The notes under the pieces were generated by a model, which made no database searches, was not told the DNA's origin, and saw only the letters and a list, made by a program, of their open reading frames with translations. A stretch of DNA of 64,000 bases from Byssochlamys sp. IMV 00236 (taxonomy: Eukaryota; Ascomycota; Eurotiomycetes; Eurotiales; Thermoascaceae), in contig MSJH02000556.1 in NCBI GenBank assembly GCA_001931875.2, positions 186,001-250,000 on the forward strand, given 5' to 3'. The translations under genes and the position numbers were made by a program. Each line of letters opens with the position of its first letter. Positions within the stretch are counted from its first letter, which is position 1. Positions 1 through 64,000 of the stretch are shown here, in pieces.

Positions 1-127
1 GTGCAGTATGCATGACCCGACAATGTGAAAGCTAATATGCAGAACCATCCCATGATCATCAGACGCTTAACACCGTGCCACAAAGATGATTAAGAATACG
101 AACACCGTAGAGAAAACGGAGCCGGAC

Positions 128-2463
128 TCAACGATAGGAAAAGACCGGGAAAGTTTTCCGGTCATGGACGTTGAGTTGATACTCAAAAATCCCTTCCACG
201 GTTGCAACATATCTGTAGAAATGGTCAGCCAATGCATTCTATTTCATGCCATAGGATCACCTACAGTGTTCTCCCATCGGCTCCCCATCCGACACCAGCT
301 GTACCACCCGGCTCTTGGTTGCTCGGGTTACGATCGGGAAGATCATTAAGAATATGCCTTATCCACCTTGGAGACCTGGAGTTATCGAACCCCATAAACT
401 GCTGGCGATATCTCTGATCCCAATGGCCAGCTCTCGAACTTGACTCCCCAGGAACCTGACGCTGCCTTCGAAGACGTTCAGCAGCTACATTTGCCCGTAA
501 CTCTGCTGTTAGCAATCTGGACGGCTCGAACCTGTTCTCCACAGATGTATCCAATCGTTCCGATCGCCGCGGTATTGAGCTGGATCTCTGTGATCTCTCG
601 CGCGAATCAGTTAATAACCCAGACCTGGAAGTCGTGTGCGCCTGGCTGTCTCCCCTGGTATTATTGGTGGTTCCAGCAACACTGTCTGCTGTAAGCGACG
701 TTGGCTGGGGACCGCGAGCCGCATCCGCCGGGGAGGCTTGGATCTCAGAAGGTGAAGCTGTCCAGCTCAAAGTGATTGTCGGCTGTACCTCTGCGCTTGA
801 AGTAGTAGCATCAGAGCTATGGGCAGCCTGTGCCGCATTGCCCTGGGACAGAACAACAGAACCCTGACGCCTGGGTTGCAGACTATTGTCTGAGCGTCCT
901 AGATAACTTTCGCGGAAAAATTCTTGAAGCGTATCGCTATACCGCAACGGTGATGTGGAACGGTTAGCGACATCTGTGGAACCGTGGCCTCCCGGTCTCG
1001 ATCTTGACCGAGGATGGAGGGTCATCCTCAGTGGTCGCTCACCCAGATTTTCTTCTAGTCTGGATGACCAGCGTGCTGTATTGAGGAACTCTATGATCTG
1101 TCGTTCCCTCTCTGTTAGGTCTTCAATGAGATTTTCACGCAACGCCTGGCGATCTGAACCTGCCGTGTGACGTTCGCCGCTTGATCCTTCTATAAGGTCC
1201 AACATCGCACGTTGCATGTTATCCATTTCATCGCCTGGCCTTGGAGTATCACTACTGTCAGGATCGGAACTTAGCTCCCCTGAAGCTGTAGCAGGCGAGA
1301 TATTTTCAGTTTGAACCTGCTGCAATCCAGGCTCGTTCGCGTCCAATGTTAGTATCTGCCTGCGGGAAAATGCCTGCCGAACGTCCGCGACACCCGCCCT
1401 GCCTTGGTCCTCCACCCAGACAAGGAGATCCCATGGCGCTGGCGAGAAAGTCATACATCGGACCGCACCACCATCAAAATACGATCTAGACGACCGAAAG
1501 AGACAGAGTGTTGGGTCCACATCCTGTTTCTCATCTTTGGACTCACGGATTGCCCTGACATCAAATATGCTAATGATCCCAGACTGAGAGCCGACCGCAC
1601 AAAGATGGCTCGACGGGGAGAATGCGATAGTAAAACAACATCCATCGTCGAAGCGTGTGCTTATTTGAAGTTCTAGGCAACGGAGCAATGTCCAATTCCA
1701 TTCCGTGAGTACATTATCAGAGAAAATGACAGGGTTCTCCATATCGCGGCTGATTTCGTAGAAGTACGCATGGTTCTCGTCGCCTACTGCCGCGAGGACC
1801 TTGCAATCTGGGGAGATAGTTGCAAAATTCATGCAGGCCGGATGGTGGATGACCTCGAGGGTCTTCGAACGGGTCAACGAATATATGGTGACGGTCCTGT
1901 CATTGTTGCTTTATACCAAGTTAGTGGCGCAGTTGCTAAGCACCGGAGACCCAGATACCATACCTAACAACGACGACATCCTCATCTGCTAGACCCTCAC
2001 CACCAGGCAACCGATGAATAGTTACAGAGTTGACTATACTGCCGCCAAATTTGTGAAGCTGCACCTCCGGCAATTGAAGACGGGATGATGTCCTTCCGGT
2101 CTCGCCTTCGTCGTTGCCAGACCAAGGAGACGGGACTCGTGAACCCAGCCTTGAGGCCCGTTGTTCTAGGTCGATTGGCAACGCACTATCCACGTCAGAT
2201 CTTTGAGAGCTGGATCTAGCACCGGCCGCACGTCCATGATTGCTGCCAAGCTTGATGAATGCGCATTCTCCATTATCAGAACCGCCGACTGCAATCCAAC
2301 CGCATCCCGCCGCAAGACACTTGGGTTCGAAAGGGATGACCGCTAAGCCTTCACGTTTCTGGGAGGATATATGAATGGCATATACTACCCGGTCGACGAC
2401 AACGTAGATCCTGTCTGGATCGCTGGTACTGATATAGTGGCGAAGTTGCTGGTGACTACACAT
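128..2463 (-). CDS. WD40-like DUF2415 family protein
   Basis: Exons on the minus strand are 1964-2463, 265-1908 and 128-212 (742 residues), with introns of 55 and 52 nt. Joining the exons restores a continuous chain: the first junction reads VVVSNNDRTVTIYSL and the last exon supplies a C-terminus ending KTFPVFSYR. The N-terminal third has beta-propeller-like repeats (AAGCGWIAVGGSDNGECAFIK; SPDCKVLAAVGDENHAYFYE; SHLCAVGSQSGIISIFDVR). A long Ser/Arg/Pro-rich, probably disordered region follows, then a final propeller-like strand (GVGWGADGRTLYVATVEG). This layout fits the fungal DUF2415 WD40 family, whose function I do not know; a scaffold role is only inference. Family members I recall have extra residues before the QLRHYIS segment. 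An upstream in-frame stop abuts the ATG at 2463, so either this is the start or a small first exon is missing. Confidence 0.75.
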
Positions 2464-3288
2464 TCAACCATACTGCGTCAACACTATGGGCGGTCATGGG
2501 AGAGAGCATTTGGCACACTGACAAGTTCGGGATTTTGAACGGGAAGAAGCGTCGCTTAGATGGGAGGATCAGGGATTCAGTTGAGCGATAGCTAAAGGTC
2601 GTGGCGGAAAAGTGTCAGCTGTCTTGCAAATAATATCCAGAGCTTGACAGATCTCCGGGAGAACGACATACAGCAGGGCAGAATCAAATGTCATCGTTGA
2701 GAGCGCGATTTAACGCAAATGCAACATTCTTAGAAATGCTATACTTCATTTACAGGTCGCGGCAGGTAATAATGTACAATTAGTGGGTAATAATATAGGG
2801 GAGTTGAATGCAAGAGATATGCTGGCTGCTACACTTAGCTAACCAGCTACGGCAGACTCAAAGGCGACCTTGGAGTCCGAGTGAGCAGCCCATGACGGAA
2901 GCGCACAGCGCTGGGGGCGACGTATCATGTATTAACAGGATCGATACGCCGATACGCCGGGCTAGCGAGCCGACTTGCCGGAGGCGAATACCGGGGAATA
3001 CCGTTTTGTACCAAAAAGGCGCGCGCGAAGCATTCTACGGTGTTCCATAGAGACTCCAAGCTCACCTTCCACCGATTTCGACCGTCGGCCCGAAGAAGCG
3101 CTAAGGGACGAAATTTTGATTTGAAGTCATCGTCTTCCTTTCTCCCTTTCCTACTTCTTTTACAACCATCAACCACCCATCCACTCCCATCATCCATCTC
3201 CTTTCCTCCCTATTCACCTCCCTCTCCTTTCTACTGCGTACGGTTGGAGCTTCGTTTGTTTCTTTAATAGTCTTTTAATTCCAACACA
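2464..3288. promoter_or_regulatory. Divergent intergenic promoter region
   Basis: This 825 nt separates the DUF2415 gene (-) from mitochondrial Hsp70 (+). Positions 3131-3236 form a strong pyrimidine (CT-rich) tract just before the Hsp70 start, a usual feature of highly expressed fungal promoters and leaders. I did not find a convincing array of GAAnnTTC heat-shock elements by eye. No gene is visible. Confidence 0.5.
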
Positions 3289-5509
3289 ATGCTCTCCAAC
3301 ATCTCCCGCGCGGTAAGCTCCCCCAGAAAAAGCTTTTCAGTATGAAGCTTTGAGCTGACAATGATGTTTATAGCTCCCGCGCACTGCTTCTTTCGCTCGT
3401 CCTTCTACCCTCAGAGTTCCCGGTGCTGCTTTCCGGAGATGGAACTCGACGGAGGGAGAGAAGGTGAAGGGCCACGTCATTGGTATTGATCTGGGTATGT
3501 AAAATCTAGTCGCGTTGTTGATGATCGGTCCGTGTTCTAACGGTCTATTATTCAGGAACCACCAACTCTGCCGTCGCTGTTATGGAGGGAAAGAGCCCGA
3601 AGATCATTGAGAACGCTGAAGGTACGTGTAAATCTCTTCACCGCCAGAGCCCGAGCACATGGGCATTCTGCGTCAGGCCCTGGCAGACGTTCATCTTGCT
3701 AAGACTCTAAAAACAGGTGCACGAACAACTCCCTCTGTTGTCGCCTTTGCTCAGGATGGTGAGAGACTGGTTGGTATTGCCGCCAAGCGCCAGGCCGTCG
3801 TCAACCCTGAAAACACACTCTTCGCTACGAAGCGTCTGATCGGACGCAAGTTCACCGACCCTGAGGTTCAGCGTGATCTGAAGGAGGTCCCTTACAAGAT
3901 TGTTCAGCACACCAACGGTGACGCCTGGGTTGAGGCTCGCGGCCAGAAGTACTCTCCCTCCCAGATTGGAGGTTTCATTCTGCAGAAGATGAAGGAGACT
4001 GCTGAGAACTACCTGAGCAAGCCTGTCAAGAACGGTGTTGTCACTGTTCCTGCTTACTTCAACGACTCCCAGCGTCAGGCCACCAAGGATGCCGGTCAGA
4101 TTGCCGGTCTGAACGTCCTGCGTGTCGTTAACGAGCCCACTGCTGCTGCTCTGGCCTACGGTCTGGAGAAGGAGAATGACCGTGTGATTGCTGTCTACGA
4201 TCTTGGTGGTGGTACCTTCGATATCTCCGTCCTTGAGATCCAGAAGGGTGTCTTCGAGGTCAAGTCCACCAACGGTGACACTCACCTGGGTGGTGAGGAC
4301 TTCGATATCACTCTTGTCCGTCACCTCGTTCAGCAGTTCAAGAAGGAGTCTGGCATCGATCTGTCTGGCGACCGCATGGCCATCCAGCGTATCCGTGAGG
4401 CCGCTGAGAAGGCCAAGATTGAGCTTTCTTCCTCTCTCCAGACTGAGATCAACCTTCCTTTCATCACTGCCGATGCTTCCGGCGCTAAGCACATCAACTC
4501 TAAGATGACCCGTGCTCAGCTCGAGGCTCTGGTTGAGCCTCTGATCAGCCGTACCGTCGAGCCCGTCCGCAAGGCTCTGAAGGACGCTAACCTTCAGGCC
4601 AAGGACATCCAGGATGTTATCTTGGTTGGTGGTATGACCCGTATGCCCAAGGTCAGCGAGTCTGTCAAGAGCATCTTTGGCCGTGACCCTGCCAAGTCTG
4701 TTAACCCCGACGAGGCTGTTGCTATTGGTGCCGCCATCCAGGGTGCTGTCCTTGCTGGTGAGGTCACTGATGTTCTGCTGCTGGATGTCACCCCCCTGTC
4801 TCTCGGTATCGAGACCCTGGGTGGTGTCTTCACTCGCCTGATCAACCGCAACACCACCATCCCCACCAAGAAGTCCCAGACCTTCTCTACTGCGGCCGAC
4901 TTCCAGACTGCTGTCGAGATCAAGGTCTACCAGGGTGAGCGTGAGCTTGTCCGCGACAACAAGCTGCTTGGAAACTTCCAGCTTGTTGGTATCCCTCCGG
5001 CCCACCGTGGTGTTCCCCAGATCGAGGTCACCTTCGACATTGACGCCGACTCTATCGTCCACGTCCACGCTAAGGACAAGTCCACCAACAAGGACCAGTC
5101 CATCACCATCGCCTCCGGCTCCGGTCTCTCCGATGCCGAGATCCAGTCCATGGTTGAGGATGCTGAGAAGTACGGTGCTGAGGACAAGGAGCGCAAGGCT
5201 GCCATTGAGGCTGCCAACCGCGCAGACAGCGTCCTGAACGACACTGAGAAGGCCCTCAAGGAGTTCGAGGACCGTCTGGACAAGGCCGAGGCCGACCAGA
5301 TCCGCGAGCGCATTGCCTCTCTCCGTGAATTCGTTGCCAAGAGCCAGTCTGGCGAGGGCACCGCTACCGCTGAGGAGCTCAAGCAGAAGACTGATGAGCT
5401 CCAGAACGCCAGTCTGAGCCTCTTTGACAAGATGCACAAGGCTCGTGCTGAGGAAGGCCAGCAGCAGTCTCAGCCCGGCGAGTCCGCTGAGGGTGAGAAG
5501 AAGGCCTAA
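3289..5509 (+). CDS. ssc1: Mitochondrial Hsp70 chaperone (Ssc1 type)
   Basis: Exons are 3289-3312, 3374-3494, 3556-3621 and 3717-5509 (667 residues). The first 35 or so residues are rich in Arg, Ser and Ala without acids ([20 protein letters not shown], then RRWNST), a typical matrix-targeting presequence. The ATPase domain follows with phosphate-1 motif [14 protein letters not shown], phosphate-2 motif [16 protein letters not shown] and adenosine motif [13 protein letters not shown]. The substrate-binding domain contains [19 protein letters not shown], and the helical lid ends in a Gln/Glu/Lys tail instead of EEVD. Known role: ATP-driven import motor of the TIM23 presequence translocase and matrix folding, with a J-protein and Mge1. 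Tim21, another TIM23 partner, lies at 49.8-50.7 kb, but nothing shows co-regulation. Codon use is strongly biased toward C-ending codons, consistent with high expression. The first introns cluster in the 5' end. Confidence 0.97.
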
Positions 5510-8204
5510 GCGGGTCACTTCTCGAGTTGATCTGGATCATATTTAAAAAGAAAAAAGCCGTGCATTCGGATTTCTTTTTTGTATTTTTCGTTTTATGTCT
5601 TCTTAAAGATTTTCCTTTTCTTTTTTTTTTCCCCTTGTCTTATGGCATGCACGATCTGTACACATACTGATTCCTCCTCTGGACGCTCTTGTCTTTGGTG
5701 TGTCGGTGTTTCAGCCTTCTGAACTTTGTCTTCTCTATCTGGGTGGTAGGGTAGCCCGCGGGGTCGCAGGGTGAGCGCTTCTTCATTTTATGAGGGCAGT
5801 CCGGGACACCAGAAACGGTGCAGGGAACTGTCTACAATTGTAACTAATGACAACAGCCAGGAACCACGTCAAGTGGGTTGGCTACGGTGTATGTGATAAT
5901 AGAAATACTGAAATTCTCCTCTCGACTGGTCTGATTGGATCGCGTGTGTCTCTCCTTGCGAGCCAGGGTGGCAGTAGTAACGCCTTGCATCTGGGGAGTA
6001 ATCAAGTAGTAATCGGGGGATTGTCGTTCGTATGATCAACTAGTTTGATATGATGCTTGCAGTATGATTCAAAAGGACCAGGCAGCTATTGGTTTTGTTG
6101 GCGCTGGTCAAGTACTAGTTGGCCAACTTGGCCGTACGAGGTGATTAACTTTGGTTGTAAAATGTGATTGACAACGAGCGCGAGCGAATCAGCAAGCGGA
6201 CGCTGATACGCCATCCAGAGCTAAAAGCCCGCCATCCACACAGAGGCTGTCGATATGCCTTTCTGGATAGGCGAATTGGCCAGCTCGACCGCTCGTTGGC
6301 AGCAGGTGCCATCGCTTCAGAGAGCTCTGTTGTTTGTGCCATGGTCTTTTGACACTACCAGATGCGCATCCACTCCGATGCTCCGCGCCCACGGGGGTGT
6401 GATAAGTAAAATATACTCTATAGTACGAGGTGAAACCGGATTCCCCATGTCTGCGTCTGGGATCCCGTCCTGGCCGGGCGCAATAATATGCTTTGCACTT
6501 GATGATAGAGTCTAGACGGGGAACTCTGAACCGAAGCCCCCTTTCAGAACCTGTTTAGTTAGGGTGTTATTGAAAAGTAGTAGTAATAATAATAATACTT
6601 AACTATGAGAGGCGCTCTTCAATAATAATAACTAACATGTATCTATCTAATTTCTTGTTTCTTTATCTGGGGGTTGTTGATCCCGTGTCAGCTCCACTGG
6701 GGCGTTTACCATAGAACGTTCTGTTTCTGGGCTGAGCTGGGCTGGCAGCGCAGAAGTAGTAGTGGGAAAAAATAGAATCACAATACTAATAATAATAATA
6801 GTAATAATAGACAACAAAAAAAGGAACACGGAGAAGGGAGATTTGGATCTTTCTGCTGGGCCGGGCATTAATTAGTGCCTCCTAGGGGGAGGGTCCGCTT
6901 GCCCAAGTTGGCGTCTCGCTCGCAGGACGAGTAATCCCCTTGGTCGAACCATGAACCAGCGAACGACCCAGCAAAGACGCCGGTGCTCCCTCACATCCAG
7001 AAATCAATAAAATTAGACTCGAGTCAGCTAAACAGAGTCGAGGGGTTGCATGACTTTGCCGAACCCCCTTCCATTCGTCGATCGTCTGCTCGTGTTCTCC
7101 CAGAAATTCCATTTGAAGAGCTTCTCCACTTCAATTTACTCTTTTTTCTCATTATCTTGCTTTCATTTGTACTGATTATTGATGCAACCCGCTTCTGCAC
7201 TACTACATTGTTGATGCCCGGTCTATTATTTAGGGCCCTATAAGACTCCAATCTGTGCCACAGCCCTCCTTTCTCGGTTGTTCCCTTTTTTTTCTCTTCT
7301 TCTTCTTCTTTCCCTCTTTCTCTCTTGTTGCTAGTTCTCGCCAATCATCGTCAGCCAGACGGAGCAATCATATTACTGAGCTGATCTGGTTCTATTACTA
7401 CTAGTTCCTATCGGTGGGGGTGTGACAGAGCAGATCGGTCCCAGGCTAAAATAAGAGAGTAAAAAAAAAAAAGTTCGTTTCATTCCAGACAGCGCCTCAG
7501 ACCCTTCATTTTCCACTGTTCCTGGTTTTTTTGTTTTTTCCTTTACCAAGAAAAAATAAAAAAACCACACTTGGCCCTATAAACTAGTGCCGTAACAGTG
7601 CGGATTTTCTTCCGTGAACTGTTGGGTCAGATTACGCCGTCCAACAGAGGTCGCCCACACGCGTCTCCCTTGAGTGCTCAGTTTCATTTCTCTTACATAT
7701 TATTCATTTCCTTTTCTTCCTCACTACGCATAACGTTGTCCTCGTCGCATCTTTTCGTCACTTTGCATCCTGGTCACGGATACTATCATTATTATTATAC
7801 CCTTCCCATCTGCTAGGATCATCGAAGGTGGAGTACTACACATTATTATTGCAGTACGGGGGACCATTTACCCAAAAAGGCCCTAGGCACCTCCAGAGCA
7901 GGGCCGGGTCTAAGTTGATACTTTTCCGATTATCTGCAACTTGCCAACTTCGTCCAAAAGTAAGTCAATCACCTGAGTGTCGTTGCCCCTATCAAGAGAT
8001 CTCCGATTTGTTATCATGTCTAGTTCTTTTTTGCTTTTTACCCCAAGATATCCCAAGTCTTACTATGCTCCTGTGTCACTTGTTGGTTGTTCATCGTAAT
8101 CCATCTATGTGGACGGGCATTTTTCTTTGTTTTGGTGTCACCAAAAATGTACTAGAAGTTGTGTTATTTTATACTAAATCGTCTCCAAATATAGTCACCT
8201 CGTC
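5510..8204. other. Long intergenic region with CT-rich leader
   Basis: About 2.7 kb without a supported gene. 5530-5640 is the T-rich 3' flank of Hsp70. Trinucleotide TAA/TAG runs lie at 6576-6598 and 6785-6809. Pyrimidine tracts at 7261-7328 and 7682-7760 and a poly-A run near 7451-7463 look like promoter or leader sequence of the zinc-finger gene downstream. Many short ORFs occur here, none with family resemblance; some could be upstream ORFs in a long leader. Confidence 0.5.
6576..6809. repeat. TAA/TAG trinucleotide microsatellites
   Basis: Two short runs of TAA/TAG-type trinucleotide repeats (6576-6598 and 6785-6809) flank a G/C-richer segment in the spacer upstream of the C2H2-like gene. 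Confidence 0.7.
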
Positions 8205-9615
8205 ATGACCGCAGCTACCACGTCTGTGGGCCCAGGTGTTGCTGAAAATGGCCTCAACAGTATCGTTCATGGCCACATCACAATGAACATGCCTCGTTTT
8301 CACCCAATTGCTATCAACCCGCATCACTCGGGCGCTCACGATCCCTCTCAGGGTCACTACCGTCACACTCCCTATCCTCCCCCTCCTGTAGAGCAACAAC
8401 CTCTAGCACACCCGGGACCCCAAGGAACGCCTGCACCGTCCGGACCGCTATTGGGACCGCAGTCGATTCCCAACCAGCTTGACCAGATCGAGGCCCGTCT
8501 GCGCCAACTGGAGCACGAAGATGCCGCCCGCATGGCCGCCCGCAGTCATCTGCTTGCCATCCGAAAGCGTGAAGATGAGGAATTCCGTATGATTACAGAA
8601 AGTGCAGAAGCAGAGGAAGAGGTAAGAATCAGTCCTAAATATACCACTGCAAAGAGCGTCGCTCATGTCATGATCGTAGGAACTGCGTCGACGGAGAAAG
8701 CGTCTGAAGCGGGAATCCATGGGACTCTCGTATAACTCCGGAGTCGATTCTCCTCCCCCTCGTGCCACCCCACCACGTCGACTCTCTGAGACCAATGCTG
8801 CCACGACGCTGGCATTTTTCAAACAGCAAAGTCCCCAGGAACCCGTTCCTGCTACTCTTCCGCCTCCCGTTGCCCATATCCCTACTCAACCGCCTCCTAG
8901 TACGGACCCTAATGGTGGTCATGTCAGGAAGAAGCAGAAGTACACGATTAAGAATGTAGAGGCTTGGGGCGAGCGACATGGACGACCTATCAGTCATGAT
9001 CCTGCCGGCCGCGCTCTGTGGAAGCGTCCTTCCGACGGCCGCCTGGTCTACTTGAACTGCCCCGCGCCGGGTTGTGGAAAGTCTGACTTTGTCACACTAC
9101 ATGGTTTCATGTGCCATCTCACGAAAAAGCATAAGGACAGGAGTCTGGGGAGCCAGTCCCGTGCGCTGGAACTGTGCGGTACGGTTTTTGATCCCAGTGC
9201 ACCTCTCCAGGCTACAGTGATCAACCGGGCCTCTACAGAAGAAAGCCATTCGGAGTCGCCAGCGGTATATTCTGATTCTGACGATGACGATGACGACCTC
9301 AAGCATCCATACGGCATCAAAAGGGAGGACTCGTCCAGCAAGCTCCGCAGCACCCCACAGGTGCCGTCTACTTGCAGCACAAACGCAGAGTCCAACCCGA
9401 TGACGAATGGTTCTGTGAAGCAGACCATTTCCTCGATTCTTGATAATGATACCGAGAAGCCTCGAGAGACGGCTACGCCTGCTATTTCCGAAACAGCAGA
9501 AAAGGCCCCGTCTCATACTCCCCCTAAGGATCATACTACAGAGCCATCTGCTCAACCACAAGCACCGGCCAACAGTACCGGCGATGAGGCCAAAGAGCCT
9601 GTTCCTAATAATTAA
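8205..9615 (+). CDS. C2H2-like zinc-finger nuclear protein
   Basis: Exons are 8205-8621 and 8680-9615 (450 residues); a 58 nt phase-0 intron joins AEAEEE to ELRRRRKRLKRES. The first 100 residues are Pro/His/Gln-rich. A coiled-coil-like stretch follows (QLDQIEARLRQLEHEDAARM) and runs into a highly basic segment after the splice. A conserved block then begins KKQKYTIKNVEAWGERHGRP and contains a finger of spacing C-x4-C-x13-H-x4-H (C266, C271, H285, H290) in the context DFVTLHGFMCHLTKKHK. The C-terminus is acidic and low complexity. I recognise the block as a conserved fungal C2H2 family, often annotated only as a zinc-finger protein. A link to the Ahc1 subunit of the yeast ADA complex is a possibility I cannot test. 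Nuclear or chromatin function is inferred from the finger and basic region. The CT-rich upstream DNA suggests a long leader. Confidence 0.82.
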
Positions 9616-10530
9616 TCTTACTCCATGGCAATCGGAAAAAAAAGAAAGAAAAAGAAAAAAGACAGAGTCACCACGAGGATAATCAGATTATCCCACGCTA
9701 ATATGGATTAATATTATTATTCTACCATTAACCCCTCAAGGTCACGTCCTCTAGCTCTGATCAGTATTCGTGTTTGCGTCAGACTTCGCAGATATAAGAG
9801 ATCCTGCCTTATAATCTGCGGACGACAACCGCATCATTGTCATTTAGCATGTCTCAGCAACACAACATTTCTTTTCCAAATCGGCATCATATCTTCTCGT
9901 TTCTTCACTGGTTCTGCATTCTGTCTTCTACTCAGAAGCATCGTCCATTGCATAGCGTGTTTGAGTCGTCTTGGCGGTTCCTCCCTATATGCATTTCCAT
10001 TTTCGTTCTTGCGTTATCATCTTAGCATCTGATCAGTCAGTTATTTGGGTCGGCTCTGTGGATATTTCCTACCATTATCATTACGATCAGACTTTTTATT
10101 TTTCTGTGAATGATTTTCCTTTTTCGTATTTCCGATATCAACAATATCCATCTCACCGGTATTATGCTTTTCTTCGTTTCTTTTTTTTATTGAATTCAAT
10201 TCAAACTTGATACTCCTGATGTTTTTCTTTTTTTTTTCCCTTCCTGATGATTATTATCTATAGCGTCCATGACATACAGCTGGATGGAGGGTGGTTGTGT
10301 TCTATTTTGATCTCACCTGATGTGTGGTCTTGATGAGAAGAAGTAGTCCGGACGGTTCCGTTATTACTCTACTTGGCGTATCTCTCTCGGAGATATAAAT
10401 TGAATTCAACTGAATACGAGGTTAAAACTCTATCATCTTTCTTTTTCTCGCATTAAGAGCATCATACCGTATGTGTATCTGTATCTATGACATAACTAAC
10501 TATCATGTCATGAATCACATTGAGTCTATA
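9616..10530. other. Convergent AT-rich intergenic spacer
   Basis: About 0.9 kb between the 3' ends of the zinc-finger gene (+) and the methyltransferase gene (-). It is AT-rich with T-runs (10186, 10228) and poly-purine tracts immediately after the zinc-finger stop. No gene or RNA was recognised. Confidence 0.5.
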
Positions 10531-11923
10531 CTACTCCTCCCCTCTAACAAGCAGCACATGAACCAAATACCCCGTCCCAGCCTGCAACTTCCTCCCCAAC
10601 ACCTCATCACTCACTCTCCACACGCGAAAATACCTCATCGTCTCCCGCAACCACGTCTCAAACACATCCGGCGACCGCTGCTGCTGCGCGATCACACACA
10701 CAGTCGGTCGTGAACCCGCATCCTCAGAATCAGACACATACGCAGGCCGTAACCGGCAGATATCAGCGCATGTACGAACGAATGGCGCCACGAGGGATTC
10801 GTTATAGATACAGTCGCAGGAGATGAGGAGGTCGAAGCCGAGATCGGGTGTTTCTGATGATGATGATGAAGATGATGATGAGGGGAGTTGTTCGGTTTGA
10901 ATTGTCTCTTTGAGAGTGGATGGTGCGTCGAGTTCCCAATCTAGAGGGGTGAAGGTTATGTTATTGGTTCCTTTCGTACCAGCAGCAGTAGCAGTAGGTT
11001 TGTTTCCGCGCTTTTGTTTATTATTCTGGGTATGCGTCCGTGCTCCTCCTCCTCCTCGGGAAGAAGAAGAAGAGCCTAGTCTGCTACTACTAGCAGTCTG
11101 AATATTCTCATCCAAATTCGCACGGAATAATCTCCGCACGTACTCCTGGTCCGTGGCGATGTAGTGACCGATCGATGGGGCGAGGGCCAGTGCGACGAGG
11201 CCCGAGATGCCGCACCCTAGCTCAACGGCCGTGGAGGAAGGGTGGAGGATGGAAGACGACCAGAAGGGATTGGAATTGGTGGGGTTGGAGATCCATTCTG
11301 CGAAGAGGGGGGTGATTTTCCAGAGGACTGGTTTGGAAACAACGTTAGTATTAGTTATAGTTATACATGAGTAACTAGAGCATCAGTATGTATGTATGTA
11401 TGTATAATACTTGAGGTATTGGAACAAAGAAAGAACAAAAACCAACGAGCCATGACATACCTGCGCCAGTTGTGCCCCCCGCACGAGTCGAGGAGAGTAA
11501 AGTAGGAGACTGGTGGATGGTAAAGTCGTTTCCGTGAATAGTCACGTCGATGGTGGTAGCGCGTGAGTCGACGAAGCCTAAGTTCGCAGAGGGGATGTCA
11601 CGGGAGAAGAGTTCGAAACATTCTATATATTTTTCACGGAGAAGAGAGAGTTCAGTTTCAGTTTTGCGGATCGGTTTGTCTTTGTCTTTTTGGTTGTTGG
11701 TTTACAGGTTTTGATTTTCAATGGGGTAGGGATGGGATGGGATGGGTAATAGCTACATCTTTCTAGGTATATAATACATGATACGTATACGAGAGAGAGA
11801 GAGAGAGAGAGAGGTAGGTTGAAGATGAGAAAGAAAGGCAAGCAAGTGATCGAGTTTCGACGTACCCTCCTCTACATCTTCAACTTCCTGACCAATGGCG
11901 TCGAGGAAAGGTTGGAGTGTCAT
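10531..11923 (-). CDS. rkm5: Protein-lysine methyltransferase, Rkm5-like
   Basis: Minus-strand exons are 11866-11923, 11461-11685 and 10531-11327 (359 residues). The phases agree at both joins, giving EEDKDKPIRK and GGTTGAVLWKITPLF. It belongs to the seven-beta-strand METTL21-like family: the SAM motif I is AVELGCGISGLVALALAP, followed by YIATDQEYVRRLFRANLDEN, and the family D-x-x-Y motif is ISCDCIYNESLV. The N-terminal RDIPSANLGFVDSRATTIDV block and overall length match the fungal Rkm5 family. Known Rkm5 activity in yeast is monomethylation of a lysine on ribosomal protein L1; assigning that substrate here is inference. Two low-complexity insertions, Ser/Gly/Asn-rich after DENIQ and poly-Ser before ETPDLGF, interrupt the catalytic core. 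Intron 1 is 180 nt and carries a GA microsatellite. Confidence 0.85.
11791..11813. repeat. (GA)n microsatellite in an intron
   Basis: About eleven GA dinucleotide repeats lie inside the first intron (11686-11865) of the Rkm5-like gene. On the transcribed strand this is a CT tract upstream of the splice acceptor. Confidence 0.85.
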
Positions 11924-13441
11924 TTTGTGCGGGATAAAAGATAATTAATCTGCCGGTTCGTTCAGTAGATAGGCTGTGGGGGAGGTTTGATGGCTGCTAC
12001 GTAGTTTGGTGGGAGTTGTAGCTAGTTGTGGTCTTTTTTCTTCTAAGAAAAGTTTTCTTGGAAGGATGGATAATGTTGGCAAAGTGAGATTCTGCGAAAG
12101 AAAGAAGGATAAAAATAGAAGATAACAAACAAAATTAAGGTGTATTATTATCTAAGTGATGAAAATAGATTCATATTAATATTCTAGAGAGATGTGAATG
12201 TGGATAAAAACCGTCTATGAGCACGTGAGCAGCATTATTCATTATTGATTTCTCGAGATTGAATTGTGGATTGACTGGGTTGCTGACTCAGATCAGTGGA
12301 CTGGATTCAAGTTAACATTAATAATATGATTCGCCATTAGTTAGATATCATCATACCATGAGTGCTTGTTCTAGAGTTCTTATAGAAACATTTCTTATTA
12401 TTGTCTGGTTATATATTTATATCTAGTACGTAGTTATCTGATTAAATTCGTACTGCCAAGTAAATAATTCGACCAAAGAGTTCGCGTTGGGGCCAAAGCC
12501 CAACAAAAAAACGGAGCTAGAGTGGATCGAATCCTCTTCTTCCAGGGACTCTAGATCTAGTGCGTTGCGATGCTGCAGGCCTTGTTACAATCAGGCACGC
12601 CCTAAGTGGTGTGTGTATCCCGCGATCGGAGATCTGGAAGGGCCAGATGGTCCGATCTTGGAGCACTGCAGAGATCGGGGCGATCCAATCGTCAAGTGTG
12701 CCAGCCAGAGAAGTTGGAACAAAGAAGGCGTTCTCTTTAATTAAGTAGTAGTACTTCATCGTCATCATCATTTAAATTTGGTTCTTCAGGCGATAAAAGT
12801 TCCGCAGGCGGTGACGGCATCGGTAGCCACCCGGGACGAGTCGTCCAATCGTTGTTCTGGGACTGCGAGAGCTTGGAGATGTAGAGAGAGAGAGAGAGAC
12901 ACTTCTGTCGGTTTCTGCGCTGGCTAGCAGCAGTAATAATAATAATTAATACTACTATTATTTATGTAATCACTCTCTCCAGACTCCTAATAATATTATT
13001 ATTAACTTATTGTAGGCAAGTAATAAAAATAAAAATAATAATAACGTGTTGTCCCGTGCTGATGCCTGACCGCAGCGTCCCTGGCGACAACAAACTCTCG
13101 CTGACTTCATACCCGCCAGCTCCCAAGGCGAACTAAATCTCCAAGCCGGCTGTGGACCTCGCCCTTTCCCCCCTCCGTCATCAACTTCCTCCCCAGCTAT
13201 CATCAACGAGGAGTTTGGATACCCCAAGATAAACATCTCCATTCCCTTTGATCATCTCCCTTTCCCTCCTCTCCGTGACGCGTTTCCGCTGGTAGCTCCG
13301 GTATGTTGTCAACCCTTGTGTAATTGGTGTAAAACCGTCCGAGCGCACCGGACTGATCCATTCAAGAGAAAACAGTTCGAGGGAGCGAACACCTACCTAC
13401 TACCTCTCCCGTCGCCCTCGAAGACCTCGTGAGTGTTCAAG
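11924..13441. promoter_or_regulatory. Divergent spacer, Rkm5-like / acyl-CoA synthetase
   Basis: About 1.5 kb of AT-rich DNA between two divergent genes. It contains a GA run near 12880-12898 and TAA-type microsatellites at 12934-12960 and 13022-13043. Small ORFs at 12487-12771 and 12970-13242 have no recognisable relatives and I treat them as chance. A CT-rich segment (13235-13270) and a pyrimidine-rich leader precede the synthetase start. Confidence 0.45.
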
Positions 13442-15737
13442 ATGTCGAACGACAAGGCATACCTGAAGGATCTGTATATCCAACCTCGCATGGTGAAGAA
13501 ACCGCCCTTCACCGTCGAGGCCTCCGGTTATGAAAAGAAGGAAGGAGAGACGATCCCCCGTCGCAACCCGCTGGCCAAGGACAAGCTGATCCTGCGCCCG
13601 GCCGAAGACGTCGCAACCACATATGATGTGATCAAGAGAGCGGCCGAGAAGTTTGGAAACGCAAAGGCCGTGGGCACGCGCCGCATCATCAAGACCCATG
13701 TCGAGAACAAGAAGGTCAAGAAGATCGTCGACGGCGTCGAGAAGGAGGTCGACAAGCAGTGGACGTACTTTGAGCTCAGCGGCTACGAGTACAAGAGCTT
13801 CATCGAGTACGAGAAGCTGGCCCTCCAGCTCGGTGCGGGATTGAGGAAGCTAGGCCTTGGGAAGGGATCCAAGATCCACCTCTATGGTGCAACCAGGTAT
13901 GAGGATAGCCTTTCCCGTCATTGAAACGATCGAGAAGTTGCCATATGCTGATAGATCCCTTGTAGCGCCCATTGGCTGGCCATGTCTCACGCATCGGCCT
14001 CTCAATCGCTGACCTTTGTGACCGCCTATGACTCTCTCGGTGAAGAGGGTCTCAAGCACTCCCTGCTGCAGACCGAGAGTGAAGCCATTTTCCTCGACCC
14101 TCAGCTGATCCCGTCGCTCAAGAACGTTCTGCCGGATGTCAAGTCCATCAAGCACGTCATCTACAACACCGATACGGAGGCCAAGAAGGAGCACCTGGAC
14201 CAGCTCAAGGCTGAGTTTGACTACTTGACCATCATCAGCATCGAGGAACTCAGGAAAATGGGCGAGGAGAACCCCGTTGATGCCGTGCCCCCGGACCCGG
14301 AGGAACTCTGCTGTATCATGTACACGTCTGGATCGACCGGACCACCCAAGGGAGTCTCCCTGAGTCACAAGAACGTTATTGCAGCTGGTAAGCCAAATAT
14401 CAGTACCCATCTACCTTTTTGTCTATAGAACTGACGTCTTTTCTCAGTTGCCGGTGTCAACGCCATCGTGGGTGACTACATCGGTCCGAAGGACGGACTG
14501 CTCACCTATCTGCCGCAAGCTCACATCTTGGAATTCATGTTCGAGAACCTGTGTCTCTTCTGGGGTGGTACTATGGGTTACGGAAACCCCAAGACCCTTT
14601 CTGATTCCTCGGTGCGCAACTGCAAGGGTGATATTCGCGAGTTCAAGCCCACCATTCTGGTCGGAGTGCCCGCCGTTTGGGAGTCGGTTAAGAAGGGTGT
14701 GTTGAGCAACCTGAACAAGAACAACTTCATTGTGAAGAACATGTTCTGGGGCGCACTGGCCGCGAAGAATTTCTTGCTATCCACCGGTATCCCTGGATCT
14801 GGAATTGGCGCCAACCTTCTCGATGCGATCGTGTTCAAGAAGCTCAAGGAGGCTACCGGAGGTCGTCTCCGTATCACGATGAACGGAGGTGGTCCCATTT
14901 CCAAAGAGACCCAGAAATTCCTGTCGCTGGCCATCGCACCCATGATCAGTGGTTACGGGTTGACTGAGACCGCCGCCATGGGTGCGCTTAACGACCCGTT
15001 GGCCTGGAACCCTGATGCGCTGGGTGATATCCCCGCGTCGGTCGAAGTCAAGCTCGTCGACTTCCCGGAAGCTGGCTATTTCACGAAGAATGATCCTCCA
15101 CAGGGTGAGATCTTCATCCGGGGCGGCAGTGTTACCGGTGGTTACTGGAAGAACGAGGAAGAAACGAAGTCCTCGTTTACGGAGGATGGCTGGTTCATGA
15201 CCGGTGACATCGGCGAGTTCGACAAGTATGGCCATCTGAGAATCATCGACCGCAAGAAGAACCTGGTGAAGACGCTGAACGGTGAATACATTGCTCTGGA
15301 GAAACTGGAATCGGTCTACCGATCCGCTCCTGTCGTAGCAAACATTTGCGTGTTCGCTGCAGAGGACCAGACCAAGCCGATCGCTATTATCGTCCCCGTG
15401 GAGGCTACTCTGCAGAAGCTCGCCAAGGAGAACGGCATCCAGGAGGGTACCCTCGAGGCCCTTGTTCACAACGAGCAGCTGAAGTCTATTGTTCTGAAGA
15501 CTCTTCAGCAGGCAGGCCGGGCAGGTGGTCTCAAGGGCATTGAGATTATCGACGGTGTCGTCATGTCTGATGAGGAGTGGAACCCGCAGAACGTGAGTAC
15601 AGCTGACATTGTTGATTTTGGCATGGATACTAATATGCGTCGAATAGGGATTCACGACCGCCGCGCAGAAGCTCCAGCGCAAGAAGATCATTTCTCACTT
15701 CCAGAAGGACATTGACCGCGCATACGGAAAGAACTAG
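13442..15737 (+). CDS. Long-chain fatty acid-CoA ligase
   Basis: Exons are 13442-13896, 13966-14387, 14448-15592 and 15648-15737 (703 residues). All joins keep frame, for example YGATSAHWLAMSHAS and NPQNGFTTAAQKLQ. This AMP-forming enzyme activates long-chain fatty acids to acyl-CoA, feeding beta-oxidation, lipid synthesis and protein acylation. The P-loop is MYTSGSTGPPKGVSLSH, the A5 motif GYGLTETAAMG, and the fatty acyl-CoA synthetase signature DGWFMTGDIGEFDKYGHLR followed by IIDRKKNLVKTLNGEYIALE. Length and the N-terminal extension (MSNDKAYLKDLYIQPRM) match the yeast Faa1/Faa4 class. Aspergillus species carry several paralogs, so I give no symbol. An in-frame GTG lies just upstream; the ATG at 13442 is the likely start. 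The last exon is only 90 nt and encodes a Lys/Arg-rich tail with no obvious SKL-type peroxisomal signal (ends YGKN). Confidence 0.95.
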
Positions 15738-16615
15738 ATTGAACGACCTGATATATCCTACCCGGCGGATAAGTTGCTTTCTGCCGTTATAATACCAATT
15801 ACGCAGCATGTGTTCCTCGCCGCAACAGACATCCCTTGTATTTGAATCTGATGCGTTAGAAAATGAGAGTGGCGACGGGTTATGTGTTGAAGTCCTGTTT
15901 TGTACACGTACAGTTTGAGATTCCCTAATTCAGATAGTTAGCGAGTTATCCATAGTCTATTGATAATATTCCAAAATGTTGGCAGCGACGTTAGTAGAGG
16001 TAGTACGTATATTCTGGTGGCATGTTCATAGCGACAACCAGGACGATATCGAGAGACTAATCGACTGATAACACCCGCTATCGCTTCTATACAAAGCCAA
16101 AGAAGAATATTATGATACTGGAGCAATCACTTAGATTCGAGTAAATAGAGCATTGCCCTTGTTCTCTTCATTCGAGTCTGGAAAAAGCTTAGATATCTAA
16201 CTAACTAGTTAATCTTCCCTAGTTATATAATCCAAGCAAAACCACCAAGGTAGAACCAATTACGTCCAAGTAGCTATATATTGATAAATATGAGGATTAC
16301 CAGTATCGTTATATAGTATAATGACCGATTTCTATGTTGTCTATATTATAATCCATATCGCATTCAATTAAAAGGGTTCTACTGTACCTACGATACAAAA
16401 TGTTGTTGTTTGGTTTAGTTAGTAGAGTAAGCTTTCCGCTCGGAGAACGGATCGGAGTTTAGAATTAAGCCAAGACTTTCTCGCCGTCTCTGCGATTCTT
16501 GTTTCCCCGCGACTTCAGCTTCAGCCTGCGGACTATCTACGAGCTTTTTGTATCTGCTCTCAATTACATTGCGTTTTCATTTTGGTATTGCGTTAAGTCA
16601 GCGAGGTCCAACAAC
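15738..16615. other. Intergenic spacer
   Basis: About 0.9 kb of AT-rich DNA with many CTAGTTA/TATA-like words around 16190-16380. It serves as the 3' flank of the acyl-CoA synthetase and promoter of the small downstream gene. No coding or RNA feature was seen. Confidence 0.5.
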
Positions 16616-16929
16616 ATGTCTTTCTGGAGGTGAGTCCCTCCCTCCTTTCAGACCTCAAACTTCCAACCCAAACCAAACCAAACCAAACCCAAGTCCTTTT
16701 TGACTAACATTTCTCTCTCTTGATATTACACTACAGCTCCTACCGCGCCCTGACCCCCAAAACGCGTCTCGTTTTCGGCCTAGGTTTAATGGCCTGGGCT
16801 TCGATTGGGATGTGGGCGTCGCCAGAAGTCGAGAATGCACTGGGTCTAGCACCGACGGAGAAAGATCAAGAAGAACTAGAGAGGAAATTGACTGTTCGGG
16901 TGGCGAGTGTGGAGAAGGGGAGTAGGTAG
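16616..16929 (+). CDS. Small single-pass membrane protein (68 aa)
   Basis: Exons are 16616-16629 (only 14 nt, ATGTCTTTCTGGAG) and 16737-16929, joined through a 107 nt intron into 68 residues. The product starts MSFWSSYRALTPKTRLVFGL, giving a short basic N-terminus. One hydrophobic helix follows (about residues 16-34, LVFGLGLMAWASIGMWAS), then a charged C-terminal tail (APTEKDQEELERKLTVRVAS). The splice signals and frame agree, and the tiny first exon would be missed by simple ORF calling. The composition resembles small mitochondrial or ER membrane proteins conserved among filamentous fungi. I cannot name its family, and its location is inferred. Confidence 0.65.
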
Positions 16930-17544
16930 ATGAGATGGGGGGGTTTTTTTTTCTGGCTGTTTTTTGTTGATGATGGTTGGTTTTGGTTGGTTTTCTTTGA
17001 GCGTTGAAGCTTGAAGGACCTGTGGATCTGCTTTAGCAGAAGTAATAGATGGGGCGAGCAGTGGGAGAGTGAAGATTTGGATGGAGTTTACTGCCGCAGA
17101 GGATAGAAAGCAGATTGTCGGTGAAGGACAGCAGGAAAAGAGCGGTATGCACAAAGGGAGTCGTCATGAGGGAGAGAGGAAGATGGCAAACAAACAAACA
17201 GACAAACAAAGAAGTTGGGCGTGAAAAAGAAACCTCGGGATGGCCGAAGGAGGCTCTTTTTACGCAAGCTTGGTTGCTATAATGCTGAATACAGGGATGC
17301 AATGGGTATAGGAATCGTCACCGCGGTCGAATATATCTCCGGCTAGGCACGATACAGATACAGACACAGGCGGCTACGAGGCTCATGACGGGGCGGGCTT
17401 TGTGGAACGGAATCGCCGTTCGAATGCATATTGCACAGCAGTGAAGCAAGCGCTGTGCTTGTGCTTGGCAGGGTTGGAGATATTCGATGGGGAAGGTCTA
17501 CAGCATAGCTTCTGGTTCGATCTGCAATCCAATCCGTGCGGATA

Positions 17545-17570
17545 GAATGAATGAATGAATGAATGAATGA
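17545..17570. repeat. (GAAT)n microsatellite
   Basis: About six and a half perfect GAAT units in the spacer downstream of the small membrane-protein gene. Confidence 0.9.
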
Positions 17571-17704
17571 ACGGTTTCAAAAGGGACATCAAGCACGAGA
17601 TCCAGCATTGGTTTGCCGCAGTTGCTGCTGCTTCTGCTGCGGTGGTTCGAATCATAATGGAGGATAATTGTGGCGAGCATCTTTTGGTTGTTGGTTCTGC
17701 AATC

Positions 17705-17780
17705 CATACACATACATATACATATACATACGTATGTATGTATGTACATATGCTATGCTATGCTCTGCTCTGCTATGTAT
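17705..17780. repeat. CATA/TATG alternating microsatellite
   Basis: A run of CATA-type units switches to TATG units, creating a small inverted repeat centred on ACGT near 17731. TGCTA/TGCTC pentamer-like units follow to about 17775. Confidence 0.75.
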
Positions 17781-18352
17781 GACCAGTACGTCCTGGATAG
17801 ACCCCAGTGCAGAGCTATCCAGATTCTCGTCTGCAGTGGGCTTATTATCTCACCGCATCTGTCATCCCAGTTGGAAAACGAAAACCATTGCGATCTCGGG
17901 TCTTGCTGTCATGGTTCATGGGTCGGCTTTGGCATCGTTGCCACCTCCGCTTCCTTCTTTGTTACTTGGATCTGCCGCCGTGGAACACACGAATCATGAA
18001 ACCAGATCGGATGCTACGTTAACGGGACGACATGGCACCGCCTGCTGATCTGACCGGTATCCCCATTCCCCGGTCCGGTCGATCGAATCTGACTTCCCCC
18101 CTCCTCATCCGTCAGCATCGCCCGGGGGGCGCGCGCGTGGAGAGGTTGATTGTGCTATCCCGCCGTCGCGATCATCGGAGATCACCGTCTGAGTGCATGG
18201 CTTTGTTCATTCATCACCACATGTTTTGTCTACAAGAAGAAGTTCCATAGCTTCCGTCTGTACGACGCGATCACAGGGGGTGTTGAAATTTCCTCATTAT
18301 TATTTTTTCTTCATAACCTCGGCTCGCTTCCCGTACACTATCTATTGTTTGT

Positions 18353-18372
18353 TTTACGGAGTACTCCGTAAA
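18353..18372. repeat. Perfect 20-nt palindrome TTTACGGAGTACTCCGTAAA
   Basis: The sequence is identical to its reverse complement. Partial copies of the same core (ACGGAGTA or TACTCCGT) appear near 18968, 31038 and 49342 in this window, always in spacers. Confidence 0.85.
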
Positions 18373-18463
18373 TAAGTACTGTACGGTTACCATAGTATGC
18401 TCTTGCATCATAGAGATCCAATCCTCAAATCTTAGAATAGTACCTACCTACCTAGCTATTCCT

Positions 18464-18509
18464 CCCCCCCCCCCCCCCCCCCCCCCCCCNNNNNNNNNNN
18501 NNNNNNNNN
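18464..18509. other. Poly-C run and assembly gap
   Basis: Twenty-six consecutive C bases (18464-18489) run straight into 20 Ns (18490-18509). The round gap size suggests a placeholder, and the homopolymer is likely a sequencing or assembly artefact. Confidence 0.95.
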
Positions 18510-19235
18510 AGAAAAGGAGAACTTTTCCTAGCGCCGAAACGAACATTAGAAAAGAAAAGAAAAATAAAAAAAGACCACCTGCTCGCATTCGTTTACAGCA
18601 CGGACCTCTCCCTTCCCTTCTCTTCTCTATTACGCATGGATAGGACGGGATATCCGATTGATTAATTAATTCATGGATGGAGTTTTTGGAAAGAAAGTTC
18701 TAATCTCAGCCCGCCCCTAACTAGACTCTAGAGTGATTTTGGGCTTGGGCTATTCGAGCTTATTATCTATTTATTCTGGGCGCTAACTAGTTTGTCCGTG
18801 TCCGTAAGAGGGAATCTGGTCAGGAATGTTTACTAGATGGAGTAAGTAAGTTAGTTAGTTTATCTCGCAAGCAAGAAAAGAAACCGAGACCGCTGACTCA
18901 TTGCGGGGTCGGGGTCGGGGTCGGTTTTCAGGAGATGAGATTATAGATAGATACGAGGAGTAGACTACTCCGTACTCTAAGTTATTCACTAGATACCTAG
19001 GTACTTAATTAGCTGGTTATATGGTTCACTAGTTAATTAAGTTAAACCGTCGGAACTTACCGAGAAATAAATAAGTATGGTTACTATGGTAAGTACTTAC
19101 TTGATTAGTTAGTCTCATTCGTGCGTTCTGGAACTCGAGTAGAGTAAGTATTAAGTTAGGTAGCTTAACTCCACAGTTGTTTGTGGTCATGGTTCGAGAA
19201 CCAATGCGCTGTCTTGCTTTGTGGCAGGCTGAAGT

Positions 19236-19259
19236 ATACTAAGTATCTATACTTAGTAT
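19236..19259. repeat. Inverted repeat, 11-bp arms
   Basis: Arms ATACTAAGTAT and ATACTTAGTAT are separated by CT, forming a near-perfect hairpin in the gene-free region. Confidence 0.7.
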
Positions 19260-20718
19260 CTACGTAGTGATGATATCGTATTTCAGTACAGGGAGTGTTC
19301 TGATAGAAAAGAAGAAAGCAAGGCATCCACCGATAACTACTAGAACCTACACCTACGCTCTCACCTAGCGGTGTAAGTAGAAGGGAGTGTAAGTTTATCC
19401 TTTTCTACTTCTGGTCCTTCAAGTACTTTTGCCCATCGCAATCAGGCAGCCAGTAACTACTGTAAAAGACATCTGACATTTTCTGCAGATACCCGAAGCC
19501 CAACAAAGCCCACGGCAGTCATGGAAACTGCAGACAATTATTCTCGTTCTTCCTCAGCCTTGCCCCTCCAAGAGCAGACATTGGCTTAGATTCCGCGCGG
19601 ATCAGACCAGGGGGAGGGTTTGTTGTCTCCGTCTCTCCGGCCCTCCGCTCTCCCCGATAGGTCGAAGAGAGAAGGGCAAAAATGGAAGAAGGTCGGGCAG
19701 GCAGGCAATTGAGGCATTTTATGTAGTTTGTAGAGAAGCGTCCTTATGATTTGATTCTATTTCACATCGGGCAGGAGAATTGGTTGCCGGAGTGGTAGAG
19801 AGTATCTACCTAGCTTGTCATTCGTACTTTATCTATAGGGCGGCCGGGTTTAGGCGCTGCTGATCAGCCAGAAATGACGGCAAAGTCAAACAGAGACCGG
19901 CGCAAGGACCACATCAGGCAAACATCCATTGTCGCAGATCGTCGGTCGATTTATACTGATATACGTATAAAAGGAGCTGGTCACGTGTTCTTATATCAAA
20001 GGCCTTATCAACTTCCTAAACGGATTGAGTTCGCCAACCAGTCAATTATTCGCTCGTATTTATGTCTGTAAATCCCGAAACAGCGGTGACCAGTCGTTAA
20101 GTCATGCCGGAATTGGTAGGAGGCTTCAAAATTCAGGCAGGGAATGAGTAGCGCATGAATATGGATTTCTCATAGTGCGAACGCCTGCCAGTCCCGGGCA
20201 ACTTTCGTCTACCCCGTCAATCGACTCTGTTGCCCCCCGACTCTTTGTCTGCCCAATAGTAACAGATGTTCTCAAGGCCCATAGATAACCAACTAGATAG
20301 AACCATGTATGACTTTTTGCGGAGGTAGAGGCGTAACTGTAGACGCAATTCAACCCCTGATTAAGAAAAAAGAAAAAGGAAAGACAGACACCATTGGGCA
20401 CTCGGCATTAACCGCACCACGTAGCATTCTTCCCCCTTGGACTCCATATTGTCCCGTACATAATAACAAGGATGATAAGATAGCAGAAACATGAATAATA
20501 ACATCCGGGAAGAGAAATGACGAAGCCCTGACCAGTCGTACGGATGGCTTGAAGCCTGGTTGGAACAACCTGTATCCCACCAAGATGTTGTTTGTCGGCC
20601 GTAATAGTGAATCAGGGGAGAACTGAAAATTGGAATTCATCAGATATGGAACAGAAACAAAAAAAAAAAAGAATTATTCGCCGAGCCTGTAAGTAACGTG
20701 GTCAAATAAAGTAGTCGT

Positions 20719-22618
20719 TCAAGCGCATAACCGCCGGGAGCTCGCTCTAGCATCAAGTCGATTGTAAGGGCCATCGAATATCGTATGGATGTCTCGATGA
20801 GAGCGCTTCAAGCGTCGTGGATCTACACGATCGTCTTGCAAAGCAGCAGCGACGCTGTCGAACGAATCCCGAAAACTTGCCTCAGTATGGTCACGATTGT
20901 GAGATAAAGCGTCATAATTGAACATCGCGCTTGGGCCAGCAAAGGCAAACTGACACTCCGACCTGCGATCTTCGGATGATGACGAGAAGGCTTGCTCCGG
21001 ATATGAGCCGCTTGGCACACCCTCCATGGGTTCCATGGGGTCATTCAAGAAGGGAAATTCAACTGCCGAAGAGGACGATGAAGAAATCAGTGGGCTGTCG
21101 TTCAAGGATGGATGATCAATGGGCGCCATCTGACGGTAGTCACTCCTTCCGTAGTGGGAGCCACCGCGCCGGGAATGGTCGTACGACATCAAAGGCAGAT
21201 TCGAACGTGCTCCATGCCCTATACCAGATGGCAGTACAGCGCCCCCCTTGCCATCTTCCGAGCCGCCAGTCCTGCCATCAGGGCCCATGCTTGTGGAACT
21301 ATCACGCCTGCCATCCTTGTAGTGCCCAGGGGAACGCCCACGTACTACCATCGGCTCAGAGATTCTCCTGGCGATCTTCACCCACTGCGTGTCAGCAGTA
21401 CTGCCTAACGGACTAGGTACTTCTGCATAAAGCTCCACCACCAGATTGTAATACTGTTGCTGCGCTCGCCGCTTGCCGTTGTTTGCGGTGGCCCTCTGAA
21501 ACTGGATACGCTCGAAAGTGTGCTGGGTGGGCGGTTGAGAAGACTGTCCCACGGTCGCGTATGGAGACCCGAAATCCATGGACATGTTGACTGAACGTGA
21601 AGAAGTCCCGAGACAAAGGCCAGTGGCCGAACCGTGGCCGAGGAGAGACGGAACGGGTTGCGGCTGTAATGTGACTTTGCCCGGTCTTGTCTCCGACTGT
21701 TTATCACGCTTAGGCGTATGCTGCACGAGCTCCCTGACTTCGCCATCCTGAGCATTCACAATCGCTGAGATTGACATGGAGAAGGAATGAATGGGCTCAG
21801 TTGTGTGATTAGGCAACTGTATATATAGCGGCGTATTCGGTGCCCATCCGGGGAGAGAAAAGGAGCAAGACAATGAGAAGTAATTTCGGCGATAGCAAGT
21901 CCATTTCTGATCGACTTGAAAGAACCCCTTGTGGATTCTCGCTTGGATTTCTGGTTTGATCGAATGACTGGGAGTCACGATTGAATGAATGACATTTGTG
22001 GAGTGAAACGGAGGTGCATCTGTTACCGCATGAGCAGAGCGTTGCGAACGTTCCAGCAAGGAATTTCCCGACTGACTATAAATTGTATTCGCTGCACGGT
22101 CGATTGAGTTATCCAGAGCCCGCGGTGTCGTCGTGTAATGCGGGTATCGAGACATGTCGTTGAAGCTCGAATGAGGCGACGCAAAAGAACCCCTCCCCAC
22201 CGTGTATGCCGGAAAACCAGCCTCTCCTCTTCCGATCAGGGTCGGATTCACAGGGGCTGCCGCGGCCTGTGACTCTAAAGATGTAGACATGCCAGCAGGT
22301 GGGTGTCTGTTTGCAGCAGTCGTACTGATGAGCTAATTGTTTCGCATGGGCGTGCTAAACGGTAATGGTGAGCCTACTTACAGTGCAGGTACACGATGCC
22401 TGAAATCTGGCGTTCTTTCATTCCACGAAAATCCTGTCGAGTGCGAGTAGGCCGAAGCTGGCACTGGAGGAAAGCTCTCTGTGGAAGTCACATTGTGCGA
22501 GAACACGTTGCTGAGAGAAGCAAACGCGAGGGAGGAGGCTGAGATGGGGCTGGTCGAGGACGAGCCACTATTACATGAATCGAGAGGGCTTCCTAGGAGC
22601 CCAGGCGATGTTGGAAAA
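20719..22618 (-). CDS. NDT80/PhoG-family transcription factor (5' exon unresolved)
   Basis: Minus-strand exons 22382-22618 and 20719-22306 are joined by a 75 nt phase-2 intron, reading RVPALHPPAGMSTSLESQ. The upstream exon opens at an acceptor (CCGTCTAG) and needs a still earlier exon for the start codon, so the 607 or more residues here are incomplete at the N-terminus. The DNA-binding domain begins near KPEIQARIHKGFFQVDQKWT and continues CYRRNYFSLSCSFSLPGW. It includes ERIQFQRATANNGKRRAQQQ, YYNLVVELYAEV and VVRGRSPGHYKDG, hallmarks of the NDT80/PhoG fold. The RRAQQQYYNL and VVRGRSPGHY segments resemble the VIB-1/XprG branch (nutrient stress, secreted proteases, cell death) more than meiotic Ndt80, but this is judged from memory. 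The flanks are Ser/Pro-rich and disordered. Confidence 0.82.
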
Positions 22619-25600
22619 CTAGACGGGCGTCAGCTAATCAATGCAACAAACCCCGTCTGAAAGATCAGCCGTGGGCCAAAATATCAGAGATCTGTGGAGC
22701 GCGGCAAGATCAACATAGATTGAGAATGGAACAAAGAGCTAGCGCAGCAGGTAGGCTTGAGAGGCAGCCTTCAGCGCAGTCTTGTGATCACCGTAATGGT
22801 CCATACCAGGCAGCATATGTACGATACTTCCTGAAATCAACCACAAGAAATAGAGCGACATATCGGTATAATCGGTGATGCTAGAATTTCACTAGCATCC
22901 AGACCATCCGGTGAGGGCCAGGCAGAGGGTGTTGAATGAGTGGCTAAAAGGCAGACCGGGGAGGCTTAAGGCAGTCAGGATTGAAAGGACCACTTACGGC
23001 ACGTCCTGCACAGTAGTATGTTGCGTACTGTACTTAAAGCCGTTGCTTACAGGTAGTGACACTGGTTGCGCTAATGAGTGGCTGAGAGAGCCGACCCTCC
23101 GATGCTGCTCTTCTTCCTCGGTCGGATATGTTGCTGGACCTGAGAAAACACGCTGAGAAGCGATAAAATCGTTGTCTGGAGGCGGATCAAGGCGAAAGGA
23201 ATTTTGTAGGAGGGCTGCTGAAAATGGCTCTCATTAGAAAATTAGGACGGCAAACGGAGGGATACTTGTCATTTCGTCCATGAGAACAGAAGCCGAAGGT
23301 AGCAGATGAATGTCCAATTGCAAGTCAGGGGACAATGGAACAATCAATCGCCTCAGAGTGGTAAGCTCAATATGTACCCTTGTCACAAGTGCACACACCT
23401 CTTGCCAAACCCCCGACCCCACAAAGCAGGGGTTAAATCACTGACAGGAAAAAGTAGCAACGAATAGAAAGAAGTTGAGGAAATATAGTCCAGACTGTTG
23501 TATAGTCTGAGTATTTGCTCAAGCCTCAAAACACCACTAAAGTTGCCGAATTAGAGAAATAAGCTTACTGTGATTCATTGGAAAAGGTTGCTCAAGAGTA
23601 GGAGCAGGTAGAAGTTGTAGCAATTTTTAGAGCTTCACCACACCCACGACCCACACGTAGTCGGTGAGTAGCAATCTGGAAAGTATTCTCCAGCACAGGC
23701 TCTAGAACCGGGAACTGGAAGTGGCCGGGAGGCTCAAGGTTCTTGTTGGCGTGTCCTGTACCTTTCACCAGTGTGATACTTCCAGTTGTCGTCAAGTTCA
23801 CGGCTATCACGAACCAAGCAAATATCCTAGCATCAGGCAGGTGTCAGCTGGTGGCCACATCTCAGAATACTTGGTCGACGTGGAATATGGAGTTATCAGG
23901 GCAGATGACCAAAATTATAGACGATACAAGACGGGTTTCAGAGGAAACATGGAAAGGTATGGGGGAGGGTAGATTATAGAGAGTAAGGTTGTCATTGGAA
24001 CATCCAGGGCCATATTCGCCTGGAGCAGGAAGCGAATACATCAAGGACAGCTGAACGGCTGTGTTGTCAAAACAACATTGATATCCTCCTGTTCATCGGA
24101 GCCGCAGTTGACTTGATGGCCATTAGGCAAGGTTTAGAAGCACGTAGGAGAAGAAATGCCGAGGGAGGTAGTCATTACTCAAAAGAGCTTTAAGCGACCA
24201 CAAACAATTAGAAACCATAGAATTCAAGACTTACTTATGGGCGTTCTGACGTCGTCAAGAAATGGTATATACGAGTAAGCCTTTGAGGATTAGACGGGCC
24301 TCTGCAGTTCAAGCTGCGGTCTGATGAACCTGATCACTCGGATCAACAGCACAACTTTGCCTCGTTCAACTTGTAGCCTGATGGTCCGAGTATTTTTTTT
24401 TTTTTTTGAAGCTGTCAGTGTATTTCTGACTGGCAGATCGATTCTTCCAAGAATATGTCTTGCGGTGATTGAACGGGAGTGAGGGATGGTTCGAACGGAA
24501 GCCTTGGGAAAAGATAGAGGAATAAGCTCGATTGATATTCTTCCGCCTCGTGGTATTGGTATGGTCCATGTTCTCCACGTTGCCTGCCAACGTACGGACG
24601 CAACTTTGCCTTCCATGTCTAGACGGGCCTCTTGCCCAATAATCCCGGGGCGCGCGTGCTGTGATCGCTCTGCAGGCCGGATAGATTCTACAGTGCACGA
24701 GCTCGCTCGGTATCGGGATTGACCCCAGCAATCCATCGAAAGCGATCCATCTCAGGTAGGCAGCCTTGCCATATGAAGTAATTACGATGGTTGGCAGCAT
24801 CGACATCCAAGTATCAATATCCAACCAGCGACCGCGCAGGACCAACTGGTCCCAATTTTAGCCTTTTAGAAGAGTGGGAATTCATCCCTGCGTGGAATCT
24901 CCCACCCTGACCCAGACAGGCAAAAGTTGCAGCTTCTTTATCGGAATCGGGAAATTAGCTGCAGTAACGGTCTAATTAAAGCGCCCAAGAGGCGGCTAGA
25001 ATTTGTCGAATGCAAGTCGAAAGTTGCCAGAGCTGCCTCGACCAGCTAAGACTATCGCATCAACTAGCTGTTTAGAATACGTCGGAACAGACTGGGAATC
25101 CCAGAATATCTTCATATCGCAGTCCAAATTTTGAGTATTCCTATGAGTGACTCCCAAAAATGGCAGGCAAACAGGCTTCTGACGGGCCTCGCATTCGCCA
25201 GCGGCTATACAGTGCCTGAGGTGACATAGACGGGAGCTAATGTAGCCGTGAAGATCGATTCCAGGGAGTCCGCGCGGTCTCAGGTGCCATAAGTAAAGAG
25301 ACGCCGCAATTCATTGGTACGGACTCCTTCTCACTGCTCGCGCTCTGACGCTTTACCATGTTGCCTCGTACGATACCGAACCTATGAATTCATAACAAGA
25401 CCCTGATGCAAGTTACTGCAACCAGGCAGGGGTGCTATGGGCGGATCTTCCAGGTGTGCCAACCATAAGTAAGCCGGTCAAGCCTGGTCTTGCATGCGTC
25501 CCATGTGCAGGGGTAGATGGCACGATCGACGACTCCGGTGGTCAGTGGCTTAGCGGCTAGAATTAGAAGATCGAAGTCATATCCACACCGGGAACCATCC

Positions 25601-28600
25601 TGACTAACAATTCAGTTTGTGACCTGAATCATCGCGTGTCCTGGCGTCGCACAAGGAGCTGGCACAATTGCAGGAACAATCTCCCCAGCACTCGAATTGC
25701 ACGTGCGGGCAACAGGGTATAGACGGATAATGCATGACCAGGATAGAAGAAAATAACTATACTGCAAAGTGCACGCTGGTCGGTCACGCCAGATCTCGCC
25801 AGATCTTTTGAAGGACTTCCCAAGTCACTCAGGATTAAATGAGCAGGTCTGACTGCATCCGGAGCCAGCTACTTGAGAAGGTTAGCATTCCTCTGGCGTA
25901 TTTAGAAGCACCCTAAAGTATGGTCATACAGGGAGCTAATAGAGTCCCCTAATTATGGGGCAGCCACGGTACCGCCGTGGAGGGATGTCGTGCATGATGC
26001 CAGGGGGATGCAGGGCGTAGCGGCTGGCCCATGGGGACAGAAGGACGTCCATGGTCGACTTCTTGGCCCTTCAACGTTAAAGCAGATAACTTAGCAATCC
26101 AAGAAAAGGATAGGCTGATGTAGAGACAGGGAAAAGTTGTCGGGTGTTGCGGATCATACACCAACTCAGAGCGGGGAGGTCAGACAAGCTCAGGGCATGG
26201 AAAGACACGTGCGCTGACCCGAGACGGCTTAACTTCTTAGAGAACGGGCTTTGTTCTGAACTACACGCAACAGGCTGGCTATGTTACTCTCAACGAGCCA
26301 GTCTATATCAGTTACTGCACGGATCAAATATGGCCCGGATGAGCATTTCGAATTATTTCTTAGCTATTCGTTCATTCAGCAGCCCTAGCACAGACTGTTT
26401 ACCTATTCTCTATTCTTAGCCCATCTGGGAGTGGAACTTCCAGAACTTCTTCAAAAGTCCCCTTGGAAAAACAATGAAATGCTTCTACATATTTACTGCT
26501 TAGGACAGAAGGTTATCCTTGCATAGAGCTCGTTTATGCTCCATCGACCTTTTGAAGCCTCGGGAACGGTGGTATTTCCTTCTTGAGCCATGCTTAGCAT
26601 CATAACCGCATCTAGACTTTTCAGCTATCCGAAGTCACGGGGATATACCGCCGTAGCTTTCATATTGATTACTTTATGGCCGAACGAATGCACTAACATG
26701 ACCTCTAGGGGCAGGGTGCCGTCTTCCATGTCCGATGACCGTCGTACAGCAGAGCGACAGGTCACTGATCAGGACGATCAACGGTATCATCGATTGTGGA
26801 TCTGCTAAAGACTTCCAAGGCCTATCGCGATGGCAGAAATAGTGCCGTCGTAATTGAATCTTCCATTTATAGACAAACCCCAGAACGTGAGTGTATCCAG
26901 AATATCAAAAAGCAACACTTGCAGACTATGGCTAACCAAGGGCAACGAACCCACAGCGTCTTTTCGCTGTAGCTAGATTTTCCAATCCTTCAATTAAAGA
27001 AGAACAGCTAAGGACGCGAGTTATTGTTCCTTGGTTCCGGTCGAGGTACCAAAAGAAGACCCCCATATAACTTTCGCACTTGTGCATTTTCCAATTAGGG
27101 CTTTTGAATGCCGGTCTCTACATCCGGAGGGAGTTCCGTACACCGGTGGCGGCACGTTTATTATCACTATTGGAAAACCCTTAGTGGGTTCACGCTATCG
27201 GTACTGACGGATCGAAACTCTGATCTGTTCCCATAATACTATGGGGGCATCATCGTTCCCGCCGACAAGCACCAGACTTATGCGTGCCAACGTTCTTACT
27301 GCATCGAATGACCCCTATACGTGACACAGCGGAAGCAGGATAATCACTCTGACGGATAATGTAACGTAATATTCGACCGGAATTGGTAGAATCGGGCCGG
27401 ATTTTCGGTCCTCGAGTCCTTGCTCATGGTTCGAACCGTTCATCTTCGAACTCTCTATCAAATAAAGTGCGCCGTTCTAAAACTATAGTTCTCACTTGGG
27501 TGCTACTGCCTAAGTGCCTAGTCAATTGATTGGCTTCCTGTTGGTACAAACTACGACTAACAATCTCTCAGTCTTTCGATACGAGAGCAAGCTCCGGGGG
27601 TCCTGGGCACTGCTGTTTATCTTCTAACTCATGATTTCTCGAGTCACTCCCTCCAATATGGTAGTTAAAGCGTTGGGCAACATGCTTAACGTCCTATTTT
27701 GATTTGAAACTATCCAAGAGGCTCACCACTTTCAATTTCCACATACAATTTACTGCTATATCTGAGATGTCAAGTCTAGAACTTACTCTGGCTGTAGGGA
27801 TTGAAAGCATGATTTCTCCAAGGTATCTCACGGATAACTTGGCCTTCTTGCCTCTCATTTTGGGAAGATGACAAGGTGCTAGTTCAGTCTTTCTGGAAAA
27901 GTGATCCATAGACTAATCCCGTAAGCAGGTCCCTTGACAGCTTATTATTCCATTCGGGACTTGTCTTCTTCCCCGGTATGCAGACAGACGTATTCTGCAG
28001 TCGACGTTGCAGGCTATCTCGAGAATCCCCACGACCAATCGCTTCAAAACGCCCCTGAACGGTTTCCCGATTGTTTGGATGACTTCATGCTGCCAAATTC
28101 ATTGACCACGCATTGACGGTTTGTTTGTCACTCCACGTGTTTCTATGAAGACCCCTGCTAACCATCATGCGAGTCTGAAGCTTCGTGCAACTGTTTCTGT
28201 GGGAGGCTGTCGATCAAGAGACAGAACGTGCCAACTACCGAGGTCTATAGCTTTCTCTGAACCAAAGTCAACAAGGGCTTGAAGAGTTGATACACACTGG
28301 ATATGATTCGTTGAGTTATGGCAAATCGGAAAGACTGTCTTCAAATTACTGACTCGTGTGACATACGATGACCACCTGATGCCTTTGGAATTGGTTTCCT
28401 TTCCCATAATTAGGACAAAAAAGAGTCCCGTATCAAAGCTCCTTCGTTCTTCGGTTACGTGGACGTTGAGATCCACCAGCCACTGCAGCCTTATCCGAGG
28501 GTGGAACTCTTATCTATGAACTACGGAAGGAAGTCCGTGTCATCTGGTGCCTATTTTGCCTCTGAATCTATTCAGTCTTCTCATCTAAATGGACAGGCGG

Positions 28601-29815
28601 GTTCTCGAGGCGTTTTGCACAGACCATACTGTCATACCCACGAGAATAGCTATCTAGGGACCAGAGGCATAGCAAGCTGTTTCATTTTGCCGCCAGCAGC
28701 TCAACGTAGATCATCAGGTATAGCGCCTTACCAGTCATTCTCTCTCGATTCAAAGCAACTGGTCATCGATCTCATAGTATATGACGTCGATCAGACCAGT
28801 CACTACTTTCCTCACACTCTGCGACTACTACGCGGCTCTACCATTACCTCAAAGAAACCTAGCAAGTACACGACAAATCCTAGCATGTGAAGAGAGTTAT
28901 TACCAGTCTTGCATATCCGAAGGGACCCGTTAGGCCCGGCCTTATTTCCATATCTAGGTCGTCGTACGGATTACTACGTGGATGTATGCACCTACTGACC
29001 TGCCCATACGTAGAGGCCTAGGCCTGCGAGCATCCATAGTTCATGAGAAATATGACATGTCTTTTTCGATCTTGAGGATGGAAAACGTCGGTAGATTATT
29101 AGAATGAACTAGTCATATCTTACTGTCGACTATGATGGTCCATTAGTAGCAACACAAAGTGGTATTTCCGGTTCGTACCAGATGATTATCTTGTTGCTAT
29201 GAGCATGTCGCCATCCATAGGACTTCTAAACTTTCCAGGTATCTGTGTCGTAAAACGAGGACATGCGCTCCGTTGTCTTTGTAGTAGTGACCTGCAATTA
29301 CCACTTAGGACCAAAGCCCAGGACCGTGAATGAAAGATGCCCGGGGAAGACCGGCAACTCTCAAAATAGTAGTGTCGATATCGACTAAATTCAAGACTCG
29401 GATCATAGATATTTCCTATCTAGACAGAGTATCTGTAGAAGAAGCATGTCACACTATATAGTTCGACTACATAGATACTGTAGTAGGTATAAGCTCTGAG
29501 ATGATTTCATGACAACTTTTCATACCATTTAAAGTGTCTACATATCCAGATGCCACTCATATACTCCCCAGGGAAAACCTCCACAGCAATCACTTTTAAG
29601 ACCGGAGCGAAAAAGGAAAGGTTCATTTTCATACTGCGACCCGAGTTGATCGTGACTGAAACGGAAGCAGAATGCGACTCCCCGAGTAGCATCCGAGGGT
29701 AGAAATCATTATCGATCAGATCATACAGTACAAAGAAAAAGAAAAGCCTCTAGCCATGAAGACAAGTCCAACCGATAGGCTTTTTGTGAAGAAGACGTCA
29801 TAAAAGGTAGGAAAT
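22619..29815. other. 7.2 kb region without an intact gene
   Basis: The first part (22.6-24.3 kb) probably contains the promoter, 5' leader and missing first exon of the NDT80-like gene. One in-frame ATG stretch on the minus strand near 22740-22820 could be that exon, but splice phase did not fit. From about 24.9 to 29.5 kb the DNA lacks the homopolymers and microsatellites common in other spacers and has balanced base composition, yet it is broken by stops in all frames. That is the texture expected of old coding DNA. Short peptides in the plus frames are weakly reminiscent of HET-domain proteins (see findings). No transposon ends were recognised. Confidence 0.4.
26590..28890 (+). pseudogene. 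Possible decayed HET-like gene (tentative)
   Basis: Very tentative. Reading the plus strand, mostly in one frame but through several stops, weak echoes of HET-domain landmarks occur in the expected order: GYTAVAFILIT, VPSSMSDD, RYHRLWIC, AMAEIVPS, YWKTLSGFTLSVLTD and RSSSPCSWFE. Compare the family words YxALSYCWG, LPxTFxDA, RYLWIDSLC, MAEIYxNS, WxxLVxxYSxRxLT and YRAPSWSWAS. No single match is significant, and some spacings are off. If real, the gene is dead. HET genes act in heterokaryon incompatibility and are often pseudogenised in fungi. The alternative is chance resemblance in non-coding DNA. Confidence 0.2.
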
Positions 29816-30875
29816 CTAAGTAGCTCGCTTGGCAAACTCGACGCGCAGGATAAGATGACGGTAACCGACTGCAGAAAAATCGAAGTTAGTATATCTATCG
29901 TATGAGGAATTCGTGGGAGATACTCACAGCCATCCATCTTTTCGCAAGCGCGCGCAGCATCGGTCCGGTCTGCAAAACTGATGAAGGCAAAGCCCTTGGC
30001 TCTCTGGGTTTCTCTGTCTCTTGCAAGAAAGACTCTGGTGACGCGACCGAAGCGCTCGAACAAATCCCGCAGCTCTTGCTCCTCTGCAAGTTCGCTCACC
30101 TGTTGACCGGTTGTCAGCAAATATTTCTATCTGATACAGCTTTCTCAAAATGGGATAAAAACTCACGTTTGTGACTCTCAGAGTCGCCAGATCGTCCCTG
30201 TCGAACTTGCCAGCCATTCTCTCGCCAGCACCAGAACCGCCCTTCCGCAGATGAGGTGGAACGTAGCTGCTGTTACCAGCGCCCAGGCCGCCAGCAGCTG
30301 GTCTCTCGTCGTCGTCCAGATCCAGTCCAGATCCAGCAGTCGGTTCGTCGACAGGTGCCATGGTGTCCTTGTAGGGACAGCGAGCAGTGAAATGCTCTCC
30401 GCTACAGATACGACACTTGACCTTCTTGTCCTTGAGCTGGTCCTTGATGCCACCCTTCTCGCCCTCCTTCTCAGCCTCCTTTGCCTGTGCCTTCCAGTTC
30501 ACGCTAGGTCGGAAAATGATGTTCTCTCCAACGGAGGTCGTGTCGAAAGAGGGTCCTGGCGCATGGCCCTTTTCCAAGCCGAACTTGGCCCACTGTCTGC
30601 GCTCCGCAACCTTGGGGTTCACATGTTCCTTCACAATGGTCGTCTTGATCTTGCGGGTGACCTTCACCTTCTTTCCCTCGTCGTTGAAGCGGTAGGAGAT
30701 AACAGTCTTCGTTCCATCCTTGTTCGTAATGACTTGCTGTGCGGGGAGGGCCGAGGGGTCATCGAACTCCTCGTCGTCGGCCCAGTCGGCTGCGCGGCTA
30801 AAATGAAGAAATTCCGTCAGCAGAGATTCGCGATACAAACGGTTATTATCTCACTTACTTTGCGAGTTTGGACAT
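29816..30875 (-). CDS. tif35: Translation initiation factor eIF3 subunit G
   Basis: Minus-strand exons are 30859-30875 (17 nt), 30167-30797, 29928-30099 and 29816-29868, giving 290 residues, the family's usual size. The N-terminus reads [20 protein letters not shown] after splicing. A CCHC-like zinc knuckle occurs as [17 protein letters not shown] in the middle. The C-terminal RRM spans [20 protein letters not shown] through RNP1 [11 protein letters not shown] to [16 protein letters not shown], and its last strand is completed only by the small final exon. Role: RNA-binding subunit of eIF3 in the cytoplasm, helping 43S scanning and reinitiation. All four exon phases agree. The 17-nt first exon lies in the start region and the gene would be 5'-truncated without it. 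Confidence 0.96.
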
Positions 30876-31090
30876 TGTGAATGATATGGAGCTGTGTTGA
30901 AGTTGCTGAATTTCTCGATTTCCGAACGGAGGCAAATCCGTTGTGGATTTATTCGATGCGGCCAAGTTCGGTGGCGCGTGGAGCGATCTGTGGCGGGAGC
31001 AACTTAGCCACACCACGTGACTGAAGCGACACTACTGTCTACTCCGTACATCACTGACTATGATTAATGGATGAAGAATACCTAACTAAC

Positions 31091-31110
31091 TTAACTAGGT
31101 ACCTAGTTAA
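31091..31110. repeat. Perfect 20-nt palindrome TTAACTAGGTACCTAGTTAA
   Basis: The sequence equals its reverse complement and lies within a longer run of CTAACTTA/TAACTAAC words (31080-31122) upstream of eIF3g. Confidence 0.85.
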
Positions 31111-31370
31111 CTAACTTAGGTACGACAAGACGTGTGGTCTTCTTTTCAGCAAGGTTACTTTTCATAATGAGTAGTCGTTGCAATATTAGATACAACATGC
31201 CTTCTGGTTCTAGATGAAACATCAAGGTCAATATGCTGGTATCACTACTCCTTAGCTGCTAAGGTAGTTAGGTAGGTATGCCATGCATTCATATGTCATC
31301 GATGTCCCGACACATGTATCATCTGGGGGTCTTCCAGTTTCACTGAACGTCATTCAAGTCTGTATTTTCT

Positions 31371-31411
31371 TTTTTTTTTTTTTTTTGGGTTNNNNNNNNN
31401 NNNNNNNNNNN
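31371..31411. other. Poly-T run and assembly gap
   Basis: A T homopolymer to 31386, then GGGTT, then 20 Ns (31392-31411). As with the other gap, the exact size of 20 suggests a placeholder of unknown length. Confidence 0.95.
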
Positions 31412-31649
31412 TCTTCTTTTCGCCCTTGATGGTTTGTCCCCCTATCCTTCCTATTCCCAATGCCAAACGAACCATAAGCCGAATTATGTATCCGCAGAGC
31501 AGGACCAGGAAGATTCGAGGTCGCAAAAATCAAAAGGCCAGATTTTGTGACTGTTGTGGTTGGTTCTGCAAGACGCATACGTCACATCGCAGCGTCCTAG
31601 GGAAAAGGATTCGGGAGACTCTCAGATCTTGCTGGATCAAGCACGAGAT

Positions 31650-33601
31650 TCAGTCATAGGTCGCTTTCACAGTCCCGTAGTTCTGCCCTTCGTGCCAAAG
31701 AGTGTACTCGCAGTGTGCCGAAAAGTAAGCAGCATGGATCTTGAAATTCAGGATGTAGTAGGATCTCCGGTCTTTCCCAGTGCGAATGGGGATTCGTGAT
31801 CGAGGAATTTCACCAAGGCTGGGGCACAAATGTACATGCTTTTTCATCTCTGGTGGATAGATATGTGAGATTATTTCTTCATATCATGTAGAAAGGATTC
31901 TCACTTACTGCGGTTGAAATACATTGGAGCGTCCTCACCATTGGGAGTATCCAGCTCATAGAGAGTAACGGAGATGGAGTTGAATATGCCATATTTCGTC
32001 AGCTGATATTGGTACCACTCTGATTCGAGTGGTTTGCCCTCTTCGATCCGATCGCCCTGTCCCGTTAATTTAAGCAAATTTGCAAGAGGTATAAATTGAA
32101 TAAGTCAACAGTACCTTACGAATGAGCCATTTCATCACTTGGATTACGTACTTCCCCTCATAATCACAGAAATACCTTGGTGAATCAGCATCGCCCTGCA
32201 TGCGGGATAAATATTCAGTACTTACTTTTTGTGGGGATCATGACGGGCAGGGTCAAAGGGCTTTATACATATGAACCCATAATGCTTCCTCGCAATTCTC
32301 GAGTCCACTGAGATTGCTTCCAGAGAAGGGGCAACCTCAGAAGCGACTTTGGCCAATGCGCCCCTAACAACCGCAGTCCAACCATTTGTCACTTGTATGA
32401 CTTCGATTCTAGGGTCGATTCTTTCTTGGATGAAGTTTTGTAAGGAAGGGTTCTGGCCTAGACCTCCAACCAGAAAGACAGCACTGACACTTCCCCTCGA
32501 TGCCTCGATTTGACCTTTAACTAGTTCCAATACTTGCTTCAGAATGGGCTCGAAGATGCTTCTCATATCCTCTCCTGACAATTTGATTTTACCTCGGCGC
32601 ACGCCGAGATCGTCATTGTTGTCTATACCGGGGACCGGTATCATGAACTCATTGTGTATGTTACCATCGAACACCCTTTTGGCAACCGTTTCAAAGCGTT
32701 GGAGCGCCTCCTCAAGAGTGTCTCTGCCCCAACCAGGATCAGATGACAACTTCTTCTCTAGGAACTCCTCGAAGCGACGATTGAGAAAAGCACCACCGCA
32801 GAGTTCACCGGAGCCTGGAGCCTCCTCCTTGAGGCGGAGTCTGGGTTTCAATTCCACAATCGAGAACGTTATCAAATCGACTGTTCCACCTCCGGCGTCA
32901 CAGAGTACGATTGTGTCGCCAACGTTCAGGGTCCGAGGATTAGAGGATCGTAGAGCGTGTATCGCCGCGGCCTCAGGCTCAGAAATCATACGAGTACTCG
33001 ATATCTTTCCGAGTCCGGCCTTTTCTGCACATGCATTTGTTCTAGCCTTTGCGGCATCACTCCACACGGCAGGGACAGTAACGACGTATTCCCACGTCAT
33101 GGTGCTGAAAGCTGCTCCAATCTTTGACTCGAGAACTCGCATAATGTGCTTGTGCATGCAGCTGAGGTAGCTGGTGACAAGCTCTTCAGGCGATGCGTGA
33201 TAGGGAGGTGGGACTTCTCTGCGATCACCACAGATGGAAGACAAAAGGGACACTGACCCTTTCTGACCAGGATCAAGAGCCAGCTTTATCCACTGGTGGC
33301 GTGGCATACTTTCCGGGATTTGAAAGCCCCAAAGACAGGTTGGTCCAGATTCGCTGTATTCGAATGCGATTTCAGTGGGCACCTTTTCGCTCGTGGGACC
33401 GCTGAGAGACCCTGAAGCCGTGCTTGGCCACTGGTTGATGAGGTAATGTTCATGAGGCTATATATCATTAGCTGTTGATAGGACTTTCGTCATGTTTCAT
33501 GTTCAAATGCATACACTGTCTGTAAGAGCCCAGGCAGCACCTGAGAACGTTGTGCCAAAATCCAAGGCAATGACAACGTGCCTGTTTCGAGAGGCACACA
33601 T
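31650..33601 (-). CDS. HSPA12-like Hsp70 family protein
   Basis: Minus-strand exons are 33515-33601, 32226-33457, 32115-32175, 31909-32056 and 31650-31849 (575 residues), all in phase. The start gives MCASRNRHVVIALDFGTTFS, with the phosphate-1 loop at the very N-terminus. Phosphate-2 is VLCDAGGGTVDLITFSIVEL and the adenosine motif AVFLVGGLGQNPSLQNFIQE, so the actin-like ATPase fold is complete. The C-terminal part (DPHKKYFCDYEGKYVIQVMKWLIRKGDRIEEGK) is not a canonical substrate-binding domain, and there is no EEVD-type tail. This matches the expanded fungal Hsp70-like/HSPA12 group, whose clients and functions are mostly unknown. It shares a 496 bp divergent promoter with an unknown coiled-coil gene. 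Confidence 0.88.
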
Positions 33602-34097
33602 TTTTGATCCTGTTGGATATCAAGGATGGTGTCACGGATTTTTCAGCTATCGGAACAGAAGAATCAGAGACACAGGTGAGGTGACAGCAAGATTAAAGAA
33701 CTCTTCGAGTTATGGAGTTGTGGCATGGATCAACATGTGTTGATCTCTCGGGGTGGACTAACAGTGAAGTGAAGTGAAAAGTGAATGTCACGTCCAGAAC
33801 TTGTAAACAAAGAAAGATCCGTCACCCTCCGACAATTTCCTCGCCTTGCGGCTTGTTATCACTTCACCTCATTGAAAACGAAGTCTAGAGCTGTTTCATT
33901 GGAGCCATTTACGTACCTTCCAAGCAGTGACTTAATATTCCTCTTCAGCACTTTCCTTAGATGATCTCTTTACCTGACATCCCACACAGCTTATTCGAAT
34001 GGTAATTCAATTGACAGAAACTCTGTGCTTTATATGATCACTACAACTGATACAGACTGACCAGAATCAGATATAGCAGCATTTGCTTTTCGAAAAC
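33602..34097. promoter_or_regulatory. Bidirectional promoter, Hsp70-like / unknown gene
   Basis: A 496 nt spacer separates two divergent start codons. Words such as GTGAAGTGAAGTGAAAAGTGAA (in part a GTGAA repeat, 33763-33784) and TCACTTCACCTCATTGAA (33860-33877) are reverse complements of a common GTGAA theme. They could serve as shared sites; this is only suggestive. Confidence 0.35.
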
Positions 34098-35413
34098 ATG
34101 CCGTACACCAGCGCTGAGGGTGATAGTGACGGACATAGGAACACTGAGAGACCAGAGGAATGCCTTGTCAGTAGAGCCCATGTATTGGCTAATTTCATGG
34201 GGAACGCAAGTGAAGATCTGTGTTCGCTTGTCACAGCCATGGCCGCGGAGATTCGGCAAAAGGATCTAGAGTTGAAGGCTGCAGAAGTGCAGATCTGCAA
34301 GCTCGAAAATGCAGTCAGCGACTCCACGAAGAGGCTTCTTAAGGCTTTCCCCACTTCATCCCTCGATGACTCAAGGCTCCGTGGAGAGTATAGCACGCTT
34401 CGTGGGTCTGTTGAAGACTGGGTGTGGCTTTTGCCTGCTGCTACACTCACCCAAGAATACCAAAGCAACATGGCACAACTTCCGGCAGAACATGCTCCCG
34501 GAGCTTTGAAAAAAGCGCTCATGCTACTCCATACCTCGCTAGAACTCCAGAGTGAGGTTTTCTGTGCGGTTATTTGTCAACGTGTCTGGAGAATGTTCTT
34601 CGAACCATGGGCTCTTGTTGCTGAGAAGAGTCAGAAGAACTTCATGATCTCCCTTGAGACGAGCATGGGGGAACTAAACGGTACGTTACAATGAGGCCCA
34701 TACTTTAAACCGTCAGAAGATGTTTATATACTGTTGTCATTTTCTTCATTATGGTTGCTAATTTAGAGCATGTAGGAGATAAAGAAGCAATAAATGCCTG
34801 GAGGTCCAATACCATGCGCGCTCATGTTATCAGAGAGGCCTATAATAGGGAGCTGCATGCGCAGATAGGAATGCTAAACAGTGAAATACTGAGCACGCTT
34901 TCCTTTATTGACATAGACCTATCCGATCCCCTAGGGGTAATGGATGATCTCCAACGTCGAGTATTACTGCCCGCTGCAAAACTCGCAGAAGAAATGAGCT
35001 GCACACCCGAATCATATCATTGGAAATGGTACGACAATAGTGATGAGGAGCTGCGAGAACTCAAGAGACTCTCAAAATCTAGTGTTACGAAATTTGTCAT
35101 CGTTGATAGCCAGACGCACAACGAAGTCAAAAAAGAAAAACTGGCTGTTTTGCCGTCTAACCAAAGAATAGGTCAATGCCTCCTGGTAATATTTCCAGCC
35201 CTCTTTCGACAAGAAAGTGGCAATGGGACATGGATACAGATTGAGAAGGCAACCATCCTTGTGAAGCTCAGTGAAACTGTCTCTGCCCATCTAAATCGTC
35301 AGAGCCAGCTCCAACGGGTTAAGAAAGAATCCGAGGATGACCACATGGACGGCTCAGAGTCTCCTTCCAAGAAAGAAAGTCTTCTGGTGAAAACTGAGTA
35401 CGATGATCTTTAG
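34098..35413 (+). CDS. Uncharacterised coiled-coil protein
   Basis: Exons 34098-34680 and 34767-35413 (409 residues) are joined by an 86 nt intron, reading MGELNEHVGDKEAINAW. I do not recognise the family. A heptad-like coiled-coil occurs near residues 48-75 (AAEIRQKDLELKAAEVQICK). A helical, Leu-rich middle follows, and after the splice a second helical region (NTMRAHVIREAYNRELHAQI). The C-terminal 40 residues are acidic and Ser-rich with two sites fitting the SUMO consensus (VKKE and VKTE). There is no signal peptide or membrane helix. It is divergent from the HSPA12-like Hsp70 gene, so a functional pairing is conceivable but unproven. Codon use is less biased than in the housekeeping neighbours, as expected for a weakly expressed or lineage-specific gene. 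Confidence 0.7.
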
Positions 35414-36712
35414 CCGTATTCTCAAGCGCAGTGATAGTGATTATGGAACGCGGCAGCTCCATAACTGACCGGAGATGATGTTGCTATTCTGGTCCGCTTG
35501 GCACATTCTTCATGTTTTCAACGGTGAAATCGAATATTGATTTCTTTTTGTGACTCCGGATTATCTTTCCGAATTGTTTCCTCTTCATTTCTACCACCAG
35601 CACTCGAGGCATTAATGCCCCTCTGAAGTCTGAACACTTAATTGCCTACATAAAAGTTCATCTTCATACCCTTCTTCCACATTTCACCCACTCGCCCTCG
35701 TTCAGTTCCCGTACCAAAGATAACGATAAAAAAAGCACATCAATGCTTGTCTCACAAATTTGTTTTCAATTTCTCCTCGACGAAGCAGCCCTTTAAGTGT
35801 TAAATTGCTCATTTTCTTTCTCGAAAACACTACACGCACGAGGTGGTCATGTACTTAGTACGAAATGCAAAATACAATAAGTATCTCAATATTTCTCTTT
35901 GTCTTGTCTGTGCTTCTCGTGTTCAATAGAGCCAATCACATAACGTCATTTTGGCTCTGCAATCCTCAGCCGAACTTGTAGCCTCCTTCGTTATCATCAT
36001 CCTCGACATCAATAATAATGTCCGTAAATAACTAAGTGAGTATCTCTCGGTAGATTTCTCTATTGCTTCCATTCTATCAGCACCCAACTGCTTCATTAGA
36101 GACGAGCTGCAAAACGCCACTATTACCCTATCTATATAAAGGGTATAGAACAAACAATATGACGCCACTTATTTCCACCTATATAGAATCAAAGCAGACA
36201 CGCCGGAAGTAAGAAATACACAGAAATAGTGGCGGAGGTAGTGCTTCAGACAGTGATTAATTAGGATCAAGTCCAAGGATATACATAAATAGTTGATCGA
36301 TTTCGGTATCCTCTAGTTAGGTCTTCAAGCAATCGAGATCCTGTTACTTATCGTATCGAGTGCTTTTCTTCCATTCTTTTCTTGCTTTTGTGGTCTTAGA
36401 TCCCTATTATCCGTCATGGCGCTACGAATGGATTTTCTTTCTCAGAAAAGTGTCCTTGATGAATAATAGCATGATGCCAATTGAATTATTAATCTTTTCG
36501 GGTGTCACAATTATTATTCATGGACATATGCTTTTCCTTTTTCGTTAAGCCATTTACATATAGAGAGATTATTAAATATAGGAAGACACTCAGAAATATA
36601 TATATATACTACAATACTATGCACCGAAAATAATGCAATATCCACTTAAAACCGCGCGATCCAAAAATATGGAATTATGCAAGAGTCAACTCCCCAATGA
36701 ACCAGAACCTCC
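35414..36712. other. Convergent AT-rich spacer
   Basis: About 1.3 kb between two gene 3' ends, with TATA-rich stretches (36596-36608). Small ORFs at 35923-36168 and 36360-36548 show no family resemblance. Nothing else was seen. Confidence 0.5.
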
Positions 36713-38437
36713 CTATCGCTTAAATATCCTCAGCTCAATATGCCTCAAAAAGAAGTAACCAACTGCAGCAAAAGCGAAGCCCAATTCGAAACCGACGTCA
36801 CCACCATACGGTGGGGCGCCTGCGTGTTGGGCAATAGGGCCTACGAACCACTGCTGGCTCATACCCATGACCATACCCACGACGCCGCAGCCGAAGGCAA
36901 GGACGGCGGCGATTCCAGGAGGGAGCTTGTCGGGTTGGTCGTAGATCTCAGGGCGGTAGCCGGAGAAGCCACGCTTGAAGACGAAATGATCCGTCAAGGC
37001 AATGCCTTCGTAGATGGCAAGCCAGTATCCGATGAAGTTCATGAAGTTCTCCAGGACGGCCTCGAATTGGGAGTAGCCGGGGATGGCGATGGCGATGTAA
37101 ACACATGTTCCCAGGAGCGTCCAAATGAACCGTGGAACGCGTTGAGTCCAGCGACCCATCACCTGAAGAGTCAAGGCAACAGAGTAGATATTCGGACAGT
37201 TGTTTGCAATGATCGACAAGGCTAGAATGATCACACAGAACTTTCCAAATCTGCCGAGAGGCGGGAACAACACTGCGCCTAGCAGACCACCTGTTCCTGA
37301 AGCTGTATAGCCTTCCTGGTAGATGTTATTCCCATCGTTGAGGCTAGTTGCCGTCATGAGTGCTGCACCGAGCATCTCAGTAAATAGCAGCGGGATAATA
37401 AGTCCAATCCATGTCGCAAAGAAGACCTTGGTACGGCTGCGGTTGGATGGCTGGTAGACAGTGTAGTCGGCTGCATAGCTGGTCCAGCCCGTCGCGAAAC
37501 CATAAACGGTGGAGCCAAAGGAAAGGACTCCACCCAACTCGGACGTACCAACCTCCCATGGAATATTCACAAAGGCGCCGGAGTGCGCAAACACACCGAG
37601 GACGATCAAGAAAATGATAAAGGTGGGAATCCAGCTCCAGTACTCATAGGCGTGCACGACTTTATATCCGAACAGGGTAATGACGAATGTGCAGACAGCG
37701 ATGATGATGATACCAGCGAAGCCGGGAACATCATTGTTGACCGTGTGGATGAGTTGGGCGCCAACAATAGTGTTGACTGAAGACCAGCCGATACAGGCGA
37801 GGATATTAAAGATGGCGACTGAAAACCAATATAAGCAATTTGTCTTGCACTTAAATGTTTCATTGTAACACTCACTCAATTTAACTCCCCACCAGCCGTA
37901 CCAGAAGCGTGACAGCACCATCTGTCGCAATCCGAAGGCGGGCCCGAAGGACGAAAAGAAGCAGACCGTCATGATGCCCAGCAAGTTGAAGAACAGAATC
38001 ACCAGACACGCATCGACGAAACCGAGGTAGAAAAGCGATTTGCCTAGCACTCCAATGGCGAATGAACTGACCACCATATTTGCTGCCAGCCACTATTCAG
38101 GTGGTCGTCAGCGCCGCGCGCTTCATGAGGAATGCTAGTTGCATAGATAGAACGCAAATGAAATTTAGAGACACACCATGCTGCCAATATTCACATAGGA
38201 GGTATCCGTCCTCTCGTTCTCTGGAACGCGCTCAATGCCTCTCTGCTCGATATTGAGCTTTCCCGCCCAGCGCTGGACCTTTGCATAGAGCGAATTGCCG
38301 TATACAAAAGTCTCCCCCGGCACAGCTCCATTGCTGTGATTGTCGTCGACGGGGGAATTTCCCACCCCAGGACTTTTTTCGAGGTCCTGCTCGAAGCCGG
38401 AGCTCGTCGCGGCGACCTCTGGGGATTTCCAAAACAT
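36713..38437 (-). CDS. Purine-cytosine permease (NCS1, FCY2-like)
   Basis: Minus-strand exons are 38177-38437, 37876-38092 and 36713-37818 (527 residues). The joins read YVNIGSMWLAANMVVSSFAIG and WWGVKLIAIFNILACIGWSS. It is an NCS1-family proton symporter with a hydrophilic N-terminus of about 85 residues (VQRWAGKLNIEQRGIERVPE, then ERTDTS) and about twelve membrane helices. Family features include WSSVNTIVGAQLIHTVN, YGFATGWTSYAADYTVYQP and ALSIIANNCPNIYSVAL. The substrates of characterised relatives (yeast Fcy2, Aspergillus FcyB) are cytosine, adenine, guanine and hypoxanthine; such transporters also take up 5-fluorocytosine. Aspergillus genomes carry several Fcy paralogs, so the exact one is not assigned. 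Location is inferred to be the plasma membrane. Confidence 0.93.
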
Positions 38438-40735
38438 CGTTGGCCCGTTGGACGACCGCTATGGGGAGGGATTGTGACAGAGCTTAAAAAGACAGAGGGC
38501 AGGCTGTCAACGCAGCGATGCTGACCAGCGGCGCGGGGCAAACCAGGACGAAGAGCTCGTCATGATCGCGTGGGCAGGGACGAGAGCCTTTTTAATACGT
38601 GCCTCGTGTCGCGATAAAAAATTCCTCTCCCACCGTGCATCGCGGGGGCCCACCTAGATAGAATCGGTGGTAGCCCTATGTTCAAACAGGGGATCGTGTA
38701 CTTAGTCCTACTGTCGCGTGGCATGTCAAGCTCCGGATTTCCTCCCAGAAAGGATTGATCCAGGGCCCGAGCAAGATCCAGACGCCGCCAAGATTGTCCG
38801 GCTTATCTGTGACCACTGGATATCTTGTCGCATGTTATTCTGATAGGCTAGACACTCCAAGCTTTGACTAGCAGACTGTGCCGACGCTGGCCGAAACGGT
38901 CCTTGTAAGCGAATCATAACCGCAATAAAAGGTCGGGTGGCGGAGGACGATAAGCACGGTTGAACCAGCCAGAGATAATAATAACTATGACCCGCGATAT
39001 GACTGTTCTTCAATAGATAATTATCAATCCCCAGAAACGTTGATCATCCATATCATCCTTGATAACGCGCGCCATGTCGCATTCTTGCCATCGCTAACAG
39101 GCACGGCGAGCTCCGAAGTAACATCATCTTGAATCGCTTAGGAATCGATCGCTTTGGAGGCCAATGCTCTCAACTCCTATGCGACGCTGCTGCTGAATTG
39201 ATTGCTAGGAGTTTCCCATATTTGTTATTTTACCATATCATGACATGAAAACAGATTCCATGGTTCCTTAACGGCCTTGTACTGTGCAACTCATGGACCG
39301 TGTTGCACAAATCTTTTGCGCCCGGGCCGTCCCATCATTACTGAAACAAGCAGGTAGTGAGTGCATCATCCGGGTTGTCCACTGGTGAGCCTGCATTCAT
39401 TGTTATTATTGACAAAGAACGAGGATAAAGCTAGGATCTGTAAGTACTCTAAAGTCAAGATTAGCATTTTGTGGATACAATCCGGGGCTCCCCGGGTCCC
39501 GCAAGGGTTGAGAAATCCGCAGCAGGGGGATGGCCGCGGAAACTCACGTCTGCATAGTCTAAATCGACTTCGAGAAGATAAGGACCGAGTTTATTCAGTT
39601 TCAGCTTGGATATTGGAGATGTGAACATCCCAAAGGAGCTGCAAGGATAACCTCGTGGGGGATGACTCGTGGGGATGATCGCCTGCAGCACCAGATCTCG
39701 GGATCGTCCGCGTTTCGACGTGGAGGATTGTTCATCTAGAGGTTCCTCTCGTGCTAGAAACCTCGTAGTCCAGGATACACTCTGAGAGACAAAGAATATT
39801 GATCGTCAATGTGGACGGGGGGCTGATATTGGGGTGTACGGAGCATGGCGGATGGCAGGCCCTGAAGCCGGACACCTCCGCTGCACGTGGCCTAGATATC
39901 TATCTATTCCTTGTTTGTTTGAGTACGGGGGAAATTTCACTCCATATTTATCTCCTAAAAATAGGAGGAATCGAGATTTTCATCACGCGTAGAACTCCAA
40001 GTCTGTATTTCAACAAGCACTTAGGCCGCGCTACGCGCGTCCCGTCCTTACATCTGGTTTTCTGATTCTTTTGTAAGAAGCGCGGTCTCGAGGGGTTCAG
40101 TTAAAGCTTATAAGGGGTGCCAGCCCGTAATAGCCCAGCGGCTATTACTTTGTGTAGTCTTTTTGGCTGAAGGGTTTCTAGGAACTGGCTGGCGCCTAGG
40201 AGTTCCTTACAATTTTAGAGTAATAATATTAGTATTAAGAATATAATACCATTCTTTCCTAAACCGCCCCAAAGCAGGTATAGTTACTTTTTAAGAGTAT
40301 ATAATTACCCAAAATATTTTAGTCTGAGGCCTATTAATCCAAGCAGCTCTATTCTTTCCAAAAGTAAATTACTTAAAGTATTTATTTATAGTTATGTAAA
40401 GAGTAGAAACTCTAATAGCCCAATAAGTGAATACCACAATGACTCAGCGTTACATCTCACTTCTCTTTTTTCAACTCACTTCTCTTTTTCGACTCACTCG
40501 ATCTTTCGCACCACCATCTAAGAACTTCTCTTTATGCTATCATTCTTATTGCTTCTTCGGTCCCCTGTAGGCTATAGCTGTCCTCTAGGGTCTGTTGGCT
40601 ATCGCCGTCGTCTTTCATGATAGGCCTTGGTCGGTGCACGTAGCCAGATAAACAGAGCTTGAGGCTTTTCATTATCTTCAGCTCTGCACTTCCAAGTTTG
40701 CCTATTCAAATTCACCCCCGCTTCTCATCTTCAGA
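38438..40735. other. Spacer ending in an AT-rich repeat relic
   Basis: Upstream of the permease (38.4-39.9 kb) no gene is supported; it includes the permease promoter. From about 40.03 kb the character changes to a hairpin-bearing segment and then to strongly AT-rich DNA up to 40.44 kb. Normal-looking CT-rich promoter sequence of the next gene follows (40.44-40.73 kb). Confidence 0.5.
40030..40440. mobile_element. Possible decayed repeat or MITE-like relic
   Basis: A 9-bp hairpin (GTAATAGCC-CAGC-GGCTATTAC, 40127-40148) and a second inverted repeat (AGGAACT ... AGTTCCT, 40180-40207) lead into about 240 nt of DNA dominated by A and T with words such as TAATAATATTAGTATTAAGA. That composition is typical of RIP-mutated transposon remnants in filamentous fungi. 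No transposase coding or target-site duplication was recognised, so the element type is unknown. Confidence 0.35.
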
Positions 40736-41733
40736 ATGCCGAACACAGCGCCGAGGAAAGAGGCGCGCGACGTTCTAAATGTCCTATGTGAAACTCTGGC
40801 TCATCCAGAGAAACTCGGTATCTCGAAGGAAAGAGGAATTGTTGGCGATGACATTCTCACGCGGCTCAATATCAGGGTCCATCCTCTCGAGGTAGACCCT
40901 CACACTGGTGTTTCCATGACTGTCGACGATCCACCTTTCTTGTTCTCGATGCCCCGACATGACGTGTTCAGGACAGACCCCCTACGAGAAAAAATAGAAC
41001 CATTTCCGAAGTACCTGGAGCCTTCTGAAAGGCCTGAAGCTGAGAGACCTGAAGGACATCACAACTTTGCCTGGTCTTCGGAAGCTCGTGGTGCAGAAGT
41101 CTTACAATGCATAACCTCTTTTGCTCTCAATCCGGTCAGGAGCAAGTACAGCTATTTCAGCATGAATCTGAGTGACATAAAGTAAGCTGGTACAGTCTAC
41201 AAAAATGAAAAAGCTATATGACCACTGACTGAACTTACAGAGATCCGGACCCGTTTCTGTGGGGGGGAGGCCTAGACAGTGGAAATGTTTGGTTTTGGAG
41301 AACCCACACAATCCTGGAGGCTCCGAAAGAGAATGGATACCCTACTCGGCCGCATATTACTATGACAACAACTGTAGACCGCGTTGGTCAAGATAATTCT
41401 ATCTTCTATGAGGAACTGATACCTCTGGTTTGCGCTATGCGAAACAGAGCAGACCAGCCAAAAATTCCTCCTCAGGAATGGGAGTCCGCATTCGAGCTAT
41501 GGGATGAAACATACGACGGCAAATTAGTCTTTGAACGTGAGAAGACATTCCCTATATTAATGTTGTCGTTTCTCGGCCCTCAACACGCGCGAGTATTTTA
41601 CGCTCGCATAAAGGACGATGAAGTCATTATCGGACAGTCAAAGCTCTATAGCTTCGAACGGAAGGATAACGCAAACATTGAGCTTTTTGCTCGACTTCTT
41701 CTGAGCGCCCCGGCCAGAAGGTGGGAGTTATAG
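40736..41733 (+). CDS. Hypothetical protein, no recognised domain
   Basis: Exons 40736-41181 and 41241-41733 (312 residues) are joined by a 59 nt intron, giving NLSDIKDPDPFLWGGGLDSG. I do not recognise the family. It is soluble, with balanced charge, no signal peptide and no membrane helix. The first half is Pro/Glu/His-rich (SERPEAERPEGHHNFAWSSE). The second half is globular-looking, with aromatic residues (GNVWFWRTHTILEAP, FPILMLSFLGPQHARVFYAR). The splice sites and the rise in coding-like composition after the AT-rich relic support a real gene. Its position beside a repeat relic and lack of recognisable homology suggest a lineage-restricted gene. Confidence 0.65.
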
Positions 41734-42489
41734 CGCGCTTCTGAGGTTCGACAGACACGCGACCGCCTCTCTGAGCAGCTCAATTTGTCCTTATCTACCT
41801 TGTAGCTAATCCAAATGAATTCTAATTCTCACCTTCGCACTCATTAATCACCCTGGATGTAAGGGTACTAGGTTCAGAGCCGTTGTATATTTGCATCATT
41901 CTAAATATCACTACATTCCCCAAAGTATGGAAATCAAGTACGCCGCTTTTCCCACGTGGTTCACAGTAACTTCTTCCTTCTCTCCACGCACTCGACTCAC
42001 CCCGGATGCTGCACGTGATTCCCTGACCGGTGCCTGGATCGACCGTTCGTGGCGCCAGGGCGGCGGCAGCATCCTCAGCACCACTACAGGTCCAATTTCA
42101 TTTCGACCTTTCAGTCACCGTCAACCTGCTCACCCTGCCTACTGCTGCTTCCTGCACCAGGTGGTAATTCTGTGCAATTATACTGCGGCACTACCTGAAT
42201 ATAAGTGAATAAGAAGGCCAGAGACGCGGCGTCTGCATCTGAGGGGATCTGATTGGTCTGATCACAAAACATTGGTTCTTTTCCTCAGATAGTTACCAAG
42301 TTCTCTATTACATATATATATTCGGGAAAGGTCAATATCAGTTTGATCTAAGTAACAAATGGCCCAGAGGACGAGCTACTTCTCCAACTTTTTTTTTTTA
42401 TTTACATGTATCTCATGCACATCATACATATTCATACAAAAGCCAACCTCTATATATGTAGCACAGTGCAGAATATAAAGACTATTCAT
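41734..42489. other. Convergent spacer
   Basis: About 0.75 kb between two 3' ends. The open frame at 41891-42208 has no recognisable features and I treat it as chance. A T run lies near 42391-42399 in the 3' flank of the folate gene. Confidence 0.5.
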
Positions 42490-44097
42490 CTAAACTCTGT
42501 AAATGGCATCAGCCATTTTCACCACCTGGCACATCTCTGGGACATCATGTACTCGCGCAATATCTGCGCCGCTTGCGACGCTGGCAGTGACTGCGGCAGC
42601 TGTGCCCCATCCTCGGTCGCTGGCCTTTTCCACACCGGTGATCCGCCCAATGAATCCCTTCCGACTCGTACCTACGAGCCAAGGAAAGCATTCCAGTCCT
42701 TCGACGTTGGTTCTCAGTTGTTGCATGTCTCGGAGCAACGTGAGGTTCTGGGATTGGTTCTTCGCAAATCCGACCCCTGGGTCGAGAATAATGCGCCAAC
42801 GACGCACGCCTGCGTTTTCAGCGGCACGGACACGCTCCAGAAGTTCCGATCCTACGCCTTGGATGATGCCCCCAGGATAGTCTATCAGTTTGGTCATGGT
42901 CGAGGGATCGCCACGCATGTGCATCAGGATAACTGACTTGCCAGTCTTGGCCATTGTAGGTAGCATCTCAGGATCTAGAGTTCCCGCGGAGATATCGTTG
43001 ATGATATCTGCACCGGCGGCGCAAGCCTCGGCAGCCACACGAGCACGGTATGTGTCGATACTAATAGCAACGTTGCGGGCTTCAGGGATAGAGGTACGGA
43101 TGTGACGAATAGCGGGAATGACGCGGGCTAGTTCTTCTTCCTCACCCACAGGAGCAGAGCCAGGGCGAGTGCTCTCACCCCCAATGTCAATCATGGTAGC
43201 TCCAGCTGCGATGAATCTGCGCACTGTTGCAGTTAAAGCAGAGAAGTCATCGGGCGAATGCAATCCACCGTCGGAGAAGGAATCGGGAGTCATGTTCAGA
43301 ATAGCCATAACATGAGTGCGGCGCTTCGGATCCGAAGGATGTAAAGATGGGAACGAGGAGGAGATTGGCGACGTGAGAGCGGGAGGCGTCTCTGACGGAG
43401 GTAGAGAGTTCAGGTAGGAGAGATAAGTTAAATTCTCCCCTGGGAGAGGAGGTCGCTCATGAGGAATCAACCTGGGATATATGTCAATCTTCGTGCCCAA
43501 AGGGTTCCAGAAGAGTGCAGCCGTACTGGCAGAGTGGTCTAAGGACGAACTCCCGCTCCAGCATCAAGGCGTGGGGGATCTTGAGACACGGATGGGATAC
43601 GATGTCATTGCCATACAGCAGAATATCGAGATCGATAGACCGTGGCCCCTTGTCAATCGTCTTGTAGCGCCCCAGGCCCGTCTCAATGGCTTGGAGCGTA
43701 TCCAAAAGTTCGATTGGCTCCATGGTTGTTTCAACCTGAGAATGCTAAATGAGCAATGAATGCGAGAAAGTAGAGTTCCTCGACGCACCTCGCAAACACC
43801 ATTAATAAATGGCTCCTGGTCAAGGACATACATAGGCGCGGTCTCGAACAGAGAACTGGTTCTTTTTACTCTGATACCGGCCCGGTCCAGTTCGAGAAGT
43901 GCCTTTTCAATCATTTCAATACGATCACCAACGTTGCTCCCTAGAGCAATGAAAGCCCGGTGGGATTGACTCCCGTTCGTGAGAGGCATTGTTGACTTGG
44001 ACCGATTCTCTCTCATAGGAACCTTTGAACAAGAGAAATACCTGACTGAGGGACACTGAGCGTGATATTTGCCATTCCTGACAGACACTCTATTCAA
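42490..44097 (-). CDS. fol1: Bifunctional HPPK / dihydropteroate synthase
   Basis: Minus-strand exons are 43789-44097, 43527-43735 and 42490-43471 (499 residues), in phase (GVCEVETTMEPIELL; RPLCQLIPHERPPLPGEN). The HPPK domain (about residues 47-180) has AFIALGSNVGDR and GPRSIDLDILLYG. The DHPS domain (about 215-499) has MAILNMTPDSFSDGG, MIDIGGESTRPGS, DPGVGFAKNQSQN and GTSRKGFIGRI. It performs the two consecutive steps that attach pyrophosphate to hydroxymethyl-dihydropterin and condense it with p-aminobenzoate; DHPS is the sulfonamide target. Yeast Fol1 also has an N-terminal aldolase (FolB) domain, which is absent here. Instead there is a 36-residue Arg/Ser-rich leader (MNRVSVRNGKYHAQCPSVRY) that could target mitochondria; M37 is an alternative start. 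Confidence 0.95.
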
Positions 44098-45124
44098 TGG
44101 TTGACAAAACCCATCAGCCTGGGAGATCCGACCTGCAGGGCAATCAGCACGGATCTCACTGATGTTTGTCGCCTCCGGTCAAGACGGGCAGCTACAGAAG
44201 CTATTACGCTAACAATTATATCAAAGACTTACCCAAACTGATTGGCGCCGAGAGATTACTACTAGCAACGTCAGAAGAGGACCAAAAAGATAACAGATCT
44301 TCAAGTAGCTTCTCACAAGGTCTGCTTCTTACTGGGAGTACTAGAAAAGCCCCTGCTCAAGAGAATCGAAAAAGGTCTGATGGGCGTGTCTCGTCGCACT
44401 GGGCCTGCGAAGATCGAGACGTTGGACGTTGAATTCAGGTAGGACGACCACTCTGCGCCGGAAGTCCAGCGGCTCGTTATTCTACCTTTCATGGCTGGCG
44501 CCGAAAAGACATCTCGATCTTACTCGAGCAGATCGACTGTGGCGGCGAATGCGTCACGAGTCGCACGAGCCGCCACTTTACTTTTTGGTCTGTCGCGAAG
44601 TCACATGACCTGACCTTGTTGACTACCATACGAATTCTCGAATTGATGAGATGAACATTCGGATCTAACAAGCCGGCAGATATGCGGATATGTTCACATG
44701 GCGTTTGTCCTACTGGGTAGTAATATAATAGTACTATGGTACTATACTGCCGAACAGCTCGTCTGATCGCTTCGGGACTTGGATAGCTCGCAGTGGTATG
44801 ATGCGCAGAGTAAGTACGCCAGCAGTACTGCAAAACACAGCGGAAACACGCAGCGCGATCAAGTACCCACCAGGTACCAGACTATCTACCCGTAGTCTAA
44901 CCCCACACTCACAGGCCGGCTAAAGCAGTTCCCGCGTGCCAGAGCTACTCCGCAAATATACCGAGGCTCACGGTCAATTGCTACGGTGTCTTACTGTTCA
45001 ATAATCAATCCCTCTCCCTCCCGTGCTCTTGCTGCGCTGCTTTATTTTATTTGGTACAAACGGTTCATCTCGTCTCGTATCTCTTTCTGAGAAACAGTTG
45101 GTTAGAAATTAAAAGAAAACAACC
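44098..45124. promoter_or_regulatory. Divergent spacer, folate gene / nitronate monooxygenase
   Basis: About 1.0 kb between divergent starts, without a supported gene. The last 130 nt before the monooxygenase start are pyrimidine-rich. The rest may carry promoter elements for both genes; I identified no specific site. Confidence 0.4.
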
Positions 45125-46436
45125 ATGGCTTCTCCTCGTGAGTATTCCCTGTGACGCAACTGGATCACCTTTGCGGTTTTCGCTAGTTCGCAACGAACCT
45201 GAGACGATGACAACTGTGCTGACAGCTTTATCTGACAGAGAAAATCCGCACTCCAGTGACTGATCTCCTGAAGATCAACCACCCCGTCTTGCTGGCGGGT
45301 ATGAACGTTGCTGCTGGTCCTAAGCTCGCCGCAGCGGTCACCAATGCGGGTGGTCTTGGTGTCATTGGTGGTGTTGGCTACACCCCCGAGATGCTAAAGG
45401 AACAGATCGCTGAACTCAAGAGCTTCCTTAACGACAAGAATGCTCCGTTCGGAGTCGATCTCCTTCTCCCCCAGGTCGGAGGAAGTGCCCGAAAGACCAA
45501 GTAAGAGATAGCTCTATCCATACGATGAAGCGTGGGTAGTATACAGTGCTAATGTGACTTTCTTCCCGATAGTTATGATTACACCAAGGGAAAGCTGAAT
45601 GAGCTTGTTGATATCATCATCGAGAGTGGTGCTAAGCTCTTTGTTTCCGCCGTCGGAGTCGCTCCCAAGCCCGTCGTTGAGAAGCTACACAAGGCTGGCA
45701 TTCTCTACATGAACATGATCGGCCACCCCAAGCACGTTCAGAAGGCCCTCGATGCCGGAGCCGACATTATCTGCGCCCAGGGTGGAGAAGGTGGTGGTCA
45801 CACTGGTGATGTTCCCACCACTGTCCTCATCCCTGCTGTCGCCAAGCTGGTCCAGGGCAAGAAGAGCCCTCTGACCGGTCAGCCCGTGCAGGTCATTGCT
45901 GCCGGTGGTCTGTTCAGCGGCCAGTCCGTTGCTGCTGCTCTGATGTTAGGCGCTTCTGCCGTCTGGATCGGTACTCGTTTCATCCTCTCTGATGAGGCTG
46001 GTGCGCCCGAGGCTCACCAGGAGGCTGTCCGCACCGCTGGATTTGATGACAATGTTCGCACTATCATCTTCACGGTACGCTCTACATCTCTCCCTTAAAT
46101 CCTCACCACTTTACTACTATGAACAGTACTAATTCCCCGCCTCAGGGTCGTCCCCTCCGTGTCCGCAACAACGCATACATCCAGAACTGGGAAGAGAACC
46201 GCCAAAACGAAATCAAGGAGCTCACCGCCAAGGGCATCATCCCCGTCGAGTACGACATGGAGAACCTCCCCGATGACGTTGACGACGATACTCTCGACAA
46301 CGCCCGTCCCTACCTAATGGGCAAGGCTGCTGCCGTCGTCAACGAGAAGAAGCCCGCTAAGGCCATCGTTGACGAGCTGGTCAATGACGCCGTTGCTTGG
46401 CTACAGAAAGGCAACAAGATGATTGCTAAGCTTTAG
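45125..46436 (+). CDS. Nitronate monooxygenase
   Basis: Exons are 45125-45137 (13 nt), 45239-45500, 45573-46074 and 46146-46436 (355 residues). The N-terminus after splicing is MASPQKIRTPVTDLLKINHP. This FMN enzyme of the 2-nitropropane dioxygenase family has a TIM barrel with HPVLLAGMNVAAGPKLAAAV, AGGLGVIGGVGYTPE, the FMN-phosphate segment CAQGGEGGGHTGDV (H168 is the likely catalytic His) and IAAGGLFSGQSVAAALMLGA. Relatives oxidise alkyl nitronates such as propionate 3-nitronate with O2 and are thought to detoxify nitro compounds. The protein is cytosolic, as no targeting signal is seen. Codon bias is high, suggesting good expression. Confidence 0.93.
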
Positions 46437-47212
46437 ATGTTATGTTCTTTTATATGTTTTGATACGGCCGCTCCCCTTCGCTCCTCTGCATTTGCTTTTG
46501 GTTTGGTTTGTTTTTTCTTAAAATTCCGGTTATTCTTCAATCAGGAGGTTCTTGTCATGGCATGCATAGTAGTAGTTTTAGCTTCAGGTTCTATTTTTGA
46601 AGAACTGGAATAAGTGTGATACCAGCAACCAACCAACCGCCTTTAGGCGTCGTATGATTTCTTTCTAGTGGGGAATTCGCTGGCAGAACGTATTCTTGAT
46701 CTTCCAAATTGCCTACCTTGGCGCGCGGCTGTATTTGTATAACTATACAGGGCAGTTGGCTTTTGCGTACGCACCTGCTTTGCCGTAAGGACACTAGAGT
46801 GAGGACTGAACGCAATACGCTTTTATCAAGATATTATTCATTTTTCTAACACAAACTCCTCGAAGATAATGGTAAATAAGTAGTAGTAGTAGTATCGAGA
46901 AACAGAATCGAAGTATCCAGCATTCGTGAAGCACAAATAGAGATCCATCTTCCTTGGTACAAACGCAGCACAAACGCATTTCGGCCATTTCAGTCCAGAC
47001 CTATGAGGATCGCCGGCTCTGCCAAACGTGTGCTTGAATGCTAAAGTCTAGGATAAATATCGAATGTGGGGTGAAAGAAGACAGCTGACTGAAGGGGAGT
47101 ATGCATAAGACGAGAAGAATGATATGTAGAATTGGCTGGCGCCATGGAGCGCATATGCTCGTACGTAGAAAAGAGATCTTGTCGTTGTCGTCGAAACCGG
47201 TAGCGAAGTCGT
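46437..47212. other. Convergent spacer
   Basis: About 0.8 kb between the 3' ends of the monooxygenase and ArfGAP genes, with T-rich 3' flanks and a TAG run near 46880-46893. No gene was recognised. Confidence 0.5.
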
Positions 47213-48953
47213 TTAGCTGTTGAGGTAGTTGCGGATGGCCCCTAGAAGATTGATAACGGTCAGCGACTTATCCTGGACATGGGAGCCTCGATCCAATTAT
47301 ATGTTTGAGAAAGAGGCGACTCGCCTTGTAACCTACTTGCACCTTCACCGAGAACCTGCGTCAGATTCTCAAGATCGTCGCCGGCGGTCATACCGAATCG
47401 TCGAACGAAGTCTTTCGCTGCAGTCTCCAAATCGCCATAGTCATCCACAGCGGGGAGATCGTCCTCGGGTCGGCCGAAGTACGCATTGCTGGAGATAGCC
47501 GTGGCGCCCTCGAAGTTCTGGAGACGGGACTTGGCTTCAGCCTGGGCAGCCGGGTCGAACTTCTCCCGTCCAAAGAACTCGTCAGAGGAGATACCCTTCT
47601 GGTTGCCGAACTTGGCACGGGTAGCTTCCAGTTCCTCCTCTGCAAGGATTGTTATTAGTACAGTCGATTGAAAGATATAGCATCTGACATACCATCAACC
47701 GGAGACTTAGCCGGCGCAACGGCACCAAAGCCTGGCTTCTTTGGAGCGGCTTTCGCGCTCACTTGTCCAAAACCCAAACGTGACATGCCCATACCGAGGC
47801 GCTCCACCTCGCTTGCGCTGCGCTCATGACTCCTGCTAGCCGAACTGACGCTTCTACTAGGGCTGACCGGGGCAGGAGAAGCCAGCTTCGCAGCTGGGGC
47901 TGCTGCCTTTGTCTTTGCCTCAGCTTCCGCCTGTTCAGCTTCTGGATCATAGCCAAGCTTCTCGATCCGCTCAGCTTCCTCCTTGGCCTTTCTTTCAGCC
48001 TCCTCGAAATCAATCGCATCAGCGCCCACAATCTTCTTTGCTCCCAATTTCTGGGTCTTTTTAGCACCGAGAACACTTCCTTTCTTCGCGCCAGCAGAGG
48101 AAGGTGCTTTCCGAATGGCGGATCCCGTCTTAACTGCGGTCGGGGGAGGCGAAGCACTGTCTGAGCCTGCCAGGGGTGATTTCGGCCGCGAACCATTACC
48201 GTTGGCACCGGTGGTGAGGAAAGGAGACGAGGTCCGACTGACGATTGGAGGAGTGCTTGTCCGGGAGGGAGGATTGCTGGGTCTCTTGATGGCAGGCTTA
48301 TCCCACGAGGAGAAGAAATCGTCGTCATCAGCACCGTCTTTCGATGACACCTCGCTAGCGGCCGCGACGTCCGTGATCACAACTTCGTTTGGGTACCTTT
48401 GCTGTCCGTCAGCAGACTGTTTTCCGTATATCCATATCATAACACCCACTCTTGCGCATCCAGAACGGCCCTTCTCTTCAACTCTTCCTTGTACTTGGTC
48501 GCCGCGCTGGAGGTGTACTTCACTTTGGAGTCCTTGCTTGCGAGCGCAGCGGAACCACCATGCGACTGGAAGTATTTGGTGGCGGATTCATTTCCACCAA
48601 CTTTCATCAGGCGTAGCTGTTCCCATTGCCATTCTAAAGCACACGTATCAGCATTCGTTGCTATTCATGAACGGACAGTTGTATCCATACGGTCAAGGTT
48701 GGTGGATCGGACAAACGAGATGTGAACACCCAAGTTACGATGGTTTGCCGAACAGTCCAGGCAGAGATATATTCCAAAGGGGACAGACGACCACGTCGGG
48801 TTCTTCGCGCCACAGTCAAAGCATATCTGCCAGCTGTTAGCAAGTGCCGCTAATGTGTAATAACAGACCGGGCAAGGGGCAGCGGACTTTGTTGGCGGGC
48901 TTTGTCTTCAGTTTCTCGAAGATCTTCTGCGACTGCGCCTTGGTGGCACTCAT
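47213..48953 (-). CDS. glo3: ArfGAP, Glo3 type (COPI trafficking)
   Basis: Minus-strand exons are 48888-48953, 48691-48826, 48450-48633, 47693-48396, 47337-47639 and 47213-47241 (473 residues); all phases agree. The N-terminal ArfGAP zinc finger has the C-x2-C-x16-C-x2-C pattern starting [12 protein letters not shown] and ending [13 protein letters not shown], with the arginine finger in ANHRNLG. The centre is Ser/Pro-rich, with a Lys/Ala/Glu helix ([20 protein letters not shown]). The C-terminal Glo3 regulatory motif is visible as two ISS repeats ([26 protein letters not shown]), which separate Glo3/ArfGAP2-3 from Gcs1. It stimulates GTP hydrolysis by Arf1 on COPI vesicles for Golgi-to-ER retrieval. 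One donor (GTCCGC after exon 1) and one GTGGGT donor are weaker than usual. Confidence 0.94.
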
Positions 48954-49760
48954 GATGGGTGAGTGGATGATGAGACGTGTGCGCCAAGAGAATCTAAGTA
49001 TCGAGGAGAGAAAGAAGCTGTCGAGGGAGTCTCCGAGGGGGAAACTTGGAGTGTATGGCTCTCTCGGGGACACGCTTCCAGGAAGTCGGGAGGGAACGTG
49101 GTCGGAGATGGAGGATGCTCCCGCCTGTCCCAAGTGGGATTTGCAGATTCCCGGATCGGCAATTTGTGGCTTTTTTGCGGTTTGGTGATTGCCAATATGG
49201 GGTTAGCGCCTCCACTTCCGAGGCAAATAATAATTATCGCAATTATCGCCGCCGGCCGGAGTTGTGGAGCGCTTCGAGAAAAGGGAGATGGAAGTAATAC
49301 ATCGTTTAGTTCCTCTAGATGAAGGTAATAATTACTCTATCACGGAGTACTAGTTTGGGTAGAAATTCGAGTAGAAAATGGCTACTGTACAACAATATTT
49401 ATGCCCCTGAATCTCCTGTGGCGACTGTCACGCGATAATCCGCGGTTCATCTTCTGGCGACGGGGATAGCAGTATGAGAGCACATGGGAAAGATCCCTTC
49501 AGCACATAGAAAACACCATTAAACATTCCCCATCTAGGCATCTGACTGACCGCTCTACTTCAACAAACTAATGACTATCTGGGCGAGTATATCCAGGCGG
49601 GAATATAGTGTCACGTGATCATGTCCATTCTCGGCCATCCCCACGCGGAGCTTGAATGATGCGGAAGAGCTCAACGATTTTTTTATTCTGGAAAGCCGTT
49701 GCGCCAATTCTCCCCGATCATAGGCACAGCCCCAATGACGGGAAATGACTGCCGGTCTCT
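48954..49760. promoter_or_regulatory. Divergent spacer, Glo3 / Tim21
   Basis: About 0.8 kb between divergent starts. It holds a partial copy of the ACGGAGTACT element (49342-49351) and CACGTGAT-type words (49612-49619). Overlapping ORFs on both strands near 48960-49320 look non-coding. Confidence 0.4.
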
Positions 49761-50720
49761 ATGAATCGCTATCTCAAGCTTAGCTCCTCCCTTCCGCGGG
49801 CGTCGAGACTGAATTCAGTCTCCGCCCTGCTCCGCTCCGCCAGTCCCCGCACGCTCGACATCTTCCGCTCGTATGCGACGCACAGTAACCTAGGCCGCGA
49901 TGGCTCAGCTCCCGGCGGTACGAGAAGGAGGCAGATTACTGTCATGTCAGATGATGGCCGACTGCCCTGGTCGGAACTCAGTGGAACGGAGAAGGCTGCT
50001 CGGGCGACGCAGCAGTCCTTCAACTTTGTGGTTGTTCTGATCGGAGCTGTTATGACGGTTAGTTGGTTCCTTGCAATTTGATTTGAGCCAAAGGGAACCA
50101 TATATCTGACTCTTAGATCACGGTGATAGGGCGGTGTTTTCTATTTCCTCTTCACCGACGTCCTCTCCCCGAACAGCCCAACTAGACAGTTCGACAAAGC
50201 CGTGGATCGCATTAAGGATGACCCGCGGTGTACGGAGCTGCTGGGAGACCCCAAAGAGATCGTCGCTCATGGCAGCAGTACAGGGAGCAGATGGGCTAGG
50301 AACAGACCCATTGCGTATGTTATTGCGGGCTATAGTAATAGTAACTTTCAGCTTATGCTGACTCCATGCAGGACCAAGGTTGAGACAGACCAGTCGGGTC
50401 GAGAGCACTTGAAAATGCAATTTTGGGTGGGTAGCAATACTGCGTTGAATATATGTACAAAACTAATGTGGTTTAGGTTGAGGGACCTCGCAATGAGGGT
50501 CACGTCAACCTGCATATGGTCAGGCAACCGGATCAGTGGGAGTACGAATACCTGCTTCTTGCAGTGGATATCAAAGGTAAGTCACTTTTCAACATTTCTG
50601 GCGCGGTCTATTATATCTGACATTTCTGCAGGCCACCAGCGGATTTATCTCGAGAATGCTGCGGATAAGATCAAAGGTGGGAAGGGTCCATTGAAGATAT
50701 TCGGTATCCAGTGGCGTTAG
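49761..50720 (+). CDS. tim21: TIM23 complex subunit Tim21
   Basis: Exons are 49761-50057, 50130-50314, 50372-50426, 50477-50576 and 50632-50720 (241 residues), with phases all consistent. The first 38 or so residues form an Arg/Ser/Leu presequence (RYLKLSSSLPRASRLNSVSA). A single membrane helix spans about residues 87-106 (FNFVVVLIGAVMTGGVFYFL). The intermembrane-space domain follows (DVLSPNSPTRQFDKAVDRIK, GHQRIYLENAADKIKGGKGP). Known role: Tim21 docks the TIM23 presequence translocase to TOM through Tom22 and links it to respiratory complexes III/IV. Mitochondrial Hsp70, the TIM23 motor, is 45 kb away in this window. Small internal exons (55 and 100 nt) are typical for this gene in filamentous fungi. 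Confidence 0.94.
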
Positions 50721-51100
50721 GTGATGGTATCTTGTCCGTCGTCGATTCCAACCTTGATACATCGTACGGGATACACAGATACGAAGGGTTTCTTTCTCAG
50801 GTGGAGAGGCTATCTTCACCAGCAGCCCCTGTGAGGCCTTCTTAGGAGATTTCCACTGGCCTGAATTATTTCAGAGTGCCCGGTGCATGGATACGGTGCA
50901 TATATCTGAAATGTCGAGGTTTATCTATGCCACATCCACTGGCATTGCATTTCCGCTACACTAGTTAATCTCTCTTGACTATTGATCGAGTAGTGATCAC
51001 ACCTCATGTATTTATAGATGCATTCTATGTCTATGACGACAGCAATTGCTTTTCTTCAGGATAAACAATTCATGAACAGTAAACGCAGAATTTCCCCGTC
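50721..51100. other. Short convergent spacer
   Basis: 380 nt between Tim21 (+) and the AhpD-like gene (-) 3' ends. AT-rich; nothing recognised. Confidence 0.5.
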
Positions 51101-52396
51101 TTAATCATCGATAACATCTGGCACATCCTTGACCCTCGGCCACCCCGTAACATCCTTCCCAGACCACTTCGCCACGATCTCAATCGCCTGCTGCACCATC
51201 TCCACATCCGCCTCACTTACTCCCATCCTCCTCAGACCGCGCAGATGCCAAATCGTAGGCGCCCTCCAGCCCCCGCACATGATCGCCGAGACGCAGACCA
51301 ATTCCGTCTCGACAGGCGAGAGTACCTCATGATCAGAGAGGAATAAACCGTAGATAACCGCTTTTTCCATCCACTCGAAATCCGGTCCGTAGGATCCCCA
51401 CGAGGCGAAGATCGGAGCCAAATTCTCCTTATACACCGCTTGGAGGAATTTAGTTCCTCGCTCGGGAATCGCACTGTTAATATCGATGGACTTTCTGCAC
51501 TGGTATTAGTATTTTTTTTTTTTCTATTCAACTCATTGACCAGCCAATTTTCATAGGGAAAGGAAAACGAAACACACCTCTTCTCAGGAACTTTGACATC
51601 CTCCTCCTTCACTCCCTTCTCGACTTTAGCTAGCGCAGTAATCGCTATCACGACGACTGGGATTCCGACAAGCGTCCATTCCTTCATGAGCAAATCGCTC
51701 AATCGAGCTTTGACTCGCCTTTGAGCTTCGTAGTTGAGCGCCGTGCCGGAACTCGTTTCTGTAATGTATGTATACAGAGGTCCGATTTCTTCGGGCTTGT
51801 TGCATGCTACGAGCGTTGAGGCCTTGAAGGATGGTTAGTTATGAATTCCGTTACAATGCGCAGAAGAAAGAAAGGGTTAGTCCCGTGCATCATGAGCAAT
51901 TGAATTAAAATTAAAGAAAAAAAAATCAGGATATAAAACATACAACAATCAGATACCACGCATCATCCCGAAACCTCTCCGGTAAGACTTTCCTAACTTC
52001 CTCGGCGAGCGTAGCGATATCCTTGTTCGCAGACATAGTTGCGACTTTAGACTCAGAACTGAATTGTCGTCTTGTCGAAAATACTCTCGGAACGTTTTGA
52101 TTTAGGAAATAAGAGGAACCGTGAGTTCGCGCGTTTCTTTGTATCAGTATTGATCCTACTTTACTATTATTATCTCCGTTCTTCGCGTCCGCGGTGAGAT
52201 GTCCGAGACCGGTACGAATAACCGCCGGCGGGAGCGGGCTGCGAACAACAAATCGAGCCAGAAAGGGGGAAATGGTCGAGGATGTCTTGAATGACTGTTT
52301 GCTGATATTGCGCGTTTGGAGGAAATGAGAAATGGGGTTCTTGGAGAGAAATGGCATGCTCAATGCCTCATTGGTTGGAGCTTTGGAAATGCGCAT
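51101..52396 (-). CDS. AhpD-like protein with long N-terminal extension
   Basis: Minus-strand exons are 51944-52396, 51578-51822 and 51101-51494. From the ATG at 52396 the product is 363 residues; from the internal ATG at 52036 (MSANKDIATLAEEVRKVLPE) it is 243. The core is all-helical and resembles the AhpD/carboxymuconolactone decarboxylase-like proteins of fungi (ASTLVACNKPEEIGPLYTYI, VIYGLFLSDHEVLSPVETEL, APTIWHLRGLRRMGV). I see no C-x2-C peroxidase pair as in bacterial AhpD, so redox activity is doubtful. The 120-residue extension is open throughout, rich in Ser/Arg/Asn and ends RVFSTRRQFSSESKVAT, resembling a mitochondrial presequence with its cleavage site. Either start may be used; alternative initiation could give cytosolic and mitochondrial forms. 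Confidence 0.8.
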
Positions 52397-53398
52397 GTTG
52401 AGATGTGTTGGGGTAGTCAGAGCGCGTACTCTAGTTACTTAGTTAATTGCAAAGTTGTGGATTCTTACGTGAGATGGATTATGTTTATCTTTTAGTTTAC
52501 GGTCCACACAGCGCAATTTGAACCTGGAATGCAGTTTAGATATTTACGAGCAGACTGCACTTACTTTATTTTGCTCTAATGTGACAGTTTATGCTGATTA
52601 CAGGAGCGGGGTTAAAAATCTTTATTTTCCCAACCCAGTAAAAAATGAATAAATGTACCATGAGCTAGACACGCAACATGGGCAGATTAGTATAGAAAGT
52701 CACAGGTTTTCCCAAGGCTTATCTATGCCACAGAAAGAAGTCTACTCCGTTCGTAAGCTGCTTCCTCTCTAATTATCCTGCTTTCTTGCATGTCATTCCA
52801 AAAAAGGTAAATCACCAAGTGCGAGAGCAAAGGCCACCATGTTTTCGATGTGATCGGACTACAACTCCTAGTAGTCAAAGCGGCAATGAAGATGATGATG
52901 TAGTGCATGAAAAGAAGACCGAGTTTCCAGCTGCGTGATCCAGTACTTGATCGAAATAGATTGCCTGGCCTGAGACTAATCATTATCTCGTTTCCTGTCC
53001 GTGAGTCCTGAAGTGCATAGTCCCGAGGAGACAAAATGTTACATGCATATATAGTTCATTTAACACCCATCCAATCAATGAATTTTTCTACCGGTAGTAG
53101 TAAAATGACGCAAGAGCTGTAGTTCAGAACAAGAGTTGGAATACTTATAGATCCAACGCGCCAAGCGGGTTAGTGTCGATGGTATCATTACCGACCGAAA
53201 TGATACGCTCGTTGCACCATACATTTATTCAGATAGGCATCGTATAGCACAGCCAAACATGATCCCTGTATGCTGGCTGTAGGATTACGAATCGAGGACC
53301 GAGGGTGAATCTATAAGTTAGCCTGGCCTCCAACTGTGGGCAGTCTCCATCTCCGCATCTCTTTTCTCTAGTCATTCATACTCGTCTATCTATCCATC
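52397..53398. promoter_or_regulatory. Divergent spacer, AhpD-like / TauD dioxygenase
   Basis: About 1.0 kb between two divergent starts, containing a small minus-strand ORF (52723-53034, listed separately). The last 100 nt before the dioxygenase start are pyrimidine-rich. Confidence 0.4.
52723..53034 (-). CDS. Small hypothetical membrane protein (weak)
   Basis: An uninterrupted 103-residue ORF in a spacer. It begins MSPRDYALQDSRTGNEIMIS, has a hydrophobic stretch LLFMHYIIIFIAALTT and a second moderately hydrophobic one (WWPLLSHLVIYLFW), and ends in a charged tail (DMQESRIIREEAAYERSRLL). The layout resembles a small two-pass membrane protein, but I know no family and see no intron. It could be chance or an exon of a larger unrecognised gene. 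Confidence 0.3.
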   Translation of the reverse strand: MSPRDYALQDSRTGNEIMISLRPGNLFRSSTGSRSWKLGLLFMHYIIIFIAALTTRSCSPITSKTWWPLLSHLVIYLFWNDMQESRIIREEAAYERSRLLSVA

Positions 53399-54838
53399 AT
53401 GTCGACAACTGTAACTGTCACTGCTGCAAAGCAGCCGGATATTCAGTATGCGCCAGGCTTTGATAAGTGGCGCACGAGAACGGAGCGTCGACTACGAACC
53501 GAAACCCTGTCTAAGGAGCTCCCGGCAGGTTTCCCCAAGAAGCTCGTCTCGGATCTCGCCTGGGAGGGTTCAGTCATTCAAGACCGTTATGATTGGACAT
53601 ATGTTCTCACTGAGGCTGATTTGGAGGAGATCCAGACTGCGTTGACGCACTTTAGATGTAAGTGAGACGCTTTCTGGGTTTAAGATAATCTATATTCTAA
53701 CCTGCAAAGCTCTTGATAAACCAATCGGGTTCGTTGACCAGGAGACCTTTCCACTCCCGAACCTCCATCCTATACTAAGAGAAGTGTCGAATGAACTGCA
53801 CAATGGTCACGGGTTCAAAGTGATCCGAGGATTACCAGTCGACAAGTACTCTCGCGAGGAAAATGTGATTATCTACGCTGGTATCTCCGCACACATTGCT
53901 TCGATCCGAGGTCGGCAGGACTCATCCTTCGATGGAAAGCCGGCGGACGTGATGCTCAACCATATCAAGGACCTCAGTACTGTGGAAAAGAATAAAGATA
54001 GGATCGGGGCCCCGGCATACACAACTGATAAGCAAGTCTTTCACACCGATCAAGGGGATATCATATCCCTCTTTGCACTCAGTACAGCTGCGTCTGGTGG
54101 ACAGAGCAAGTTGGCTAGTAGCTGGAGGGTCTATAATGAACTGGCGGAGACGCGTCCGGACCTCATCAGGACACTTGCGGAGGATTGGCCTTTCGATGGG
54201 TGCGATTGAGCTTCAGCTTGCTGTTTCCTGTTCTCGATTGGCATGTACTAACCAGAGTGGCAGATTCGGGAACCCCTCGTCACCTTACCACCTACGCCCA
54301 TTACTCTTCTACCAACCTGCCACGGAGAAACAGCCAGAGCGGGTTCTGATCCAGTATGCGCGTCGAAGCTTCACCGGATACCAAGCTCTGCCTCGATCAA
54401 AAGACATTCCCCCAATCACGGAAGCACAAGCAGAGGCATTGGACGCACTGCATTTCCTGGCTGAGAAACATGCAGTCGGTCTCGACTTTCGCAAAGGTGA
54501 CATTCAATATATCAACAATCTAAGTATCTTCCACGCCCGAGATGGATTTCAAGATACCCCTGAACAGCAGTGAGTCCCTAGCCTTTTTTTTTTTTGCCCA
54601 TCTGTCTTATAATGCTGATGAAGGTTTTCGCAGACGGCACTTGATTCGCCTTTGGCAACGGGATCCCGAGAATGCTTGGGTCACACCGGAGCAGTTGTCC
54701 AGAACATGGAAATCACTCTATGATGGAATAACTCCTGAGTCGCAGGTCTTTCCCCTAGAACCATATGTGCGGGGCCCAGCGAGAGGTGCGTTCAGGGATA
54801 AAGCTGCCGTAAGTTCGAACGGGAGGCATTTAGAGTAA
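53399..54838 (+). CDS. TauD/TfdA family dioxygenase
   Basis: Exons are 53399-53657, 53710-54199, 54264-54569 and 54634-54838 (419 residues), with all phases agreeing (THFRSLDKPIGFVD; DGFGNPSSPYHL; EQQRHLIRLWQR). It is an Fe(II)/2-oxoglutarate oxygenase of the clavaminate synthase-like fold. The facial triad is H198-x-D200 (VFHTDQGDIISLFAL) and H340 (LSIFHARDGF); the 2-oxoglutarate-binding Arg is R357 (HLIRLWQRD). Fungal relatives are large and poorly characterised; sulfonates, aromatic ethers and carnitine-pathway compounds are used by different members, so the substrate is unknown. No targeting signal. It is the first gene of an accessory metabolic segment reaching 63 kb. Confidence 0.9.
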
Positions 54839-55185
54839 ATCATTATCTCTGTTCGGTCTGGACGTGAATGTTAAACTCTCGGGGGCTACGGAAGATGCTT
54901 GATTATGGAGGAATCGAGCTCGAGAGCTCAAGGCTATCTAAGCTATCTACTGTGTGCTACACGGACTCAAAGCGGAAGGCAAGGGAGATTGCCTACTGGG
55001 TGCTAGTGCAAAATGAACCGAAATTGATTGCATTAAAATGCAGTCTCAATCTTTAGATAATTATTTCTACCCGCTGATTACTCCTAACTGGTCCGATGAT
55101 ACAGTTGCAGAAGATCTTGGCGTCACCTTCACCAGCATCGACGGATGGGGTCAACGTTGAACTCTACCGACGGAATGAGCCTCAA
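54839..55185. other. Convergent spacer
   Basis: 347 nt between the dioxygenase (+) and EBP-like (-) 3' ends. A short open stretch at 54868-55056 has no recognisable features. Confidence 0.45.
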
Positions 55186-56078
55186 TCATGACTTCTTCGT
55201 TGGAACAAATGACTGTTCCCCGATCTTCCTAAAAGCCCTCACGATTTCGACAAAGCTCTGTCTCATATAATCTATAGAATATCAGCAACGACCTCACATC
55301 ATGCCATACAGAAAAGAGATATACTCACAGAAAGGAACAACCACCCAGATGAAATTGAAGAAAACATAGTAAAACCAGAAATAGTATTTCTCTGGCCGGC
55401 AGTACGAGATATCGAACAGACTCGTTCCATAGTAAAGAATATCCCCATAGATCTGACCCAGAGAGACAATAAGCTGGAGAGGATGACGTGCGGGATGCTG
55501 CGTGGCGATGCAATAAGCGATGATAAAGGAAAGAGGGCCCCAGCAGAACTGTAAATGAAGTGAGTAGGTTGCGGTTCAATGAAATTCTAGATAGTTTAAA
55601 AACATTGACATACTGCGGTTATGGCTTCCATGCAGACTACGAAAGCGTCGGATGTCAAGTATCGGGAGTCAGAGAGAGAATACTCTTTCCATAGCTGCCC
55701 GAATAGTTCTCGAGAACCAGCAAGTGTTTTGTGGTTCACGACAAAATATGCTTCGAAGAAGAAATGGATAAATCCCGCTGTGGTGTTATACGTCAATCCA
55801 TGGGTATTCCGTAATATTCTACTCAACAAGGAGAGGAGGCACCCACTGAAGCACATCCAGATAAACGCGATCTGATCTGACCGGCTAGCTCTAGGTCGCA
55901 CATAATAGATCGTAGCAAAGGCCCCTCCAACAAGAGTTGCCCAGAGAGCCCCGAATCGAGCGATTAATGAGGGCACTGTACCGTCGTTTGCTACATAATG
56001 GGGTAGTTGTATAGTTGGTGGATAGTAGTTGTGAGTAATCGTCGTTGTCGCATTGAGAACATGTATTGCGTCGGCCAT
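55186..56078 (-). CDS. EBP-type sterol delta8-delta7 isomerase-like protein
   Basis: Minus-strand exons are 55614-56078, 55329-55548 and 55186-55271 (256 residues), phases consistent (EAITAFCWGPLSF; VPFCYMRQSFVE would read PFYMRQSFVE after splicing). It is an EXPERA/emopamil-binding protein with about five membrane helices. Residues aligned by eye with the human EBP active site are present: H105 and E109 (FIHFFFEAYFVVNH), E151 and T154 (VVCMEAITAFCWGPLSF), N220 and W223 (FFNFIWVVVPF). Known EBP shifts the sterol double bond from C8 to C7 in the ER. Fungi normally use the unrelated Erg2 for that step, so this paralog may act on another sterol or terpenoid. The C-terminus ends in a basic tail without a clear KKxx signal (VPTKKS). 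Confidence 0.86.
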
Positions 56079-56799
56079 CTCTCACGGTTGGGTCTTGACA
56101 GGAGATTGTCGTCGAAAGATAGATTGAGAGTACGGTCGTTCTTCACGGGAATGTGGCTCTAACTGTCTTAAATACTTAGGGGGGTTCCGAACTAAGTTAA
56201 TCCTTATTCCCGAAGTTGGAACGTGTAGCCTACTCGTTCCAGACAGATCTCCCTAGTATCGTGGGGAAGCCCACTTATGGTGCAAAATATTGAATATATT
56301 CAGATCTATCCTGAATACCCCGTGGGTCAACATGGGAGATCTCCGCGGTATGATACCAGAAAGCGAAAGTCCTGGACGCGACGGAGGCCGAGGCCTGCGC
56401 GGATAGATACAACAGCCGGATCAGACCATCCCATGACCCATAAGAACGACCCGCAGGATCAACATGAAGCTACTATACTGCCTGAACACTACGCAAAGAT
56501 GCTGGAGTACATTCGATTCACCATTGTGTGGTTAGAAAATCGACATTTTCTTGTCACCGATACGAATCTCAGCGACTCGTTTCTTGAGGCAGATCCTGAG
56601 TATTATGAGACTTTTGGCAAGGTCCTAAGTACATGTGGGCTTTCTGGGAATTGACAAGGCTAAAGAGTGATTTTGCTTGAAAGGAGGAATTCTGTGACTG
56701 TTGTTCTTCACATGAATACGTATCGTCTGCGACTATTTGGAACAAAGCCAGATAGAATTGCAAAGCTATTCTCGTCCCATTGCGTCGGAAACTTCTCGC
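56079..56799. other. Spacer upstream of the EBP-like gene
   Basis: 721 nt containing the EBP-like promoter and the 3' flank of the aminotransferase. A weak ORF at 56277-56654 is listed separately. Confidence 0.45.
56277..56654 (+). CDS. Hypothetical ORF (weak)
   Basis: A 125-residue open frame starting MVQNIEYIQIYPEYPVGQHG. The first half is Arg/Pro-rich. The second half reads like a helical soluble segment (ILPEHYAKMLEYIRFTIVWL, DPEYYETFGKVLSTCG). No family recognised; it may be a remnant or chance. Confidence 0.25.
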   Translation: MVQNIEYIQIYPEYPVGQHGRSPRYDTRKRKSWTRRRPRPARIDTTAGSDHPMTHKNDPQDQHEATILPEHYAKMLEYIRFTIVWLENRHFLVTDTNLSDSFLEADPEYYETFGKVLSTCGLSGN

Positions 56800-58276
56800 T
56801 CAAATTTCTGGCAATATCTTCATCAATCCTTTGACAAGCTCGCCATTTTCCTGGTCGGTACCAACGGTGATCCGCAGACAACCTTCACAATGCGGCATCA
56901 TTCCAACGTACCGAACCGAAATGCCATAGTCTTCCTGCAGCTTCTGAGCGGTCAACTCAGCGCGCATTGAGTCAGGAGCATTGGAAGTCCGACTCAGAAT
57001 AGGTAGAAGGATAAAGTTGGCTTCTCCTGCCCCAAGTGGCTTTCCGATGCCGAGCTCAGCCATGCTGGGTTCTGTCAGCGCTCGAGTAAGAGACTCTTGG
57101 TTGGCAACTACTTTCTGCACAAGCACTTTCTGTGACCGCCGGCCATCTGGAGACATGCCTGCTAGGGCCAGAATGGAGGTGGTGGTTGGAATGCAGTACG
57201 GCACTTGAACTTTATCCAACATCTTAATGGTTTCTGGATGGGCGAATGCTATCCCGAGACTATGCTAGTCAGTTTGGAAGGACGTAATAAGAAAGGGAAA
57301 ATAGAAAAATAAAATAAAATAACGATAGAAAGGATCTTACCGAAGACCAGCCAGTCCTGGGCCCTTGCTGAAGGTTTGGATTACGATGAGATTTGCATAC
57401 TCTGAGAAGAGATTCAACGATGTTGCCGTGTCTGGGTGGTTGGCGTAGTCGATATAGGCTTCGTCGACGACCACGTATCCGTTGAAACCTTTCAAGCTGT
57501 CAGTGGATATCATGTTCTCTGTCAAATTACATCGACTTACCTGGATAGTCCAGCACTGCTTGGATATCCTCCAGTGGAATCAGTGTTCCCGTTGGGTTAC
57601 CCGGAGACGCCAGGAAAACCAGCTTTACGTTAGGATTGTTATCTAGTTCCTTATAGATCTGTTGAACCAATCAGATCTTAATGCAGCAGACACAACCAAG
57701 TATGAATTCATACCTCCTTCAGTTTCAAGTTGAAAGAAGCATCCAAGGGACATGGCACTGTATCTGCCTGGTTCAGCGCAGCCCGAAACATGTACAGTCC
57801 GAACGTTGGGGGTGTAACTAGAATAGCATCCAACCCTGGTCGACAAGTGACTCGTATGACCAGATCAATGATATCAGCGGCCCCTGTTCCCAGACAGATC
57901 ATCTCCTTTGTAATTCCTGCAATTTAAATTCACCATTAGCAAAGAGGCTCAATGAAGAAATTATTCTTAAAAGCTAGTACATACCCCATTGCTTCTTGGA
58001 GTCTGCAATAAGGCTCTTCAACTTCGCCTGTGACGCCGACGGGTACCGATTGAGAGGAGTGGCTCCCGCAAAGATAGAGCCCAGCAAGTGATCGGTGTCT
58101 CCATCGTTATTCACCTTTGTCAGCGATTCGAGACAAGTCCCGAACGAATTCTCATTGGCATCGAGAAGAATCTTGCTGCGGGCCTGGAGCTCATCCGAGG
58201 TGCTCGTGATGAACTTGGGCAAAACGAGGATGTTAGGACGAATGGCCTTTTCCAAAGAAAAGTGTGCGGGTTTCAT
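56800..58276 (-). CDS. Histidinol-phosphate aminotransferase-like enzyme
   Basis: Minus-strand exons are 57985-58276, 57714-57916, 57541-57658, 57341-57488 and 56800-57259 (406 residues), all in phase. It is a fold-type I PLP aminotransferase of the HisC/His5 family. Visible motifs are ILLDANENSFG, the TPPTFGLYMF loop, LASPGNPTGTLIPLEDI, VVVDEAYIDYA and the PLP lysine K246 in QTFSKGPGLAGLRLGIAFAH. Family reaction: imidazole-acetol phosphate plus glutamate to histidinol phosphate. The loops are diverged from canonical fungal His5 (for example SLTKVNNDGDTDHLLGSIFA), and the gene sits among accessory oxidoreductases. It may therefore be a paralog with another substrate. An in-frame ATG at 58351 would add 25 residues (MTYRSFSERTILNHTSPVFR). 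Confidence 0.88.
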
Positions 58277-59357
58277 TCTGTCACGAAATGTCCTGAAGAC
58301 AGGAGAAGTATGGTTTAGAATTGTTCGTTCACTGAAACTTCTGTAGGTCAAAAATTCATGAGATAGCAGGAGCTAGCAAAGAGATGAAATAGGGAAGTCT
58401 TGCAAAGCAGACGAAGCCACTGTACCTGCAGCTGTCAAATTAGACAAAGCGGATGGAGGAGACAAAGCAGCAACAGGTAGCAAAACAGATGAAATGACAC
58501 TGGAACAGACAAAGTGAATGGAGCTGCGATCGATATCTGTCTAGATCCCGTGACTCTGGTGTGGCTGTCTCCTTCCTTTCTGTTTGTATAGCTCTTTGTT
58601 TATTCTGTTGTATTACTTTAGTCGAGAATTCACCGAAAGGAACAGCAATATCTGATCATTAAACTGCCTCCATAAAGGGTTTATTGATAATGAGAGCAAT
58701 AGTATCTCTGATAATCGAGGATAAGTAAATTAGAAAACTCCAAGATGGCAATTTATCAAGAATCAAGATACCTCCTACAGATCTCACATAGGCATTGAAA
58801 AAAATGACTGGATAGATCTAGTAAATATGAGCTAAGTGAGCTGTGAGTCGTATTATCTAGGTAATTTGAATATTCCATCTGTATTTCCGTTACTTTCACA
58901 ATGGGGTTCCGATTTCTTATGCAGGAAAGCTGGTGGTCAAAGTCAAGCTTCTATAGCCCAGATAGATCACCAGCTACCACTTATCCTTAAAACACAACAC
59001 GAAGGAAGATCTATCAAAATTTTGACTTTGAATACTGTTCATTGGCCGATCGCTGTTGGCATATTTCTACGTTTTCAGGGTCTAGGACGGACCTGATTCA
59101 TTTCCGCACATGATTGTCCTTTTTAATACATTTATATGTACCCTAATTCGTAAGAAATAGCGTTAGAAGCAGCGGATTACACATTAAAAGGATCAACTTC
59201 ATCATGGCTAAATTCTTCTAAAGAAAACTAAGTGTCCTGAATCATCATCATGGAACCCAGTGCGTGGGAAAGCCTTCTTAGTGTCCTTGGTAGGGAGTCC
59301 CCGAGAGCAATTATAGCACGAATAGCTCTTCTCCATTTTACCTCCACGAGGGATTTT
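58277..59357. other. Intergenic spacer
   Basis: About 1.1 kb between the aminotransferase start and the oxygenase stop. The first 300 nt include repeated GACAAAG-type words (AGACAAAGC near 58443, GACAAAGC near 58461 and GACAAAGTG near 58507), possibly imperfect tandem units. No gene was seen. Confidence 0.45.
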
Positions 59358-60531
59358 CTAGACAGCAATTGGTGTAGCAAGAGTGTCAATTGTATCATTC
59401 CTCTCTGCGCTGTAGCTGTCCGTACCTGTGCGGAAAGCGATATTGTCCTGTCTGACAGTATCGTTACTTGGAGAAGTTTGATGAGCGGGCGAGACTTCGT
59501 GGCCAGCAGCTTGCTCCTTCTTGTGGTGTTCCATGACGACCTCGCGCACAGTACTCTGGAAGTAAAGAGGTCCCATTTCCTTCTCCGGGTGAAGCTCGCC
59601 GTTGACAAAGACACCAGCGTTCAGGTTCTTCTGGGTGTTAACGCACAAGTATTTGTCCTCAGACATGATTCGTTTATACATGTCGCTGATAAGATTGAAG
59701 TCTTGATCGCTAGAATTCTTATTGCGGTAGACTTCATATCGCATTACTGATTTAGTGGGGCTGATGGGAGTAAATCGCTGTATGAAGAAAAAGTGAGGGC
59801 TGAAGAGGTCAGCAATGTTTCAAGAAACCATAGTGGGAGTGATATACTCACGAAATGTTAAAAGAGGCATTGGGCCAGAAGTAAGTAACGGCTATCCGGA
59901 AGCCCTTCTCGATCTGCTCGGGTCGCGCGGCGCCGTAGTGTTGGATGTGACCGGCCTTGGTTTTCACATAGTAGGAGTTAAGATCAGCAATCGTGGGAAT
60001 ATCGGGGTGGGCGACCAGGCAGTGGTAGCACTCGTTGTAGTTGTCGGCCAGAATCTTCCAGTTGAACTCTCCATCTTGATCCCACGTGTGGTCAAAGACG
60101 TAATCTTCGAAATTATAATAGTCGAATCGGGGCTGCTCATCGACACCATCAAAGTCGTCCTTCCAGGCAACATCGGGGGTCTCGCCGGCGTCCAAGTTGA
60201 CCCAGATAAAACCGTTCCTGTCAACGTGGACATGGATAGGGAAGTTGTCACTCTTATGGAAAGCATTGATGCTTCCTTGGTGGTCCTTGGAGACGATGAA
60301 ATCGTAGCCGGCGATATCATATTCAACAAAGTCACCGGGATTGGCGACTCTATGCTTATGCGTTGTGAGGAGCCATTTCCGGGAAAAGATAGATCGTCGT
60401 TCAAGCTCAAACATCTCCTGGGAGGTATACCAGGAAGCGGGCAAAGCACGGACAGGCTTTTTGCTGTCATGCTTCGCAAGATCGTTCTCCACTGTTGCAG
60501 AGGTACCGAAGAAGTTCCTCAAGAAAGACAT
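59358..60531 (-). CDS. Rieske-type oxygenase lacking the Rieske cluster
   Basis: Minus-strand exons are 59852-60531 and 59358-59799 (373 residues); the 52 nt intron joins ASFNIS to PHFFFIQRFTPISP. Resembles the choline/carnitine monooxygenase-like aromatic-ring-hydroxylating alpha subunits: N-terminal WYTSQEMFELERRSIFSRKW, then FVEYDIAGYDFIVSKDHQG, FPIHVHVDRNGFIWVNLDAG, and a catalytic-domain mononuclear iron site with H170-x4-H175 (NYNECYHCLVAHPD). The [2Fe-2S] Rieske motif (C-x-H, then C-x2-H) expected right after INAFH is missing. The chain runs INAFHKSDNFPIHVHV, with the junction at H92/K93 (60256/60255), and no unassigned DNA is left there to encode it. Family members are usually about 420-430 residues, so roughly 45-50 residues are gone in frame. 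Electron entry should be impossible; it may be inactive, or act differently. An in-frame ATG at 60552 is an alternative start. Confidence 0.85.
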
Positions 60532-61413
60532 TGTGGATACAATAGGGGCCAAATATACGTCTTTCCAAGTAAGAGAAGGAAAGAAGATCGAGTCTTTTGA
60601 GCCCTAACTCTGACAATTGAAGTGTGTTTTGGAGGTTCTGTTGACAACCCTCGAACTTCCAGGCATCTGCTCTTCTAAATAGCCATCGCGACCAGCTTGA
60701 CATGTAGTTCACCACGCCATATCATATCGATTACACCGGCAATCAACCGTTTGAATCCGATGCCGATGATGTTTGGATACTCATAGAAATCCCAGTGGCC
60801 AATTTTAACGTGCATTAAGCCCAGGAACCGATCACTTGACCGGCTGCGATCCCGGCGGGACCGAATACCTTAAAAAGGTTATCAAAACACTGACTGCCGT
60901 AGAACATCAAGAGTCCAGACCCAGGAATGTTTGTGCTAAAAAGGGGAGCGGATGCAATCCTTGATTCACTGACTGCCTCCCAGAATGCCCTCTACATAAT
61001 TCCATATCGAGCTATAGAGAACATCGGATCTAACCCCCCTTTTGCATAAAACGGTCCTACGTCGAGTTTTCAATCTTCTTCTTATTTGCATACGGGATAA
61101 TGTGCCCCGTGGCCTGTGATCATCCTACCAACGATTACGGTTCTTGCTTGCCGATTCTATCTTTGTCCGTCTGCCCCCAGTCATCAACCTTAGTTGATTA
61201 TGGGACTTTTAACTTATTATTATATTATGCTTAATGCTGCGCGTTGGAAAGATGTGCTCAAAGTAGATATAAGAAATTCCTGGGAACAAATCAAACCTTG
61301 ATGATGAACATATATGTTCGTTATTATGACGATATCGCAGTGCAAGGATCTTCTCTAATAGTCATGTCTATTCGCACGGGTATAAAAAATAATTACAATA
61401 AAGTCCTGTCCCA
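60532..61413. other. Intergenic spacer
   Basis: About 0.9 kb between the oxygenase start and the fuconate dehydratase stop. It holds the oxygenase promoter on the left and AT-rich 3' flank on the right. No gene was recognised. Confidence 0.5.
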
Positions 61414-62983
61414 TCAAATACGAGGACCTTCCAAAATCGGCTTCGCAGCGTCTGTCTTCCACCAACTCTTCCCCTCTTCTCCGGGGAAGGAGAACTCATC
61501 CATGCTCTGCGCTTTCATCTCCACGCTGTATCCGGGCTCCATGGGTGTCACATAGTATCCATCCTTCACGCTGGCAGGGTGCTTGAAATGCTCGTGTAGA
61601 TGATCGACGTATTCCAGCACGCTCTTTTTTCCACTTACGACGACGTAATCGATCGTGCTCAAATGCTGAGTGTACTCGGGTAAGCCAACACCGCCGGAGT
61701 GAGGGACAATCGGAACGCCAAATTTACGCGCGAGAAGGAGGATCGCAAGAACTTCGTTCACACCACCGACACGGCAAGCGTCTGCTTGGAGAACTGTTAG
61801 AGCACCAGCTTGTAGGAGCTGTTTGAATATAACGCGGTTCTGGCACATCTCTCCCGTCGCAACGCCAATGGGGCCGTAAGGTGTGTTAGCAAGGGCTTTC
61901 TTGATCGCGGCGTGACCGAGGATATCATCGGGGGAGGTCGGCTCTTCGATGAACCAGGGCTTGAATTCCGCAAGTTGTTGCATGTACTCGATGGCCTCTG
62001 GGACGGACCAAACCTGGATAGATGTGAGTATTTCGAAAACCGCAAATGAGAAATGCTCAACGTAGGCCTACCTGGTTTGCGTCCACCATGAGGATGTTCC
62101 CCTTATCGTATCCAATGGCTTCTCTGGCAATCTTCAACCTCCTCCTGTCTGATTCGACGCCGCCACCGACCTTCAGCTTGAAATGCTTGTATCCGAGCTT
62201 GACACTCTCTTCCAGAAGCGCCTTCAACTTTTCTTCTGAGTAGCCCAACCATCCGGCACTTGTGGTGTAGGCGGGGACGGCCTTGCTCTGTTCAGCCTCC
62301 TTGATGCGCTCCTGCTTACCGGGTTCGACCTCTTTCAGCAGCGCGATAGCTTCTTCCGGCGTCAAAGCGTCGGTGATGTAGCGGAAGTCAATGCAGCGAA
62401 CAAACTCTTCTGGAGTCATTTCTGCAACTATCCGCCAGACGGGCTTGCCCAACGTCTTCGCCCACAAGTCCCAGAGAGCGTTGACAACAGCTCCGAGAGC
62501 AAGATGGATAACACCCTTTTCCGGACCAATCCATCTTAGCTGACTGTCAGAAACGAGATATCTCCATGTCTTGCCCCAATCAGCTGCTAAGTCGTCCAAT
62601 TCCTTGTCGATCACTAAGGGAGCAAGCTGAGCAATCGCAGCGCAGACGATCTCGTTGCCGCGGCCAATGGTGAATGTCTGTCAGGAGCAACAGTGTCAGC
62701 AGACTCCTTATACGATCCTAGTTATTGTGTCTGCAAAAGCGCGTACCATTCCGTGTCCAGCGTGTTCCGAGTCGGTATGCAGGATACAGTATGCCGCAGA
62801 ATAATCACCAGCCGCGTTCATCGCATCCGATCCTGTCTTGTCGAGGGAGGTCTCCGGGGTGGTCAGCCATCGCAACCAAAGAGCTCAGGGAGCAGACAGA
62901 AACCGTATGGGGACATGTTCTGAAGATTGTGGACATACCGGAAACCTCACATCCCGCGTGGTAAAACTTGTGATTTTCACCAT
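61414..62983 (-). CDS. L-fuconate dehydratase (enolase superfamily)
   Basis: Minus-strand exons are 62939-62983, 62747-62851, 62072-62677 and 61414-62013 (451 residues), phases all zero. The spliced N-terminus reads VKITSFTTRDVRFPTSLDKT, GSDAMN, and HGMTFTIGRGNEIVCAA. Catalytic features of the mandelate-racemase group are in place: the K217-x-K219 pair (HFKLKVGGG), metal ligands in MVDANQ, WFIEEPTSPDD and VATGEMCQNR, and H357 in VPHSGGVGLPEY with its partner Asp in QADACRVGGVNE. Family reaction: L-fuconate to 2-keto-3-deoxy-L-fuconate, part of oxidative L-fucose/L-rhamnose-type sugar-acid catabolism. Cytosolic. No other gene of that pathway is visible in the window. Confidence 0.93.
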
Positions 62984-64000
62984 CGTGTCTTGTTTTGGCC
63001 GAATTTTGCAATTGTGACCTCTCTAATTCAACCTCTCCCGTGAGGACAGCTGCACTCAGACTCAAATCGCCCAATTGATCCTGTTTCTCGTCACAGAAGC
63101 CGTCTGACAATGGAGCAGCAGATCGGACGCGATTAATAAATAACGGAGACAAGCTCGCGACTAAATACGTCACCGGAACACCAAATCATGCAATAATAAT
63201 GGGAAAGTAGAAACAGCATTCTCCCCGGGTAAACAGCAGCCTATATATGAGCTTTGGAAAAGTTCTCCTCCACGTTAGACCCGTTATAAATAACCCCTTC
63301 TTCCATCACCCGACGGCATAGTAATATGGTGTTCTTCGTCGCGGGGCCTTTCAACAACCCCGCGCTCAACGCCGACTGGTGGATAAATTACCTTCGGTCG
63401 GACTACTTGCCGTTCCACCAACCAGTTGGCTCCGTTTAAAGCCGGAGTTGGTCCGATTTGGACTATTTGATATGGAAATTAACCGGCACTCAATCTTTTA
63501 GTTCGTGTACTACACCAGACTATATTTGATTGTTCGACCACCATATTTACTATTTATTTCAGTGACATGATTGGTAAACATATCCGCTGTCGGGATTATT
63601 CCGGCCTATACAACAATACAAGGCGCTGTGAGAATGACCATCAGAAGTAAATCGCGATTCCATACATGGAGTAAATATCCGATGTCCCCAGACCTACCAG
63701 ACTCATTTAGAGAATCACCAAGAACAAATTCAGCAAAGTACTGGAACAATGCTGAAACATGACCTTCCTGTCATCATTTGTACCATGTGAAGCAGTCCTT
63801 GCCATCCATCTGGACCAGTTCCTGTGGAAGGCACGCCTCATGGTCTGTGCATGGTCCCAACGGTCCGGATACCATCCTACCTCATTCCCAGTCAAGGATA
63901 CGAGTGACTTTAGTGAGCGAACATAAAGTCCAGCCGTTTATTTCCCTCGTCCTTTGTATTTGAGACATAGTCGATCTTCTCATCCTCTGTGAGCGCATTC
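62984..64000. other. Right-edge intergenic region
   Basis: About 1.0 kb upstream of the fuconate dehydratase start. It contains C/G-rich promoter-like words around 63330-63450 (several CCG/CGG near each other, compatible with Zn2Cys6-type sites but not proven). Small ORFs at 63571-63963 are unsupported. A gene may continue beyond the window edge. Confidence 0.4.

Follow-up and report, generated by a model that had tools for sequence, protein, structure and literature searches.

The window analyzed here, a 64,000-nucleotide stretch of DNA from Byssochlamys sp. IMV 00236, encodes a homolog of the Rieske oxygenases (ROs) that has lost its Rieske [2Fe-2S] segment and kept the residues of its mononuclear iron site. 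The deletion is common to a well-supported clade of 32 rows in our alignment and is therefore old. The aligned sequences show strong constraint on the catalytic domain and relaxation in what remains of the Rieske part. We tentatively propose, at a probability of about 0.45, that the gene product is an iron-only subunit derived from group V ROs, which would receive its electrons across the subunit interface from the Rieske cluster of a paralog.

In a paper on carnitine monooxygenase CntA, the ligands of both metal centers are given as an identifying feature of ROs (PMC10952381). A conserved lineage that drops one of these two defining centers is a natural separation-of-function experiment, in which it can be tested whether the iron site is run by the cluster of another subunit or by peroxide. 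It bears on electron gating in ROs and on the building of reductase-free biocatalysts. A C-terminal cysteine pair is absent along with the cluster, which points to a further element connected with electron input. Two-chain ROs are already known; for the Rieske-less fungal lineage, as it appears from its sequences, we found no earlier report in a literature search limited to CC-licensed PMC papers, a scope that makes this weak evidence of novelty.

Gene model and domain content

The gene starts with an ATG at 60531, contains a single intron (Table 1), and encodes a protein of the same length as its ortholog P0001 from Paecilomyces variotii. This ortholog is the nearest relative among the matches listed (96%), and not, as the first-pass annotation had expected, a close Aspergillus ortholog. 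What that annotation had said about the deletion is largely borne out: the Rieske segment is lost, with gaps in all four ligand columns and no match to PF00355; INAFH is followed in frame by KSDNFPIHV; and the junction lies at 60256/60255. The minus-strand frame 60603-59848, whose translation includes GSINAFHKSDNFPIHVHVDRNGFIWVNLDAG, passes through this junction without a stop, which rules out a frameshift. The missing part is slightly larger than the 45-50 residues first estimated, as the spacing between INAFH and FPIHV is 55 residues in the Rieske-bearing relative P0121 versus 4 in the window protein. The gap thus comprises 51 residues, and P0121 holds the C-x-H...C-x2-H motif within them.

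Table 1. Positions of the gene and of its features in the window
Feature	Position	Strand	Basis
Gene of the Rieske-less (iron-only) oxygenase-like protein, 373 aa	59358..60531	-	Spliced model, same length as P0001
Exon 1, 226 full codons plus the first two bases of codon 227	59852..60531	-	Open frame, spliced model
Intron, 52 bp, GT-AG	59800..59851	-	Exon-1-only frames of Rieske-bearing relatives end at the same position
Exon 2, ends in TAG stop	59358..59799	-	Spliced model; PF00848 match
Deletion junction INAFH/KSDNFPIHV	60255..60256	-	51 residues with the Rieske ligands absent relative to P0121
Residues 58-92, first portion of the beta base left from the former Rieske domain	60256..60360	-	Faster evolution in the Rieske-less clade
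Residues 97-115, second portion of the same beta base	60187..60243	-	Faster evolution in the Rieske-less clade
E167, equivalent of the CntA bridging glutamate E205	60031..60033	-	Alignment; E in 35/35 rows without an intact cluster motif
H170, predicted iron ligand (CntA H208)	60022..60024	-	Alignment to CntA
H175, predicted iron ligand (CntA H213)	60007..60009	-	Alignment to CntA
D275, predicted carboxylate iron ligand (CntA D323)	59655..59657	-	Alignment to CntA
C-terminal tail (residues 327-373 plus stop), lacking the cysteine pair seen in Rieske-bearing relatives	59358..59501	-	

Pfam searches find PF00848 and not PF00355 both in the two exons of the window gene (E ≤ 1) and in P0001 (E ≤ 0.1); in P0121, both profiles are matched. 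A six-frame search of the 47.4-Mb assembly for PF00355, in which the best candidates were scored (8 of 8), lists seven places, none of which is on the contig of the window gene. An overlooked Rieske exon can be rejected on this ground and because orthologs have the same gap. The AlphaFold model of P0001 resembles RO structures, with predicted confidence dropping to 78-87 in the blocks round the iron-site helix (161-190) and to 70 at 291-300.

As far as can be told from sequence, the window protein has the PF00848 fold, the 2-His-1-carboxylate triad and the bridging acid of an RO alpha subunit and lacks the Rieske ligands, and it appears to correspond to the iron-only subunit, devoid of a Rieske cluster, of a split RO. 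Beside the iron site it has the tyrosine (Y165; CntA Y203) and the Cys-x-x-Cys pair (C168 and C171) that mark group V. CntA itself, a member of this group (PDB 6Y8J, 6ZGP and 6Y9C), has the Rieske [2Fe-2S] segment, in contrast to the window protein. The same holds for the fungal 'choline monooxygenase'-like ROs, represented by P0121 and by two paralogs from the window genome on contigs C669 and C837: they belong to the same family, and relatives known from the exon alone end exon 1 alike, but they carry both C-x-H...C-x2-H and a C-terminal cysteine pair, of which the window protein has neither. The database names 'Choline monooxygenase, chloroplastic' and 'Rieske 2Fe-2S family protein', which some Rieske-less proteins bear, are misleading.

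Distribution of the loss

Three protein searches, of which we took the best 120 of 619, of 1058 and of 873 matches, yielded 227 different proteins. E-x2-H-x4-H is present in all of them, whereas the C-x-H...C-x2-H pattern is absent in 50, including one (P0178) that begins downstream of it. We aligned the 141 proteins of at least 340 residues with the window protein and its two paralogs. At least one Rieske ligand is missing in 35 of the resulting 144 rows, and the remaining 109 are Rieske-bearing. The segment is gone in 32 rows, one of which (P0038) has a cysteine in one Rieske ligand column. Of these 32, 24 are assigned to Paecilomyces, Penicillium or Aspergillus, the row of the window protein being counted separately. 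Whether related species share the deletion had been raised in the first-pass annotation; orthologs from these three genera do.

The three other rows lost their ligands in different ways. In P0090 (F. poae), which stands for a cluster of 103 sequences, C-x-H has become T-x-F and the C-x2-H loop is deleted, and in P0209 the Rieske segment is replaced. In P0176 (F. zealandicum), a single sequence, one ligand is changed (C-x-H to C-x-Q). As P0176 still matches PF00355 above the cut-off (5.9e-8, 32.9 bits), this is a ligand loss rather than a domain loss. Rieske-less and Rieske-bearing genes occur together, among the matches listed, in the window genome and in A. nanangensis (P0021 with P0099).

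Two further proteins deviate elsewhere. P0126 (Verticillium longisporum) has an intact Rieske motif and an asparagine in place of the aspartate as carboxylate iron ligand. In P0118, which consists of exon 1 only and is too short for the ligand-loss count, the first Rieske motif is intact and the second reads SAKEHG versus SCKYHG, which may reflect a further loss of a ligand or an error in the sequence.

Phylogeny

For the phylogeny, the Rieske-bearing rows were thinned at 80% identity, leaving 100 rows, and the Rieske columns were left out. In the resulting unrooted tree, whose bootstrap is not fully settled, the 32 Rieske-less rows form a single clade with a support of 100/100. Its sister is P0121 from Fusarium nematophilum, which has a complete Rieske motif and is 67% identical to P0001. 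P0090 and P0209 form a separate pair (100/99) that adjoins the Rieske-bearing P0145.

A single loss shared by the 32-row clade and this pair is rejected by the AU test (p-AU 0.0038), as is a grouping of the 32-row clade with 11 Rieske-bearing rows that we take to be from Eurotiales, apart from 8 rows that we take to be from Sordariomycetes (p-AU 0.0009); as both groups were chosen after the tree was known, these p-values are weakened. The first rejection implies at least two separate losses, to which the sequence of P0176 would add a third ligand loss. The second, together with an identity of 47-60% over the matched pieces between the window protein and its full-length paralogs, implies that the latter and the Rieske-less clade are not recent duplicates. 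The simplest explanation would be that the gene was transferred from a Sordariomycete donor, although the tree is unrooted. The recent loss of function that the first-pass annotation had considered finds no support, as the deletion is common to the 32-row clade over three genera and the catalytic domain is strongly constrained.

Constraint on the catalytic domain and relaxation of the Rieske remnant

The H170-x4-H175 motif noted earlier is confirmed, and it is accompanied by Y165, E167, C168, C171 and D275. All seven residues are retained in 35/35 rows without an intact cluster motif and align, in sequence order, with CntA Y203, E205, C206, H208, C209, H213 and D323, among which we take H208, H213 and D323 to be the iron ligands. 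Over residues 116-325, 71 positions are conserved to at least 95% in the 109 Rieske-bearing rows; at 70 of these, at least 80% of the 32 rows retain the residue, and P0090 and P0176 likewise retain 70 each. The catalytic domain is thus as well preserved, and the flanks of the deletion still align, as had been proposed. Between the window protein and P0001, there are 2 differences in the 112 residues 116-227 and none in the 98 residues 228-325.

The remaining part of the former Rieske domain evolves differently. We expressed its rate as the tree length of residues 58-115 (54 columns) divided by that of residues 116-325 on a fixed topology. This ratio is 1.81 in the 32-row clade, 1.72 in P0090 and P0209 and 1.41 in P0176, versus 0.79 in the Rieske-bearing branches. 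It ranges from 0.53 to 1.47 in 26 Rieske-bearing clades of at least four rows, which are nested and hence not independent, and reaches a maximum of 1.21 over 20,000 random draws of 62 branches. The value of P0176 thus lies within the range of ordinary Rieske-bearing clades. The acceleration extends beyond the former Rieske domain: in the Rieske-less clade it includes residues 28-57 as well. Individual positions relaxed in this clade are H92, E295, three residues at the scar (93, 94 and 96) and four in the tail (334, 337, 346 and 350).

The C-terminal cysteine pair

The C-terminal tails of Rieske-bearing relatives contain a cysteine pair, often in the form FCsaVdCC, which we scored as C-x3..6-C. 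It is present in 102 of 103 Rieske-bearing rows, six further ones without a scorable C-terminal end being left out, and in 0/35 rows without an intact cluster motif, 34 of which are informative (P0209 ends before the scored stretch). As it is missing from the 32-row clade, from P0090 and from P0176, the pair seems tied to electron input.

One Rieske-bearing row departs from the CntA-type Cys-x-x-Cys pair: the full-length C669 protein has an arginine at the equivalent of C171, the second of the two cysteines (ECYHR), the sole exception among the 109.

Related genes in the same genome

PF00848 is found at no fewer than six places in the assembly, in at least four genes: the window gene, the two full-length ROs on contigs C669 (C669:20245-21444) and C837, and a gene on contig C646. 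About 5 kb from the C669 oxygenase lies an 858-residue frame with DAO, FAO_M and GCV_T domains (L016:1018-3591 on C669), a set that we take to be that of dimethylglycine/sarcosine dehydrogenases. This neighborhood suggests that the Rieske-bearing relatives take part in betaine catabolism.

On contig C646, two genes follow each other on the plus strand, for which the splice models were partly chosen by hand. Gene A (151,984 to 153,186; L021:3985-5187) matches PF00848 and contains ECLHCQYTH and MEDFEL; it has no Rieske segment, and no C-x2-H was found in three frames. Gene B (from 153,828; L021:5829-about 7060) has an N-terminal hydrophobic stretch and matches PF00355 with CRHRAY...CRYHGW; PF00848 is not matched (E ≤ 0.1), and none of its open frames contains E-x2-H-x4-H. 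Past the point where the iron helix is missing, its C-terminal part still shows a weak alignment to the catalytic profile, so that gene B is a remnant rather than a bare Rieske domain. The G+C content at the pair (0.479) matches that of the window (0.485). Judging by these motifs, the tandem is apparently a split oxygenase, and it suggests that the family is able to divide its two centers over two polypeptides.

Gene A resembles the window protein in being iron-only and Rieske-less and is about 30% identical to it over residues 162-303. Unlike gene A, which adjoins the Rieske-only gene B, the window gene has no such neighbor in the frames scanned, and no RO gene was recognized in 10 frames of the window or in four frames of the 10 kb beyond. 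The natural partner of gene B is presumably gene A and not the window protein. The frames neighboring the window gene encode an aminotransferase, an enolase superfamily member and a TauD homolog, from which no functional link emerged. The latter corresponds to TauD/TfdA-family 2-oxoglutarate dioxygenase-like frames at 53646-54573, with PF02668 in 53646-54209, at a distance of about 5 kb.

Possible sources of electrons

In the reading that we prefer, the window gene would encode an iron-only subunit descended from the group V (quaternary-ammonium) ROs, which would form mixed oligomers with a paralog that supplies the Rieske cluster. The window protein would be the catalytic partner in this heteromer, and its substrate is probably a betaine-type N-methyl compound. 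By analogy with known ROs, electrons would pass from the Rieske cluster of one subunit to the iron of its neighbor. In work on CntA, the two centers within one chain are described as 44 Å apart and that of the neighbor as 12.2 Å away via E205; E205 mutants are inactive, and the role described for this residue is cross-subunit electron transfer (PMC7948474). Given that electrons cross between subunits, a subunit with the iron site alone can function provided that its oligomer includes a Rieske-bearing chain, and the retention of E167, the equivalent of E205, fits with a neighbor's Rieske cluster as the donor. Likewise, the catalytic positions that are kept should include any that dock the Rieske domain of a neighbor. 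In favor of this reading, the genome also encodes the two full-length ROs on C669 and C837 and the pair on C646. However, E167 is a glutamate in each of the 109 Rieske-bearing rows as well and thus does not discriminate between the functional models; it may be kept for the structure of the iron site instead. Furthermore, the faster evolution of residues 58-115 and 28-57 argues against a strictly conserved trimer contact, and it also counts against the heteromer that no RO gene was recognized in the neighboring frames scanned and that the full-length paralogs are no recent duplicates.

There is a parallel for centers that are divided over two chains. In the chlorophyllide a oxygenase (CAO) of Micromonas, the Rieske cluster is said to reside on one chain and the iron motif on the other. 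The two polypeptide chains of this enzyme are described in PMC9615114. The two-chain theme is alike, yet CAO belongs to another branch of the superfamily and has another substrate, and the partner of the window protein is only putative. The first-pass annotation had envisaged a repurposed iron enzyme with another source of electrons; this fits the evidence, and the likely route would be via the Rieske cluster of a paralog in the same oligomer, an apparently split pair of a Rieske-only and an iron-only gene being present in the same genome. More generally, and with slightly more reserve than for the window protein, ascomycetes may repeatedly turn homotrimeric ROs into enzymes with divided labor, in which iron-only subunits that have lost both the Rieske loops and the C-terminal cysteine element are fed across the subunit interface by paralogs; on C646, the partner would in turn have lost its iron site, which would make this oxygenase genetically split.

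Among the alternatives, we consider it improbable, if a serious competitor, that the protein is a mononuclear iron enzyme independent of any Rieske cluster, using H2O2 in a natural peroxide shunt, electrons from its substrate or a soluble reductant. The iron-site residues are retained in 35/35 rows, and so is the C168/C171 pair; in CntA, according to PMC10952381, the peroxide shunt runs without reductase and the corresponding cysteine pair helps keep the iron ferrous. The cysteine tail and the cluster are absent together, as if electron input were no longer needed, and constraint is relaxed on the beta base that the Rieske domain has left behind. On the other hand, such an enzyme would have no need for the bridging glutamate, judging from the role described in PMC7948474, and yet E167 is fully retained. 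The C646 pair, moreover, suggests centers shared between chains instead.

A little more doubtful is that the protein acts as a non-catalytic or regulatory subunit, that is, as a sensor, as a scaffold, or as an inhibitor within mixed trimers that it forms together with full-length paralogs. The loss of the electron relay would end normal turnover, and the two to three separate ligand losses resemble the recurrent formation of pseudoenzymes. In a non-catalytic protein, however, drift would be expected at the four iron-site residues, none of which is lost in any of the 35 rows, and of all parts of the protein the catalytic domain is under the strongest constraint. A decaying pseudogene, which the missing segment and the relaxed N-terminal part might suggest, is highly improbable in view of the open frame, the conserved end of exon 1, the conservation throughout the clade and the near identity to P0001 over residues 116-325. 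An artefact of assembly or gene model is less probable still: a deletion in a single assembly could be an error, but here it was read straight from the DNA, and the same gap in orthologs from many genomes and in metagenomic open frames rules out a missing insert at 60255-60256.

Assembly composition

The 47.4-Mb assembly may contain DNA of a second organism: contig C385 (L007) is AT-rich, with a G+C content of 0.38 versus 0.48, and encodes what appears to be a second bc1-type Rieske protein.
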